This document shows positions 1-54,987 of a DNA stretch of 54,987 nt, piece by piece; within the stretch, counting starts at the first letter, position 1, and the number at the start of each line of letters is the position of its first letter. This stretch comes from an uncultured Spirochaetales bacterium (GTDB lineage Bacteria > Spirochaetota > Spirochaetia > Sphaerochaetales > Sphaerochaetaceae), in NCBI GenBank assembly GCA_944392695.1, contig CALXXN010000014.1:1-54987 (forward strand), written 5' to 3'. The notes beneath the pieces are model-generated. The model saw only the letters and a list, made by a program, of their open reading frames with translations. It made no database searches and was not told where the DNA came from. The translations under genes were made by a program, and so were the position numbers.

Positions 1-2891
1 CTCCAGTCTATCGTTCTATTCTTCTTGAGCATATCTGTCAGCTCTTTGGTCATTGCAACAAGCTGGTCATTCTCATAGAAGTCCTTCACTGCCTGCGGTT
101 TTGTCAGAGCATCATAGAATGCCATCTCTTCGTCTGTAAGTCCAAGACTGTTAGCTTCTGAAGCTGCCTCCTTGATTTCATTGGCAATCTTCAAAAGCTC
201 CTCGATGACCTCTGCGTTAGTAATCTGCATATTGCGCCATCGATTCATGATATCTTCCATCTTCTCTGAGAACACCTGAGCTTTCACAAGATTAGTCTTC
301 TTGTAGTCATGAACCTTATCCTGAAGAAGTCTCCTGAGAAGAGTGGATGCAATATTTTTTTCCTTGAGAGCACTAACCTCCTTAAGGAAGTTCTCATCAA
401 AGAGCGAGAAATCGGTATCGATGTTCTCAAAGACATTGATGACACCATTGCTTGTAACGGACTGATTCAGAAGCTCCTTGATCTGCTTTGAGAGCTCCTT
501 CAGGCTTCGACCTGTTTTTGTTCCAGGATCCTCAATCTTATGAATCGATATCCTGACTGTCTCAAAGAATGACGCATAATAGCGTTCTTTCTTATCAAGA
601 AGACTTCGACAGAGAGATGCTGCCTGTCTTAATTGATAAGCTGCATCAAGGAATATCTTTTTCTTCTTCTGATCTCCAAGCATGAAGTTCAGGCCATTCG
701 TTACAGTCATTGCCCTGTCATAGTCAGAACCAGTAATGAATGGATTGATGTTGAAGCCATGGAACAGGTCGATACAGACTTCAAGCTTGTCACGGAATGT
801 TATGAGAGCAGTCTTCGAGATGTCGGTATCACCATAGTTGTCCTGATCCCGTTCCGTGTATTCCTTCATCGCCTCCTTAAGAGCCGTAGCAATACCTATG
901 TAATCGACAACCAGACCGCCCTCTTTGTCCTTGAAGACACGATTGACTCTTGCAATGGCCTGCATGAGATTGTGTCCAGCCATCGGCTTGAAGACATACA
1001 TTGTCGCAAGAGAGGGGACATCGAATCCTGTGAGCCACATATCGACAACAATGGCAATCTTCATCGGATCGTTATCGTCCTTGAACTTCTTTGCCAGCTC
1101 TTTCTTTGACTCCGTTCCAAGAATCTCATACCACTCAGCAGGATCATTGTTGCCATGAGTCATGACAACCTTAACCTTCTCTGTCCACTCGGGTCTCAGC
1201 CTCATCATCTCTTGATAGAGAAGGACGGCTATAGGTCTTGAATAGGCTACAACAAGCGCCTTGCCTGTCAGGATATCCTCTCTTGCCTCATAGTGAGTGA
1301 TTATGTCATTAGCAAGCGTATGGATTGTCTCAGGAGCACTCAGCAGAGCCTCCATCGTTGCATTCTCGCGCTTTGTCTTCTCAGCATTGACACTGTATTC
1401 AGGCTCTTCCTCTGCAACGTAGTCCTGAAGGATATGGTCTATATTCTCAAGGATGTCCTTATTCAGGCTCAGGTTCATGACACGGCTTTCGTAATAGACA
1501 GGTCGTGTAGCACCATCGATGACCGACTGAGTCATGTCATATACATCAATGCAATTTCCGAAGACTTCAATTGTATTGTGATCTTTCTTGGCGATAGGAG
1601 TGCCAGTGAATCCTACAAATGTTGCATTTGGCAATGCATCTCGGATAACACGGGCAGTGCCTTTCTTCATTCGTTGCGCTTTGACATCATAGCGTTCGTC
1701 AAGGCCATACTGACTTCTATGAGCCTCATCTGCGAGGACGATGATATCATCGCGCGTGGAGAAAGGCTCATCCGCTTCCTCGAACTTCTGCATAGTTGTG
1801 AAGAAGATTCCACCATAGTGCGTATTTGAGAGCGTTTCAGTAAGCTCTCTCGTGCTTCCAGCCTGCTTGGGATCTGTCCTTAAGAAATCTTTGCATTTTG
1901 AGAATTGCAGGTAAAGCTGATCATCAAGATCGTTCCTATCAGTTATAACGACTATCGTAGGATTAGGAAGCGTGTTCCTCAGCAGATGAGAAAGGAACAC
2001 CATTGAGAGCGACTTTCCGCTTCCCTGTGTATGCCAGAAGACACCACCCTTTCTTGATTTTCCAATAGCAGCTATCGTTGTCTGAAGAGCTTTCCTAACT
2101 GCATGATACTGATGATAGGCCGCAAGGATCTTGATATCACCCTTCTCTTCCTTCTGGAAAAGGATGAAGTTGTGGATGATATCCAGAAGTCTGCTCTTCT
2201 CAAGCATGCCTTTCATCAAGACTGTAAAATCAGGATTGTCATTCCTGGTCACTCCATCCACCGTCTTCCACTGCGAGTACCTGTTTTCATCAGCTGTGAT
2301 AGTTCCAGCTTTCGTAACAAGCATATCGCTGATGATACAGAAAGCGTTGTAGTTGAAAAGTGACGGGATTACCATCTTGTAATTCTCAAGCTGAAGGAAT
2401 GCGTCAGAGTAACTTGTCTGAGCTCTGGAACAAGATTTCAACTCCATCACGACCAGAGGAAATCCATTGATGAAGAGGATAACATCAGGACGTTTCTGCT
2501 CCTTCTCAATAATCGTCCACTGATTGGCGACAATAAATGAGTTGTTATCGATGTTATCGTAATCAACGAGTTTTATCAGTGGATAAATTGCCTTGCCATT
2601 CTCCATGATGCTTACAGTCAGTCCGTTCTGCAGATAGGCAGTAAATATTTCATTCCGTTGGATGAGATTTCCTGACAGCCTGTTCTTCAGAGTGAAGATT
2701 GCAGCATCAATTGCCTCTCTGGACACTCCTGGATTGAGCCGCTCAAGGGATGACCGCAAATCATCTTCATAAAGCACATCCTTGTAATCACGATCCACAT
2801 CAGGGCCAAATACATGTGTGTATCCAAGCTCATCGACAAGATATTGGACTAAAGCATTCTCAAAGACTGCTTCATTGAAAGCATCCGACAT
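1..2891 (-). CDS. hsdR: Type I restriction enzyme R subunit, 3' end outside window
   Basis: Motor and nuclease subunit of a type I restriction-modification complex, which translocates and cuts unmodified DNA. About 963 codons are open and the gene runs off the left edge. The last visible residues (TKELTDMLKKNRTIDW) match the C-terminal helical region of the family, so only a short tail is missing. The start at 2891 (MSDAFNEAVF) has AAGGGG seven bases upstream. The nuclease motif RPDVILF..VVMELKS lies near residues 132-150, Walker A GSGKS near 291-295, DEAH near 388, and motif VI (AIARVNRVFKDKEGG) further on. The partners hsdM and hsdS are not in the window; they may lie to the left. The upstream neighbour is a serine recombinase, so the locus sits in a mobile island. 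Confidence 0.95.
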   Translation of the reverse strand, partial: MSDAFNEAVFENALVQYLVDELGYTHVFGPDVDRDYKDVLYEDDLRSSLERLNPGVSREAIDAAIFTLKNRLSGNLIQRNEIFTAYLQNGLTVSIMENGKAIYPLIKLVDYDNIDNNSFIVANQWTIIEKEQKRPDVILFINGFPLVVMELKSCSRAQTSYSDAFLQLENYKMVIPSLFNYNAFCIISDMLVTKAGTITADENRYSQWKTVDGVTRNDNPDFTVLMKGMLEKSRLLDIIHNFILFQKEEKGDIKILAAYHQYHAVRKALQTTIAAIGKSRKGGVFWHTQGSGKSLSMVFLSHLLRNTLPNPTIVVITDRNDLDDQLYLQFSKCKDFLRTDPKQAGSTRELTETLSNTHYGGIFFTTMQKFEEADEPFSTRDDIIVLADEAHRSQYGLDERYDVKAQRMKKGTARVIRDALPNATFVGFTGTPIAKKDHNTIEVFGNCIDVYDMTQSVIDGATRPVYYESRVMNLSLNKDILENIDHILQDYVAEEEPEYSVNAEKTKRENATMEALLSAPETIHTLANDIITHYEAREDILTGKALVVAYSRPIAVLLYQEMMRLRPEWTEKVKVVMTHGNNDPAEWYEILGTESKKELAKKFKDDNDPMKIAIVVDMWLTGFDVPSLATMYVFKPMAGHNLMQAIARVNRVFKDKEGGLVVDYIGIATALKEAMKEYTERDQDNYGDTDISKTALITFRDKLEVCIDLFHGFNINPFITGSDYDRAMTVTNGLNFMLGDQKKKKIFLDAAYQLRQAASLCRSLLDKKERYYASFFETVRISIHKIEDPGTKTGRSLKELSKQIKELLNQSVTSNGVINVFENIDTDFSLFDENFLKEVSALKEKNIASTLLRRLLQDKVHDYKKTNLVKAQVFSEKMEDIMNRWRNMQITNAEVIEELLKIANEIKEAASEANSLGLTDEEMAFYDALTKPQAVKDFYENDQLVAMTKELTDMLKKNRTIDW

Positions 2892-2900
2892 AGCATCCCC

Positions 2901-3005
2901 TTACAAGCAACTGACAGAAGTCAATGCATCAAAGAAAAGCACCCGTTTTGATGCATGTGGTTTTACAAATCTAGGGGACTCTCCTTTTGTCTCAAATTCT
3001 ATCAT
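2901..3005 (-). CDS. Possible 34-aa leader ORF upstream of hsdR
   Basis: A short reading frame (starts MIEFETKGES, ends ALTSVSCL) whose TAA lies ten bases before the hsdR start, just ahead of its AAGGGG ribosome site. It could be translated upstream of hsdR and coupled to it, or be the tail of a lost gene. I do not recognise the sequence, and no strong ribosome site precedes it. It is listed because it fills the gap between hsdR and the recombinase. Confidence 0.2.
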   Translation of the reverse strand: MIEFETKGESPRFVKPHASKRVLFFDALTSVSCL

Positions 3006-3081
3006 AAGCATGCATTTTTGATAACTCTCTTCACCCTTGTTTAAACGTTATTGATTCTGTCAGCAGGTGAGTTATTGCATC

Positions 3082-3642
3082 TTACGCCTTATTTCGGGCA
3101 TTCAGCATTCTATAGAAGGTCGCTCTACTCAACCCCAGCCTCTTCTGAGCTTGGGCAGCTGTCAGCTCCTTGGCCTTGTAGAGTCCGATGACATAATCCC
3201 ACTCTGTAGGCTTCGCAATGGGTTTCCGCCCCTTATATTTTCCTTCAGCCTTTGCGATGGCGATTCCTTCAGCCTGACGCTGAAGAGTACATTCCCGTTC
3301 GAATTGAGAAAGGCCAGCAAAGATGGTGAGCATAAGTTTGCCTTGAGGTGTCGTAGTATCGATGTTCTCTTTCAAGGAAACGAATGACACTTTCTTCTCC
3401 TGAAGCTTGTCGATGATGAGGAGAAGATCCTTCGTAGACCTGGCCAAGCGGGAATAGGACTCGACAATCACCGTGTCTCCTTCCCGCACGAAATCCAATA
3501 GTTCCCTCAGCTTCGGACGATTCATGTCCTTGCCTGAGATTTTCTCCTCGAAGACTCTCTCAACTCCATGGTTCTTAAATGCTTCTTCCTGTCTTGCAGG
3601 ATTCTGATCAGCGGCGCTGACCCTGATGTAACCAACTGTCAT
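3082..3642 (-). CDS. Serine recombinase, resolvase/invertase family
   Basis: Small serine recombinase of 186 aa, the usual length of Tn3-type resolvases and DNA invertases. The N-terminus MTVGYIRVSAADQNPARQ places the nucleophile at Ser9. The catalytic-domain core VIVESYSRLARSTKDLL and FAGLSQFERE follow, then a C-terminal helix-turn-helix (LTAAQAQKRLGLSRATFYRML). The start at 3642 is chosen because GGGAGG lies six bases upstream and the fold begins there; a longer frame to 3801 is open but would cross the putative recombination site. It probably resolves or inverts DNA in this island. Repeats of GAGAC lie just upstream of its start (3684-3758), where resolvase sites usually sit. Confidence 0.92.
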   Translation of the reverse strand: MTVGYIRVSAADQNPARQEEAFKNHGVERVFEEKISGKDMNRPKLRELLDFVREGDTVIVESYSRLARSTKDLLLIIDKLQEKKVSFVSLKENIDTTTPQGKLMLTIFAGLSQFERECTLQRQAEGIAIAKAEGKYKGRKPIAKPTEWDYVIGLYKAKELTAAQAQKRLGLSRATFYRMLNARNKA

Positions 3643-3682
3643 AATGACCTCCCAAAGTACCAATAAAGTGGTGGTGAAGATA

Positions 3683-3758
3683 TGAGACGGATTTGTCTCA
3701 ATAACGAACTTCAATGAGACTGTTTCAGAAGTATCACTGGTGTATACCCCATTGAGAC
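3683..3758. other. Candidate recombination (res-like) site
   Basis: TGAGAC, a six-base spacer and GTCTCA form a perfect inverted repeat at 3683-3700. Two further copies of TGAGAC lie at 3715-3720 and 3753-3758. The array is 41 bases upstream of the recombinase start, the usual place for res or an autoregulated promoter. The assignment to the recombinase is an inference from position and symmetry. Confidence 0.45.
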
Positions 3759-3812
3759 CGCATCTCGGCCAGTTAATGGTTGCCCATAACCAAAAGTTCA
3801 ATCATGCATTCA

Positions 3813-3898
3813 ACGTTTACCTTCCCTTTTTCCAAGTGATGGATGGTAAACATGATAAACGCTTACAGAATAATCAGTTATTTCTAAAAGGTAAACAC
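3813..3898. repeat. Short AAGGTAAAC-type repeats
   Basis: AAGGTAAACGT (minus strand, 3813-3823), TGGTAAACAT (3844-3853), GATAAACGCT (3854-3863) and AAGGTAAACAC (3888-3898) recur within 90 bases in an AT-rich gap between the recombinase and the 114-aa ORF. They could be operator or replication-type repeats. No protein partner is identified. Confidence 0.3.
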
Positions 3899-3968
3899 TC
3901 CTTATTTATCTTGCCCAACGTACACATTTCCAAGGGATTGAAGTACACGCTGACTTGAAACTCTTCTC

Positions 3969-4313
3969 TTAAGAGAAGCTGTATCTATCAGCGTCCACAA
4001 TGCCTGGAGACTGACTTCTCTGTCGTCTTTTCTTCAAAGGTACGCTGCTCTTTAACAGCTGTTTCCTGATTGACGACAGCTCATTCATTGTGTCATTCGC
4101 AATGACATGAAGCTCTGCATAGAAAACCCGACTCTCAGCGTCAGACATCTCCTGATAGTGTCCTTCATATGTAGACCAGAGAGAATCCCAGCGTTCAACA
4201 TTATCCTGGATCATCTTCAGTTTCAGCTGCATCAATGGAGTCTGCATTTCTTTCCTGACCTTATTGACCATTTCAGATCCATCCATCAAATCAAAGAGTC
4301 GGAGATGAAACAC
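3969..4313 (-). CDS. Hypothetical island protein, helical
   Basis: Open frame of 114 aa, rich in charged residues and predicted from composition to be helical in the middle, with a basic tail (KKRRQRSQSP). I do not recognise a family. Possible starts are at 4313, 4286 (MDGSEMVNK) and 4271; none has a strong ribosome site, so the N-terminus is uncertain. It is read in the same direction as the replication-initiator-like gene and the integrase, and lies after the inverted-repeat region, so it may be the last gene of the element. It could also be a non-functional frame. Confidence 0.45.
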   Translation of the reverse strand: MFHLRLFDLMDGSEMVNKVRKEMQTPLMQLKLKMIQDNVERWDSLWSTYEGHYQEMSDAESRVFYAELHVIANDTMNELSSIRKQLLKSSVPLKKRRQRSQSPGIVDADRYSFS

Positions 4314-4365
4314 GCATGCATACCTTCGTTTTCAACGGCTGTCCGTTCCTTTGATTTTTTTCTAG

Positions 4366-4498
4366 AGTGGAAAAATGCTCCACCTTTTTGAAGGTCGCAT
4401 TTTCCCCCTCTTCATTTTTCCACTCGTTCCAAGGAGTTGGCTTTTTAAGCGAAGTGTGAGTCGTTGATACACTTCGCTGGCTCGAAAAAGCCCTCCTT
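4366..4498. repeat. Cluster of long inverted repeats
   Basis: Two nested structures lie side by side. AGTGGAAAAATG at 4366-4377 is repeated inverted at 4413-4424 (12 of 12). AGCGAAGTGT at 4448-4457 is repeated inverted at 4469-4478 (10 of 10), and this stem extends through flanking AAGGAG..GGCTTTTT (4431-4446) against AAAAAGCCCTCCTT (4485-4498). Part of it could terminate transcription. The size and the position beside a replication-initiator-like gene also fit a replication or transfer origin. Confidence 0.5.
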
Positions 4499-4525
4499 TA
4501 CTTACTTGGTTGCTTCATTCATTAA

Positions 4526-4624
4526 TTAATTCCCTGCCATAAGATGAATCAACGCGACATCCAGAAACAGATCCGGATCTTTATCCAGGAATAAAGTCAG
4601 AACATATTCCAGAACCTTTTCCAT
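4526..4624 (-). CDS. Possible 32-aa small protein
   Basis: Frame beginning MEKVLEYVLTLFLDKD and ending LIHLMAGN, with regularly spaced hydrophobic residues that could form an amphipathic helix. It lies between the initiator-like gene and the large inverted repeats, and its 5' part overlaps the 12-base repeats. No clear ribosome site is seen. It is only a candidate. Confidence 0.22.
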   Translation of the reverse strand: MEKVLEYVLTLFLDKDPDLFLDVALIHLMAGN

Positions 4625-4660
4625 ATTTGATTCCAGATGTCATTCCACATTCTATTCCAG
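4606..4660. repeat. ATTCCAG repeats at 12-base spacing
   Basis: ATTCCAG or ATTCCAC occurs at 4606, 4630, 4642 and 4654. The steps are 24, 12 and 12 bases, so a 12-base period is kept with one unit degenerate near 4618. Looser copies (ATCCAG) precede it at 4583. The array lies 55 bases beyond the 3' end of the initiator-like gene, so iterons are possible; decayed coding repeats are the alternative. Confidence 0.4.
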
Positions 4661-4715
4661 TACCATTTGAATTCCTCGTAACATATTTAGTTACAAGGAA
4701 TTTTCAGTTACAAAC

Positions 4716-5171
4716 CTATTCAGAATCCTCACTCTGTGATGCTGTTTTCCTTGTTGATTTCCTGCGTGTAGACTTTGGCAAATCTTCCTCCATTTTGTAG
4801 GCGGCCTCACCCCTCTCCCTTATCCTATAGAGTCCAGTGTATCTGTCACGAACAAGATGTTTCCTGAACTCCAGCCGGGTTGACAGATAATTTCTGTCAC
4901 CCTTGAATGTGTTCATGAGATGCCAGTGAGTGATGGCGATATACTCAAAGCCTGGTACTGTGATGATGTACTTGTTCTTCACCAGATACCGAAAAGGTTC
5001 AGCATCCTCTGTCATGTTGAAAATGGAGAGGATGCTTGGGTAAGGCACAATCCCTAAATCATCTGCCGAAATGACAAGATACATATAGAGGGAGCGAGCC
5101 TCAGCCCCACCTTTGATGAATTCTGGTTCCATGATGACATCATTTGAGATCATCCTTCGCCCAAGCGACAT
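4716..5171 (-). CDS. Phage/element replication initiator-like protein (replisome organiser N-terminal type)
   Basis: Protein of 151 aa that resembles the N-terminal winged-helix domain of phage replisome organisers and DnaD-like initiators. The recognisable run is RRMISNDVI..EFIKGGAEARSLYMYLVISADDLG, followed by NKYIITVPGFEYIAITHWH, the arrangement seen in phage replication proteins. The C-terminal third is basic (KSTRRKSTRKT) and lacks a DnaD helicase-loader domain. The start at 5171 is preferred over the upstream GTG (5177) because GAGAGG lies seven bases before it. It begins three bases after the excisionase stop, so translation is probably coupled. Role by inference: replication of the excised element. 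Confidence 0.6.
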   Translation of the reverse strand: MSLGRRMISNDVIMEPEFIKGGAEARSLYMYLVISADDLGIVPYPSILSIFNMTEDAEPFRYLVKNKYIITVPGFEYIAITHWHLMNTFKGDRNYLSTRLEFRKHLVRDRYTGLYRIRERGEAAYKMEEDLPKSTRRKSTRKTASQSEDSE

Positions 5172-5173
5172 AA

Positions 5174-5389
5174 TCACACCTCTCTGGATATAAGTTGTGC
5201 CTCATAGCCCTTATCGTTAGACGGATCAGTCGAGCACTGCTTCACATAGTCTTCAAGATCCGAGTCCAGGATGTAGACACGTCCACCGAACTTACGCCCT
5301 GTAAGTTTCTTTTTGTAGATTTCACGTCTCAAGACGGAAACCGAGATTCCCAGCTTGTCAGCTGCTTCGTAAATCGAGTATGTAGTCAT
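5174..5389 (-). CDS. Excisionase-type helix-turn-helix protein
   Basis: Small DNA-binding protein of 71 aa. YSIYEAADKLGISVSVLRRE is a MerR/excisionase helix-turn-helix, followed by the wing FGGRVYILDSDLEDYV. The start at 5389 has AAGGAGG seven bases upstream; a longer frame to 5452 would lie inside the integrase. It overlaps the integrase 3' end by 32 bases and is followed directly by the initiator-like gene, so the three form an operon. Such proteins usually set the direction of integrase-mediated recombination. Confidence 0.75.
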   Translation of the reverse strand: MTTYSIYEAADKLGISVSVLRREIYKKKLTGRKFGGRVYILDSDLEDYVKQCSTDPSNDKGYEAQLISREV

Positions 5390-6644
5390 ACGTCTTCCTC
5401 CTTGTTCTTTTCCTTGAAGTCTTGTATTCATCCGAGAGGTCAAGAATGTCATGATTCATGAACCACTCGACTGATTCATCATCAAAGAGCACCTTTTGGG
5501 CATCGAGAATCTTCTGGTAATGGATTGGAAGAACCTGGAAATAGTGCTCAAGGGCTACGTTCTCACTCGTCCATCCCAGAATTCCGCGATGGATGTCACT
5601 GGAGAGAGTGCCTGTCATCATCGAGTTGAACATCTTCCTCAGCGAGTGGAAGTCGATACCCGATTCCTTGACATCTTCTGGAGTCATTCCAGTGACAAGA
5701 CCAAGCTCCTTGCGGAACTGGTAGAGATTCTTGTCGATAGAAATCGGCTTCTTACCCTGAGTGTTCGAGAAACACAGATTCGTCCTGCTGAGATTGATTA
5801 CAGGATGAATGAACTCATAGACCCAACGAGGGATGACAGTAAGGCGATTACGCCCATTCTTAGGACTCTTCTCCTTGTTCTTTTCCGTAAGGCTCCTGCG
5901 GATATGGAGAACAACACAGTCCTCGCATTCACTCTTGCCATAGTAGGGCTCAAAGTCTTCCTTCTTGAGCGCTCTGATCTCAGAGACGCGCATGCCAGTG
6001 AAGAAACAGACCATCGAAACAGCCTGGTTGATAGGATTGCTCCATCCCTTCATCAGCATCTTGCGATAGTCCTCGATATTACCTGGGATGCGATTCTTTT
6101 TGGGCTTTGGACGTGCCATCTTGAATGTCGAATCAAATGGCGTGTGCTCCATCCAGCCAACCTCGACACAGTAATCAAAGAACTCGCGGGCTTCATCGAT
6201 GCAGTAATGGACTGTCTTATCGGCAAGCCCTTTTCTGACAAGGGAATTCTTGTAAGCATGGATGTCTTCAACTGAGAGGCTCGACAGTTTCTTCTTCCCA
6301 AGTGCAGGGATGAAATGATTTTCAAATCTTGCTGTCACCTGGGAAATCGAATGGTTTTGGCAAATTTCCTTGCGTCCTGTCGCCCTTCTGGTCATGAAGA
6401 TTCTGCATGCGGAGGCTACAGTAACCGGCTTTTCCCTCTTTTCTTCTACAGGAGTGTTCTTCTTCATGTACTCATCAAAGAGTTCCTTGGCCTTGATACC
6501 AGCCTCGCGCCTTGAGGCATGAAAGATTATCTGCTTATAGCCAGAGCGCTTCGAGGAATCCCTGATTGCAAGAACATAACGATCCTTACCTCCGTTTATA
6601 TTGGCTTTCGAATAGTAATACGGTTCTGAATTGACTCTGGCCAT
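5358..6644 (-). CDS. Tyrosine recombinase (integrase)
   Basis: Site-specific integrase of 428 aa. An N-terminal arm-binding region is followed by the SAM-like core-binding domain (about 78-165) and a catalytic domain with Arg219 (TGMRVSEIRAL), His333 and Arg336 (DFHSLRKMFN), Trp358 in the second-histidine position, and the nucleophile Tyr368 (ALEHYFQV). The start at 6644 is chosen because AGGAGG lies five bases upstream; eight further codons are open. A promoter with TTGACA and TAGATT faces it from 6730. It likely integrates and excises the island between about 3 and 11 kb. No tRNA gene or obvious attachment duplication was found within the window. Confidence 0.93.
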   Translation of the reverse strand: MARVNSEPYYYSKANINGGKDRYVLAIRDSSKRSGYKQIIFHASRREAGIKAKELFDEYMKKNTPVEEKREKPVTVASACRIFMTRRATGRKEICQNHSISQVTARFENHFIPALGKKKLSSLSVEDIHAYKNSLVRKGLADKTVHYCIDEAREFFDYCVEVGWMEHTPFDSTFKMARPKPKKNRIPGNIEDYRKMLMKGWSNPINQAVSMVCFFTGMRVSEIRALKKEDFEPYYGKSECEDCVVLHIRRSLTEKNKEKSPKNGRNRLTVIPRWVYEFIHPVINLSRTNLCFSNTQGKKPISIDKNLYQFRKELGLVTGMTPEDVKESGIDFHSLRKMFNSMMTGTLSSDIHRGILGWTSENVALEHYFQVLPIHYQKILDAQKVLFDDESVEWFMNHDILDLSDEYKTSRKRTRRKTYDYILDLRSS

Positions 6645-6701
6645 AGCTACCTCCTGTGTATATAACATACCTTTTATATATGGTCATGTTTTGTACTTTC
6701 A

Positions 6702-6730
6702 AATCTATGACACTCTTATCAATATGTCAA
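6702..6730 (-). promoter_or_regulatory. Integrase promoter with embedded inverted repeat
   Basis: Read leftwards, TTGACA (6730-6725), a 17-base spacer and TAGATT (6707-6702) make a good sigma-70 promoter about 60 bases before the integrase start. TGACA and TGTCA form an inverted repeat over 6708-6729, overlapping the promoter. This is a plausible operator for the divergent XRE protein. Confidence 0.6.
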
Positions 6731-6746
6731 TAGATATCTTTTTGTA

Positions 6747-6776
6747 TTGGTAATCTTATGTATTTTTTTCTACAAT
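6747..6776 (+). promoter_or_regulatory. Promoter for the XRE gene
   Basis: TTGGTA (6747-6752), an 18-base spacer and TACAAT (6771-6776). Transcription would start after the ATG at 6775, which argues for the downstream start at 6871 of the XRE protein. Confidence 0.4.
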
Positions 6777-6870
6777 GAGTACCCATTGCACAAGGTTTCT
6801 TTTTGTTCTTATCCTGATTGTGATTTACCTCTTTCAAAGAATTTCTGAAAATGTAGATAGGATAGAAACA

Positions 6871-8043
6871 ATGGTTTATGACGATCTCGATGCGGATGTA
6901 GTGTTGGAAAGAATTGAAACCCAGAGAATGCAGCTTGGACTATCACGTAATGAAGTTGCGGTTCAGGCAGGAATTCTCCCCTCGACATTTCTGAGTAATT
7001 TCAAGAAACATAAGATTCCGATGTTCGCTGACCTCTTCAGGATTGCGGCAGCGCTTGGCGTCCCAGTAGATGCTCTGCTCTATGGATATAAATGTAAGAA
7101 CGACAGCTACGAAGACACGAACAACATCTTGTATTGGGTCACGAAATCAGGAGGTGTCCCCGCTGCTTCAAGTCTTCTGATGCACTGCTCCGACAAAACT
7201 GCAATATGCAAGACCCTTCAAGTTCTGAACGACAACAGCACTAAAGGTGTTCTATCTGATCCTTTGATTTGTGAGACATCCGATGATCTCTGTTTGAGTG
7301 TTTTTATTTCATTCCTTCGTGCGGAGGAAGTTGATGCCATTCACATCTACAAATGTGTGATGAAAATCCTCGAAGAAGGATATGTATCAAGATATGATTA
7401 CCTCCGGCCATTAGTAACGCTGCTGATGGAAATGCAGGAACTGGAAAACTGCCTATGGGACTACAAGCATCTACCCGTTGAATATCTTTGGAAGGAAATA
7501 GACAAAAAGGTCAAAAACAGCAGCGTCTATAGCAACAAGACCAAATTCCTCAATGACTCAGGTATCAACAGCAGGACTTATTCTGACTACTACGATGCAA
7601 CCAGGACGAAATCCTCACCATCAACAGAAACAGTGTGGAAGGTTTGCGCACTTCTCAATCTAGGGGATCTTGATACAAGGATACGTTCCCATCTCCCTGG
7701 AATCGGAACTCATCTTGAAAACAGTACTATAACCAAACTTATAAAGACCTATGAAATTCAAAATGACGTTCTCAAGGAAAATCTCAAGTCCTTACCATTC
7801 CTTGCCCAGTTCTTTGATGCCATTTTCTCGCTTGGCTATGGCGGTTTGAACCAGATTAACAAAATAGCAGCGGGTGCCAGAATCACTCCGTATTCAGACA
7901 TGATGTATAGTACAGAACGAACCAGGCCGCACTATTTTTCATGTTTCTATGATGAGAACGCAAGAGAAGTCGAATACGCTTATGGTACTGACTTCGCAAG
8001 GGACAAAATGCACAATTCTTATGGCCTGGAAATAGAGGACTGA
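6871..8043 (+). CDS. XRE-family regulator with long C-terminal domain
   Basis: Protein of 390 aa with a Cro/CI-type helix-turn-helix near the N-terminus (LGLSRNEVAVQAGILPSTFL, about residues 22-41), followed by a long helical region of no recognised family. A second helix-turn-helix-like stretch (FLNDSGINSRTYSDYYDATR) lies around residues 230-250. The frame is open back to 6775 with a hydrophobic run, but a promoter -10 box overlaps that ATG, so the start at 6871 with AGGATAG eight bases upstream is preferred. It is transcribed divergently from the integrase and followed by a tiny ORF and an AlbA-domain protein. It may repress the integrase or sense a trigger for its downstream partner. Confidence 0.7.
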   Translation: MVYDDLDADVVLERIETQRMQLGLSRNEVAVQAGILPSTFLSNFKKHKIPMFADLFRIAAALGVPVDALLYGYKCKNDSYEDTNNILYWVTKSGGVPAASSLLMHCSDKTAICKTLQVLNDNSTKGVLSDPLICETSDDLCLSVFISFLRAEEVDAIHIYKCVMKILEEGYVSRYDYLRPLVTLLMEMQELENCLWDYKHLPVEYLWKEIDKKVKNSSVYSNKTKFLNDSGINSRTYSDYYDATRTKSSPSTETVWKVCALLNLGDLDTRIRSHLPGIGTHLENSTITKLIKTYEIQNDVLKENLKSLPFLAQFFDAIFSLGYGGLNQINKIAAGARITPYSDMMYSTERTRPHYFSCFYDENAREVEYAYGTDFARDKMHNSYGLEIED

Positions 8044-8046
8044 AAT

Positions 8047-8148
8047 ATGAGAGATGCTGATAAAAAGCCAGATAAAATTGACATTATCAGACGAATTCAG
8101 TCCAAGTTGCAGAACAAGAACAGGTGGTTAATATATGAAGAACGATAA
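8047..8148 (+). CDS. Small 33-aa ORF between XRE and AlbA-domain genes
   Basis: The frame starts three bases after the XRE stop, with GAGG eight bases upstream. It is strongly charged (MRDADKKPDKIDIIRRIQSK) and overlaps the first 14 bases of the next gene in another frame. This spacing suggests translational coupling of three genes. The peptide matches no family I know. It could be functional or only a re-initiation device. Confidence 0.4.
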   Translation: MRDADKKPDKIDIIRRIQSKLQNKNRWLIYEER

Positions 8149-9604
8149 TGATAAAGATTTGATTGATGCACTTTGTGCACTACCAAGTGAAACACCATGG
8201 CTTGAATTCAAGGTAAACAACTTCAAGCCTGATATGATTGGAGAAGATATATCTGCACTCGCAAACAGTGCTGTCCTTTCTGAGAGATCATGCAGCTATA
8301 TGATATGGGGTATTGATGACACCACTCATGCAATTATCGGCACAACAGAGGATCTGCAATCGGTGAAGGTTGGCGATAAAGAAGGTGCAAGGGAGGAGCT
8401 TTCAAACTGGCTCACACATATGCTTTCCTCTAACACTGAATTCTCAACACGCTCAGTTGATTACGATGGGAATACTGTCTTCATAATCGAAATCCAGAAG
8501 CCATTGGGACAACCATCCACATTCAAGAAAGAGGAGTATATCAGAGTAGGAAGCTATACCAGGAAACTCCGCGATCTGCCTGCCATGAAAGCCCAGTTAT
8601 GGGATAGACTCCGCAACACAAACTTCGAGATGCAATATGCGAAACAGAATCTCACTCTGAATGAAGCTTTCGGGCTCATAGATTATGCAACTTACTTCAA
8701 GCTCCGACGGCTTCCTCTCCCCTCAGACAACGAAGGTATCGCGCATTTTCTACTTGAAGAGAACATCCTGGCTCGTCTGGACAATGGGAAATATGCAATC
8801 ACTAATTTAGGAGGAATAACTCTTGCAAGAAACTTGTCTTCCTTTTCCAGACTTGACAGAAAAGCCATAAGAATTATCCAGTACGACGGATCTAGTCGAG
8901 TGAGAATGCTGAAGGAAGTAACTTTGGACAAGGGCTATGCTGTATGCATGGAAGAAGCCCTTACGTATATCTATGCAATGACCCCAACAAGTGAGGACAT
9001 AAAAGGCGCTTACAGGGAGACAGAATACGCTTATCCACCTACTGCAATCAGGGAGGTTATCGCTAATGCGATGATCCATCAGGACCTGACAGTGACGGGT
9101 GCTGGTACGACAATCGAGATCTTCGATACCAGAATTGAGGTGACAAACCCAGGAACACCTCTCGTCGATATAAACAGAATCATCGACAATCCTCCGAAAT
9201 CAAGGAATGAGAAGCTCTCAAGACTTATGAGACGATTCAACCTGTGTGAAGAGCTGGGAACAGGATGGGACAAGATTGTCATAGCAACCGAAGCAATGCA
9301 GCTTCCTGCCCCCAGGATGGTCATATACACAGAAAACACCAGAGTGATTCTATATTCCGCGATTCCTTTCACCATGATTCCAAGGGAGGAAAAACTCCGT
9401 GCCGTATATCAGCATGCAAGTATCAGGTATCTTCAGGATGATGCAATGACCAACAAGTCTCTAAGGGAAAGATTCGGCCTTGCAGACACTTACTCAGCCA
9501 GCATATCAAGGCTGATCAAAGAAGCAGTGAAGGAACAGATAATCAAACCGCTGGATGACTCGACTTCAAATAGATACATCAGGTACATCCCCTCCTGGGC
9601 ATGA
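8135..9604 (+). CDS. Schlafen/AlbA_2-domain ATP-binding protein
   Basis: Protein of 489 aa with the Schlafen AlbA_2 domain at the N-terminus. LPSETPWLEFKVN places Glu24 and Lys26 in the usual E-x-K pattern, and a YIRVGS..TRKL stretch closes the domain. A GHKL-type ATPase-like domain follows (REVIANAMIHQDL near residue 305, then FDTRIEVTNPG and LCEELGTGWDKI), and a C-terminal winged helix (LRERFGLADTYSASISRLIK). This is the COG2865 architecture, common in defence islands and next to restriction systems, with no settled biochemical role. It is preceded by the XRE gene and small ORF, probably in one operon, and followed six bases after its stop by tandem repeats. Confidence 0.85.
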   Translation: MKNDNDKDLIDALCALPSETPWLEFKVNNFKPDMIGEDISALANSAVLSERSCSYMIWGIDDTTHAIIGTTEDLQSVKVGDKEGAREELSNWLTHMLSSNTEFSTRSVDYDGNTVFIIEIQKPLGQPSTFKKEEYIRVGSYTRKLRDLPAMKAQLWDRLRNTNFEMQYAKQNLTLNEAFGLIDYATYFKLRRLPLPSDNEGIAHFLLEENILARLDNGKYAITNLGGITLARNLSSFSRLDRKAIRIIQYDGSSRVRMLKEVTLDKGYAVCMEEALTYIYAMTPTSEDIKGAYRETEYAYPPTAIREVIANAMIHQDLTVTGAGTTIEIFDTRIEVTNPGTPLVDINRIIDNPPKSRNEKLSRLMRRFNLCEELGTGWDKIVIATEAMQLPAPRMVIYTENTRVILYSAIPFTMIPREEKLRAVYQHASIRYLQDDAMTNKSLRERFGLADTYSASISRLIKEAVKEQIIKPLDDSTSNRYIRYIPSWA

Positions 9605-9609
9605 CAATT

Positions 9610-9857
9610 TCATTTGCTGGCCATTTGCTGGCCATTTGCTGGCCATTTGCTATCGTCTCTCATCTAGGAGGGAAAAAGCTGATTTTAAGCCCCATAATGC
9701 ATGTTTTGAGATCATCACACCTCGATTTTCATTTGCTGGCCATTTGCTGGCCATTTGCTATCGTCTCTCACCTAGGAGGGAAAAAGCTGATTTTAAGACC
9801 CCTAATGCATGTTTTGCGATCATCGCACCTCGATTTTCATTTGCTGGCCATTTGCTC
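9610..9857. repeat. 108-bp tandem repeat built on an 11-bp unit
   Basis: An 11-base unit CCATTTGCTGG is repeated four times at 9610-9651 and two to three times at 9729-9759. It sits inside a 108-base unit present twice (about 9621-9728 and 9729-9836) with a third partial copy at 9837-9857. The two full units differ at only a few positions. The array begins six bases after the AlbA-gene stop and carries no convincing ORF. Each 11-base change would shift frame for any read-through product. Confidence 0.9.
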
Positions 9858-10124
9858 GTATAGTAATCACACCGTCATCCAGTACTATCATTTTCATTGA
9901 GCGTATGTGCTCTCAGAATTGCAAATCAATACACATATCAATAGAGGATTTGAGCTCTCCTGAATTGTTTTGCAAAATGTACTCCATCGGTAAATTTGCA
10001 CAGCAGTGAACACAATCGCAAAGTTTGATACAACACATCTGCATGTAATGTAAAGAATTGTAAAGGTTTGATAAAAGCACGGAGAGTGCAACATCCATTC
10101 GATCCCGATCAGCTCCACTTGAAG

Positions 10125-10159
10125 CAACTCCCTTGGAAACAGGGAGTTGTTTCTTTTTC
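10125..10159 (+). terminator. Rho-independent terminator
   Basis: CAACTCCCT, a seven-base loop and AGGGAGTTG, followed by TTTCTTTTTC, reading rightwards. No protein gene ends close by: the nearest upstream stop is at 9604. The stretch 9858-10124 is AT-rich without a supported gene, so the terminator may belong to a small RNA or to the repeat-bearing transcript. Confidence 0.75.
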
Positions 10160-10169
10160 TACTCTTCCA

Positions 10170-10229
10170 GCGGGATGTTTTGCGGGATGTTTTGCGGGAT
10201 GTTTTGCGGGATGTTTTGCGGGATGTTTT
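10170..10229. repeat. Five tandem copies of a 12-bp repeat
   Basis: GCGGGATGTTTT occurs five times head to tail without change. A 12-base unit keeps frame; on the minus strand it would encode repeated KTSR. Four-residue repeats of that kind occur as linkers in AlbA-domain proteins (from memory), but no such gene is intact here. It may be a slippage scar of a lost gene. Confidence 0.9.
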
Positions 10230-10423
10230 GCGCCGAATAACAGCGTTTACCATTGTCTACTCCATCCTTCGCTGATGCTTAGAGGATGGGGTAGTTCACT
10301 GAAGGGCTTCTCATAGGATTCTGTAGCAAGTCTGTCTCGCCATCTTTCCGCTCTTGTTGATTCGTGTTTAGTGGTGATAGTATGAACAAGTCCATGGAAT
10401 GCTTATTGTGTGGAGGGGGTATC

Positions 10424-11437
10424 ATGTCAAAGAAAATTTATACTGATTCATGGGGAGCCAAATACGAGCGTTCTGTTTTTGGCAGCGTCAAAGGAACTGA
10501 TGGGCATAACTATAAACAGGTAGCCATGAGTCCTGTTGGCAATTTCTTTGCACTCCTGTTCTGGATTGGTGTCGTTGTATATGCAATAATAACAGATCCT
10601 TTTACGTCTACTGCTGTTTTAATGGTCTTTTTGTCATTCATCGCCTTGATAAGAGGGTTGCTTGGCATAAAGAAAAAATACAATGCGACAGCACCTTCAA
10701 ATCTCATGGCGTGTGCTGTAATCTGGACCTTTTTCTATGTTTTCAGATTTGACGATGATACAGCAATAAGCTTATACACCTTCTACACTCTGTCTTTGGT
10801 TCTGTCACTCGGCTTCATGATTGCAGCCCGAGTGAAATGGTATGCAATATTCGGCATCATCTCACTGATTCTTGATATCGTATGTTCTGTGATTTATGGA
10901 TTGGGATTTGTGGGACTGGTCAATTCTCTCATAATCGCAACACTCATTCTCATCTTGCCTCTTCTTGCACTGGATAGAGAATCAGAATCCCGAACATCAC
11001 ATCTTGTCTGCATAGTTCTGATTGGGGTGCTGGCAATAAAAGCGATACTATATGATGGAATCCGTGGGGGTATCTATAGAAGCATGTCCATTGGTTATCC
11101 GATTTCCATTCTATTTAGTCTGAGGAATTTGCTTTTATCGCTTATCCCGGTTTTTGCACTGTTGCTTTTCATGTACTTCATCGTTAAGAAGAAGAAACCT
11201 GTCTGGGCAGGGGTTTCCATGATTGCCTTTATGGTTGTCGAGGTGCTGCTCTTTAAAACAAGATACAGATACTACCTAGCTGACTCTTTCACCATTTTCA
11301 GGCTTGCTGCATGCGCTTTTGCTACACTTTGTATGGTATGGCAGGTGAAGCGCTATGTGCCCCTCGAGTCACCTTCTGCCAACCAGGACAACATGGAAAA
11401 CAAGCAAGAGACATCGGAAGAGCAGCCCTCAAACTGA
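10424..11437 (+). CDS. Multi-pass membrane protein of unknown function
   Basis: Protein of 337 aa with a short polar N-terminus (MSKKIYTDSWGAKYERS) followed by about eight to ten hydrophobic segments, for example FFALLFWIGVVVYAII, FGIISLILDIVCSVIYG and LLSLIPVFALLLFMYFIV, and an acidic tail (NMENKQETSEEQPSN). I do not recognise a family. The start at 10424 is chosen because GGAGGGGG lies four to five bases upstream; the frame is open to 10364. It stands alone between the tandem repeats and the IS200 remnant, so it is probably cargo of the island. Confidence 0.75.
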   Translation: MSKKIYTDSWGAKYERSVFGSVKGTDGHNYKQVAMSPVGNFFALLFWIGVVVYAIITDPFTSTAVLMVFLSFIALIRGLLGIKKKYNATAPSNLMACAVIWTFFYVFRFDDDTAISLYTFYTLSLVLSLGFMIAARVKWYAIFGIISLILDIVCSVIYGLGFVGLVNSLIIATLILILPLLALDRESESRTSHLVCIVLIGVLAIKAILYDGIRGGIYRSMSIGYPISILFSLRNLLLSLIPVFALLLFMYFIVKKKKPVWAGVSMIAFMVVEVLLFKTRYRYYLADSFTIFRLAACAFATLCMVWQVKRYVPLESPSANQDNMENKQETSEEQPSN

Positions 11438-11454
11438 GACTGTTCTTCCAGTGA

Positions 11455-11880
11455 AATCATGACCACCAGCCTAGCTGGTGGTATGGGAAGCCCCTGAAAG
11501 GGGCCGCTTCACGTCACTCGCCGCCGAACTGGTCGGCCTCTTCCTGCTCCTTCATGTACTGCCGGATCACGGACTCGTCCAGCCCTACCGTGCTGACATA
11601 GCACCCACGCGCCCACAACGTCCTGTCCCTACCAGTCCGACGTCTCAGGTCCGGGTTCTCGTCGAACAGCTGCAGCGCGCCCTTCCCTTTCAGGTAGCCC
11701 CACCTCCGCTACTGATAGTTTCGGGGGGGATCCTCAGGCTTATATGCACATGGTCGACGCACACCGCCCCCTCAACTATCTCCAGTCCCTTGTTATGGCA
11801 CAACCGCTTGATGATGGGCATCAGCTTCTCTCTGACTTCCCCGTACAGGACTTTCAGCCTATAACATTGACTACAGGCAG
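11455..11880 (-). mobile_element. Decayed IS200/IS605-family element
   Basis: The right side carries the hairpin ACCACCAG..CTGGTGGT (11462-11482) and a second small hairpin GCCCC..GGGGC (11490-11504), the kind of subterminal structure used by Y1 transposases. Inside is a broken tnpA on the minus strand. The boundaries are approximate. There is no tnpB. The left end abuts a PIN-toxin fragment. Confidence 0.7.
11514..11863 (-). pseudogene. tnpA: IS200-type transposase TnpA, frameshifted and 5'-truncated
   Basis: Conceptual translation gives RLKVLYGEVREKLMPIIKRL and then VCVDHVHISLRIPP, which holds the HUH motif H-V-H. After a frame change come GYLKGKGALQLFDEN and WARGCYVSTVGLDESVI, with the catalytic tyrosine in GCYVSTVG. 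The frameshift lies near 11697-11715, in GGAGGTGGGGCTACC as read on the minus strand. The first 20 or so residues normally present are missing. Its stop (TGA) is at 11514. It cannot encode an active Y1 transposase unless frameshifting occurs. Confidence 0.85.
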
Positions 11881-11896
11881 ATAATATCTATCACTC

Positions 11897-12094
11897 TTGA
11901 AGAAGTCCTCGATAATCAATCCCGCCACATCTGATGTAGAACTCCATGATGGAAAGGACAGGCCGTTTCTGGATGCACTGTTGGCTGTAGATGAGTCGAT
12001 TCTCATTACAGGGAATCTGAAGCACTTCCCCCAACACGAACGGATCATGACGGCAAGAGATTTCATTGCCTTGTATGACAGGGAAAACTGCTGA
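11897..12094 (+). pseudogene. PIN-domain toxin (VapC-like), C-terminal half
   Basis: The frame reads ELHDGKDRPFLDALLAVDES then ILITGNLKHFP and IMTARDFIALY, the C-terminal half of a VapC-like PIN nuclease with the conserved D-x-x-F-x-x-A and TGN..HFP motifs. The N-terminal half with the first catalytic Asp is absent, and the IS200 remnant sits directly upstream. No antitoxin gene is seen. Ribonuclease activity is therefore unlikely. Confidence 0.65.
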
Positions 12095-12102
12095 CTCCTG
12101 CA

Positions 12103-12325
12103 CTCATTGGAACCAATTTCATCTGGCAGTACTTTAATGATCCGGATCTTGACTGGTTCAAACCATAATAGTGTAGCTCCACAAATGGGTTTTAGCGGAC
12201 AGCCTCCTCAGTGCCATCAACGGACTACTTGCAGAAGGGAAGATTGAATGCATGGGTCCTGTCATTAGGAAAGAGCTTTCCAAGAGCGTTGAAAGAGAGG
12301 CCCTACCTGATAATCAGGGTATCCA
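12103..12325 (+). pseudogene. PIN-domain toxin, N-terminal fragment, decayed
   Basis: LIGTNFIWQYFNDPDLDWF (12103-12159, followed by a stop at 12166) resembles the PIN start LIDTNxWIDYF, but the catalytic Asp is read as Gly. In another frame from 12204, LLSAINGLLAEGKIECMGPV and IRKELSKS resemble the next PIN segment ending in the conserved Glu. It lies after, not before, the C-terminal PIN fragment, so the two are either different genes or a rearranged one. Coding function is lost. The end runs into the 3' region of the next gene. Confidence 0.4.
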
Positions 12326-13582
12326 TCATTCAAGTTCCAATGGTCCAGGGTCAAAGAACTTCACTTTCGACATGAAGAGTGCGTTGTCCTCTTGTTCTTG
12401 ATGGAGATTCATGAAGTCAAGCATGTCTTCGCCTGGGAAGTAATGGTCACAACGCCAGGGATAGATGCCTTCTGGAACGATGCCGACTTTGTCCTCACCA
12501 AGGACAGCCCTCTTGAGCTTCTGGGCATTGTATACAGCCACAGGGAAGCCAGCCTTGGTGAGTGCGAGATGGAACCTGACAACCTCCATGCGCCTGAAGT
12601 CACCTGCAAGATGGAAGAACCACCCCTTCTCATCCTTCTCAGGATACATACTGACATGTGTCGAGTTTCCTCCCATGCAGACTTCCCAGGGATGATCACC
12701 CATGTAGCTCCTACTGGTGCACCAGGTTTCAAATGCAGCAGGATCATCCTCAGGGAGGTCCAACAAGCCCCCGTCCCTCATATCAGCATTGCGCTTATAG
12801 AGGCCACGGTCAGTGTCAGCTGAAAGCCTGACTCCGTATTCATGGTTCCCAACTGCGCGGTAGCCGATACCACAGGCCTTGAAGAAGAGGCCTGCGCTCA
12901 TGCTTTCCAAGCGGTGGATGGACTCTTCTGAAGCCATGCCGCCATCAACAGCCTTTGCAAAGGCAAGGGCCTCTCCCTCACTGAGGCCATCACGGGCCTC
13001 CTTGTCACTGTATCCGAGGGCTTTCCACAAGTCCTTCCTGACAATGAGACCGAAGCGGTGGCGCATTGGGAGGTTCCTGCGCACCCACTCATCATAGGTT
13101 CCCTTCCTCACCCGCTCCATGCTCTGTGTGGCAACGTCGACGAGGGTCTGGAGGAATGGCACGAGGTCCCAGGTGTACTCAGGCTCCTGCTTCCACTTGT
13201 AGTCTTCATCACAATACTGCAAGACAAAGCGGTGCTGCACGGCAATGAGATGGAAGCCATCTTCCGGACAGGCAACTGCTACTTCATAGAAGTGCTCAGG
13301 CTCCCTGTTCCATTCAAGCCAGTCCTTGAGGGCTTCCTCCTTGCTATCAGCTTCTTCGTAGTCGACAGCTTCCTGGAGTTCCTCATCTGATGGTTCAGGT
13401 CCTCTAGGGATGGAGGTCCATATGGCCCTGACATTGTTGATGCCAGTGGCCTTGATAGGCGAAAGCAGGGTGGAAAGTGAGTCGAAAAGAGCCTTCTCCT
13501 CTCCATCGCGGACCGAATACCAATGCAATGAATGAGTATCGAGAGACCTGAGGTGGTCCCTGAAGCTTGGGTAATACAACAT
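12326..13582 (-). CDS. Hypothetical 418-aa protein
   Basis: A large intact frame starting MLYYPSFRDH with AGAAGG eight bases upstream. It is acidic and rich in Trp, Tyr and His, without signal peptide or membrane segment, so it is probably cytoplasmic. Features include an acidic stretch (SDEELQEAVDYEEADSKEEA), a central FKACGIGYRAVGNHEYG and a C-terminal YPWRCDHYFPGEDM. I recognise no family. It is divergent from the ABC operon and shares the 170-base control region with it. Codon use matches the core-like side of the window, so it probably lies just outside the island. Confidence 0.7.
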   Translation of the reverse strand: MLYYPSFRDHLRSLDTHSLHWYSVRDGEEKALFDSLSTLLSPIKATGINNVRAIWTSIPRGPEPSDEELQEAVDYEEADSKEEALKDWLEWNREPEHFYEVAVACPEDGFHLIAVQHRFVLQYCDEDYKWKQEPEYTWDLVPFLQTLVDVATQSMERVRKGTYDEWVRRNLPMRHRFGLIVRKDLWKALGYSDKEARDGLSEGEALAFAKAVDGGMASEESIHRLESMSAGLFFKACGIGYRAVGNHEYGVRLSADTDRGLYKRNADMRDGGLLDLPEDDPAAFETWCTSRSYMGDHPWEVCMGGNSTHVSMYPEKDEKGWFFHLAGDFRRMEVVRFHLALTKAGFPVAVYNAQKLKRAVLGEDKVGIVPEGIYPWRCDHYFPGEDMLDFMNLHQEQEDNALFMSKVKFFDPGPLELE

Positions 13583-13627
13583 GTCAAAACCTTCTCTGGA
13601 ACTTATTACACTGTGCCTCTGAAGGAC

Positions 13628-13660
13628 TTGTCAACACATTTGTAGTGTTACTTACAACAC
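13628..13660. promoter_or_regulatory. Inverted-repeat cluster upstream of ABC operon
   Basis: AACAC (13633-37), GTGTT (13645-49) and AACAC (13656-60) alternate with spacers of seven and six bases, and TTGTA..TACAA (13640-13657) is nested. TTGTCA at 13628 could be a -35 box. The cluster is 93 bases before the ATPase start and is a candidate operator for a sugar-responsive repressor. No regulator gene is adjacent. Confidence 0.35.
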
Positions 13661-13752
13661 AAGACCGGGATCATTGTTGCAATTACCATTTTAAAACCGG
13701 ACAAAAGCGTCTAAGATGGGTTTTGTATGCTACACTCTTTGAGAGGGCCTTT

Positions 13753-14853
13753 ATGGATATCAGACTTGAAAACTTGACGAAGACATTCTCCAACAAGGAC
13801 AAGACCCATGAGACAATCGCAGTCAACGACTTCTCATTCACGATAAAAAGTGGACATCTCGTGGGTTTGCTCGGCCCCTCTGGTTGCGGGAAGAGCACGA
13901 CACTCTTCCTCCTGGCAGGCCTCTTGACCCCGACAAGTGGGAAGATCTTCTTCGGAGACGAGGATGTCACAGCACTGCCTCCCGAGAAGCGTGGCATCGG
14001 TCTGGTGTTCCAGAACTACGCCCTCTATCCACATATGACGGTCTACGACAACATCGCCTTCCCCCTCAGGAACAGCAAGAGCTTCAAGGAAGAGCACAAG
14101 GATGCCAAGGAGCGGAAGATGGAGATCGACAAGATCGTCCAGGAGACAGCGAGGATCGTGGCGATCGAGGAGCTGCTGGACAGGAAGCCCGCCCAGCTCT
14201 CTGGTGGTCAACAGCAACGTGTCGCCATCGCGAGGGCCATCGCCAAGAAGCCCAAGGTCCTTCTTCTTGATGAACCGCTTTCAAACCTTGATGCGAGGTT
14301 GAGGATCCAGACCCGTGAGGAGATCCGGAGGATACAGAAAGCGACGGGGATCACCACAGTCTTCGTCACCCATGACCAGGAAGAAGCCATGAGCATCACA
14401 GATGAGATCATCATCATGAAGAGTGGTGTCATACAGCAGATCAACGAGCCTCAGGAGACTTACATCCACCCCGCGAATGTCTTCGTAGCCCAGTTCCTTG
14501 GAAACCCTCCAATCAACATGTTCCCTGTCAAGGTGGAGGGTGGCCATTTTGTCCTCAATGACAAGCGGGCCATCAGGACAGTGCTTCCAGACGGTGATTA
14601 CCAGATGGGCATCCGTCCTGAGAGCTTCAACCTGTGCGAGGCTGGTACTGACGAGAGTGTTGATGCGGAAGTGGTCTTCAAAGCAACAATCGGACGTGAC
14701 TCGCAGGTGCGTTTCAACATAAATGGCAAGCTCTGTGAGGCCTTGATCGAATCCGACAGGCAGGTCGCCGAAGGCGGAATGGCATCCTTCACGCTCAAGC
14801 GCAGTGGTGTCCACCTCTTCGACACTGCAGGAGAGAGGATCGAACTATGGTAG
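13753..14853 (+). CDS. ABC transporter ATPase, MalK/UgpC type
   Basis: Cytoplasmic ATPase of 366 aa that powers the importer encoded by the next three genes. Walker A GPSGCGKST at 41-49, signature LSGGQQQ at 149-155, Walker B VLLLDEP at 169-175 and the H-loop FVTHDQEEA are all intact. The C-terminal TOBE/MalK regulatory domain (MGIRPESFNL onwards) marks the CUT1 carbohydrate class. The start at 13753 is chosen by GAGAGG six bases upstream and by the family start. The 3' end overlaps the first permease by seven bases. ATPases of this class may serve several importers. Confidence 0.93.
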   Translation: MDIRLENLTKTFSNKDKTHETIAVNDFSFTIKSGHLVGLLGPSGCGKSTTLFLLAGLLTPTSGKIFFGDEDVTALPPEKRGIGLVFQNYALYPHMTVYDNIAFPLRNSKSFKEEHKDAKERKMEIDKIVQETARIVAIEELLDRKPAQLSGGQQQRVAIARAIAKKPKVLLLDEPLSNLDARLRIQTREEIRRIQKATGITTVFVTHDQEEAMSITDEIIIMKSGVIQQINEPQETYIHPANVFVAQFLGNPPINMFPVKVEGGHFVLNDKRAIRTVLPDGDYQMGIRPESFNLCEAGTDESVDAEVVFKATIGRDSQVRFNINGKLCEALIESDRQVAEGGMASFTLKRSGVHLFDTAGERIELW

Positions 14854-15734
14854 GACAAAACAGCAAGAAGACCTTCCTCAAAGCTATGCTCTACCTCCTG
14901 CCTGCCCTCCTGGTCGTAGCGGTCTTTGTCATCTTCCCGATGTTCCACACGCTGAGGATGAGTTTCTACGAGGACTTCAACATCTATTCCAAGGAAGGTT
15001 CTGGCTTCGGACTTTCAAGTTATATCTGGGTGCTCCAGGATCCGACCTTCCACAAAGCCCTTTTAAACACTTTCATCTATGCGGTAGTCACCGTCCCTGT
15101 CTCAATAGTCCTTTCGCTCTTCATAGCGATCCTCCTGGACAGCAGGATCCGGGGAAGCAAGTTCTTCCAGACAGCCTACTTCCTGCCCTATGTCACAAAC
15201 GCAATCGCCATCGGACTCGCCTTCCGTTTCATATTCCACAGTGAGTTCGGTGTCTTCAACAAGTTCCTCGGCCTCTTCGGCATAGACGCCATACAATGGT
15301 TGAACGATCCTGACTGGTCGATGTTCACACTGTGCATCTTTGGAATCTGGTCAGCACTGGCCTTCAAGATCGTCATCTTCCTGGCAGGACTCCAGGGCAT
15401 AGACCCCCAGCTCTATCAAGCGGCACGCATAGACGAGGCCGGCAAGTGGAAGCAGTTCATCAAGATCACACTGCCCCAGCTGGGTCCTATCATGGCATAT
15501 CAGTTCGTCATAGCGACAATCAACGCATTCAAATGCTACGAGGAGGTCATCGGCCTCTTCGGTGATGATGGACCACTGCACAGTGCGACGACCATGGTCT
15601 ACTACATGTATGACAAGTTCTACAACGCCAACAGGTACACGATCGCAGCTGCTAGCGGCGTGCTGATGTTCCTGATCATCATGGTCTTCACCTTCATCCA
15701 GCTCCGTATGAGCAACAAGAAGGCGGAACAGTGA
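14847..15734 (+). CDS. ABC sugar permease, UgpA/MalF type
   Basis: Inner-membrane permease of 295 aa with six predicted membrane segments, beginning with LYLLPALLVVAVFVIFPMF. The cytoplasmic EAA loop that contacts the ATPase is QAARIDEAGKWKQFIKITLP at 191-210. Its length is usual for UgpA-like CUT1 permeases and it lacks the long periplasmic loop of enteric MalF. It starts inside the last codons of the ATPase gene, so translation is coupled. It partners with the next permease. Confidence 0.92.
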   Translation: MVGQNSKKTFLKAMLYLLPALLVVAVFVIFPMFHTLRMSFYEDFNIYSKEGSGFGLSSYIWVLQDPTFHKALLNTFIYAVVTVPVSIVLSLFIAILLDSRIRGSKFFQTAYFLPYVTNAIAIGLAFRFIFHSEFGVFNKFLGLFGIDAIQWLNDPDWSMFTLCIFGIWSALAFKIVIFLAGLQGIDPQLYQAARIDEAGKWKQFIKITLPQLGPIMAYQFVIATINAFKCYEEVIGLFGDDGPLHSATTMVYYMYDKFYNANRYTIAAASGVLMFLIIMVFTFIQLRMSNKKAEQ

Positions 15735-15745
15735 GGAGGTGGACG

Positions 15746-16591
15746 ATGGAACAAGAGAACAAGATCACCAATCCATATGCCAGGGTGGTAGCCTTCATCT
15801 TCCTGCTCCTGGGATCAGTAGTCATGCTCTTCCCCTTCTTCTGGATGATCAGCGGCTCGTTCAAGACACTGCGGGAAATAACAAGTCCTGCGATCATATG
15901 GTGGCCGGAGGAGATGCAGTGGCAGAACTACACGACAGTCCTCACAATGGAATCAAACCCATTCGGGACCTACTTCCGCAACTCGACGATCGTAGCCATT
16001 GTGAACACGGTCTTCACCCTCTTCACCACGATCCTCGGCGCCTTCGCATTCTCCCGTCTTGAGTTCAAGGGGCGTGACAAGCTCTTCAACCTCTTGCTTG
16101 CGACCATGATGGTCCCAAGCCAGATGTACATCATCACAAATTTCATCACCATCACGAGGATGAACCTGTACAACTCGCTCTGGGCCCAGATCCTCCCCTA
16201 CAGCGCCAGTGTATTCTACATCTACCTGCTCAGACAGTTCTTCAACCAGATCCCTGACCAGTTGTACCTTGCGTCGAAGGTCGATGGATGCTCTGACTGG
16301 AAATTCTTGTGGAAGATCATGGTACCGAACGCGAAGAGCAGCCTGGTCACCATTGGACTGTTCAACTTCATCGCGAGCTGGAACGCCTACCTCTGGCCCC
16401 TGATGGTCACAGGAGACATAAACAAGAGGACTCTTTCCATAGGTCTTAAGTACTTCGCGAGTGATTCCGGATCAGACTACCACTTGATGATGGCAGGTGC
16501 CACAATTGTCGTACTCCCCTTGATCGTCATCTACCTCATCTTCCAGAAGTACATCATCCAGGGCATCGCCCGTGGAGGATTGAAAGGTTAA
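15746..16591 (+). CDS. ABC sugar permease, UgpE/MalG type
   Basis: Second permease of the heterodimer, 281 aa with six membrane segments and the EAA loop LYLASKVDGCSDWKFLWKIM. The C-terminus KYIIQGIARGGLKG is the typical end of this family. The start at 15746 is used because GAGGAGG lies six bases upstream; a frame open to 15731 overlaps the previous stop. It is followed after 38 bases by the binding-protein gene. Confidence 0.92.
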   Translation: MEQENKITNPYARVVAFIFLLLGSVVMLFPFFWMISGSFKTLREITSPAIIWWPEEMQWQNYTTVLTMESNPFGTYFRNSTIVAIVNTVFTLFTTILGAFAFSRLEFKGRDKLFNLLLATMMVPSQMYIITNFITITRMNLYNSLWAQILPYSASVFYIYLLRQFFNQIPDQLYLASKVDGCSDWKFLWKIMVPNAKSSLVTIGLFNFIASWNAYLWPLMVTGDINKRTLSIGLKYFASDSGSDYHLMMAGATIVVLPLIVIYLIFQKYIIQGIARGGLKG

Positions 16592-16629
16592 TCAACGGAC
16601 ATGTGTCCGATTTATTAGGAGAAAGGAAA

Positions 16630-17952
16630 ATGAAGAAACTTCTTGTCCTGCTTATGATCCTCTCCATAGCCCTCACCTCTGTGTTCGCAGCCGGCAGCAG
16701 CGAAAGCACCACTTCCGCAGCAGCCACTACTGAAATCACAGCCGAGGACCTGAGGAATGCGAATGTCACTCTCGAGTTCTGGCATGCCCAGACTGGTGAG
16801 AACGGCGTGGCCATGGACATGGTCGTCGACCTCTTCAACCAGACGAACGAGTACGGCATCACAGTCAACGCCACCTGCCAGGGCGGCTATACTGACACAC
16901 ACAACAAGGTCGTCAGCGCTCTCGCCGCTGGTACAGCCCCAAATGTCAGCCAGGCCTATAACAACAACATGATGACCTACATGCCAAGTGGCAAGCTCAT
17001 GGACCTGACAGACTACCTCAACGATGGTTTTGGAATCACAGCTGAGGAACTCGCCACTGTCGTCCCAAGCTACCTTGAGGAGAACAAGGCCTTCCCCGAC
17101 GGCAGGACTTATGCCACCAGCCTCGGCAAGAGCACCGAAGTCATGTTCTACAACAAGACCTTCTTCGACGAGCATGGCCTCCAGGTCCCGACGACCTACG
17201 AGGAACTCGCCACTGTTGCGAAGCAGATCAGCGAGATCACTGGCCGTCCTTCTGTCGGCTTCGACTCGATGGACAACCTCGGCATCTATGGCCCGATCAA
17301 CTTCGGTGCCCAGTATGCCGACCCACAGGGCAACCTCTACATCTTCGATGATGACAACATCGATGCGACCATGGAGTTCTACCGCTGGTGGCAGAAGGGC
17401 ATCCAGGAAGGCTACTTCCGCACAGCAGGTGAAGACCAGTACTGCTCAGGCCCCTTCAGCAATGGCACCATCATCGCCTACATCGGTTCTTCCTCCGGTA
17501 CGTCATACATCCAGCCTGATGGCTTCGAGTGCGGCGTGACCTACGCTCCAGTCGGCCCCAACCCTGCAGTCATCCAGCAGGGTGGCAACTTCTGTGGCTT
17601 CACCACAGGTGATCCGATTGTCGACCTCGCAACTAGCATCTTCCTCGAGTTCATGTACGACGCTGAGGCTTCCGGGCTCTACGCCGCCAACACCGGTTAC
17701 GCACCAAGCAACAAGGCCGGCCTTGAGACCGAGGCCTACAAGGCTTCCATCGCAGAGGGTGGTATCGCCGCTGCCGCCAAGGATGTCAGCGCGACCTACC
17801 CCGACGGAGTCCTTGCCTACGACCCAGTCTTCGAGAACAGCTATGAGACCCGTCTTGCCCTCTCCGATGTCGTTGAAGCCATCGCCTTGGACACCAACGC
17901 AGACATCGAGGCACTCATCGCTGAAGCAGAGCGCACAATCGCAGCCCTCTGA
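16630..17952 (+). CDS. ABC substrate-binding protein, UgpB-like
   Basis: Secreted binding protein of 440 aa that delivers substrate to the two permeases. A signal peptide (MKKLLVLLMILSIALTSVFA) is followed by AGSSES, with no lipobox cysteine, as common in spirochaete binding proteins. The mature start LEFWHAQTGENGVAMD and GGYTDTHNKVVSALAAGTAP resemble UgpB, which binds glycerol-3-phosphate or glycerophosphodiesters, but sugar binders share the fold, so the ligand is open. The start is set by AGGAGAAAGG. It is the last gene of the operon and is followed by a strong terminator, so it is probably the most abundant product. Confidence 0.9.
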   Translation: MKKLLVLLMILSIALTSVFAAGSSESTTSAAATTEITAEDLRNANVTLEFWHAQTGENGVAMDMVVDLFNQTNEYGITVNATCQGGYTDTHNKVVSALAAGTAPNVSQAYNNNMMTYMPSGKLMDLTDYLNDGFGITAEELATVVPSYLEENKAFPDGRTYATSLGKSTEVMFYNKTFFDEHGLQVPTTYEELATVAKQISEITGRPSVGFDSMDNLGIYGPINFGAQYADPQGNLYIFDDDNIDATMEFYRWWQKGIQEGYFRTAGEDQYCSGPFSNGTIIAYIGSSSGTSYIQPDGFECGVTYAPVGPNPAVIQQGGNFCGFTTGDPIVDLATSIFLEFMYDAEASGLYAANTGYAPSNKAGLETEAYKASIAEGGIAAAAKDVSATYPDGVLAYDPVFENSYETRLALSDVVEAIALDTNADIEALIAEAERTIAAL

Positions 17953-17977
17953 CACAGTGCTCACAAAGCCAATCAAT

Positions 17978-18009
17978 GGAAGGCCGTCCCAGGGCGGCCT
18001 TCCTTATTT
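17978..18009 (+). terminator. Terminator of the ABC operon
   Basis: GGAAGGCCG, an eight-base loop and CGGCCTTCC, then TTATTTC. It lies 25 bases after the binding-protein stop and 32 bases before the next start. Confidence 0.85.
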
Positions 18010-18034
18010 CAGAAGCTCTTGTTAAGATCATGGC

Positions 18035-18961
18035 ATGAACGCATTTGACATCATCGAACGCGAGAGCCCGAAGTACTCGAAGACCGTCATCATCGGTCAT
18101 ATCCAGCCTGATGGAGACTGCACAGGTTCTTCTCTTGGGCTCAAATACCTGCTCAAGGACAACTACGGCATAGAGGCAATCGTCATCAACCAACCACTCA
18201 AGAGCATGGGCTTCCTAGGCAGCTGGGCCGCTCCTGGCAGCATCGACTACTCTGACGCCTTCGTCATCCAGGTCGACAACTCGACCAGGGAGCGCAGTGC
18301 CGACACGGCCTTCATGGACGCCCCTGCCATCCTCAAGATCGACCACCACATCGTTGTCGACAGCTATGGACATTGGAACATAGAGGAACAACTCTCCTCC
18401 TGCTGCCAGATCATCGCCGAGCATGCGATTGCCAAGGGTCTCAAGATAGGGCAGGACGCAGCCCGTGCCCTGTACACAGGCATGGTCACAGACACAGGTA
18501 CCTTCTCCTACTCAGGTGTCGACAGCCAGACGCTGAAAGTGGCATCAATCCTCCTTGAGAGCGGCTTCGACCTCCCCTTGCTGATGTCACAGGTCAAGAG
18601 ACGCAGCTGGGCATCTGTCGAATTCACGAAATACTGCTACGACAAGCTCCAGATCAGCGAGGGAGGGATCCCCTGGCTCTATGTCACCCAGGATGTGATT
18701 GACCACTTCTGCCTCACCCCCGACATGGTCTCCCAGGCCCTCTCAGTGATGAGGGACATCGATGGACATCCAATCTACGTGCTCTTCGCCGACCTCAATG
18801 GCAAGGTGCGGGTCGAATTCCGTTCAGATAGGATCCGTATCGTCGATGTCGCAGTGAAGTTCGGTGGCGGTGGCCATGAATGCGCCTGTGGCGCCCGCCT
18901 CGCCTCCCCTGACACCATTCCAGATGTGGTCAAGGAACTCGAGAAATACATGCCACAATGA
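18035..18961 (+). CDS. nrnA: DHH-family phosphoesterase, NrnA-like
   Basis: Cytoplasmic enzyme of 308 aa of the NrnA type, which degrades very short RNA (nanoRNA) and often removes the 3'-phosphate of pAp. DHH motifs: GHIQPDGDCTG with His22, Asp26 and Asp28; Asp81 in VIQVDNS; the DHH signature IDHH at 102-105; and Asp in TGMVTDTGTF. The DHHA1 nucleotide-binding domain ends in FGGGGHECACGARL. All metal-binding positions expected are present. It is a single-gene unit between two hairpin terminators. Function is known for the family; dual activity here is inferred. Confidence 0.88.
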   Translation: MNAFDIIERESPKYSKTVIIGHIQPDGDCTGSSLGLKYLLKDNYGIEAIVINQPLKSMGFLGSWAAPGSIDYSDAFVIQVDNSTRERSADTAFMDAPAILKIDHHIVVDSYGHWNIEEQLSSCCQIIAEHAIAKGLKIGQDAARALYTGMVTDTGTFSYSGVDSQTLKVASILLESGFDLPLLMSQVKRRSWASVEFTKYCYDKLQISEGGIPWLYVTQDVIDHFCLTPDMVSQALSVMRDIDGHPIYVLFADLNGKVRVEFRSDRIRIVDVAVKFGGGGHECACGARLASPDTIPDVVKELEKYMPQ

Positions 18962-18971
18962 ACCAAGGATG

Positions 18972-19005
18972 AAGCCTCCTCTGTACAGTGCATGGGAGGC
19001 TTTTC
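18972..19005 (+). terminator. Terminator after nrnA
   Basis: AAGCCTCC, a 15-base loop and GGAGGCTT followed by TTCC, beginning ten bases after the nrnA stop. Confidence 0.75.
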
Positions 19006-19082
19006 CGTAAATCCTTAAACACCAGGAAACCTCATTTGATAAGGTCAAGACAGGTGTTGGAATGCAGTCCTCATCTGGTTCC

Positions 19083-19104
19083 ATCGGTAAGAATTTTTAC
19101 CGAT
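19083..19104. promoter_or_regulatory. Perfect inverted repeat upstream of kptA
   Basis: ATCGGTAA, six bases, TTACCGAT: eight of eight paired. It lies 86 bases before the kptA start and 120 bases after nrnA. There is no T-run in either direction, so an operator or RNA hairpin is more likely than a terminator. Confidence 0.45.
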
Positions 19105-19189
19105 GACAGCCAAAGGTCCTGACTTCACTTGGTACAGGGGCGGTGTTACCATCCACTTATGAGTATTGAAATATGGATGGTGAAGAGCG

Positions 19190-19744
19190 ATGAGAAGTGA
19201 AGAGGATCTCGTTCGGCTGTCAAAGACAGTGGCCTACGCCTTGCGCCATGATCCGGAAGCCTTCGGCCTCCACCCTGCCACTGATGGATCTGTAGCTGTA
19301 AACGACTTATTGGAAGGTCTGTCAAAGCATCTAGGGAAACCATTCAAGATGGAAGACCTCGATGCCGTCCTTTCAATGAAGGGTAAGAAACGCTTCATCC
19401 TTGAAGATGGTAGGATAAGGGCTTACTACGGTCACAGTTTCAAAACGGAGGTCGAACGGACCTGCATCGAACCTCCAGAAATCCTATACCATGCCACGAG
19501 TCACAAGGCCCTCCCTGTGATACTCCGTGAAGGCCTCAAGCCTATGAACCGACAGCATGTCCACCTGGCATCCACCAAGAAGACAGCCCTGGATGCAGGC
19601 AGACGCCGTGACAGCGATCCCCCCCTCCTACAGGTCAGGGCCCACGATGCCTGGCAAGATGGCATCCATTTCTACCAAGGCAACGAGGACATTTGCATGT
19701 CGGATCCAATCCCACCTGCTTATATCTCAATGAACGAAGACTGA
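19190..19744 (+). CDS. kptA: RNA 2'-phosphotransferase, Tpt1/KptA family
   Basis: Enzyme of 184 aa that uses NAD+ to remove an internal 2'-phosphate from RNA. The N-terminal winged domain carries LSKTVAYALRHDPE with Arg19 and His20 of the Arg-His-Arg-Arg set, and LHPATDGSVAVNDLL. The ADP-ribosyl-transferase-like C-terminal domain begins at LYHATS and contains VHLAST, with HFYQGNEDICMSD near the end. The length is normal. Bacteria lack the tRNA-splicing pathway this enzyme serves in yeast, so its substrate here is unknown; ADP-ribosylation of RNA or DNA ends has been proposed for the family. It is monocistronic. Confidence 0.92.
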   Translation: MRSEEDLVRLSKTVAYALRHDPEAFGLHPATDGSVAVNDLLEGLSKHLGKPFKMEDLDAVLSMKGKKRFILEDGRIRAYYGHSFKTEVERTCIEPPEILYHATSHKALPVILREGLKPMNRQHVHLASTKKTALDAGRRRDSDPPLLQVRAHDAWQDGIHFYQGNEDICMSDPIPPAYISMNED

Positions 19745-19977
19745 TTCAGCCTCAACACCTGGATCCCTCTCCGCATGCAGGCTCCTGGCTGAAATGTGTT
19801 TTCAGGATGGAAAGTCCAAAGATGACACATTGTTTGACAGCCTCATCACCCCTAAACGTACATATCAATAAGAATCTACCTTTTCATCTTTCAAAGTATC
19901 TAACAACTTAAAATCATATCATATATGCACATGTGTTCGTATGTAAGAAATCCCACAATGTTTCTATCAAAAGAATC
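19745..19977. other. Intergenic, AT-rich, no gene seen
   Basis: Between the kptA stop and the promoter of the next gene the sequence is AT-rich after about 19840. It contains no ORF with a ribosome site and no strong hairpin that I can find. Confidence 0.5.
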
Positions 19978-20005
19978 TTGACACTTATCAATGCTTCTAT
20001 ATACA
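19978..20005 (+). promoter_or_regulatory. Strong sigma-70 type promoter
   Basis: TTGACA (19978-19983), a 16-base spacer and TATACA (20000-20005), 38 bases before the binding-protein ATG, which has AGGAGG. Confidence 0.7.
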
Positions 20006-20042
20006 GTAACAGCATCAGCCATGCTGACAGGAGGTCCAAACC

Positions 20043-21014
20043 ATGATCAAGAAGCTTTCCACCATATTCATCGTAATGCTCATCACACTCACGACGCTAT
20101 GTGCCCAAGCGGCAAGCGAAGAGGAGGGACCAATCCGGATCGGGATATCAAAGCTGATGGCTCACCCCGCACTTGATTTGATAGAACAGGGCATACAGGA
20201 CCATCTCAACCAGGTTGGAATCGATGCTGTCTTCAATACACAGAATGCGAATGGGGACATTGCGACAGCATCATCAATCGCCCAGCTCTTCAAGAGTGAA
20301 GGATGCGATATCGTAGTCGGCATAGCCACACCTACGGCGCAAGCGCTTGCGAATGTCTTCACGGACATCCCTGTCGTCTATGCCACAGTCACTGATGTCG
20401 AGGCTGCGGGTCTTGCAGGGCTTGCCAATGTATGTGGCACATCAGATGCGGTCCCACTGCAAGAACATTTCAATTTGATTGAGGATGTCGTTGGGGCATC
20501 ATCCATCGGCATGGTCTACACAGCAGGAGAAGCCAATGGGCTTTCCATGATGGAAGGCATGAGGGCGGTTTGCGAAGCCACTGGTGTGGACTTCGTCTCA
20601 GCATCTGTTTCCAACTCGTCAGAAGTGCGCACAGCCGCCCTCTCGATTGTCGACAGGGTCGATGCGATGTACATCTCTACTGACAACACCGTGATCAGCG
20701 CCGTCAACACACTTGCCGAAGTCTGTCTCGAACATGGGGTCCCCCTGTTCAGCGCTGACACTACATCATCCTTTGGCAGCTCAGTACTCATCGCCGGTGG
20801 ATTCGACTACTACAAATCAGGTCTGCAGACAGGGGAGATCGTCGAACGCATATTGAATGGCGAAGAGCCATCTGAAATCGGCACTGTCTATCTTGCCGAC
20901 CTCGAATATTATGTCGACCTTGATGTCGCAGACGCCCTGGGAATCACAATCCCTGAAGAGATCCTTGAGAACGCTGCCTATATCATGCGGAACGGGGAGA
21001 ACACTATAGGCTGA
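20043..21014 (+). CDS. Orphan ABC substrate-binding protein, TrpX/ABC_sub_bind family
   Basis: Periplasmic or lipid-anchored binding protein of 323 aa. The signal peptide MIKKLSTIFIVMLITLTTLC contains a possible relaxed lipobox (TTLC), and the mature part starts AASEEEG. The fold follows PF04392: IRIGISKLMAHPALDLIEQG, CDIVVGIATPTAQAL, then GMVYTAGEANG and ISTDNTVISAVNTLA. In streptococci a relative supplies tryptophan, but ligands vary. The usual permease and ATPase are absent, so it either uses components elsewhere or acts as a sensor. Its 3' end overlaps the convergent deacetylase gene by 11 bases. Confidence 0.87.
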   Translation: MIKKLSTIFIVMLITLTTLCAQAASEEEGPIRIGISKLMAHPALDLIEQGIQDHLNQVGIDAVFNTQNANGDIATASSIAQLFKSEGCDIVVGIATPTAQALANVFTDIPVVYATVTDVEAAGLAGLANVCGTSDAVPLQEHFNLIEDVVGASSIGMVYTAGEANGLSMMEGMRAVCEATGVDFVSASVSNSSEVRTAALSIVDRVDAMYISTDNTVISAVNTLAEVCLEHGVPLFSADTTSSFGSSVLIAGGFDYYKSGLQTGEIVERILNGEEPSEIGTVYLADLEYYVDLDVADALGITIPEEILENAAYIMRNGENTIG

Positions 21015-21828
21015 CCATGCTTCCTGGCTCCACTTTGACTGTCCGGCCGTCACTCTGGAGCCATACAGGTATCGAGCAAGGGTTCTCGACAATGGAACAG
21101 TCGGCGCTGAAACGCAACCTTGAGAGTGCCTCCATGTAGTCATGAATCTCTATGTTGGTGGCATACCAGATATCCTCATGGCCACCTGCGAAGGCGGCGA
21201 AGTCTTCAATCAGGTTCCAGTTGCCGTTCTTTGGGAACTCGAAGCTATGGCCCCAGACATAGAGAAGGCAGAGGCGGCGTGGATTCTCCAGACGCACAAG
21301 CTCCCCGGCCTTCTCCATCAGATGGTTGTCATGGTGGCAGGTCGGATTCCACATCATGTAGTCCTCAGGCAGTGTGAATGAAAGGCTGTCGGCAACTGTC
21401 CTGGCATAAGCAAGGCCCAACGATGGAAGCAGGGCCGCCAGGGAACTATCACAACAGCCATTTGGCCAGGCAAAGCCTCTGACAGGACGGCCTATGACGG
21501 ATTCTATGAAACGCCTGTCCTCCATGACCTCATAAACAACGCGGGATGATGGGCAACGGGTCAAGGTTGGATGGCTGTAGCTGTGACTTGCCACTTCAAA
21601 GCCCTCGTAGACCTCTTTCCACCGCTCAGGAGGAAGCACCTCAGGGTCATCCTGCCAGAGTCCTGAACAGACATTGAAGGTCGCCTTCAGGCCATGGCGG
21701 CGGAAGATATCGGCAAGGCGCTCATCTTCCACGTGCCCATCGTCGTAACTCAATGTCATGGCCTTGTAACGGCCACCGGGGAACATCATGAGGACATCTT
21801 TCAGCTTCATAACGAAAGATTTTACCAT
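21004..21828 (-). CDS. Polysaccharide deacetylase (NodB homology)
   Basis: Enzyme of 274 aa of carbohydrate esterase family 4, which removes N- or O-acetyl groups from glycans. AMTLSYDDGHVEDE gives the catalytic Asp29 and metal-binding Asp30, and ASHSYSHPTL gives His82 and His86. No signal peptide is visible, so a cytoplasmic or intracellular glycan substrate is possible. The start at 21828 is selected by AAGGGGG five bases upstream; longer frames to 22020 run into the divergent gene. It is 54 bases from the divergent DUF4954 gene, so the two are probably co-regulated. Confidence 0.85.
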   Translation of the reverse strand: MVKSFVMKLKDVLMMFPGGRYKAMTLSYDDGHVEDERLADIFRRHGLKATFNVCSGLWQDDPEVLPPERWKEVYEGFEVASHSYSHPTLTRCPSSRVVYEVMEDRRFIESVIGRPVRGFAWPNGCCDSSLAALLPSLGLAYARTVADSLSFTLPEDYMMWNPTCHHDNHLMEKAGELVRLENPRRLCLLYVWGHSFEFPKNGNWNLIEDFAAFAGGHEDIWYATNIEIHDYMEALSRLRFSADCSIVENPCSIPVWLQSDGRTVKVEPGSMVSL

Positions 21829-21882
21829 CCCGGCCCCCTTCCTTCCATAGACAGCCAGTCCCATAGGGTACATAGTTCTCCC

Positions 21883-24030
21883 ATGGAAGAAAGCAACCTC
21901 GTGACACTCGCCCCACTTGAGGGCTTCGGACATGGCTTCGTGCCAGAACGCTTCCTCGCCGATGGCATGGATGGTGACCACTTCCGTTTCGAACGCGTCA
22001 GCATGGAGGGCTACCGGCATCTCACTGCCGAAGAAATCGAAAGCCTCAAGGCCTATGGCAACAGCTCACCCAACTGGGATGATGTGTATGTCAAAGACCC
22101 CTTCGACCCATCAACGGTCAGGAGGACTTCGTTATGGGGGCTCTGCCGACTCGGCCCATTCGAGAAGCTGATGATCAGCTACCATGACTTCCATGTCGAG
22201 ACAGGAATCACTGACAGCAGGATCATCAGTAGCGACATCCTGGCAAACGCTGCCGTCCACAACTGCCCCTATGTCAGCAACTACATCATAGGAGAGGAGT
22301 CGATCGTCTACCGGGTAGGAGAACTCCAGACGACCAATCATGCGAAGTTCGGTGCAGGTGTGGTCAAAGAAGGCGAAGAGGAATCTGTCAGGGTCACAAT
22401 CGACCTGATGAATGAAGCAGGAGGCCGGGAAGTCATGGCCTTCCCAGGGATGAACACAGCGGATGCCTGGCTCTGGGCGAAGAAAAGAGACCATGGACGC
22501 TTGATGGAACGTTTCAAGGACTTCACTGAAGATGTGGTCACTGCGAAACGTGGTGTCTATGGTGAAGTAGGACGCCACAGTGTGATCAAGAGCTGCCACA
22601 TCATCAAGGATGTGATGTTCGGACCAGGATGCTATGTGAAAGGTTGCAACAAACTCAAGAACCTTACGATAGATTCAAGTGAGGAAGAGCCAGTACAACT
22701 GGGAGAAGGGATAGAACTGGTCAATGGGATTGTCGGCCGGGGCAGCCGTGTCTTCTACGGTTGCAAGGCGATCCGCTTCGTCATCACGACGCACTGCAAT
22801 GTGAAGTACGGTGCAAGACTGCTCCATACCTTCCTGGGAGACAACAGTACAATCAGCTGCTGCGAAGTCCTCAACAACCTTGTCTTCCCCTTCCACGAGG
22901 AACACCATAACAACTCCTTCCTGATCGCCTCACTTGTCATGGGACAGTCGAACATGGCCGCAGGTGCGACGGTAGGATCCAACCACAACAGCAGGGGCAA
23001 TGATGGCGAGCTCGTCGCAGGGCGTGGATTCTGGCCTGCCCTATCGTCAACAGTGAAGCACGACAGTCGTTTCGCCTCCTATGTACTGCTGACAAAGGGG
23101 AACTATCCTAGCGAGCTGGATATCAGGCTACCCTTCTCCATGGTCACTGACAACCAAGACAAGGGCCGGCGGGAGATAATGCCTGCCTACTGGTGGATGT
23201 ACAACATGTACGCCCTTGCCAGGAACTCCTGGAAATTCTCTGTCAGGGACAAACGCCATGACAAGCCTGTAATGATTGAAACAGACTTCCTCGCCCCTGA
23301 CACAGCCTGGGAGATCATCGAGGCGGTCCGCCTGCTTGAACTTTGGTGTGGACACAGTGCGATGCCCCATGCGGTGATGGATGACAAGGAAGCCCAAAGC
23401 CTTGGGCAACGCCTGCTCTCACAGGGTGGACGCCTTGGCTTCGATGTCTTCGCAGAAGGTGTTGAGCGCAGCCCCTTTCCTGTCAAGATCCTCAAGCCAT
23501 CGAAGGCATGGAAGGCCTACCATGAGATGTTGCTGTTCTATGGAATGAAGACCGTCTCATGCTATGCACTGCGGCATGGGCTCAGCTTCCATGAGGCCTT
23601 GAAGGAAGATGCCAAGCTATACCGCTTCGAGAACATGGGCGGCCAGCTCGTACCTTCATGGAGACTTGATGCCCTCATCAACGATGTCGAATCTGGACGG
23701 GTAGGCTCATGGGACTCAATGCACGCATCATACAAGGAACTTGCGAGACTCTATGATGAGGACAGGCTTGAGAACGCATCTGCCATTCTTGGCTTCCTTG
23801 CAAGTAAGGAAGGAAAACAAATCGAAGACCTCTTCCCATCATGGGACAGGGAATGCCAGAGGCTGAATGGATGGATCCAAGATGAGGCGGTGAAGACAAA
23901 GCTCAAGGATTATTCGAACGCTTTCCGTCATATAACCTATGACAACGAGGCTGAACGGGAGGCCGTGCTAGGCTCCCCTGCATCTTCAGTCAACTTCACC
24001 CTACCTCATTATGACAAAACAGCTTGGTGA
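21883..24030 (+). CDS. DUF4954 protein (left-handed beta-helix, nucleotidyltransferase-like)
   Basis: Large protein of 715 aa of the DUF4954 family, known from Bacteroidetes and spirochaetes and without an assigned reaction. From about residue 90 it has the family pattern of hexapeptide-like turns (GVYGEVGRHSVIKSCHIIKD, VGRGSRVFYGCKAIRF, LGDNSTISCCEVL) and the motif AGATVGSNHNSRGNDGE. The C-terminal 200 residues are helical. The ATG at 21883 is used because codon use is typical from there; the ribosome site is weak. Codon 41 (22003) is the alternative start. It may act on a sugar nucleotide with the divergent deacetylase; this is inference. Confidence 0.8.
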   Translation: MEESNLVTLAPLEGFGHGFVPERFLADGMDGDHFRFERVSMEGYRHLTAEEIESLKAYGNSSPNWDDVYVKDPFDPSTVRRTSLWGLCRLGPFEKLMISYHDFHVETGITDSRIISSDILANAAVHNCPYVSNYIIGEESIVYRVGELQTTNHAKFGAGVVKEGEEESVRVTIDLMNEAGGREVMAFPGMNTADAWLWAKKRDHGRLMERFKDFTEDVVTAKRGVYGEVGRHSVIKSCHIIKDVMFGPGCYVKGCNKLKNLTIDSSEEEPVQLGEGIELVNGIVGRGSRVFYGCKAIRFVITTHCNVKYGARLLHTFLGDNSTISCCEVLNNLVFPFHEEHHNNSFLIASLVMGQSNMAAGATVGSNHNSRGNDGELVAGRGFWPALSSTVKHDSRFASYVLLTKGNYPSELDIRLPFSMVTDNQDKGRREIMPAYWWMYNMYALARNSWKFSVRDKRHDKPVMIETDFLAPDTAWEIIEAVRLLELWCGHSAMPHAVMDDKEAQSLGQRLLSQGGRLGFDVFAEGVERSPFPVKILKPSKAWKAYHEMLLFYGMKTVSCYALRHGLSFHEALKEDAKLYRFENMGGQLVPSWRLDALINDVESGRVGSWDSMHASYKELARLYDEDRLENASAILGFLASKEGKQIEDLFPSWDRECQRLNGWIQDEAVKTKLKDYSNAFRHITYDNEAEREAVLGSPASSVNFTLPHYDKTAW

Positions 24031-24038
24031 ATTAAGAA

Positions 24039-24070
24039 GGGGGCCTTCCTAATCAGGAAAGCCCCCTCAT
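24039..24070. terminator. Bidirectional terminator
   Basis: GGGGGCcTTCCT, loop AATC, AGGAAaGCCCCC, then TCATC. It lies between the DUF4954 stop and the convergent PepSY gene. Confidence 0.75.
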
Positions 24071-24087
24071 CATGTCAACGCACTATC

Positions 24088-24801
24088 TCAGTCCCAGCGG
24101 TCGCGCTCCCAGTCGAGGAAGCGGCCTGTGGCGGCATCGATCTCGAACTCGTACTCATAGCGGTCAGTCCAGAGGCTGCCCTCGTAGATGATGCGTCCGT
24201 CATCGCGGTCCTCACGGATGCGGACATCTTCAGCACGTGCCCCATCCACACGTTCCAGTACCAGTGATGTGGCCTCATCGATGCTGATCAGGTCCGACTG
24301 GTCAGGCACACGCTCCCTGTCAGCTTCCAGGACAGAACCATCAACAGCATCAATCTTGTAGGTGTAGGCCCAGCCTCCAGCGGTGAAGGAGACTTCATAA
24401 GCCATCCTCCTGTCATCCCGGTCAAGGCGGATGCGGTAGTCATCACTGGATGCTCCAGAGTCTGTGAATGCCGCCTGGAGGGCCTCCGCTTCAGTAAGGA
24501 CGATGTCATTCGAAGCACCAGAACGGCTGAAACGGTCACGGCTCACAGAAAGGATGCTGCCATCAGCTGCGCTGATCACATAATCGTATTCCCAGTCTCC
24601 TGAGAAGAACTCGACTTCATAGACAACGATTCCGTCATCACGGTCCCTCTCGATCCTGCTGCGGCTGACAGATGAGGAATCCAGGGCTGCATCAGACAGG
24701 GCAGCCTGGAGGGCCTGGTCGCGGCTGATGTCAACAGCGGCAAGTGTCGTCACCGCAAGTGCGGCTATCAGGATCATGAGGAATGTCTTCTTAGCTTTCA
24801 T
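24088..24801 (-). CDS. Secreted protein with three PepSY domains
   Basis: Exported protein of 237 aa. The signal peptide MKAKKTFLMILIAALAVTTLAA is followed by three copies of the PepSY unit: ISRDQALQAAL..YEVEFFSGDWEYDYVI, TEAEALQAAF..YEVSFTAGGWAYTYKI and SIDEATSLVL..YEGSLWTDRYEYEFEI, each ending in ADGS or AATG followed by L. PepSY domains are linked to protease inhibition and envelope homeostasis. It begins 98 bases after the histidine kinase stop with AAGGAGAAAAAG before the ATG, and is probably the output or sensor partner of the two-component system. Confidence 0.85.
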   Translation of the reverse strand: MKAKKTFLMILIAALAVTTLAAVDISRDQALQAALSDAALDSSSVSRSRIERDRDDGIVVYEVEFFSGDWEYDYVISAADGSILSVSRDRFSRSGASNDIVLTEAEALQAAFTDSGASSDDYRIRLDRDDRRMAYEVSFTAGGWAYTYKIDAVDGSVLEADRERVPDQSDLISIDEATSLVLERVDGARAEDVRIREDRDDGRIIYEGSLWTDRYEYEFEIDAATGRFLDWERDRWD

Positions 24802-24899
24802 ATCTTTTTCTCCTTGTTTTTTTCCTATTCTTGATGACCCCATTGTCGGGGATGTAAATTAAAGCAAAATTAGATCCATCACATTTTCAAAGATAATCA

Positions 24900-26231
24900 T
24901 CAAACAGGTTTCTTTGGTATTGTGAAGTAGAAGACACTGCCATTTCCAGGGCTGCTCTCAACACCAACAGAACCACCATGGGCCTGGGCGATCCAACGTA
25001 CCATTGAAAGACCAAGACCAGCCCCACCAGAAGCAGAACGGGACGAATCCCCCTGCCAGAAACGGTCCCAGACCTTCTCCAGATCCTCCTTGGCGATGCC
25101 AGGGCCATTGTCCTCGACGCTGACCTCGACCTCCTGTCCCAGGTCCCGGATCCGGAGTAGCGCCCAACCCCCTTCATTGCCGTGCTCGATGGCATTTCCA
25201 AGGTAGTTGATCAGCACACGGGTCAACATGCCTTGGTCCGCATCCACATGCACAGCAGGATCCGTTTTCAATGTCAGGGTGATGGAACGTGAAGCCGCCT
25301 TGTCCTCAAGACTAGAAAGCACCATATGGGCAAGCTCACTCAAGTCCACATCCTCGTAAGACACATTAAGTGTGCCCTTGTCAGCCCTGGCCAAGGCCAG
25401 CAGCTCCTCGACAAGGCGCGACATCCTACCTGCCTGGCGCTGGATGTCAGACAACGACTCCTCCATCCTGGCACAGTCATCTCCATGCTCAAGCGCGTAC
25501 TCACACTCTGCGAGTATTACTGAAAGAGGTGTACGCAGTTCATGTGAGGCGTCTGATGTGAAGCGCTTCTCCTTTTCAAAGGCCTCCTCAAGCCGTTCCA
25601 GGACCGCATCAAAAGAAGATGCCATGCGGTGGATTTCATCGGAGCCCCCTCCTAGTCCTATGCGCTTCGAGACATCACCAGATGACGCGATATCATCAGC
25701 TGCCGCTATCACTTGGTCCACAGGCTTGAATGAGCGACGCACGATGATGTAGCCGCCAAGACCGCCCAATGCCATCACGACAAGGAAGACCAAGAGGGAG
25801 AAGACTTCCATCAGGCTCATGTATACGCCTTCACCATAGGAGCGCAGGATACCCCTCACCACAAGCCCGTCGCCAGCCAGTTCATCCAGGACATACCACT
25901 GCCCCCGGATGCCCGGGACCTCCCTGAGGTCACCTACGGAAACAGGAACGGAGGGCAGGTCGTCGCTTGCCCGGCCTTCAATCAACGCTCCAGACCCATC
26001 GAATATTTGGATGTAGATGCCTTCATCAAAGAAGTCCACATCATCAAAATCAGGATTGCCAGAACGCCACCTGATATCCTCAGAAGCATCAGACACAGCC
26101 TCTCTCAGGTCCGACAAGGCTTCCTGACGGAGCATGATCCCACTTGCAGAGACAATGGCTGCGACCATTATGGCGCCAAGGACCGCCATCATCAGGGTGT
26201 ACCATATCACTATGCGCTTCTTGATCGTCAT
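24900..26231 (-). CDS. Sensor histidine kinase (HAMP-HisKA-HATPase)
   Basis: Membrane kinase of 443 aa. Two membrane segments (about 9-31 and 143-166) enclose a periplasmic sensor of about 110 residues rich in acidic groups. A HAMP linker follows, then HisKA with SDASHELRTPLS and the phospho-acceptor His230. The ATPase domain has NYLGNAIEHG, DNGPGIA and GAGLGLSM. Its ATG shares one base with the response-regulator stop, so both are translated together. The acidic sensor could bind a cation or cationic peptide; this is a guess from composition and similarity to QseC/CusS-type kinases. Confidence 0.92.
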   Translation of the reverse strand: MTIKKRIVIWYTLMMAVLGAIMVAAIVSASGIMLRQEALSDLREAVSDASEDIRWRSGNPDFDDVDFFDEGIYIQIFDGSGALIEGRASDDLPSVPVSVGDLREVPGIRGQWYVLDELAGDGLVVRGILRSYGEGVYMSLMEVFSLLVFLVVMALGGLGGYIIVRRSFKPVDQVIAAADDIASSGDVSKRIGLGGGSDEIHRMASSFDAVLERLEEAFEKEKRFTSDASHELRTPLSVILAECEYALEHGDDCARMEESLSDIQRQAGRMSRLVEELLALARADKGTLNVSYEDVDLSELAHMVLSSLEDKAASRSITLTLKTDPAVHVDADQGMLTRVLINYLGNAIEHGNEGGWALLRIRDLGQEVEVSVEDNGPGIAKEDLEKVWDRFWQGDSSRSASGGAGLGLSMVRWIAQAHGGSVGVESSPGNGSVFYFTIPKKPV

Positions 26232-26905
26232 CAGCCATCCGCCTTGATCATATAGCCAGCGCCACGCACTGTATGTATCAGTTTCACATCCTCACCGTCA
26301 TCAATCTTCTTACGAAGGTATCGTATGTAGACGTCAACGACATTGGACTCACCATCATAGTCCCAGGACCAGATATGTGATCGGAAGCTCTCACGCTCAA
26401 GGATACGCCCTTCATTGAGCATCATGTACTCCAGGATCGAGTACTCCTTCGAGCTCAACTCTATCTTCCGTCCTCCTCTGCACACAGTGTGTGAGGCCAT
26501 ATCAAGTTCCAGGTCTCCAACAACAAGCTTGTTCGACCGCCCTTCCCCACTACGTCTCAAAAGCACCCTGACCCTTGCAAGGAGCTCCTGGAATGAGAAG
26601 GGTTTTACCAAATAGTCATCCGCTCCACTGTCCAGGCCTTCCACCCTGTCACTGACCGCATCACGTGCGGTCAGGAACAGGACCGGTGTCTTTCCACCCG
26701 CAGCCCTGTAGTCCTTCAACACTGTGATGCCATCCTTACCTGGCATCATGATGTCCAGGATGGCGACGTCGCAGGCTGTGGACGCAAGATAGTCTGCTGC
26801 ATCGTTTCCATTGAGCACGGCATCAACCGCATGGCCCTCGTCTTCCAGACGCCGTCGGATCAAGCGGTTGAGGTCCTTTTCATCCTCTGCGACAAGCACT
26901 CTCAT
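26231..26905 (-). CDS. OmpR-family response regulator
   Basis: Transcription factor of 224 aa. The receiver domain has the phospho-acceptor Asp51 (AILDIMMPGKDG) and Lys101 (YLVKPFSF). The winged-helix output domain carries LSSKEYSILEYMMLNEG and ends VDVYIRYLRKKID..TVRGAGYMI. The start at 26905 has GGAGG five bases upstream; a GTG at 26917 is the alternative. It is first in the operon with the kinase and the PepSY gene, which it likely activates. Confidence 0.93.
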   Translation of the reverse strand: MRVLVAEDEKDLNRLIRRRLEDEGHAVDAVLNGNDAADYLASTACDVAILDIMMPGKDGITVLKDYRAAGGKTPVLFLTARDAVSDRVEGLDSGADDYLVKPFSFQELLARVRVLLRRSGEGRSNKLVVGDLELDMASHTVCRGGRKIELSSKEYSILEYMMLNEGRILERESFRSHIWSWDYDGESNVVDVYIRYLRKKIDDGEDVKLIHTVRGAGYMIKADG

Positions 26906-27344
26906 CTCGTCCTCCACCCTGAGTGTCCTGCATCTTCATTAAAACAGGATTAGAACACGCGGGATAATTATAACGCGCGATACAGAAAGATGGCATTGAC
27001 AATTAATAGCCATTGGGAAAAGGAGAAGCCAAGCAACCTGACATCAATAAATCATAATATTCATTCCTAATTAAGAATAATCATATGATGATAATATCAT
27101 ATACATCTTGAAAACCCTACAGTACTTGCTCCAACTATGGAATCCAGCCACGGATTGAATCTCAAGCAAGCCCTCAAAACACCAGGAATGCCATTCAGGC
27201 ACCACCTCAGGAATATCCAAGCACACCACTACCAGTACCCTGCTGTGCGGATATATGGCATCAAGCCAAGTCCAGATCAGCACGTGATTATCAAAGCATC
27301 ATGCAAGAAGACATAGCATGATGCACACACAATGCGCATCTACG
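26906..27344. other. Intergenic region without a supported gene
   Basis: About 430 bases, AT-rich in the first half. It should hold the promoter of the two-component operon near 26930-27000 and the end of the lysR transcript. A 70-codon frame on the minus strand (27071-27283) has no ribosome site or recognisable content. Confidence 0.5.
27290..27324 (-). terminator. Terminator of the first LysR gene
   Basis: GCATCATGC (27296-27304) and GCATGATGC (27316-27324) form a nine-base stem. Read leftwards the hairpin is followed by TTTGATAAT. It lies 20 bases beyond the lysR stop. Confidence 0.55.
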
Positions 27345-28211
27345 CTATATCGTAACGAACTGTCCTGTACGGAAGGTCGCCATGAAATTCCTTGAAAGCT
27401 TTGACAGCGTCTCGAACTCACTGCTGCGGCTACTGACATAGAAAGTGACCTGGGCCTCCTTGTCACTGATTGGTATCGCTTTCTTCCATTCCACTTCCTG
27501 TGATGTCAGGTCAGATGAGAAGGAAGGCAGCAATGATTTCCTCACAAGTTCATCAAATGCGACCCTGTCACTCTGGATGAAGAATTTCGAATTCGGCATC
27601 ATCCTCTCAGGAAGACCCTTCCAGAAACCGATGTTCTCATAGAGCAGCATGTTCTCCCCATCCAGGTCAGCGAAGGAAAGGCTGCGTCTTGATGCCAGGG
27701 GATGTTTTTCTGGAAGCACGAAGCACAACTTCTCCTCACCAAGCCTCAAGCAAGTGAAACCCGGGATCTTCAAAGGAGCAGTGGTGATCACGTACTTGTA
27801 TGTACCACCCTTCAATCCATCAACCAGGATCTTCACATCCTTCATCTCTCCTGCGATTGTCTTGTCTGCATGAAATCCTGATAGCATCGACAAGACGCTC
27901 CACAATGGCGCAGGGGCCACGGAGCCAACCAATATGGTCTTCTGGCTTCTGTCGTAAGCCCTGACATCCTCGATGGCCCTGTGCAGGCTTGAGACGATTT
28001 GACGTGCATATGATGCCGCAAGGCGTCCTGTGTCATTGAGCTGTATTGTATTGCTTGTACGTATGAAGATAGGCACTCCAAGCTCATCCTCCAGGAGCTT
28101 CATCGAACGCGACATCGCAGGCTGTGAGACGCCTACGGCCTCCGCGGCCTTCGAAATCGTGCCATGGTCTTCGAAAGCGACCAGCTCCTCAAGTTGGTAG
28201 AACTCAGGCAT
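27345..28211 (-). CDS. LysR-family regulator
   Basis: Protein of 288 aa. The N-terminal winged helix-turn-helix reads LVAFEDHGTISKAAEAVGVSQPAMSRSMKLLEDELG in two adjoining segments, and the rest is a LysR effector-binding domain. The start at 28211 has GGGAGG four to five bases upstream. It is divergent from two aldo-keto reductase genes, 103 bases away, so by family habit it probably controls them. A GATCCAAA inverted repeat lies in the shared region. Confidence 0.9.
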   Translation of the reverse strand: MPEFYQLEELVAFEDHGTISKAAEAVGVSQPAMSRSMKLLEDELGVPIFIRTSNTIQLNDTGRLAASYARQIVSSLHRAIEDVRAYDRSQKTILVGSVAPAPLWSVLSMLSGFHADKTIAGEMKDVKILVDGLKGGTYKYVITTAPLKIPGFTCLRLGEEKLCFVLPEKHPLASRRSLSFADLDGENMLLYENIGFWKGLPERMMPNSKFFIQSDRVAFDELVRKSLLPSFSSDLTSQEVEWKKAIPISDKEAQVTFYVSSRSSEFETLSKLSRNFMATFRTGQFVTI

Positions 28212-28267
28212 GTCAACCTCCCAGCATGATCAAATTCTATACCACCATGACGAATTTGTCCTGTACT

Positions 28268-28297
28268 GATCCAAATCCCGGCCTTAGTGTTTGGATC
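28268..28297. promoter_or_regulatory. Candidate LysR operator
   Basis: GATCCAAA (28268-28275) and TTTGGATC (28290-28297) form a perfect eight-base inverted repeat 18 bases before the first reductase ATG and 57 bases from the lysR start. Confidence 0.45.
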
Positions 28298-28314
28298 AAC
28301 AAGGAGAAACATTC

Positions 28315-29166
28315 ATGGAGACAACAACTCTCAACAACGGTGTCGTGATGCCGAAGGAAGGCTTCGGTGTCTTCCAGGTTCCCGACGGCAAGGTCTGCGA
28401 GCAGGCTGTCATGGATGCCATCAGCGTCGGCTACCGTCTCATCGATACAGCCGCAGCATATATGAACGAGGAAGCTGTTGGCAGTGCCATCAAGAAGTCC
28501 GGCGTCAACAGGGAGGACCTCTTCATCACCACCAAGCTCTGGACCCAGGACTCCTCCTATGAGGGCGCAAAGAAAGCCTTCCAGACCTCACTCGACAAGC
28601 TCGGCCTCGACTACCTCGACCTCTACCTCCTGCACCAGCCTGTTGGCGACTATTATGGCGCTTGGAGGGCACTTGAGGAACTCTACAAGGAAGGCCGTGT
28701 CCGCGCCATTGGTGTGTGTAACTTCTACGCAGGCCGCCTGACCGACCTCGCCCTGCACGCCTCTGTCATGCCAGCTGTCAACCAGGTCGAGCTGCACCCC
28801 TTCTTCCAGCAGGGCAAGGCAGTGAAGAACATGCATGACTTCGGCATCCAGCCAGAAGCCTGGGGTCCCTTCGCTGAAGGCAACCACGGCATCTTCACAC
28901 ACCCTGTGCTCTCAGCCATCGGTGCCAAGTACGGCAAGTCCGCCGCCCAGGTCGCACTGCGCTGGAACGTACAGCGTGGAGTCGTCGTCATCCCGAAGTC
29001 GACCCACCGCGAGAGGATGGAACAGAACCTCGACATCTGGAACTTCCAACTTTCAGACGAGGACATGGATGAGATCGCCAAGCTCGACATCGGACACAGT
29101 GAGATCGTCGACCACGATGATCCTGCCTTCATCCGCATGATCAGCGGCATGAAAATCCATGACTGA
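28315..29166 (+). CDS. Aldo-keto reductase, 2,5-diketogluconate reductase type
   Basis: NADPH-dependent carbonyl reductase of 283 aa with the TIM-barrel fold. The catalytic tetrad Asp44 (RLIDTAAAY), Tyr49, Lys74 (TTKLW) and His107 (YLLHQPV) is complete. [16 protein letters not shown] is the cofactor-binding loop. The start at 28315 is set by AAGGAG; the frame is open to 28291. It overlaps the next reductase region at its stop, giving a two-gene operon divergent from lysR. The physiological aldehyde or ketone is not evident. Confidence 0.92.
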
Positions 29167-29173
29167 GGCGGAG

Positions 29174-30130
29174 ATGGACAAGCGTATCCTTGGCGGGGAC
29201 CTGGAGGTCTCCGGCCTTGGTCTTGGTTGCATGGGCTTCTCACATGCCTACGGGGAACCTGTCGATGAAGCGACAGGCATCGATGCCATACGCTATGCCT
29301 ATGATATCGGCTACCGCTTCTTCGACACAGCTGAATGCTATGGCCCTTATGAGAACGAGGAACTGGTCGGCAAGGCCCTGAATGGACGCAAGGACGCAGT
29401 GATCGCGACGAAGTTCGGTGTGACGTTGAAGGGTGTCACCCCGACACCTGACAGCCGTCCTGAAGTGATCAGGAAGAGCGTGGAGGGTTCCCTCAAGCGC
29501 CTTGGGGTCGAAGCCATCGATCTCTACTACCAGCACCGGCCTGACCCAAAGGTTGAACCAGAAACCGTTGCCCAGGTGATGAAAGAACTTGCAGCAGAAG
29601 GCAAGATCCTCCACTGGGGGATTTCTGAAGCAAGCCAGGAGTACATCGAGCGTGCGGACGCTATCTTCCATGTCACAGCGATCCAGAACCGCTACTCGAT
29701 GATGTGGCGTGACTACGAGTCCTACTTCCCGATGCTTGAAAAGCGGAAGATCGGCTTCGTCGCCTTCAGTCCACTGGCAAACGGCTTGCTGTCGAGGGCA
29801 TATGACGCCTCATCGACCTTCGATCCGAAGAGCAACTACAGGGCTTCCATGCCCCAGTACGCACCTGGAGCCTACGAGGAGAACAGGAAGCTCTTCAGCC
29901 TGTTGGACGACCTGGCATCCAGCCACAATACGACACCTGCTGTCGTCTCACTTGCCTGGATGATGGCGAAAAAGGACTACATCGTCCCAATCCCCGGAAC
30001 CAGGAAGAAGGAAAGGATGCTTGAGAACGCCCGGGCATCGGAGCTGAAGTTATCATCACAGGATGTGGCTGCCATAGACGAGGCTCTCTCCTCAATGACG
30101 ATGTCAGCCGTATTCGGTGGGCACAAGTAA
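29174..30130 (+). CDS. Aldo-keto reductase, YhdN/AKR11-13 type
   Basis: Second reductase of 318 aa, of a different subfamily (starts MDKRILGGDLEVSGLGLGCM). The tetrad is visible: Asp in FFDTAECYG, Tyr in the same motif, Lys in IATKFG and His in YYQHRPDP. PIPGTRKKERMLENARA is the cofactor loop. Translation may start at 29174, preceded by GAGGCGGAG, or at 29159 inside the previous gene. Paired reductases under one LysR suggest handling of one class of carbonyl compound, perhaps sugars or reactive aldehydes. Confidence 0.9.
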   Translation: MDKRILGGDLEVSGLGLGCMGFSHAYGEPVDEATGIDAIRYAYDIGYRFFDTAECYGPYENEELVGKALNGRKDAVIATKFGVTLKGVTPTPDSRPEVIRKSVEGSLKRLGVEAIDLYYQHRPDPKVEPETVAQVMKELAAEGKILHWGISEASQEYIERADAIFHVTAIQNRYSMMWRDYESYFPMLEKRKIGFVAFSPLANGLLSRAYDASSTFDPKSNYRASMPQYAPGAYEENRKLFSLLDDLASSHNTTPAVVSLAWMMAKKDYIVPIPGTRKKERMLENARASELKLSSQDVAAIDEALSSMTMSAVFGGHK

Positions 30131-30143
30131 GCATCACAAACAA

Positions 30144-30176
30144 AAGCCAAGTCCTGACGAACAAAGGGCTTGGCTT
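30144..30176 (+). terminator. Weak terminator or attenuator after the reductases
   Basis: AAGCCAAG and CTTGGCTT form an eight-base stem with a long loop, then CATTACTAAT. It lies 23 bases before the next start, so it may also regulate that gene. Confidence 0.45.
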
Positions 30177-30199
30177 CATTACTAATAGGAGGAAGACAC

Positions 30200-31084
30200 A
30201 TGGAAAAAGCGAAAGTGCTCTTCACAAAGGAAGTATCATCAGAAGCCCTCGCCAGGATCTTCGAGGCGTTAGGAACCCTACTCAAGGGCAATGTCGGCGT
30301 GAAGATTTCAACCGGGGAACCAGGAGGTGACAACTACCTCCATCCTGAGCTGATTGGAGACCTTGTGAAGAAGGTCGATGGTACTATCATCGAATGCTGC
30401 ACCGCCTACCCAGGCCGCCGCATGGACGTCGCCGAACACTGGAAGGCGATTGAGGAACATGGTTTCCGCCCTGCATTCAAATGCGACATCATGGATGAGG
30501 AGGGTTCGATTGAGATTCCCGTCAAAGGCGGTTTCCACCTGAAGGCCGACAAAGTCGGCTCGCACTTCGCGTCCTATGACAGCGTACTGGTCCTCTCTCA
30601 CTTCAAAGGCCATGCGATGGGTGGTTTCGGAGGAGCGCTGAAGAACATCTCGATTGGTATCGCCTCAAGCAGTGGCAAGGCCAGGATCCATACGGCAGGA
30701 AAGACGGACGAGCCAGCCCAGCTCTTCAACATGCTGCCAGAACAGGACCACTTCCTCGAGTCCATGGCAGACGCATGCAAGGCAGTCATTGACTACAAGA
30801 AGCCGGAGAACATGGTCTACATCAATGTGGCCTACCGGCTCTCTGTCGATTGCGACTGTGACAGCCACCCCGCAGAACCAGAGATGGGAGACCTCGGCAT
30901 CTATGCATCCACAGACCCTGTCGCCCTCGACCAGGCCTGTTACGATGCAGTGAAGAATGCAAGTGATCCTGGCAAGGCCGCCTTGATCGAGCGTATGGAC
31001 TCACGTCATGGCATCCACACAGTCGAAGCCGCAGCCCAGCTCGGCCTTGGTTCAAGGGATTACGAAATCGTCAACATCGACTGA
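30200..31084 (+). CDS. DUF362 family protein
   Basis: Protein of 294 aa of the DUF362 family, whose members are sometimes fused to ferredoxin domains. No Cys-x-x-Cys cluster motif is seen, so this one lacks the iron-sulphur part. Recognisable blocks are VGVKISTGEPGG, GTIIECCTAYPGRR, VLSHFKGHAMGGFGGALKNI and DPVALDQACYD. The start at 30200 has TAGGAGG. A 332-aa paralogue lies at 52650-53648 with the same blocks (KIAIKLHTGEKN, VLTHFKGHTQGGFGGSAKNI). The reaction is not known. It follows the reductases with a weak terminator between. Confidence 0.88.
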   Translation: MEKAKVLFTKEVSSEALARIFEALGTLLKGNVGVKISTGEPGGDNYLHPELIGDLVKKVDGTIIECCTAYPGRRMDVAEHWKAIEEHGFRPAFKCDIMDEEGSIEIPVKGGFHLKADKVGSHFASYDSVLVLSHFKGHAMGGFGGALKNISIGIASSSGKARIHTAGKTDEPAQLFNMLPEQDHFLESMADACKAVIDYKKPENMVYINVAYRLSVDCDCDSHPAEPEMGDLGIYASTDPVALDQACYDAVKNASDPGKAALIERMDSRHGIHTVEAAAQLGLGSRDYEIVNID

Positions 31085-31093
31085 AGAAGGAAC

Positions 31094-31125
31094 GGCCCTT
31101 GGTTTCATCGCCAAGGGCCACTTCA
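31094..31125. terminator. Bidirectional terminator
   Basis: GGCCCTTGG, eight bases, CCAAGGGCC, then ACTTCAT. It lies between the DUF362 stop and the convergent hydrolase stop. Confidence 0.7.
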
Positions 31126-31136
31126 TATCCATTCAA

Positions 31137-31901
31137 CTACACATCTGGATGAGGTCCGAAGAGCCAGCCCATGACAGCTTCATCAAAGGCGAAGGCATTG
31201 CCTCCTGCATGCGGGTCTGCGTAGCCGTGTGAACGGAAGAACTCATCATCCCGGACATCAAGGACGACAAGGGAATCGATGTCCTCAGAGGGGACTCCCA
31301 TATCAGAATAGATGTCAACAAGCTCATCATAGGCTCTTTTCAATGGCCCAGAGCCGTAATAGCTGTCATCCTCACCAACTGCCAGATAGACAGGAGTCCT
31401 GCTATCAGCAAGCACCTCCAGGTCCCCATCCCAGCGTGTGCTGACGGCAAGGAAGGCTGTATAAAGGCCAGGCTTCATGCCCATGACAAGGGAACCCGTC
31501 TCACCACCACCTGAGAAACCTTCAAGATAGACCCTTGATGTATCGACATCGTAAGAGGCGATGACATGTTCAGTGATGGCTATCACCTCCCTTGCAGAAC
31601 GCTCACGCCAATCCATCAATTGAGGTGCGACCACTATCAAGGAGGGATCGTGTTCAAGTGCCTCAAAGGAGAAATCCTCACTTCTCAGGTTCTGCGCCTC
31701 ACCTTGGAACCACAAGCCCTCGTAACCAGGAAGTGTCACGAAAAGCCCATGGGGGCCCGCCCCGGGCCCCACATGGATCCAATAGGGGACAGTGCGCCCA
31801 TCAACTTCAACGCTCTCAAGGGTGAATCCCCTGTAGTCAGCAGCGGCGTACAGGGACAAGGCCATGAGCATGGCAATGGCAGTTGCAAGCCACTTCCTCA
31901 T
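31137..31901 (-). CDS. Secreted alpha/beta hydrolase (esterase/PHB-depolymerase-like)
   Basis: Exported protein of 254 aa. The signal peptide MRKWLATAIAMLMALSLYAAA precedes an alpha/beta-hydrolase fold with the nucleophile motif GFSGGG (YLEGFSGGGETGSLVMG), an acid candidate in YLAVGEDDSYYG and a late His in DPHAGGNAFAF. It resembles feruloyl or poly-hydroxybutyrate esterases but the substrate is unclear. It directly follows, with one base between, the truncated carboxylesterase, and may have been in an operon with the intact version. Confidence 0.8.
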   Translation of the reverse strand: MRKWLATAIAMLMALSLYAAADYRGFTLESVEVDGRTVPYWIHVGPGAGPHGLFVTLPGYEGLWFQGEAQNLRSEDFSFEALEHDPSLIVVAPQLMDWRERSAREVIAITEHVIASYDVDTSRVYLEGFSGGGETGSLVMGMKPGLYTAFLAVSTRWDGDLEVLADSRTPVYLAVGEDDSYYGSGPLKRAYDELVDIYSDMGVPSEDIDSLVVLDVRDDEFFRSHGYADPHAGGNAFAFDEAVMGWLFGPHPDV

Positions 31902-31902
31902 C

Positions 31903-32733
31903 TCAAGCCTCGTAGCCAGAGAGCAGTCTTATCAACTCTGCATCATGATGATGCACCAGGCGTACATCATTGTCGAAGACCATTGTCGCACCACCTTCAC
32001 GCGTGTAAGGTTCCCAGGCATCCTGCCCATCAACCGAAGGATTTCCAGTACGCGCGAAATTAATCCAGGCCTGGCTCATGACATCAGACAGGGCCCAGGC
32101 ATCAGCACCACCACCTGTCGTCGAGTCCGCCTTGTCGATGTTGTAGAAGACAAATGGAATCTCTGATGTATGGTATGAGGAGAAGACACCGTTCATCACA
32201 TCACTGCCCCAGCTGAAGACATAGGCATAGACAGGTGCCTCGCCGCTGCCCGCCTTGGCGTTCATGATTTTCAACATCGGCACCCGGATCACGGAGCTGT
32301 CTATGTAATAGGCATCAGCCACGCTCTTGTCCGGATAGGCTTCCATGAAGAGCCGTACGACCTCTTCAGCATCCTCACCATACTTCTCCCTCAAACGGCT
32401 CCAGGCTTCCTCATCACTCCATGTGCGGGGAGTGTCGAACTGTCCAAGCACTGGATTGGCCAGGAGGCCAAAGGCTTCCCATTCCGTGAGGTTGGAACCA
32501 ATCAGGAGGGGGATGTCCTCCGCACCAGGAGCGAAGCCATCCTCGCTTACAGGGTCCACAGGAAGGAAATCACCATCTATGACAGGCTCCCATGAGAGGC
32601 TGTAACCGCCACCAAGGGCAGCAGGGATCTGGAACTCCTCACCGTCTTCGACCAAGGCCCTGTCCCCTGCCGCGGCCAGGCTGTCATAAGGCACGGCTTG
32701 GAGTTCTTCCGGGGTGCTGGCTTCGACAACGGA
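31903..32733 (-). pseudogene. Carboxylesterase type B, C-terminal part only
   Basis: The frame is open from a TAG at 32734-32736 down to 31903. It matches the C-terminal half of para-nitrobenzyl-esterase-like carboxylesterases: LLIGSNLTEWEAF with the expected Glu, SSYHTSEIPFVF with the catalytic His, and SQAWINFARTGNPS. The N-terminal half with the oxyanion hole and the GESAG serine is missing. A GTG (32694) could start a 263-aa product, but it would lack the nucleophile. The break coincides with the start of another truncated gene on the opposite strand. Confidence 0.8.
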
Positions 32734-33198
32734 CTAGTCGTAAGAGCCCTGGCCGCTGTCATCGATGATGTCTATGAGATGACTGACAAGGACAGCATCG
32801 TCGTCACCCATTCGCAGGGAGGTGGTCCAGGCTGGACGTCAGCCCTCTACACAGACCATATCGCAGCCATTGTCGCAGTAGAGCCAGGCGGTGCGCCTTC
32901 ACCGGACAGCAAAGAGTTCCAGGCACTTTTGGACAAAGGCATCGACATCGTCATGTACTTTGGAGACTACATCGACAATGGAGACCCTGCAATTGGAGCC
33001 ACTGCAGCATGGCAGGGGATGAGGCAGGGCTGCTATGACTTCACAGAAGCCTACAACGCAGCTGGTGGCAACTCCACTGTCGTCGACCTACCCAAGATTG
33101 GAATCCACGGTAATGACCACTTCCTCTTCCAGGACCTCAACAATGCTGAGATAGCAGGACTTGTCGAAGCCTGGATTGCAGAGAACACAACGTATTGA
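32698..33198 (+). pseudogene. Alpha/beta hydrolase, C-terminal part only
   Basis: The frame reads IVVTHSQGGGPGWTSALY, which holds the nucleophile-elbow T-H-S-Q-G, then IVMYFGDYIDNG and a late IHGNDHFLFQDLNN with the catalytic His. Such hydrolases normally have about 100 to 150 residues before the nucleophile; here only about 35 remain, starting from a TTG without a ribosome site. The N-terminus ends where the oppositely oriented carboxylesterase also ends. It is probably inactive. A DNA rearrangement is the simplest cause. Confidence 0.65.
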
Positions 33199-33272
33199 AA
33201 TAATGACTCATGCGGTACACGATGGGGCCTCCGGGCCCCTCTTGTGTTATCATCATTTCCAAGGAGGCTTTT

Positions 33273-33677
33273 ATGAAGACACTTGAAGATGTATCCGCCT
33301 TCCTGAAGAAGGTTGGAACCTACTATCTCGGAACAGTGGATGAAGATGGAAGGCCAAGGGTCAGGCCCTTTGGCACTGTAGACATCTTCGAAGGCCGTTT
33401 GCAGATCCAGACAGGCAAGAAGAAGGCGGTCTCAAGGCAGATCCACGCAAACCCCTGGATTGAGATTTGTGCGTTCGACGGTTCCCAGTGGTTGAGGATA
33501 AGTGCGCAGGCGGTCGAGAACGACAAGAGGGAAGCCCGTAAGAGAATGCTTGATGCCTACCCCTCACTGCGCGCAATGTATGACGAAGACGATGGCAACA
33601 CTGAAATCTTCGCCCTGGTCGAAGGGGAAGCCACCTTCTCTTCATTCACCGCACCTTCCGAGGTCGTAAGGCTTTGA
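33273..33677 (+). CDS. Pyridoxamine 5'-phosphate oxidase-like flavoprotein
   Basis: FMN-binding split-barrel protein of 134 aa. MKTLEDVSAFLKKVGTYYLG and VDEDGRPRVRPFGTVDIFEG followed by IQTGKKKAVSRQI are typical of the small PNPOx-like group found in anaerobes. These bind FMN but are not true PNP oxidases; their electron partners are mostly unknown. The start at 33273 has AAGGAGG six bases upstream. Its stop overlaps the TTG start of the riboflavin kinase domain, a pairing that fits local supply of FMN. Confidence 0.85.
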   Translation: MKTLEDVSAFLKKVGTYYLGTVDEDGRPRVRPFGTVDIFEGRLQIQTGKKKAVSRQIHANPWIEICAFDGSQWLRISAQAVENDKREARKRMLDAYPSLRAMYDEDDGNTEIFALVEGEATFSSFTAPSEVVRL

Positions 33678-34066
33678 GGGTTTCAGGTACCATCGTACAT
33701 GGCAAGGGGCTTGGCCGCACGGTCGGCATGCCTACTGCCAACCTGTGTCCTGACAGTGGACAGGAGGCCCCGCCTGAAGGCGTATGGGCCTCCATTGTCC
33801 ATCTCGGAGATGGAGATCATATCGGTGTCACTAACATCGGACGCCGCCCCAGTGTCGACGAGGATGAAGCGGTCACCATAGAGACGAACATCCACGATTT
33901 CGACGAGGACATATATGACCAGCACATGGATTTGGATCTGTGTGTCTTCCTCCGCCCTGTCATGCGGCTGGATGGACTTGAGGCAGTGTCCAAGCAGGTC
34001 GCCTTTGACATGCAGCGGGCTGTGGAGCTTCTTTCTCCTCATTTGAACAGCAACATAACTGCATAA
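33674..34066 (+). CDS. Stand-alone riboflavin kinase domain
   Basis: Protein of 130 aa equal to the C-terminal flavokinase domain of RibF alone. Motifs: GKGLGRTVGMPTANL (ATP-binding and the PTAN signature), VTNIGRRPSVDE and ETNIHDFDEDIYD with the catalytic Glu region. The FAD synthetase domain is absent, so it would make FMN but not FAD. The start is a TTG whose last bases form the upstream TGA, indicating re-initiation. It could also have become a flavin-binding rather than catalytic protein. Confidence 0.82.
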   Translation: MRVSGTIVHGKGLGRTVGMPTANLCPDSGQEAPPEGVWASIVHLGDGDHIGVTNIGRRPSVDEDEAVTIETNIHDFDEDIYDQHMDLDLCVFLRPVMRLDGLEAVSKQVAFDMQRAVELLSPHLNSNITA

Positions 34067-34073
34067 TTATGCA
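34060..34073. promoter_or_regulatory. Perfect 14-bp palindrome, candidate operator
   Basis: TGCATAATTATGCA, fully symmetric, 28 bases upstream of the -35 box of the TAXI gene and overlapping the last bases of the riboflavin kinase gene. The size suits a dimeric repressor. Confidence 0.5.
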
Positions 34074-34100
34074 AATTCCTGCATATGAACAGCCAAAACA

Positions 34101-34129
34101 TTGACATGGTTTGGCTTTTAACACATAGT
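34101..34129 (+). promoter_or_regulatory. Promoter of the TAXI-TRAP genes
   Basis: TTGACA (34101-34106), a 17-base spacer and CATAGT (34124-34129). The leader to the ATG at 34222 is about 85 bases and contains a GC-rich stretch. Confidence 0.6.
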
Positions 34130-34221
34130 GGAAGCATCGTCGGCACCACAATTTGTCGCGGGGACAGGGGGGACGTGGTGCCATTATCACAGATTCATGA
34201 CCAGTCTGAAGGAGGCTCCAC

Positions 34222-35187
34222 ATGAAGAAGAGAAGCTTGCTCATAGCCATCATCGCCCTCATCATCTCACTCCCACTCGCAGCAGGTGGTGCCAGTGAAA
34301 ACGGAGGTACGCTGCACTTCGGAACAGGTGGCGACCAGGGTACTTATTATGGTTTTGGCAACGTGCTCGCACAGAGGATCTCATCTGAGACCGATACATC
34401 CGTTGTCGCTGTTGTCAGCGCAGGCAGCCAGGACAACATCGAGATGATGGACATGGGTAACTATGAACTCGGCTTCGTCCAGACCGATGTCATGAGCTAC
34501 GCCTACAATGGTACGAACCTCTTCGCTGAGACTGGTGCGGTCTCTGACTTCTCAACTGTTGCCGCACTCTACATGGAGCAGGTCCAGATTGTCACGTTGG
34601 ATCCAGACATCAAGACAGTCGCCGACCTCCGTGGCAAGACCGTCTCCATCGGATCCTCCGGCTCAGGTGTCTACTACAACGCACTCGACATCCTCGGTGC
34701 CTATGGCATCACAGAAGCTGACATAAGCCCCACTTATCAGAGCTTCGGAGATAGTGTCGACGCCCTCCAGGATGGCCGTATCGATGCCGCTTTCGTCGTA
34801 GCTGGTGCTCCGACTGTCGCAGTCTCAACACTCGCCACGACCCATGACGTACGTCTCGTCTCAATCGATGGTGAGCACATCGACATCCTCCTCGAGGATT
34901 CCCCCTACTACAGCCCCTACACCATCCCCGCCAGCGTTTATGGCACGGATGAGGACTGCCAGACAGTAGCTGTCGGTGCTGTGATCATCGCACGCAACGA
35001 TGTCAGCGAGGATGCTGTCTACGACATCGTCTCGACTATCTTCAACGACCAGGCCGCAATCGCACAGAGTCATGACAAGGGCAATGAGCTCGACCTGGAT
35101 TTTGCGACATCCATCACGACAGTACCCTACCATCCAGGTGCTGCGAAGTACTTCGCCGAACAGGGCATCGAAGTCCCGGTGCTCTAA
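34222..35187 (+). CDS. TAXI-family TRAP transporter receptor
   Basis: Secreted solute receptor of 321 aa. The signal peptide MKKRSLLIAIIALIISLPLAA is followed by GGASENGG. The TAXI pattern GGDQGTYYGFGNVLAQRIS opens the fold and LRGKTVSIGSSGSGVYYNAL follows, the usual ligand region. TAXI receptors bind dicarboxylates such as 2-oxoglutarate or glutamate in known cases; the ligand here is not evident. AAGGAGG precedes the ATG. It is paired with the fused TRAP permease downstream, separated by a hairpin that could lower permease expression. Confidence 0.92.
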   Translation: MKKRSLLIAIIALIISLPLAAGGASENGGTLHFGTGGDQGTYYGFGNVLAQRISSETDTSVVAVVSAGSQDNIEMMDMGNYELGFVQTDVMSYAYNGTNLFAETGAVSDFSTVAALYMEQVQIVTLDPDIKTVADLRGKTVSIGSSGSGVYYNALDILGAYGITEADISPTYQSFGDSVDALQDGRIDAAFVVAGAPTVAVSTLATTHDVRLVSIDGEHIDILLEDSPYYSPYTIPASVYGTDEDCQTVAVGAVIIARNDVSEDAVYDIVSTIFNDQAAIAQSHDKGNELDLDFATSITTVPYHPGAAKYFAEQGIEVPVL

Positions 35188-35206
35188 GCGGACAGGCTTT
35201 CCAAAG

Positions 35207-35240
35207 GAGGGCTGTCAGCTACTGGCAGCCCTCTTCTATA
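35207..35240 (+). terminator. Intercistronic hairpin between receptor and permease
   Basis: GAGGGCTG, an 11-base loop and CAGCCCTC, then TTCTATAT. Partial termination here would give more receptor than permease. Confidence 0.65.
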
Positions 35241-35267
35241 TGAATACACCACAAGGAGAACAGACTA

Positions 35268-37292
35268 TTGAGGAACAAGGAACCAGGGAAACATAAGACA
35301 AAAGGAGAAGAACTGCTTCATGACGACTCCGTCGGCACGATGGAAGACGTCGAAGCCGTCATGAAGAAGTACGACAGGGAGTCGAACACGAGGGTATGGA
35401 CAGGATGGAGGCAACTTGTCATCCACTACCTGATGGCCATCTTCGCCATCTATTGCATCATTGATGCGATGTTCCTTACGACAATCCAGGAAGTCCGCTA
35501 CTCGGTCTTCATGGGTTGCATCATGGTCCTTGGCTTCCTGACCTTCCCCATCAAGAAGGGTGTCGAGAAGCCTGACCACATGCCTTGGTATGATATCATC
35601 ATCATGGTGCTGGGAGCTGGGGCCTATTTCTTCTACGCGGCCAATGCGATGACAGTCATCCGCCTCTCAGCCCGGATCATGGCCAACCCCGTCTTCATGG
35701 TTGTCGGCGCAATCGGCATCCTGGCCCTCGTCGAACTCTGCCGCCGCTGTGTAGGACTTCCCATCCTCTGCGTCGCAGGAGTGCTCGTGATCTACACACT
35801 GGCCTCAGGAACCTCTGTGCCCTTGTTGATCCGGACCCTCTTCTACACAGCCAACGGCATCTTCTCAACTCCAGTCGGGGTCTGTGTGAAGTACATCGTG
35901 ATCTTCATCATATTCGGAGCCTTCCTGGAACGCACAGGTGTTGCGGATTTCTTCATCCGCTTCGCCAATGCGGCAGTTGGACGCTTCACCGGCGGCCCTG
36001 CCAAAGTCGCAGTCGTGGCATCCGCACTTGAAGGCATGGCCTCTGGCTCCTCTGTCGCCAATACAGTCGGATCTGGCTCAATCACAATCCCCATGATGAA
36101 GAAGATGGGCTACCGCCCTGAGTTCGCGGCAGCAGTCGAAGCCGCGGCATCCACAGGTGGCCAGATCATGCCTCCTATCATGGGCGCGGCAGCCTTCCTG
36201 ATGGCAGAGTTCACAGGCATCCCCTATGCACAGATCGCGGTCATGGCCATCCTACCTGCGGTGCTATATTTCACAGGCATATTCATCGCTGTCCATCTTG
36301 AGGCGAAGAAGATGGGGCTCAAAGGCATACCACGTGAAATGCTTCCACGCATGAGGGACCTTGTAAAGGAAATCTACCTCCTCCTGCCCCTGGTGGCCCT
36401 CATCTGGCTGGTTGGTTCGAACACATACACGATGGCCTACTCCGCCACACTCTCCATCATAGTCGCCATGATTGTCGGAGTGATCCACAAGATCATCCCA
36501 CACATCGGCTTCTCCAAGGATGGTGAGGAGGAAGAGGAAAAAGGGGAGAAACCAAGTCTCTCATTCCGCTGGATCCTTGACGCCTTTGAGAACGGTGCGC
36601 GCAACTCGATCGCAGTCGTCGTCGCCTGTGGAATCGCTGGTATCATCTCAGGCTGCATCACAGTCACAGGACTTGCATCGATGCTGCTAGGCGCCATTGT
36701 CGCCCTCTCGAATGGAATCGTCATGGTCGCCCTGGTGCTGACAATGCTTTGTTGCATCGTCCTTGGCATGGGTGTCCCGACAACAGCCAACTACTGCATC
36801 ATGGCAGGAGTGTGTGCGCCCATCCTGATCGCTCTTGGCGTCGAACCTGTTGCCGCCCACTTCTTCGTCTTCTATTTCGGCATCGTCGCTGATATCACAC
36901 CACCAGTGGCCTTGGCAGCCTATGCTGGCTCGGCGATTGCGAAATCAGACCCGATGAAGACTGGACTCACAGCGACAAAGCTCGCCATCGCGGCATTCAT
37001 AGTGCCATACGTCTTCGCACTCAATCCTGCGATGTTGTTCGTGAATGTGACCAGTGTCTTCGAAGTCATCCAGATCATCATCACATCACTGGTCGGCATC
37101 TTTGGCATAGCCGCGGCCCTGAACGGCTTTCTTGCACGCCACCTCAACCCCTTTGTCCGTCTGATACTGGCGGTGGCAGGCCTGTGCATGGTCGTGCCTG
37201 GCACGATCAGTGACCTGCTTGGACTCGTCACAATGGTCTGTGTCGTTGTCTATGAATTCGGCATGGCAAGGAAAGAGAAGGCCTCAGCCTGA
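35268..37292 (+). CDS. TRAP transporter permease, fused small and large subunits
   Basis: Integral membrane protein of 674 aa of the fused 4TM-12TM class that pairs with TAXI receptors. The polar N-terminus (about 50 residues) is followed by membrane segments starting LVIHYLMAIFAIYCIID. The large-subunit core has LERTGVADFFIRFANAAVG, AAVEAAASTGGQIMPPIMGA, VLGMGVPTTANYCIMAG and FGIVADITPPVALAAYAGSA. The first codon is taken as TTG because AAGGAG lies nine bases upstream; an ATG at 35340 is the alternative. Transport is driven by an ion gradient, usually Na+. A strong terminator follows. Confidence 0.92.
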   Translation: MRNKEPGKHKTKGEELLHDDSVGTMEDVEAVMKKYDRESNTRVWTGWRQLVIHYLMAIFAIYCIIDAMFLTTIQEVRYSVFMGCIMVLGFLTFPIKKGVEKPDHMPWYDIIIMVLGAGAYFFYAANAMTVIRLSARIMANPVFMVVGAIGILALVELCRRCVGLPILCVAGVLVIYTLASGTSVPLLIRTLFYTANGIFSTPVGVCVKYIVIFIIFGAFLERTGVADFFIRFANAAVGRFTGGPAKVAVVASALEGMASGSSVANTVGSGSITIPMMKKMGYRPEFAAAVEAAASTGGQIMPPIMGAAAFLMAEFTGIPYAQIAVMAILPAVLYFTGIFIAVHLEAKKMGLKGIPREMLPRMRDLVKEIYLLLPLVALIWLVGSNTYTMAYSATLSIIVAMIVGVIHKIIPHIGFSKDGEEEEEKGEKPSLSFRWILDAFENGARNSIAVVVACGIAGIISGCITVTGLASMLLGAIVALSNGIVMVALVLTMLCCIVLGMGVPTTANYCIMAGVCAPILIALGVEPVAAHFFVFYFGIVADITPPVALAAYAGSAIAKSDPMKTGLTATKLAIAAFIVPYVFALNPAMLFVNVTSVFEVIQIIITSLVGIFGIAAALNGFLARHLNPFVRLILAVAGLCMVVPGTISDLLGLVTMVCVVVYEFGMARKEKASA

Positions 37293-37313
37293 TCAAAGCC
37301 ATAAAGCAACAAG

Positions 37314-37346
37314 GAAGCCCCAACGCATCACCCGTTGGGGCTTCAT
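37314..37346 (+). terminator. Terminator after TRAP genes
   Basis: GAAGCCCCAACG and CGTTGGGGCTTC form a 12-base stem with a loop of about seven bases. Confidence 0.8.
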
Positions 37347-37992
37347 GCATCAAAGAGTGAATACAGCACCCATGAGCCCAATCTCATTTGAGAGACCAAG
37401 CAAACAGGCCTCCTACTGCCAGTGGGATACTGCTTCCATCACCTCATCAACAACGTGCCCCACCTCTGAATCGCCTAATGAATACAATGGTGCTGTAGAC
37501 TTTTTGACATCCATGTCAAAATCCCATATGCCATCATCCACAGCCAAGGCCGAAGCCCTTCCATTCCATCCACGAGGCATCCGCACCATTCTCCTCATAA
37601 TCACTGAGCATGGCTTGGAAAACACTAAGTTCAGACAATGGATGGACCGTGTCAGGTGATGCGGATACAGGAATTCCCAACTCATCAAAAAACCGCAAGG
37701 CCCCATGCGAGTCTTGTCATCAACACCTATAGATAATCAAAAGTGGACAGTGGTCTTGCTTTGTGGTCAGAGGCAACCTGGAGAAAACCAGGTACGATCC
37801 GTCACTGGTCCTGGCCTGGAATATAGCGAAAGCGTTCTCCGCCACAATCGAAGATGTTTTAACTGTCGAAGAGTGAAAGGCGCAGATATCCCCTTCGCGC
37901 ACCTCATCAAATATTTTGCCGAAACGACCATCCATCCCGGGATGCATATTGACACGGTGGGCTGTAAAAACGTAAATGACATACAAAAGCAA
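37347..37992 (-). other. About 650 bp of decayed or non-coding sequence
   Basis: No convincing gene. Minus-strand frames of 97 aa (37413-37706) and 112 aa (37720-38058) lack ribosome sites, and I recognise neither (fragments such as TVKTSSIVAENAFAIFQA). Base composition is less GC-rich than the flanks. Remains of one or two degraded genes are possible. Confidence 0.35.
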
Positions 37993-38031
37993 AAGCGCTT
38001 TGGGTGTTTCCCAGGGCGCTTTTCTCTTTTC
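37993..38031 (+). terminator. Hairpin with T-run upstream of amt
   Basis: AAAAGCGC and GCGCTTTT frame an inner GGG/CCC pairing, followed by CTCTTTTCC. It lies 90 bases before the amt start. It may end a transcript from the left or act as an attenuator in the amt leader. Confidence 0.6.
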
Positions 38032-38121
38032 CAATGCCTGTACAAGGAAGTGCATCAATGATGAGCGTCATCGGCGATGTGCTTTTTTTTTCAGGCAAAT
38101 CCAAAGCAAGGGGGGAGAGGA

Positions 38122-39855
38122 ATGTATAGTGCGACAGATGTGATCTGGGTACTTGTCGGCTCTATCCTGGTGTTCTTCATGCAAGCGGGTTTCGCACTGT
38201 GCGAAGCCGGACTGACAAGGGCGAAGAACACAGGGAACATCCTGATGAAGAACATGATGGACTTCTGCATTGGAGTCCCATGTTTCTGGTTGATCGGATT
38301 TGGAATCATGTTCGCAGGAAGCGGACCGCTGATCGGGGGCTTCGATCCGCTGATCCGAGGTGCTTACGACTTCGGCTCATTGCCTACATGGTGCTATGCG
38401 ATCTTCCAGACGGTCTTCTGTGCAACAGCGGCGACAATCGTGTCTGGCTCAATGGCGGAGCGCACGAACTTCAAAGCCTATTGCATCTACAGTGCGGCGA
38501 TCAGCCTTATCGTCTACCCTATCTCCGGGCATTGGATCTGGGGAGGAGGCTGGCTTTCATGGTTTGGCTTCCATGACTTCGCAGGTTCCACCTGTGTCCA
38601 CATGGTAGGTGGCCTTGTCGCATGTCTTGGCGCAGCCATGCTCGGGCCACGGATTGGCAAATATGGCAAGGATGGCAAGCCCAAGGCGATTCCGGGACAC
38701 AACCTGACAGCAATGGCGCTTGGCGTATTCATACTCTGGTTCTGTTGGTTCGGTTTCAATGGAGGCTCCACTGTCGCTATGAGCTCTGATGCCGACATGG
38801 AACTCGCCTCGCTCGTGATGTTCAACACAAACCTTGCGGCAGCGGTCGCAACCGTCGCAGCGATGATCCTCACCTGGATACGCTACGGCAAACCTGATGT
38901 CTCAATGACATTCAACGCAGCGCTTGCAGGCCTCGTCGCTGTCACCGCCCCATGCGACTGCATATCACCTGTGGGGGCATTCTTCATCAGCCTGGTTGCT
39001 GGCATCCTCGTCGTCTTCTCTGTCGAGTTCTTCGACAAAGTCGCAAAAATAGACGACCCTGTGGGTGCGGTCTCCGTGCACATGGTCAATGGCATCTGGG
39101 GGACGATCGCAGTCGGCCTCTTCAGCACAGGAGGCAACGGAGTGGGCTTGGGCCTGTTCTATGGGGGAGGTCTCAGCCAACTGCTTGTCCAGCTTGCTGG
39201 AATCGCATCAGTCGCATGCTACGTGCTCGTCGTCATGTTCATCATCTTCAAAATCATTGACAAGACAGTAGGACTGCGTGTTCCTGCGAAAGTGGAAATC
39301 GATGGTCTGGACATCCATGAGCACGGCCTCGCATCTGCCTACTCAGGCTTCGCGATCAGTGATGTCTCCGCACTTGAGATGGAAGCAAATGAGAACACAG
39401 ACCTGGGTGAGGACAACTATGACAAGGCGACTGCTGAGCAGAAAGCGGCCGCTGTCAAAGTCACGAGCAGGAAAACCATTGTGGACGGCGTATACGACAC
39501 GGGCATGCACAAAGTCAGCATCATATGCCGCCTATCACGCTTCGACGCGCTCAAGAGCGCACTCAACAAGCTTGGAGTAACTGGCATCACAATGACACAG
39601 GTCATGGGTTGCGGTCTGCAGAAAGGCGCTGGAGAGAAATACCGTGGCGTCGAAGTCGATGTGAACCTGATTCCGAAGGTCAAGGTGGAAGTCGTTGTAA
39701 GCAAGATTCCTGTCGACTCTGTCATCGAAGTTGCAAAGAAAGCGCTCTACACAGGGCATATCGGAGACGGGAAGATCTTCGTCTACAACGTCACAAGGGT
39801 TGTCAAAGTCAGGACCGGCGAGGAAGACTACGCCGCACTCCAAGATGTCGAGTGA
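38122..39855 (+). CDS. amt: Ammonium channel fused to a P-II domain
   Basis: Protein of 577 aa. The Amt part (about 1-400) has eleven predicted membrane segments, the opening FMQAGFALCEAGLTRAKN, and the pore twin histidines in TCVHMVGG (near residue 160) and VSVHMVNGIWG (near 320). A polar linker of about 60 residues leads to a P-II domain (about 462-570): KVSIICRLSRFDALKSALNK, GITMTQVMGCG, the T-loop KYRGVEVDV with the usual tyrosine, and GDGKIFVYNVTRVVKVRTGEE. P-II normally blocks Amt in trans as GlnK; here it is built in. The start at 38122 follows AAGGGGGGAGAGG. Confidence 0.93.
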   Translation: MYSATDVIWVLVGSILVFFMQAGFALCEAGLTRAKNTGNILMKNMMDFCIGVPCFWLIGFGIMFAGSGPLIGGFDPLIRGAYDFGSLPTWCYAIFQTVFCATAATIVSGSMAERTNFKAYCIYSAAISLIVYPISGHWIWGGGWLSWFGFHDFAGSTCVHMVGGLVACLGAAMLGPRIGKYGKDGKPKAIPGHNLTAMALGVFILWFCWFGFNGGSTVAMSSDADMELASLVMFNTNLAAAVATVAAMILTWIRYGKPDVSMTFNAALAGLVAVTAPCDCISPVGAFFISLVAGILVVFSVEFFDKVAKIDDPVGAVSVHMVNGIWGTIAVGLFSTGGNGVGLGLFYGGGLSQLLVQLAGIASVACYVLVVMFIIFKIIDKTVGLRVPAKVEIDGLDIHEHGLASAYSGFAISDVSALEMEANENTDLGEDNYDKATAEQKAAAVKVTSRKTIVDGVYDTGMHKVSIICRLSRFDALKSALNKLGVTGITMTQVMGCGLQKGAGEKYRGVEVDVNLIPKVKVEVVVSKIPVDSVIEVAKKALYTGHIGDGKIFVYNVTRVVKVRTGEEDYAALQDVE

Positions 39856-39864
39856 ACAAACACC

Positions 39865-39895
39865 GCCCCGGGCCATATCGACCCGGGGCATCTTC
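39865..39895 (+). terminator. Terminator after amt
   Basis: GCCCCGGG, nine bases, CCCGGGGC, then ATCTTC, nine bases after the stop. Confidence 0.75.
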
Positions 39896-40291
39896 ACATG
39901 GAACAAAGCGGATGAACCAATGAGTTCCATCCGTATCCCCTGCGGGTCCCCCGCAGTACCACATTACCTGGTGCACCAAGAGCAGGCATCTTCAAGCAAT
40001 GTAATGGATCCTGCTGTCCTGTGAACGGACCAGATGCTTTGCATTGACCATGTGCATAGCTGCTTTCCATCCTGCGGGATAAGCCTGACAGGTTTTCTCA
40101 TGGCACCATTTGGAAAAATGTATCCGCCAAGCACAATCAAGGCATTCCTGTCCGGGCTTGTGACAATGTCATTCATCCAGACTGGGCCGGATTTCCACGA
40201 TGACATATGACAGCAGGGAAAAGCAGACCTGCATTGTCTTCAACCCATTGCTTCCATATGACCAAAGTCGTGGACAGGCAGTGCAAAGACA
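39896..40291 (-). other. Gap of about 400 bp with a possible gene remnant
   Basis: A minus-strand frame (39964-40206) reads VTSPDRNALIVLGGYIFPNG and resembles a fragment of a larger protein, but it has no proper start. No other gene is seen. The region separates the convergent amt and BMP transcripts. Confidence 0.25.
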
Positions 40292-40319
40292 GGAAGACCT
40301 CCCCGGAGGGAGGTCTTCC
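40292..40319 (-). terminator. Terminator of the BMP operon
   Basis: GGAAGACCTCCC and GGGAGGTCTTCC pair over 12 bases with a four-base loop. Read leftwards it is followed by TGTCTTTGC. Confidence 0.8.
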
Positions 40320-40340
40320 ATCTTGTCATGTGAGACAGGC

Positions 40341-41564
40341 TCAATAAGCAGCGTTGAGCCAGGTGATTCCGTCAATCTGCGCTGTGAAGTAAGGTGCGCT
40401 CTGGAAGACGGATTCATGGAAGGCGCCATCGTAGACAGCTTCCTCGCTGTCAGCGGTGAAGTCACCATCAGTGTCGATAGCGAAGGCATGTGTCAACTCC
40501 TCACCACCAACTGTGAATGTGCTGGTGTCGAAGACCTGGATGGAACCATCAGCAAGGCCGGCTTCAACCTCGGCCAGCTTCTCAGCGGTTCCAGGAGCGG
40601 CAATAGCTTCATTGAGGGTTGTCATGACAACGGATCCGTCAGCCCAGCTGCCACACCAATCCTGTGGGATCTCACCACCCTCGACATAGGTCTTGATGGC
40701 TTCGTAGAAGTAGATGCTCCAGTCGATCCTTGTGGAGATGAGGGAGGCGTTGGGGGCGATACCAGTCATGTCGTTGTTGTAACCCGTGTGGAAGACGCCA
40801 CGGCTCTGGGCGGCTGTAGCAGGGGTCGTGTTGTCAGAATGCTGGCTGACCATGACCGCACCCTGGTCAATCAGGGCAAGGGCGGCATCGGACTCAGCGG
40901 TGGCATCCGACCAGGAACCGACGAAGGAGACAAGCATGGTGACAGAGGGGCAGACAGACTTCGCGCCCAGGTAGTAGGACGTGAAGCCGGAGATGACCTC
41001 GGCGAATGAGTAGGCGCCAACGTAACCGATGACGGCTTCCTCTGGTGTGATCTGGCCTTCATCAATCATCTGCTGGAGCTTCATACCAGCGACAACACCA
41101 GCAAGGTAGCGGCCTTCGAAGATGTTGGCGAAGGCATTGTGCGTGTTCGCACGGCCATCAACAGCAGAAGCGCTGTTCGTGCAGCTGATGAACTCGATTT
41201 CTGGATAATCATCGACGACCTCGAGCATGTATGGCTCAAAACCGAAGCTGTTGTTGATGATGATCTGGCAGCCTTCCTCAGCGGCTTCGATGTTCGCATC
41301 GCGGCAGGAAGCATCCTCACCGATGTTGAACTTCGTCACCCACTCAACCGTGATGCCGTCAGCAGCAAGCATCTCCGTCGCCCTGTCGCGACCGCGGATG
41401 AAGTTGTAGGTGTAGCCCTGGTCGTTCTCATCTCCAATGCACAGGAGGGCGACCTTGACCGTGTTGGGGTCAGAGGCTGTCGTCGTGGTCTCGGCTCCAC
41501 CAGCGGCGAAGATGAAACCGCAGCTGACAATCAGGACCAGCAGGACACTAAGCGTTCTTTTCAT
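40341..41564 (-). CDS. BMP-family nucleoside-binding protein
   Basis: Secreted binding protein of 407 aa of the BMP/PnrA/Med family, which in spirochaetes and others binds purine nucleosides. Signal peptide MKRTLSVLLVLIVSCGFIFA, then AGGAETTTT; the Cys at 15 is unlikely to be a lipobox. Family blocks: ALLCIGDENDQGYTYNFIRG, NNSFGFEP, GRYLAGVVAGMK, IGYVGAYSFAEVISGF and VMVSQHSDNTTPA. The start has AAAGGAG. It is the last gene of the operon, after the ATPase and permeases, unlike the common order with the binding protein first. Confidence 0.92.
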   Translation of the reverse strand: MKRTLSVLLVLIVSCGFIFAAGGAETTTTASDPNTVKVALLCIGDENDQGYTYNFIRGRDRATEMLAADGITVEWVTKFNIGEDASCRDANIEAAEEGCQIIINNSFGFEPYMLEVVDDYPEIEFISCTNSASAVDGRANTHNAFANIFEGRYLAGVVAGMKLQQMIDEGQITPEEAVIGYVGAYSFAEVISGFTSYYLGAKSVCPSVTMLVSFVGSWSDATAESDAALALIDQGAVMVSQHSDNTTPATAAQSRGVFHTGYNNDMTGIAPNASLISTRIDWSIYFYEAIKTYVEGGEIPQDWCGSWADGSVVMTTLNEAIAAPGTAEKLAEVEAGLADGSIQVFDTSTFTVGGEELTHAFAIDTDGDFTADSEEAVYDGAFHESVFQSAPYFTAQIDGITWLNAAY

Positions 41565-41650
41565 ATCAAACTCCTTTGTGAAGGTGCAGGAGGCACCTCC
41601 TCCTAGTGTTTCCACGCCCCCGCGCAACGCGGCGGCTACCAATGGCTTAC

Positions 41651-42634
41651 TCAGCGCTCCTCCCTGAAGTAATTCAGGCCCAGCGAGGCCGGTGGCTGCT
41701 TGTCCCGGCTGTTGCGCATGCTGGTGATTATCAGGACGATGACAGTGACGATGTACGGCAGGATCTTGTACAGTTCTGTCGGGATGAAGGGGATCAGGAC
41801 ACGCAGGTACATGATCATCATGGCACCGAAGATCACAGAGCCCCAGATCGCATTCAGCGGCCTCCACATGCAGAAGATGACGAGGGCGACTGCGAGCCAG
41901 CCTACACCGGCCAGGCCCTCATGGTTCCAGACGCAACCAGCTGTCGTCATGATATAGACCATGCCACCTATGGCGGAGATGCCGCCTCCGATGACTGTGG
42001 CCAGGTACTTGTATTTCGTCACGTTGATGCCAGCGGCATCTGCTGTGGATGGAGACTCTCCTACCGCCGTCAGATAAAGTCCCCAACGTGTGCGCTTCAG
42101 GAAGAGGTGCATCACTATGGCCAGGACTATGGCGAGATAGAAGAAAACCGTATGGGAGAAGAGTATGCGCCCCAGCACAGGGATGTTGATCAATGCCTGG
42201 GGGAAGACCGTGGCATTGAAAGCGTCCTTCAATCCATTGCCGAGGGCTACATAACCACCCTCGCTGACACGCATGTACTCACCTACGAACTGGCCGATGC
42301 CTGTGCCGAAGATCGAGAGTGCGAGGCCGGTTACGTTCTGGTTCGCACGTAACGTGATGGTTATGAAGCTGTAGATGGCGCTTGCAGCCATGCCTGCGGC
42401 TATGGCGCAGAGGATGGCGATGACGATGGCCACCGGTCCGGATGCGGCAGCGCCTGCGGCCTTCTCGTAGTAGAAGGCGCCCGCAAGGCCGAAGGCCCCT
42501 CCCATGTACATGATGCCTTCGACACCAAGGTTGAGGTTGCCTGACTTCTCAGTCAGGATCTCTCCCAGCGTGCCATACATCAAGACAGTGCCGAAAGTGA
42601 CGGCTGCGACAATCAAGGCGATCAATGTGCTCAT
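41651..42634 (-). CDS. BMP-type ABC permease, second subunit
   Basis: Permease of 327 aa with eight to ten hydrophobic segments, of the RbsC/BPD_transp_2 class that pairs with BMP receptors (YufQ/NupC-like). Features are the start TFGTVLMYGTLGEILTEKSG, NLNLGVEGIMYMGGAFG and ALVIFCMWRPLNAIWGSVIFG. The ATG overlaps the previous permease stop by four bases. The 86-base gap to the binding protein contains GC-rich inverted repeats that may stabilise or separate the binding-protein message. Confidence 0.92.
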   Translation of the reverse strand: MSTLIALIVAAVTFGTVLMYGTLGEILTEKSGNLNLGVEGIMYMGGAFGLAGAFYYEKAAGAAASGPVAIVIAILCAIAAGMAASAIYSFITITLRANQNVTGLALSIFGTGIGQFVGEYMRVSEGGYVALGNGLKDAFNATVFPQALINIPVLGRILFSHTVFFYLAIVLAIVMHLFLKRTRWGLYLTAVGESPSTADAAGINVTKYKYLATVIGGGISAIGGMVYIMTTAGCVWNHEGLAGVGWLAVALVIFCMWRPLNAIWGSVIFGAMMIMYLRVLIPFIPTELYKILPYIVTVIVLIITSMRNSRDKQPPASLGLNYFREER

Positions 42635-43719
42635 GACGCCACCTCCTCTTTCGTCTTACGCCTGAAGATCAGGCGGTAGTTGATGAAGAACTCACAGCTC
42701 AGCATGCAGAAGAGGAGTATGCCGGTTATGATATCTGCGATCGAGGCGGGGACCGAGAGCCTTGTCTGCAAGGTGTTGGAACCCTTCTCCAGCACAGCAA
42801 GGACAAAGGAGATCACAATCATCGCGAAACTGTTCAGCTGGCTGAGCCAGGCGACCGTGATCGCTGTGAAACCAACGCCATCCGCGACACCACTGTACAG
42901 CGTATGGTTGGCACCAGAGACGAAGATGAATCCGACGACACCACTGATCGCACCGGAGATGAACATCGTGCGCATTATGATCCAACCGACGTTCATGCCT
43001 GCATAGCGGGCTGTGTTGACCGAATCTCCGATGACTGCGATCTCGTAACCATGCTTCGTCTTGTTCATGTAGAAGTACATCAGCACGGTCAGCACCAGGA
43101 CCATGATCCAGCCACAGTTGACACCAAGGACCTCAGGGAGGCGGGCCGCGTCATCGAACATGGGGATCAGCTGGCTGCCCTTGCGTCCTTCCCAAGGACC
43201 ACCCTGCAACCAGGCGACTATTCCGATGGCGATGTAATTCATCATCAGCGTGAAAAGGGTCTCGTTCGTGTTCCACTTCGCCTTGAAGAAGGCAGGAATC
43301 AAGGCCCACAGGCCACCCATGATGGCTGCTGCGAGGAACATGATCACCAAGAGGACAGGCGAAGGGACCTTGCCAACCCAGTAGAGGGCGAAGTAAGTCG
43401 CGGCCATGGCTCCCATTGTGATCTGGCCTTCCGCTCCGATGTTCCAGAAACGCATTTTGAAACAGGGCGCGATCGCCAATGCACAGCCAAGGAGAGGAAT
43501 CGCTGTACGCACCGTCTGGCGTATATAGACAGGACGGGAGAGCGAACCCGAGATGATCACCCCATAGGCCTCTATTGGATTTGTACCAGTCAGCAGCATT
43601 GGGACGAAACCAAGCAGCAGGGCGACGACAATTGAACCCACACGGATCATCCATACCTTGCGGGGATCCATGTCAGTACGCTTTGCCAAGCGGATGAAGG
43701 CTGTCTTCTCTTCTCTCAT
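42631..43719 (-). CDS. BMP-type ABC permease, first subunit
   Basis: Permease of 362 aa (YufP/NupB-like). NPIEAYGVIISGSLSRPVYI, MRFWNIGAEGQITMGAMAAT and LMMNYIAIGIVAWLQGGPWE are conserved blocks; about ten hydrophobic segments follow one another. Start and stop overlap both neighbours by four bases (ATGA), a sign of coupled translation. It forms the channel with the next permease. Confidence 0.92.
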   Translation of the reverse strand: MREEKTAFIRLAKRTDMDPRKVWMIRVGSIVVALLLGFVPMLLTGTNPIEAYGVIISGSLSRPVYIRQTVRTAIPLLGCALAIAPCFKMRFWNIGAEGQITMGAMAATYFALYWVGKVPSPVLLVIMFLAAAIMGGLWALIPAFFKAKWNTNETLFTLMMNYIAIGIVAWLQGGPWEGRKGSQLIPMFDDAARLPEVLGVNCGWIMVLVLTVLMYFYMNKTKHGYEIAVIGDSVNTARYAGMNVGWIIMRTMFISGAISGVVGFIFVSGANHTLYSGVADGVGFTAITVAWLSQLNSFAMIVISFVLAVLEKGSNTLQTRLSVPASIADIITGILLFCMLSCEFFINYRLIFRRKTKEEVAS

Positions 43720-45248
43720 GCATCCACCTCCCCGCTGTTGAACTGCGTCATCATCAACCCGACCTCTTCCTTGGTCGTCTTCCTTGCATCGACAAGTCCA
43801 GCGACCTGGCCACCACAGAGGACCAGGATACGGTCACACAACTCCAGCAGCACATCAAGGTCCTCACCGACATAAACAACGGCAACACCCTTCATCTTCT
43901 GTTCTGTCAGCAGCTTGTAGATCGTGTATGACGTGTTGATGTCCAGGCCACGGACCGCATAAGCCGTCATGAGCACTTCCGGCTCGCTTGCGATCTCGCG
44001 TCCTACCAGGACCTTCTGGACATTACCTCCGGAAAGACGCCGCACAGGGTAATCGACATCCGGTGTCACGACCTCGAGCTCCTCCAAGACATGGCCCGCA
44101 AGCTCACTTGGCTCCTTACGCCTTGTGAAGGGTCCACGGCCATTGCGCCATGAGCGGAGCATCATGTTACCAGTCATCCCCATCGAACCGACCAGGCCCA
44201 TGCCCAACCTGTCCTCCGGGACGAAAGCCATGCCAACCCCTGTCTGGCGGATCTTGCGAGGTGTCAGTCCGACAAGTTCAGCCTCACTACCATCATCCTT
44301 GACGAGGCGCACACTGCCTTCCTTGATGGGATACAGGCCTGTGACCGCCTCAAGGAGCTCCTTCTGGCCGGATCCTGAAATTCCAGCTACACCAAGGATT
44401 TCCCCTGTGTTGGCAGTGAACGAGACCTTGTCGAGGCGTTTGACCCCCTCTGCATCGAGGCAGGTGAGGTTCTCGACAACCAGTTTCTTCCGAGGGTTGC
44501 TGCAGAGCGGGCGGTCGATGTTCAAGCTGACCGCATGTCCGACCATCATATCGGTCAAGGCCTGCGGGTTGGTCTCTGAGGTGTTGACTGTCCCGACAAG
44601 ACGCCCCTTGCGCAGGACCGTCACCTTGTCAGAGACTTCCATGACCTCATGGAGCTTGTGGGTGATTATGATGACCGCCTTGCCATCAGCCTTCATGTTG
44701 CCAAGCACCTTGAAGAGCTTCTGTGTCTCCTGTGGAGTCAGGACAGCCGTGGGTTCATCGAGGATCAGTATGTCGGCGCCACGGTAGAGGACCTTGACAA
44801 TCTCAATCGTCTGCTTCTGGGAGACCGACATGTCATAGACTTTCTTGACTGGGTCGATGTCGAAGCCATAGCGCTCGCAAATCCCAGCGACCTTGCGGTT
44901 TGCTGCCGCCAGGTCCATGCGGCCATCGTTCAAACCCAGGATGATGTTCTGTGCCGCTGTGAAGACCTCGATCAGCTTGTAGTGCTGGTGGATCATGCCG
45001 ATTCCATGCTCGAAGGCCTCCCTTGGGGAGTGTATGTAGATGGGCGAACCATCCTTCAGGATCTGCCCCTCGTCAGGCTGGTAGATCCCTGAGAGCATGT
45101 TCATCAGCGTGGTCTTGCCGCTGCCGTTCTCACCCAGCAGGGCCAAGACCTCACCCCGCCGGATTCCAAGGTCGATGCCATCGTTGGCGGTCACAGAGCC
45201 GAAGCGTTTCGTGATGCCATGCATCTCAATAGCGTACTTAGCGTCCAA
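43716..45248 (-). CDS. BMP-type ABC ATPase, two nucleotide-binding domains
   Basis: ATPase of 510 aa with two ABC cassettes in tandem (YufO/NupA-like). The first cassette has LLGENGSGKTTLMNMLSG, the signature MSVSQKQTIEI and ILILDEPTAVL. The second has the degenerate Walker A GVAGISGSGQKELLEA and RRLSGGNVQKVLVGREI, with its Walker B read LMTAYAVRGLD, so it is probably inactive, as usual in this class. The start is a TTG at 45248 with AGGAGG eight bases upstream. It is first in the operon and has its own promoter. Confidence 0.92.
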   Translation of the reverse strand: MDAKYAIEMHGITKRFGSVTANDGIDLGIRRGEVLALLGENGSGKTTLMNMLSGIYQPDEGQILKDGSPIYIHSPREAFEHGIGMIHQHYKLIEVFTAAQNIILGLNDGRMDLAAANRKVAGICERYGFDIDPVKKVYDMSVSQKQTIEIVKVLYRGADILILDEPTAVLTPQETQKLFKVLGNMKADGKAVIIITHKLHEVMEVSDKVTVLRKGRLVGTVNTSETNPQALTDMMVGHAVSLNIDRPLCSNPRKKLVVENLTCLDAEGVKRLDKVSFTANTGEILGVAGISGSGQKELLEAVTGLYPIKEGSVRLVKDDGSEAELVGLTPRKIRQTGVGMAFVPEDRLGMGLVGSMGMTGNMMLRSWRNGRGPFTRRKEPSELAGHVLEELEVVTPDVDYPVRRLSGGNVQKVLVGREIASEPEVLMTAYAVRGLDINTSYTIYKLLTEQKMKGVAVVYVGEDLDVLLELCDRILVLCGGQVAGLVDARKTTKEEVGLMMTQFNSGEVDA

Positions 45249-45272
45249 AGGCAGAACCTCCTGGCTTCTTCC

Positions 45273-45300
45273 ATCTTAGCACGCTTTTTGATCCTGCCAA
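45273..45300 (-). promoter_or_regulatory. Promoter of the BMP operon
   Basis: Read leftwards, TTGGCA (45300-45295), 16 bases, TAAGAT (45278-45273). The start of transcription would be about 20 bases before the TTG codon, giving a very short leader. Confidence 0.6.
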
Positions 45301-45307
45301 ATGTTTT

Positions 45308-45417
45308 CCCTGTGAGCGCATATTCCCCAAAAGCCCCCTTGGGTGGGAAATGCGCTGCCGGACACAGGCCTCAGGCCTGGTCCCGTCCCACCCCACCCTC
45401 ATCCTACGCTTACAGGG
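45308..45417. ncRNA. Candidate structured RNA with switching stems
   Basis: Nested stems enclose 110 bases: CCCTGTgAGCG (45308-45318) with CGCTtACAGGG (45407-45417); GGGTGGGA (45341-48) with TCCCACCC (45386-93); and GGAC.CAGGCC (45360-70) with GGCCTGGTCC (45374-83). An alternative stem AGCGCAT (45315-21) with ATGCGCT (45350-56) excludes the outer one. The outline of closing stem, bubble and terminal stem loosely recalls 6S RNA, though shorter than usual. Strand and identity are unresolved. No purine-riboswitch core is seen. Confidence 0.35.
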
Positions 45418-45426
45418 GCAAGACAA

Positions 45427-46005
45427 TCAACCCAAAGTGGAGAATTCACGCACAGGGACTGAGAAAATCACAGCACGGCCACGCTTCTTGAGCACTTCCA
45501 TGCCCTCTATCGCCTCGATGACACGGGCTGCGGTATCATCTTCAAGGACAATCATCAGGATTTCCTTCTCCGGCACGAGCGGTGAGCCGAAGAACTTCAC
45601 ATCAGCCTCCGTGCTTGTCCCGTGTGCATCGACGACAGTGCCACCCTTGGCTCCAGCCTTGCGCGCCACAGCCATGATCTCCTCGCTGAAACCTTCCTCA
45701 CAAATCACTTCGACAAGTGTCCAACCTTTTCCCATATCCCCTCCTTCTCCCGCCAGGAGCAGCATGCCCTTGGCCTTGGCCTTTTGAGCGGCCTTGAATA
45801 CAGAGTGCGCGTCTTCTTTCCGGACGAAGCTCGTCAGGACCTCCATGTAACTATCGCCCAGGCCCAGGGCTGCAAGTATAGTGTTTGAAGCCGTGCCCCT
45901 GGCGCTGTTGATAGTGCCCCCTGTGGCTCCGGCCTTGCGTGCGGCCTCCATTACAGCCTTCGCCTGGTGACGACGGACTATGGCAAGCAACATGTCAGTT
46001 CCCAT
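45427..46005 (-). CDS. Tandem P-II-like regulatory protein
   Basis: Cytoplasmic protein of 192 aa built of two P-II-type ferredoxin folds. The first (about 1-95) runs MLLAIVRRHQAKAVMEAARK, AGATGGTINSARGTA; the second (about 100-190) runs WTLVEVICEEGFSEEIMAVA, AGAKGGTVVDAHGTS, then KEILMIVLEDDTAARVIEAI. Both keep the P-II GGT..GRG-type turn but lack the Tyr-x-Gly T-loop used for uridylylation. The start at 46005 has GGGGAGG six bases upstream and overlaps the DUF1538 gene by 11 bases. It probably regulates that membrane protein. Confidence 0.85.
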   Translation of the reverse strand: MGTDMLLAIVRRHQAKAVMEAARKAGATGGTINSARGTASNTILAALGLGDSYMEVLTSFVRKEDAHSVFKAAQKAKAKGMLLLAGEGGDMGKGWTLVEVICEEGFSEEIMAVARKAGAKGGTVVDAHGTSTEADVKFFGSPLVPEKEILMIVLEDDTAARVIEAIEGMEVLKKRGRAVIFSVPVREFSTLG

Positions 46006-47437
46006 CTTGGACCTCCCCGCCCTTGGCGCTCTTGATCCTATAAACAATACCCAGGAGCTCTGTCAGAAGGACAGGCATCATCGCAATCATGGCTATCATG
46101 CCGAAGGACGCGCTCGTCGAGCCGGATGCGGCCCCCATGGCCAGAGGCAACAGGAAGGTCGAACTCATCGGACCAGTGGCGACACCGCCGGAATCAAAAG
46201 CGATCGCAGAGAAAAGCCCAGGCGTCCAGATCATCAAAACCAGTATCAGCGCATAGCCAGGAAGCAGGAGGTACCAGATTGAGAACGAGCATACGGTCCT
46301 GACCAAGGCCAGGACGACTGCCAGTCCAACGCCAAGTGCCAGCGTGGCCAGCATGAGGCGCTTGGGTATCCTGCCCCCACTGGCTTCTTCCACCTGGCCA
46401 GTCAGGACAATGACGGCAGGCTCTGCCAGGACGACGCAGAGGCCAAAGATGAAGCCGGCAACATAAAGCCAGGGCCCACCGGCCGCGAGCAGGGCAGCAC
46501 CCAGTTCCCGGGCAAGGGACGAGAATGAGTATTCGACCCCTGTGAAGAAGATGACGATGCCGATAAAAGCCCAGAAGATGCCAGAGAAGACACGTACCGC
46601 CTCCATTTTCGGCAACTTCAGGAAGAAGACCTGGGCCATGATGCAGACGATGACAAGCGGAAGCAGGGACAGCGCGACCTCGCCAAGCTTCGAGAGGAAG
46701 AGTCCTCCAAGACCAAGCGCGGCCTCATCTCCCGACAAGACAGCGGAGCCACCAGGGCCACCGCTGAAAAGGCCAAGGAGCAACACCGCGAGCACAGGCC
46801 CTGTCGATGAGAGGGCGACATAACCAAACGAGGCCTCATCATCATGCTTCCGGAGCGAAGCCACACCCATGCCCAAGGCCATGATGAATGGCACTGAGAG
46901 AGGGCCAGTTGTCGCACCACCCGAGTCAAAGGCGACAGAGACAAAGAAGTCATCATTGAAGGCGGCAACAGCGAAGATCACCAGATAACAGGTCCATAGC
47001 ACTGCCTTCATCTTCCACCCAAGTACCGTGCGTGCAAGCGAGATGGCCAGGAAAAGTCCGACACCAAGTGCGATGAAGACCGTCAATGTCATCGTGGGGA
47101 TTGATGACGCGACCTGGTGCACCTGCCCTGACAGGACCTGGACGTCAGGCTCAGGTATCGTGATGATCACACCCAGTATGAAGGCGCAAACAAGCATCAC
47201 CGAAAGCCGCTTCGACTTCGTCAAAGCCGATCCTATCCTGCTTCCCATTGGCAGGAGGCCTACGTCGACACCTGTCAAGAAGAAGGTCAGTCCAATGATC
47301 ACAAGGACGCAGGACACTACGAAGGCTGCCAGCTGGCTGCCATCCATCACACCAAGCATGAAGGACAGGATGGTTGCGAAAAGACCGATTGGAAGGACTG
47401 ACAGTGTCACTTCCTTCAGTTGCCTGATGAAGTCCAA
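45995..47437 (-). CDS. DUF1538 membrane protein, internally duplicated
   Basis: Membrane protein of 480 aa with about twelve hydrophobic segments arranged as two similar halves. Each half carries the DUF1538 signature: AFDSGGATTGPLSVPF near residue 168 and AFDSGGVATGPMSSTF near 411, plus TFFLTGVDVGLLPMG and the matching IFFTGVEYSFSSLA. In Halomonas a two-gene DUF1538 pair (UmpAB) has been reported as a Na+/H+ antiporter (from memory), so cation exchange is plausible. Here both halves are fused. The 3' end overlaps the tandem P-II gene, a strong hint of P-II control. Confidence 0.85.
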   Translation of the reverse strand: MDFIRQLKEVTLSVLPIGLFATILSFMLGVMDGSQLAAFVVSCVLVIIGLTFFLTGVDVGLLPMGSRIGSALTKSKRLSVMLVCAFILGVIITIPEPDVQVLSGQVHQVASSIPTMTLTVFIALGVGLFLAISLARTVLGWKMKAVLWTCYLVIFAVAAFNDDFFVSVAFDSGGATTGPLSVPFIMALGMGVASLRKHDDEASFGYVALSSTGPVLAVLLLGLFSGGPGGSAVLSGDEAALGLGGLFLSKLGEVALSLLPLVIVCIMAQVFFLKLPKMEAVRVFSGIFWAFIGIVIFFTGVEYSFSSLARELGAALLAAGGPWLYVAGFIFGLCVVLAEPAVIVLTGQVEEASGGRIPKRLMLATLALGVGLAVVLALVRTVCSFSIWYLLLPGYALILVLMIWTPGLFSAIAFDSGGVATGPMSSTFLLPLAMGAASGSTSASFGMIAMIAMMPVLLTELLGIVYRIKSAKGGEVQDGN

Positions 47438-47447
47438 TCCAGTACTC

Positions 47448-47801
47448 CTATTCCATCGGGCAGGTCACCTGTACAAGACGTTCGACAGTGTTGTGCAGTA
47501 TGCCGGCCTGGTCTGTGTCAGCAGCACGGTAGTAGACCTCCTTGCCAACCCTGCGGCTCACGATAAGTCCGGAAGTCTTCAAGGAACGCAGGTGGTGGGA
47601 GACCGCTGGAGCGCTCATCCCGACAATGGATGCAAGGTTCGTCACACATTCCTCGCAGTGGCAGAGGACCCAGAAGATCCTTATCCTGCTGCCATCGCAC
47701 AGCTGCTTGAATATGTCTGCGACAATCTGGAAATCGTCGTCCTTTGGTATGACACCAAGGTCGAAGCCGAGATGTCCATGATCATGGGGTAGTTGTCCCA
47801 T
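47448..47801 (-). CDS. ArsR/SmtB-family metal-responsive repressor
   Basis: Small winged-helix repressor of 117 aa of the CadC/SmtB type. The N-terminus is His-rich (PHDHGHLGFD), VLCHCEECVTNLASIVG contains the helix-3 metal site with three cysteines, and MSAPAVSHHLRSLKTSGLIV is the recognition helix. GGAGG precedes the ATG. It is divergent from the metal-binding protein and P-type ATPase and 138 bases away, with a matching operator between, so it very likely represses them until Zn, Cd or Pb binds. It ends ten bases before the DUF1538 start on the same strand. Confidence 0.92.
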   Translation of the reverse strand: MGQLPHDHGHLGFDLGVIPKDDDFQIVADIFKQLCDGSRIRIFWVLCHCEECVTNLASIVGMSAPAVSHHLRSLKTSGLIVSRRVGKEVYYRAADTDQAGILHNTVERLVQVTCPME

Positions 47802-47866
47802 CCGATCCTCCCTCCCCTCTTTTCATTTTAATATTGCCGGAATTACAGGAAAAGGCAAATTAAGAC

Positions 47867-47925
47867 TTGACGATTCACAAACTGCCGCCTAGTATACAAT
47901 CAAACGATTAAACAAAAGTTTAATC
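47867..47925 (+). promoter_or_regulatory. Metal-efflux promoter and ArsR operator
   Basis: TTGACG (47867-72), 17 bases, TAGTAT (47890-95) form the promoter. GATTAAAC (47906-13), AAAA and GTTTAATC (47918-25) form a perfect inverted repeat over the transcription start, the usual layout for SmtB/CzrA-type repression. Confidence 0.75.
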
Positions 47926-47938
47926 AAAGGAGGCCGAG

Positions 47939-48157
47939 ATGACCAGGAACTATAAAATCGATGTCGACTGCCCAGCCTGTGCTGCGAAGATGGAAGCCGC
48001 CGCCAAGAAGGTGGAAGGCGTCAAGGATGCTGTTGTGAACTTCATGGCGCTGAAAATGAAGGTGGACTTCGAGGAAGGAACAGATCCTGGCGCTGTCATG
48101 CCCTCTGTACGCAAGGCATGCAAGAGGGTCGAGGCTGACTGCGAAGTCTTCATCTGA
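47939..48157 (+). CDS. Heavy-metal-associated (HMA) domain protein
   Basis: Metallochaperone-like protein of 72 aa. The HMA metal site is VDCPACAAKMEAAAKKVEG, a D-C-x-x-C pattern typical of the N-terminal domain of ZntA/CadA rather than of copper chaperones. AGGAGG precedes the ATG. It lies three bases upstream of the P-type ATPase, which lacks its own N-terminal domain, so the two genes are a split form of one CadA protein. It probably delivers metal to, or regulates, the pump. Confidence 0.88.
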   Translation: MTRNYKIDVDCPACAAKMEAAAKKVEGVKDAVVNFMALKMKVDFEEGTDPGAVMPSVRKACKRVEADCEVFI

Positions 48158-48160
48158 GGC

Positions 48161-50053
48161 ATGGCCATGACAATGACAGCGAAACAGAAGAAGACATTTG
48201 GCCGCATCATCATCGCCGCCTTGATGGTCGTGGTGCTCCATTTCATACCATCAACAGGGCTCTTACGCTTCATACTGTACATGATCCCCTACCTCGTGAT
48301 TGGCTACGACATACTCTTGAAGGCAGCCAGGAACATAGCCCATGGCCAGGTGTTTGACGAGTGCTTCCTGATGTGCGTGGCCACACTTGGTGCGATCGCC
48401 CTCGCCATCTGGGAAGGCAGCGGGGACTACACTGAGGCTGTCGCAGTCATGCTTTTCTACCAGATAGGAGAGTTCTTCCAAGGCTATGCTGTATCAAAAA
48501 GCAGGAAAAGCATCAGCGAGTTGATGGATATCCGGCCGGACAGCGCCAACATCGAACAGGACGGCAGCCTTGTCACCGTGGATCCTGATGACGTGGCCGT
48601 CGGAAGCATCATCGTCGTCCGCCCTGGTGAGAAGGTGCCTATCGATGGCGTTGTCACATCAGGGGCATCAAGCCTTGATACAAGCGCATTGACAGGAGAG
48701 CCTGTACCACGGTCCATCCACGAAGGCGACGAGGTCGCAAGTGGATGCGTGAACCTAAGTGGGGAAATCCATATAAGGACCACAAAGGAGGCTGGTGAAT
48801 CGACTGCCTCCAAGATCCTTGACCTTGTCGAGAACGCGGGTTCACGCAAGTCGAGGAGCGAGGACTTCATCACACGTTTCTCACGGGTCTACACGCCAGC
48901 AGTCTGCATCGCGGCACTCGCCCTCGCCCTGCTACCACCGCTGGTCCGCCTTGCCATGGGCCTGGCTCCGACATGGCATGACTGGATCTACCGTGCACTG
49001 ACATTCCTTGTCATCAGCTGCCCCTGTGCGCTCGTGATAAGCATCCCACTCTCATTCTTCGCCGGCATCGGAGGAGCAAGCAGGGAGGGCGTGCTCGTCA
49101 AGGGTTCGAATTACCTGGAGGCGCTGTCAAAGGTGCGTACTGTCGTATTCGACAAGACCGGTACGCTGACCAAGGGTGTCTTCACTGTAAACGAAGTCCA
49201 TCACAACAAGCTCCCCAGGCAAGAGGTCCTTGGCCTGGCCGCCCATGCTGAAGCCTCCTCCAGCCACCCGGTTGCACGTAGCATCGAGGCAGCCTGGGAT
49301 GGCAAGGTCGACCGGAAACGCATAGCCGGCATCCAAGAGTACCCAGGAGAGGGGGTGACCGCCAGTGTGGATGACAAGGCCGTGGCCGTTGGCAATGGAC
49401 GCCTCATGTCAAGACTGGGCATCGAGGCCCCAGGATGCCATTGCAGTGGAACGCTTGTGCATGTCGCAGTTGATGGATCTTATGAAGGGCATCTCGTGAT
49501 CAGCGATGTCATCAAACCAAATGCGAAAGCGGCCATCGACGCCCTTCACGCCAGTGGGGTCCAGCGCTGTGTCATGCTGACAGGGGACAGGATGGAAGCT
49601 GCAAAGGATACCGCATCCTCGCTTGGCATCGATGAAGTGCATGCACAGCTCCTGCCAGGAGACAAGGTCAGCGCGCTGGAAGGCCTGATGGATGGAAGCG
49701 GCAAGGCCCTCACCGCCTTTGTCGGTGATGGGATCAACGATGCACCCGTGCTCTCCCGTGCTGATGTCGGTATCGCCATGGGTGCCATGGGGTCTGATGC
49801 CGCAATCGAGGCAGCCGATGTCGTACTGATGGACGATGATCCGCTCAAGGTTGCAAAAGCCATCAGGCTCAGCCGGCGTTGCATGAGGATCGTGTGGGAG
49901 AACATCATCTTCGCCCTTGGTGTCAAAGGAATCTGCCTGCTCCTGGGAGCCTTCGGCATAGCCAACATGTGGCTTGCCATATTCGCAGATGTTGGAGTGA
50001 TGGTGATCGCGGTCCTGAACGCAATACGGGCACTCAAAGCCGGACGCACCTGA
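48161..50053 (+). CDS. P1B-type metal-exporting ATPase (Zn/Cd/Pb)
   Basis: Membrane pump of 630 aa. The transmembrane metal site is SCPCALVIS with Cys287-Pro-Cys289. The actuator loop DTSALTGEPVPR, the phosphorylation site FDKTGTLTKG with Asp331, SSSHPVARS (the HP locus), MLTGDRMEAAKDTA and VGDGINDAPVL are intact. Class P1B-2 is inferred from the overall similarity to CadA/ZntA. The N-terminal metal-binding domain is encoded separately just upstream. ATGs at 48161 and 48167 are both possible starts. It exports metal under the ArsR repressor. Confidence 0.93.
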   Translation: MAMTMTAKQKKTFGRIIIAALMVVVLHFIPSTGLLRFILYMIPYLVIGYDILLKAARNIAHGQVFDECFLMCVATLGAIALAIWEGSGDYTEAVAVMLFYQIGEFFQGYAVSKSRKSISELMDIRPDSANIEQDGSLVTVDPDDVAVGSIIVVRPGEKVPIDGVVTSGASSLDTSALTGEPVPRSIHEGDEVASGCVNLSGEIHIRTTKEAGESTASKILDLVENAGSRKSRSEDFITRFSRVYTPAVCIAALALALLPPLVRLAMGLAPTWHDWIYRALTFLVISCPCALVISIPLSFFAGIGGASREGVLVKGSNYLEALSKVRTVVFDKTGTLTKGVFTVNEVHHNKLPRQEVLGLAAHAEASSSHPVARSIEAAWDGKVDRKRIAGIQEYPGEGVTASVDDKAVAVGNGRLMSRLGIEAPGCHCSGTLVHVAVDGSYEGHLVISDVIKPNAKAAIDALHASGVQRCVMLTGDRMEAAKDTASSLGIDEVHAQLLPGDKVSALEGLMDGSGKALTAFVGDGINDAPVLSRADVGIAMGAMGSDAAIEAADVVLMDDDPLKVAKAIRLSRRCMRIVWENIIFALGVKGICLLLGAFGIANMWLAIFADVGVMVIAVLNAIRALKAGRT

Positions 50054-50055
50054 TC

Positions 50056-50493
50056 CTACTGCTGGACAATCCTCCTCACATCGGCTGAAAGCTCTGCGAG
50101 GCTGTGGTGGCGCATCTCCGCCTCCATGGCCTCTTGTATCGCGGCAAGCTTGTCGTCAAGCAGCGCATGTATGTTCCTCCCCACAGGACATTCCTGGGAT
50201 GGGTTCTCATGGAAATGGAAGAGCCCTTCGTTGTCATCGACAGCCTCGACCGCCTTGTAGACATCGTAGAAGCTTATAGCATCAAGAGGCTTGCTGATGC
50301 TGATTCCACCCGTGCCACGACGTACGCTGAGCAGTCCTGCATCACGCAGCTGGAGGAGTATGCGCCTCACGATCACTGGGTTGGTGTTGATGGAACGGGA
50401 AAGGAAGTCGCTTGTAAGCTTCTCCTTGCCATTGAACGCCTCGATACAGGCGAAGATGTGAAGCGCGATTGTGAACCTGCTTGATATCTGCAT
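50056..50493 (-). CDS. Rrf2-family regulator
   Basis: Transcription factor of 145 aa. MQISSRFTIALHIFACIEAF and NTNPVIVRRILLQLRDAGLLSVRRGTGG (in two parts) form the Rrf2 winged helix. Only one Cys (QECPVGRNIH) is near the usual sensor region, so an iron-sulphur cluster of the IscR type is unlikely; redox or thiol sensing as in CymR/SaiR types is possible. The start is taken at 50493; a longer frame to 50553 lacks support. It follows the MBL-like gene on the same strand after 81 bases and may regulate it. Confidence 0.87.
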   Translation of the reverse strand: MQISSRFTIALHIFACIEAFNGKEKLTSDFLSRSINTNPVIVRRILLQLRDAGLLSVRRGTGGISISKPLDAISFYDVYKAVEAVDDNEGLFHFHENPSQECPVGRNIHALLDDKLAAIQEAMEAEMRHHSLAELSADVRRIVQQ

Positions 50494-50574
50494 ATGAGTC
50501 CTCAACGCGATTCTATTGCGAAGTGCGCCTCTTTTCCAAGCAGAGGCCGACACGAGGCGGCCCCTGTGTGGCCC

Positions 50575-51366
50575 TCATGCAAAGAGCATCCCCACTGTCA
50601 TATCAAGGTAATTGCCTCCCGCGTAGCCAGGGAAGGCCTCCTCCATCGCCTGCTTGAACGACTGTCCATCAGCAGAAGCCGATGCGAGTCCGACAAGCTT
50701 GTCGAGGTAGCGGATCTTCTCCTGCGCCGCATCACGTCCCTCGATGCCACTGTGCGATGAGAGGAAGTATTCAAGGCCTTCATCCAGATAAGCTTCCAAG
50801 GACGAAGCCATGGCCTTGGCCGCCTCAATGGAAGGAATGATCGAGTGGACGGTCTTCCCAAGCATGTGCATGTAGACAGCCTTGGCCTGGGGGATCACCA
50901 GGTCGTAAACATCCCCCTGATCGACCACCCTGAGCTGGAGGGAACGTATCCGCAAGTCCCCTGGCTCCACGACATCAGTCACCTTGACCTTGTCAGCTGC
51001 CTGGAAGTCCGGGCCGAAGGCGGCACCAAGTCCATCGGTCGTCGCCTGGGTCGAACCATGATGCATGGCGCACTCAGCCTTCCTTGTCGCATAGACCGGA
51101 GTGTCGCCAACCAAGGACCCTCCAGCGGGATGGGCGGAGACGAAGAAGGCATCCACCCTGCGGGGAAGCGCCTCGATATACCCCTTCCACGACCCGCTGT
51201 CAGCCTTGAAGGAAGGCAGCTCAAGTCCCACCAGGGCATCCTCCGCCTCAATAAGGAAAGCGGCATCCGCAAGCGCATCCGCAGTATCATAGCAATGGAT
51301 CGTGATGCCACCCTGCTCAATAAGCGTCACCGTGCCGTTACCAAGCCTTGTCTTCTTGTTTTCCAT
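50575..51366 (-). CDS. Metallo-beta-lactamase-fold-like protein with lost metal site
   Basis: Protein of 263 aa starting MENKKTRLGNGTVTLIEQGG after AAAGGAG. The layout of an MBL hydrolase is recognisable (AAFLIEAEDALVGLELPSFK, then FFVSAHPAGGSLVGDTPVYA), but the metal-binding H-x-H-x-D-H is replaced by SAHPAGGS, so metal catalysis is doubtful. Related proteins are often found beside Rrf2 or redox regulators in anaerobes. It stands alone with its own leader containing GTAAC inverted repeats. Confidence 0.6.
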   Translation of the reverse strand: MENKKTRLGNGTVTLIEQGGITIHCYDTADALADAAFLIEAEDALVGLELPSFKADSGSWKGYIEALPRRVDAFFVSAHPAGGSLVGDTPVYATRKAECAMHHGSTQATTDGLGAAFGPDFQAADKVKVTDVVEPGDLRIRSLQLRVVDQGDVYDLVIPQAKAVYMHMLGKTVHSIIPSIEAAKAMASSLEAYLDEGLEYFLSSHSGIEGRDAAQEKIRYLDKLVGLASASADGQSFKQAMEEAFPGYAGGNYLDMTVGMLFA

Positions 51367-51385
51367 TTCATCTTTCTCCTTTGAT

Positions 51386-51402
51386 GTAACATCTATAGTT
51401 AC
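51386..51402. promoter_or_regulatory. Candidate operator, GTAAC-N7-GTTAC
   Basis: An inverted repeat lies 20-36 bases before the MBL-like start, with a further GGTAAC at 51444. The downstream Rrf2 protein is the nearest possible ligand. Confidence 0.35.
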
Positions 51403-51499
51403 TTCACACGGGCAAGATAAGCTCATCATGATGTAATGTCAATGGTAACAATAAGGAAAGCAAACAAAGAAACAACTGTACCGCAAGGTCGGACCTGGT

Positions 51500-52411
51500 T
51501 CAGAGCACGGCGATCAATGTGGGGATCAGTATCAAGGAGATGATGATGGACACAGCGCTTGCGAAACCTTCAAGGGCCTGGTCTCCCTTGAGGTCCTGGC
51601 AGAAGGCGCCCGAGGCGCTGCTGATCGGGGCGAAGGCGGTGACAGCCACGGCTTTACGCACTTCATAGCTGAATGGGCTGAATAAATAGAAAAGCGAAGC
51701 GATCAAGGCCGCCATCAAAAGACGGAGCACTGTGACAACAGAGACCTCCTTCAGCTTGTCACGGCTGAAACTGAACTCGAACATCAGGCCAATCATGAAC
51801 ATGGAGATCACACCATTAGCTGGGCTGATGGAGGACGCGAAATCAAAAATGACAGAAGGAAGCGTGATGCCGATGATGGAGAGCACCAGCATGATGAAGT
51901 AGGTCGCGAAAGCGGGTTTCGTGAAAACCGTTAGGAGTGAACGGACGAGGCTCCTCCCCTTCCCCCGCCCATCAGCGGCCATCTGGGTGAAGACATAGTT
52001 GCCCCCTACACACATGACAGAGTTGCCCATGTCGAAAAGACAGGTCGCAACGACACCTCCAGCCCCAAGGAAACCTGATACGAATGGCAAAGTGAAGTTC
52101 CCAATGTTGTAGGCAGGGAGGTTCAGCATGTAGAAGATCTTCTCATCGCGTGAACGCCTCCTCGTACCAAGCCATCCGATTGCAAGCATGACGATGTTCG
52201 ACAGGAAGCCGGCAAGAGGCAGGAGCATCATCGCAGGGTCGAAGACATAGGTCCTGAATGATGCGAGTATCGCAGCAGGCAGCGTGATGTTCATTATAAT
52301 GCGGCCAAGGGCTTCTGCGTCCTCCTTCCTCAGGACACCCGCCTTCTTGAGGCCATAGGCCAAGGCGATCATCAGGAAAAAGAAGGATGCACGGACTATC
52401 ATGTCGAGCAT
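51500..52411 (-). CDS. AEC-family transporter
   Basis: Membrane protein of 303 aa with ten predicted segments of the auxin-efflux-carrier family. It opens MLDMIVRASFFFLMIALAYG, has LPAAILASFRT and PAYNIGNFTLPFVSGFLG, and ends VSIIISLILIPTLIAVL. Bacterial members export or take up malate, malonate and other organic anions; the substrate here is not evident. It is a single gene on the minus strand. GGAGG lies close to the start. Confidence 0.87.
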   Translation of the reverse strand: MLDMIVRASFFFLMIALAYGLKKAGVLRKEDAEALGRIIMNITLPAAILASFRTYVFDPAMMLLPLAGFLSNIVMLAIGWLGTRRRSRDEKIFYMLNLPAYNIGNFTLPFVSGFLGAGGVVATCLFDMGNSVMCVGGNYVFTQMAADGRGKGRSLVRSLLTVFTKPAFATYFIMLVLSIIGITLPSVIFDFASSISPANGVISMFMIGLMFEFSFSRDKLKEVSVVTVLRLLMAALIASLFYLFSPFSYEVRKAVAVTAFAPISSASGAFCQDLKGDQALEGFASAVSIIISLILIPTLIAVL

Positions 52412-52597
52412 GTCCCACCTCCGCCTCCATCATAACCCAGCCCACAGGGTGGATAGCAAGCAAGGAGCCGCATCCTCAGGCACGGTTCCCACACGCACTG
52501 GCAGGCCTCCTCCACCACACAGAGGTCCTTGTCCCTTGACGGACCATTTGAAGCAAAGTCGCATATGTTCCCGGAGATGAAGTCTTACACCTAGACA

Positions 52598-52636
52598 CAG
52601 GAAGGGCCGCCCATCTGGCAGCCCTTCCTGTCATGC
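52598..52636 (-). terminator. Terminator of the second DUF362 gene
   Basis: ACAGGAAGGGC and GCCCTTCCTGT pair over 11 bases around an inner GCC/GGC. It lies 18 bases after the DUF362 stop. Confidence 0.7.
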
Positions 52637-52649
52637 GGCATCAAGAATA

Positions 52650-53648
52650 TCAGAGGCTGAAAGGCTTGAGGTCCTTCACAGCATCCGCAGGCTTGATCTC
52701 AACATCATCATTGTCGATGTCGATCAGCGTGTAGAGGTCGTTGCCCATGCCAAGCTCCTTCATATAGCTCAGCTGCCTGAGTCCATGACGGCTCTCCATC
52801 CTCTCGACGAGGTCATGATGCTCGTCCTCCTTCATCGCATAAACGATGTCGACACAGGCCTGGTCGATCGCCAGGATATCGAGTGAGGCGAGGATGCCGA
52901 CATTTGGTGTGACGACAGGCATCGCAGCCGTACCTTCGCAATCGCAGGAGACAGACATGTTGCGCATGACGTTCACAAAGGCGATGCGTGGAGCATAGTG
53001 GTCGACGACCGACTTGGCGCTCTCCATCATCCTTTCCATGAACTCTTCCTTGGCGATGTCCCACATGTCATCAGAGCCAGGCGTGGTGTGGATCATGGCC
53101 TTGCCGATACGGCCATCAGCACAACCTATGCCGATGTTCTTCGCACTGCCACCGAAACCACCCTGGGTGTGCCCCTTGAAGTGGGTGAGCACAAGGAGGG
53201 AATCATACTTCCCAAGCCCCTTGCCGACACTCATATGATCGAACCAGCGTCCGCCTTCGACAGGCCAGTCGGCAGTACCCTCGTCATCGACGATGTCGAC
53301 AGGGCAGAAATCCCAGCCATTGACCGCCAGTGTCTCACGGTGCGCCTCTGTCGTATAGCGGTCACCTTCGTAGTAAGTGTTCGTCTCAACAATCGTGGCT
53401 CCCTTGAGATCACCATCTGTCAGCTTCCTGACCCAGGGGCGTGGGATGATGTTGGGACCATTCTTCTCTCCTGTATGCAACTTGATCGCGATCTTTCCTG
53501 AAAGCACTGACTCGACACGGCGGCTGATCTTCTCAAGCCCATGTGCGGAAAGGTCGCGGGTGAAGAAGACCACGCTCTTGGCACCGCTACGCATCTCTGG
53601 GGCGGTGTACTTGTCTCCATCTTTTCCAGGTATGGGTTTCACACTCAT
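52650..53648 (-). CDS. DUF362 family protein, second paralogue
   Basis: Protein of 332 aa, longer at the N-terminus than the paralogue at 30200-31084. Shared blocks: IAIKLHTGEKNGPNI, ATIVETNTYYEGDRY, VLTHFKGHTQGGFGGSAKNI and DILAIDQACVDIVYAM, with SCDCEGTAAMPV giving a C-x-C. There is no ferredoxin domain. GGAGG lies eight bases before the ATG. It is followed by a terminator, and upstream lies a LysR gene read in the same direction. Function unknown. Confidence 0.87.
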   Translation of the reverse strand: MSVKPIPGKDGDKYTAPEMRSGAKSVVFFTRDLSAHGLEKISRRVESVLSGKIAIKLHTGEKNGPNIIPRPWVRKLTDGDLKGATIVETNTYYEGDRYTTEAHRETLAVNGWDFCPVDIVDDEGTADWPVEGGRWFDHMSVGKGLGKYDSLLVLTHFKGHTQGGFGGSAKNIGIGCADGRIGKAMIHTTPGSDDMWDIAKEEFMERMMESAKSVVDHYAPRIAFVNVMRNMSVSCDCEGTAAMPVVTPNVGILASLDILAIDQACVDIVYAMKEDEHHDLVERMESRHGLRQLSYMKELGMGNDLYTLIDIDNDDVEIKPADAVKDLKPFSL

Positions 53649-53714
53649 TCTCCATTCCTCCTGTTACTGGATTGAATATATAAGCAGCATGTGGATCGTG
53701 CAAATAGCTTCTTC

Positions 53715-54605
53715 CTATACATGTCCATCTGTCGTATCGATCAATGCCTCCAGGAAGAGCGAGACCGCCTTGGAGAAGACCTGGTAGCGCCTCCATACAA
53801 GGCAGGGCCTTGAGAGCACCTGAGGTTCCAGAGGACGGAAGACCAGGCCCTCGGAATTGCTGACCAACCTGTCGAAGCAAAGCGTCACCCCCACCCCTTC
53901 TGATGTAAGTATGGAAGCATTCAGTACCAGGTTATAGGTCGCAGCGACATCCATCTCATCAGGAGGCAGGCCAAGCCATTCGGAAATCCTTGCAAGCGCA
54001 TTGTCCTGACGGGATATGATCAAACGACGGGTCCTCAGGTCCTGAGGATGCACAAGCTCCTTTGCAGCCAATGGGTCATCCCTGCGCATGAGCACACCCC
54101 AGCGGTCTGCGAATGGCAGGAGGACGCTCTCATAGCGTGTACTGTCGACATTGTCATAGACCAAGGCGAAATCTATGAGCCCCTTGTCGAGCATCTCCAT
54201 CACATAGGCCGAGTTGCCACTTGAAATATGGTAACGCACCTGCGGATGTTCTTCCTGAAGGCGTTTTGCCGCCCTGGCGAAAAGCCTCATGCCATCAGTC
54301 TCACCCGCACCGATGCACACATCCCCGACGACGGGCCCATCCCCCGGGCCAAGCTCGTCAGGAATCCTGTCGACCAAGGCGATGACCTCCTCCGCCCTCT
54401 TGCGGAGGATCATCCCATCCTCCGTCAACGTGACCCTGCGGGTTCCTTTCGAACCCCGGACCAGGAGCTGGCAGCCCAGCTCCTCCTCCAAGGCCTTGAG
54501 CTGGGTCGATAATGTCGGCTGTGAAAGGTGCAACGACTCAGCCGCCGCGGTGATGTTCTGCTCCCTTGCGACTGCGAGGAAGTAGCGTAAGACCCTTATT
54601 TCCAT
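53715..54605 (-). CDS. LysR-family regulator, second
   Basis: Protein of 296 aa with MEIRVLRYFLAVAREQNITA, AAESLHLSQPTLSTQLKALE and the LysR effector domain. It resembles the CynR/HTH group found beside aldo-keto or flavodoxin genes. It is divergent from the small conserved protein and the DUF3737 gene, with a symmetric AT-rich site between. It probably regulates them and itself. It ends 66 bases before the DUF362 start on the same strand. Confidence 0.9.
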   Translation of the reverse strand: MEIRVLRYFLAVAREQNITAAAESLHLSQPTLSTQLKALEEELGCQLLVRGSKGTRRVTLTEDGMILRKRAEEVIALVDRIPDELGPGDGPVVGDVCIGAGETDGMRLFARAAKRLQEEHPQVRYHISSGNSAYVMEMLDKGLIDFALVYDNVDSTRYESVLLPFADRWGVLMRRDDPLAAKELVHPQDLRTRRLIISRQDNALARISEWLGLPPDEMDVAATYNLVLNASILTSEGVGVTLCFDRLVSNSEGLVFRPLEPQVLSRPCLVWRRYQVFSKAVSLFLEALIDTTDGHV

Positions 54606-54642
54606 ACCTCGATGTTACCATAGCGGAGGACTATCGTAAAAG

Positions 54643-54664
54643 ATAGGAAATAAGTATTTGCTAT
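54643..54664. promoter_or_regulatory. Candidate LysR operator
   Basis: ATAGgAAATA-AG-TATTTgCTAT is symmetric over 22 bases apart from the paired g positions and the centre. It lies 37 bases from the lysR start and 31 bases from the divergent ATG. Size and place suit a LysR recognition site. Confidence 0.6.
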
Positions 54665-54695
54665 CCAGGAATCGGGATGTTATCTTCCGCAACGT

Positions 54696-54905
54696 ATGGA
54701 CAAGGCAGTGATGGACAACCTGCGGGATGCAGGCTTCAGCAAGGAAGAGGCAGGACGCTATGAGGAGCTCGATGACAAGGGGCGCCTCCGCCTGCTCGCC
54801 ACCCACCGCCGCACTATTCTTGACAGGGTGCATGAGGAAGAGCAGAAGATTTGCCGCATTGACTATCTTGTGCACAAGATTGAGAAGGATGGAGGATTGA
54901 GATGA
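54696..54905 (+). CDS. Small conserved protein, helical
   Basis: Protein of 69 aa (MDKAVMDNLRDAGFSKEEAG at the start, then LRLLATHRRTILDRVHEEEQ and IDYLVHKIEK). Similar small helical proteins occur beside LysR and oxidoreductase genes in Firmicutes and spirochaetes; no function is known to me. Its last bases overlap the start of the DUF3737 gene (ATGA). The ATG is 90 bases from the divergent lysR. Confidence 0.75.
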   Translation: MDKAVMDNLRDAGFSKEEAGRYEELDDKGRLRLLATHRRTILDRVHEEEQKICRIDYLVHKIEKDGGLR

Positions 54906-54987
54906 AGGAAATAAAGAACCAGGTCTTCGATGAGGAGAGGGCGCTCTATGGGGAGGAGGATGCCGTCATCAGTGGCTGCACCTTCGA
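54902..54987 (+). CDS. DUF3737 family protein, 5' end only
   Basis: The first 28 residues (MKEIKNQVFDEERALYGEED) match the start of DUF3737 proteins, predicted right-handed beta-helix proteins often near LysR and reductase genes. The gene is cut by the right edge of the window. It is coupled to the preceding small gene by a four-base overlap. Confidence 0.75.
   Translation, partial: MKEIKNQVFDEERALYGEEDAVISGCTF

Follow-up and report, generated by a model that had tools for sequence, protein, structure and literature searches.

Introduction

According to a 2023 review, the transporters controlled by P-II proteins comprise AmtB, Amt1, NrtABCD, UrtABCDE and SbtA (PMC10710835). Among membrane proteins of the DUF1538 family, the only characterized members are UmpA and UmpB of Halomonas zhaodongensis, whose heterodimer exchanges Na+ (Li+,K+) for H+; the pair is functional in E. 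coli from a clone without a P-II gene, and the paper describing it makes no mention of P-II (PMC5484666). DUF1538 is also listed among pH-adaptation genes in a machine-learning study (PMC13255231). NCBI annotation already names the neighboring genes “DUF1538” and “P-II family nitrogen regulator.” A literature search, with subscription papers and preprints outside its scope, found five papers that mention DUF1538, but no paper joining it with P-II and none on a pairing of P-II-like proteins with CPA exchangers. Within the literature searched, P-II control of such cation/proton exchangers appears to be undescribed, which is no proof of novelty.

Here, we analyzed a window of 54,987 nt, the whole stretch of DNA under study, from an uncultured Spirochaetales bacterium (contig CALXXN010000014.1). 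It carries a tandem P-II-like gene that overlaps the end of a fused DUF1538 gene. We consider it rather probable that the two products form one system, a cation/proton antiporter with a dedicated, ligand-responsive, post-translational regulator.

Organization of the Gene Pair

Both genes are located on the minus strand. The DUF1538 gene (45995-47437) starts with a TTG codon at 47437, stops at 45995 and encodes in 480 codons a fused membrane protein with 7+7 predicted helices (AF2), which matches Pfam PF07556 in two stretches (E 9.4e-115, 381.7 bits against a cut-off of 22.6). Its Shine-Dalgarno sequence AGGAG (47445-47449) overlaps the stop codon of an upstream ArsR gene. The P-II gene (45427-46005) comprises 192 codons from an ATG start at 46005 to a stop at 45427, and its product matches PF00543 (E 2.8e-11, 44.1 bits against a cut-off of 25). 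The end of the DUF1538 gene and the P-II start share 11 bp (45995-46005), and the Shine-Dalgarno sequence of the P-II gene, GGGGAGG (46012-46018), lies within the DUF1538 reading frame. In both proteins the two halves are mutually homologous, as found by profile-profile comparison for P-II (99.6% probability, E 1e-24) and by profile comparison for DUF1538 (E 6e-53). An earlier note on this DNA had described a 192-aa double P-II-like protein overlapping a 480-aa fused DUF1538 protein by 11 bases, and the reading frames, Pfam matches and half-against-half profiles bear this out; the interval 45995-47437 given there covers the DUF1538 gene alone, the P-II gene reaching 45427. For RNA elements, there was no Rfam match, and predicted terminators and promoters occurred in numbers similar to those in shuffled sequence.

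The Tandem P-II-Like Protein

The AlphaFold2 model of the protein consists of two ferredoxin-like domains with the P-II fold (pLDDT 86.9). The N-terminal domain (residues 1-88; 45742-46005, minus strand) is more divergent and is recognized by its profile-profile match to the C-terminal domain (residues 92-192; 45430-45732, minus strand), which carries the core GAxGGT...RGT..E.D.KFFG....PEKE that is kept in relatives. In structure superpositions of the model, this C-terminal domain fits GlnB, GlnZ and SbtB at 1.7-2.1 Å over 83-90 residues, with Z scores of about 8. Its T-loop equivalent (residues 130-145; 45571-45618, minus strand; TSTEADVKFFGSPLVP) contains no tyrosine.

The same window encodes a canonical P-II domain, fused to an Amt transporter in a 592-aa protein about 6 kb from the pair (38077-39855, plus strand). 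This domain possesses the uridylylation motif around Tyr51, the GDGK B-loop and the C-terminal RTGE, all of which are absent from the 85 related ORFs (0/85 for each). Furthermore, the T-loop equivalent has 16 residues in 77/77 sequences measured, vs. 21 in the Amt-fused domain. For GlnD, the window's genome, which is 96.5% complete, yielded only weak partial matches below the cut-off. On the basis of the motif loss and the missing GlnD, we rejected a canonical nitrogen (GlnB/GlnK) P-II, and both agree with the proposal of the earlier note that signaling would proceed without uridylylation.

Judged by alignment, the counterparts of the glycine-threonine in the P-II nucleotide site appear to be kept, and those of the phosphate-binding lysine and arginines appear to be missing. 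A pattern of this kind makes a modified nucleotide a plausible ligand. The tandem and multi-domain forms imply an assembly unlike the P-II homotrimer, in which ligands are bound between subunits.

The DUF1538 Protein

The model of the DUF1538 protein (pLDDT 92.9, pTM 0.92; AlphaFold2) comprises half 1 (residues 1-226; 46760-47437, minus strand) and half 2 (residues 237-480; 45998-46729, minus strand). Each half contains two helices with a break, and the breaks coincide with the conserved motifs EP(D/A) and FDSGGxxTGP. The acidic residues at these breaks, E96 (47150-47152) and D171 (46925-46927) in half 1 and E339 (46421-46423) and D415 (46193-46195) in half 2, are invariant across 58 diverse family members. 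Positive charges are found in alternating loops, and the charged loops of one half complement those of the other. From this pattern, the positive-inside rule predicts that the halves are inverted relative to each other and that both the N- and the C-terminus are cytosolic, along with loops around residues 72-78, 139-145, 193-206, 270-279 and 351-361; the cytosol is also where a P-II domain fused to the C-terminus, as found in one Spirochaete genome (see below), would sit.

A fold search of the PDB returned as its best Foldseek hit a weak match (E 0.0096, TM 0.15), which is not proof of a new fold, and the best VIA match was weak as well (Z 5.4, rmsd 5.9 Å over 113 residues). Sequence relatives of DUF1538 were not found in the PDB. 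The claim of the earlier note that DUF1538 had been tied to cation/proton exchange in one halophile corresponds to the published UmpAB pair (PMC5484666). The window protein scores below the NCBIfam cut-offs of the UmpA and UmpB equivalogs NF041627 and NF041628 (136/490 and 107/500 bits), so that for this branch we can only infer antiport; context supports such an activity.

Conservation of the Pairing

A genome-wide scan identified 80 DUF1538/P-II loci, mainly in Spirochaetes, Clostridia and Desulfovibrio-type bacteria. In 77/77 of these loci that are free of contig-end cuts, the P-II gene lies 3' of DUF1538 on the same strand, and the median distance from the DUF1538 stop to the start of the P-II profile is -6 nt (73 pairs that have just one P-II ORF, including the window's pair and a second pair of its genome). 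Among the matches listed, 77 of 82 DUF1538 loci in 296 Spirochaete genomes and 83 of 86 in 249 Bacillota genomes show the same pairing. The five remaining Spirochaete loci comprise one at a contig end, one that shares its neighbor's P-II gene and three, two in genome G281 and one in G295, whose P-II gene is located elsewhere. Pseudomonadota were sampled via plasmids alone (Methylocystis and Chelativorans); across 72,556 plasmids, the DUF1538 query matches nine, and the Methylocystis P-II subtype matches the same nine. In 13 of the 15 genomes reached through the loci, A3 P-II matches occur solely beside DUF1538, the other two having an extra single-domain copy and a weak match, respectively. 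The pair distances of the two families correlate (Mantel r 0.77, 0/2000 permutations), a figure that still contains the shared species tree. The pairing is far beyond chance.

The second pair of the window's genome, on contig C5, consists of a 511-aa DUF1538 gene followed by a 222-aa tandem P-II gene with an overlap of 8 bp. Compared with the window's pair, the transporters are 39% and the P-II proteins 24% identical. The C5 transporter shows up to 57% identity to Clostridial ones, and the closest matches of the C5 P-II are again of the Clostridial type, though at about 33% identity only. A transposase-like ORF (IS605 OrfB-type, by eye; L005:8418-9653, minus strand) is located directly upstream, and the two C5 genes may therefore have been acquired jointly. 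At another locus (L145, G224:C33), one tandem P-II gene has a fused DUF1538 gene on either side, with all three on the same strand.

The number of P-II domains follows the architecture of the transporter. In Bacillota, two P-II domains stand behind a fused DUF1538 gene in 47/47 cases; among the split DUF1538 pairs, 17 come with one single P-II gene, 6 with two such genes and 13 with a tandem gene. In this phylum, a lone single-domain P-II never accompanies fused DUF1538 (Fisher p 4e-8, with loci counted as independent and kinship ignored). The Methylocystis and Chelativorans plasmids likewise encode DUF1538 as two separate genes, with one single-domain P-II gene behind them. Where the DUF1538 protein is more distant and longer, the next gene encodes a 370-490-aa protein containing about three P-II-like domains. 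A stop-free ORF of 623 aa in one Spirochaete genome (L118) joins DUF1538 to a P-II domain at the C-terminus (profile E 3e-17), and an additional tandem P-II gene is present just upstream of it.

The earlier note had suggested a dedicated regulator-transporter pair and proposed looking for conserved adjacency in other genomes. Adjacency was found in three phyla, so the pairing is not refuted, and plasmid co-occurrence, the fusion, correlated divergence and matched architectures lend the suggestion further support. Since the pair stays together across several phyla, P-II probably acts as a switch of the transporter. A permanent structural subunit that stabilizes or assembles the transporter and undergoes no ligand-driven switch would show the same near-obligate pairing, the same match in domain numbers and the one fusion, and the loss of the canonical ligand motifs would fit such a role. 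However, the strongly kept GAxGGT...RGT...KFFG...PEKE core and the fixed 16-residue loop suggest a binding site, UmpAB is active in E. coli from a clone without a P-II gene (PMC5484666), and a few P-IIs persist without DUF1538, so that we regard a purely structural subunit as unlikely.

Genomic Context

The DUF1538 gene of the window is preceded, at a distance of 10 bp, by a gene for an ArsR/SmtB regulator that contains the Cys-rich segment LCHCEEC (47448-47801, minus strand; PF01022/NF033788). Divergently from it, a P1B ATPase with a heavy-metal-binding start is encoded at 47939-50053 (plus strand), which the ArsR protein probably also serves. ArsR was considered as a conserved third component and rejected, as the nearest relatives (L038-L047) do not share this upstream placement; the ArsR/P1B genes that occur close to some Treponema loci are located downstream.

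In five close relatives (L043-L047), OAD_beta, the beta subunit of Na+-transporting oxaloacetate decarboxylase, is encoded directly upstream of DUF1538. In genome G295, whose DUF1538 gene has no P-II beside it, a tandem P-II gene (L124:4016-4729, plus strand) immediately precedes, on the 5' side, the gene for an NhaC-type Na+/H+ antiporter (4713-6365, plus strand; PF03553). The Na+ pump, the NhaC neighbor and the pH-adaptation listing point in the same direction as cation/proton antiport.

In 27/30 Clostridia loci (L144; L146-L175), the gene next to that of a CPA Na+/H+ exchanger on its 5' side encodes a member of a separate, single-domain P-II-like family. In L144, the P-II-like gene (4271-4645, minus strand; PF00543 E 1e-4, below the cut-off) abuts the exchanger gene (3106-4296, minus strand; PF00999 E 1.6e-29).

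DUF1538 might carry bicarbonate, an organic ion or a metal under P-II regulation, as the bicarbonate transporter SbtA with SbtB sets a precedent (PMC8352866, PMC10710835) and as the ArsR gene 10 bp upstream, the divergent P1B ATPase and the ArsR/P1B genes near a few Treponema loci could hint at metals. On the other hand, ArsR is not retained in the nearest relatives, Na+-pump and antiporter neighbors recur, and Na+(Li+,K+)/H+ antiport is the activity of the only relatives that have been tested (PMC5484666). We therefore assign a low probability to a substrate other than cations exchanged for protons.

Tandem P-II genes without an adjacent DUF1538 gene were found in G281, G295 and G528, and no DUF1538 was detected in the tandem-P-II genomes G091 and G291. 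At two loci of such genomes, the tandem P-II gene lies between MTAN and BirA (L120:4292-4945, plus strand) or between MTAN with LuxS and BirA (L119:4456-5082, minus strand); at this MTAN-(LuxS-)P-II-BirA site, other Treponema carry DUF1538, for which the two Treponema-type genomes of L119 and L120 gave no match. P-IIs of these kinds may therefore have another target. That P-II mainly acts on other cell components and is adjacent to DUF1538 for co-expression only, as the orphan P-IIs of L119/L120 and the unlinked ones of G281, G295 and G528 would allow, is nevertheless highly improbable in view of the L118 fusion protein, the coupled domain numbers and the plasmid co-occurrence (9/9).

Proposed Mechanism and Implications

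In the model of a regulated antiporter, DUF1538 would be a secondary transporter composed of two inverted halves that most likely exchanges Na+ (K+,Li+) for H+, and the cytosolic tandem P-II protein would dock onto it. Binding of a ligand to P-II, probably a nucleotide, would then change the activity of the transporter, in analogy to the control of AmtB by GlnK and of SbtA by SbtB. Direct binding of P-II to DUF1538, the ligand, the direction of control and antiport in the window's branch are the parts of this model that we infer. The distance of UmpAB, the absence of a confident fold match for DUF1538 in the PDB, the P-IIs without an adjacent DUF1538 gene and the metal-type ArsR/P1B context count against it.

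If the model of a P-II-regulated antiporter holds, P-II signaling would extend to pH and sodium homeostasis, DUF1538 would gain a regulator, and a case would be at hand in which the number of P-II domains tracks the architecture of the transporter. The CPA exchanger pairing in 27/30 Clostridia loci suggests a wider P-II-antiporter theme. With less than even confidence, we put forward that P-II-like proteins might generally serve to control cation/proton antiporters, with separate subfamilies paired with DUF1538, with CPA-type exchangers and occasionally with NhaC. Such control would link the energy or nutrient status of the cell to the homeostasis of Na+ and pH via single, tandem and multi-domain P-II chains.

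Comparison with Known Systems

UmpAB resembles the transporter of the window in belonging to the DUF1538 family and in possessing two homologous halves with seven predicted transmembrane helices each. It differs in consisting of two separate proteins, in its distant sequence and in the absence of P-II from both the functional clone and the paper (PMC5484666). GlnK-AmtB shares with the pair a P-II protein that is encoded with the transporter under its control. However, GlnK is a canonical single-domain P-II with a uridylylated T-loop and AmtB a trimeric ammonium channel, whereas the window pair combines a tandem P-II with a shorter loop, no GlnD and an unrelated transporter. The Amt-P-II fusion of the window (38077-39855) likewise joins P-II to a transporter, but its P-II is canonical, with a Y[KR]G motif and GDGK. 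In SbtB-SbtA, as in the window pair, a non-canonical P-II-like protein accompanies a secondary transporter (PMC8352866), and the C-terminal P-II domain of the window superposes on SbtB at 2.0 Å over 83 residues; SbtB, however, has a single domain and SbtA is a trimeric bicarbonate transporter, whereas DUF1538 is built of two halves and no solved relative of it was found.
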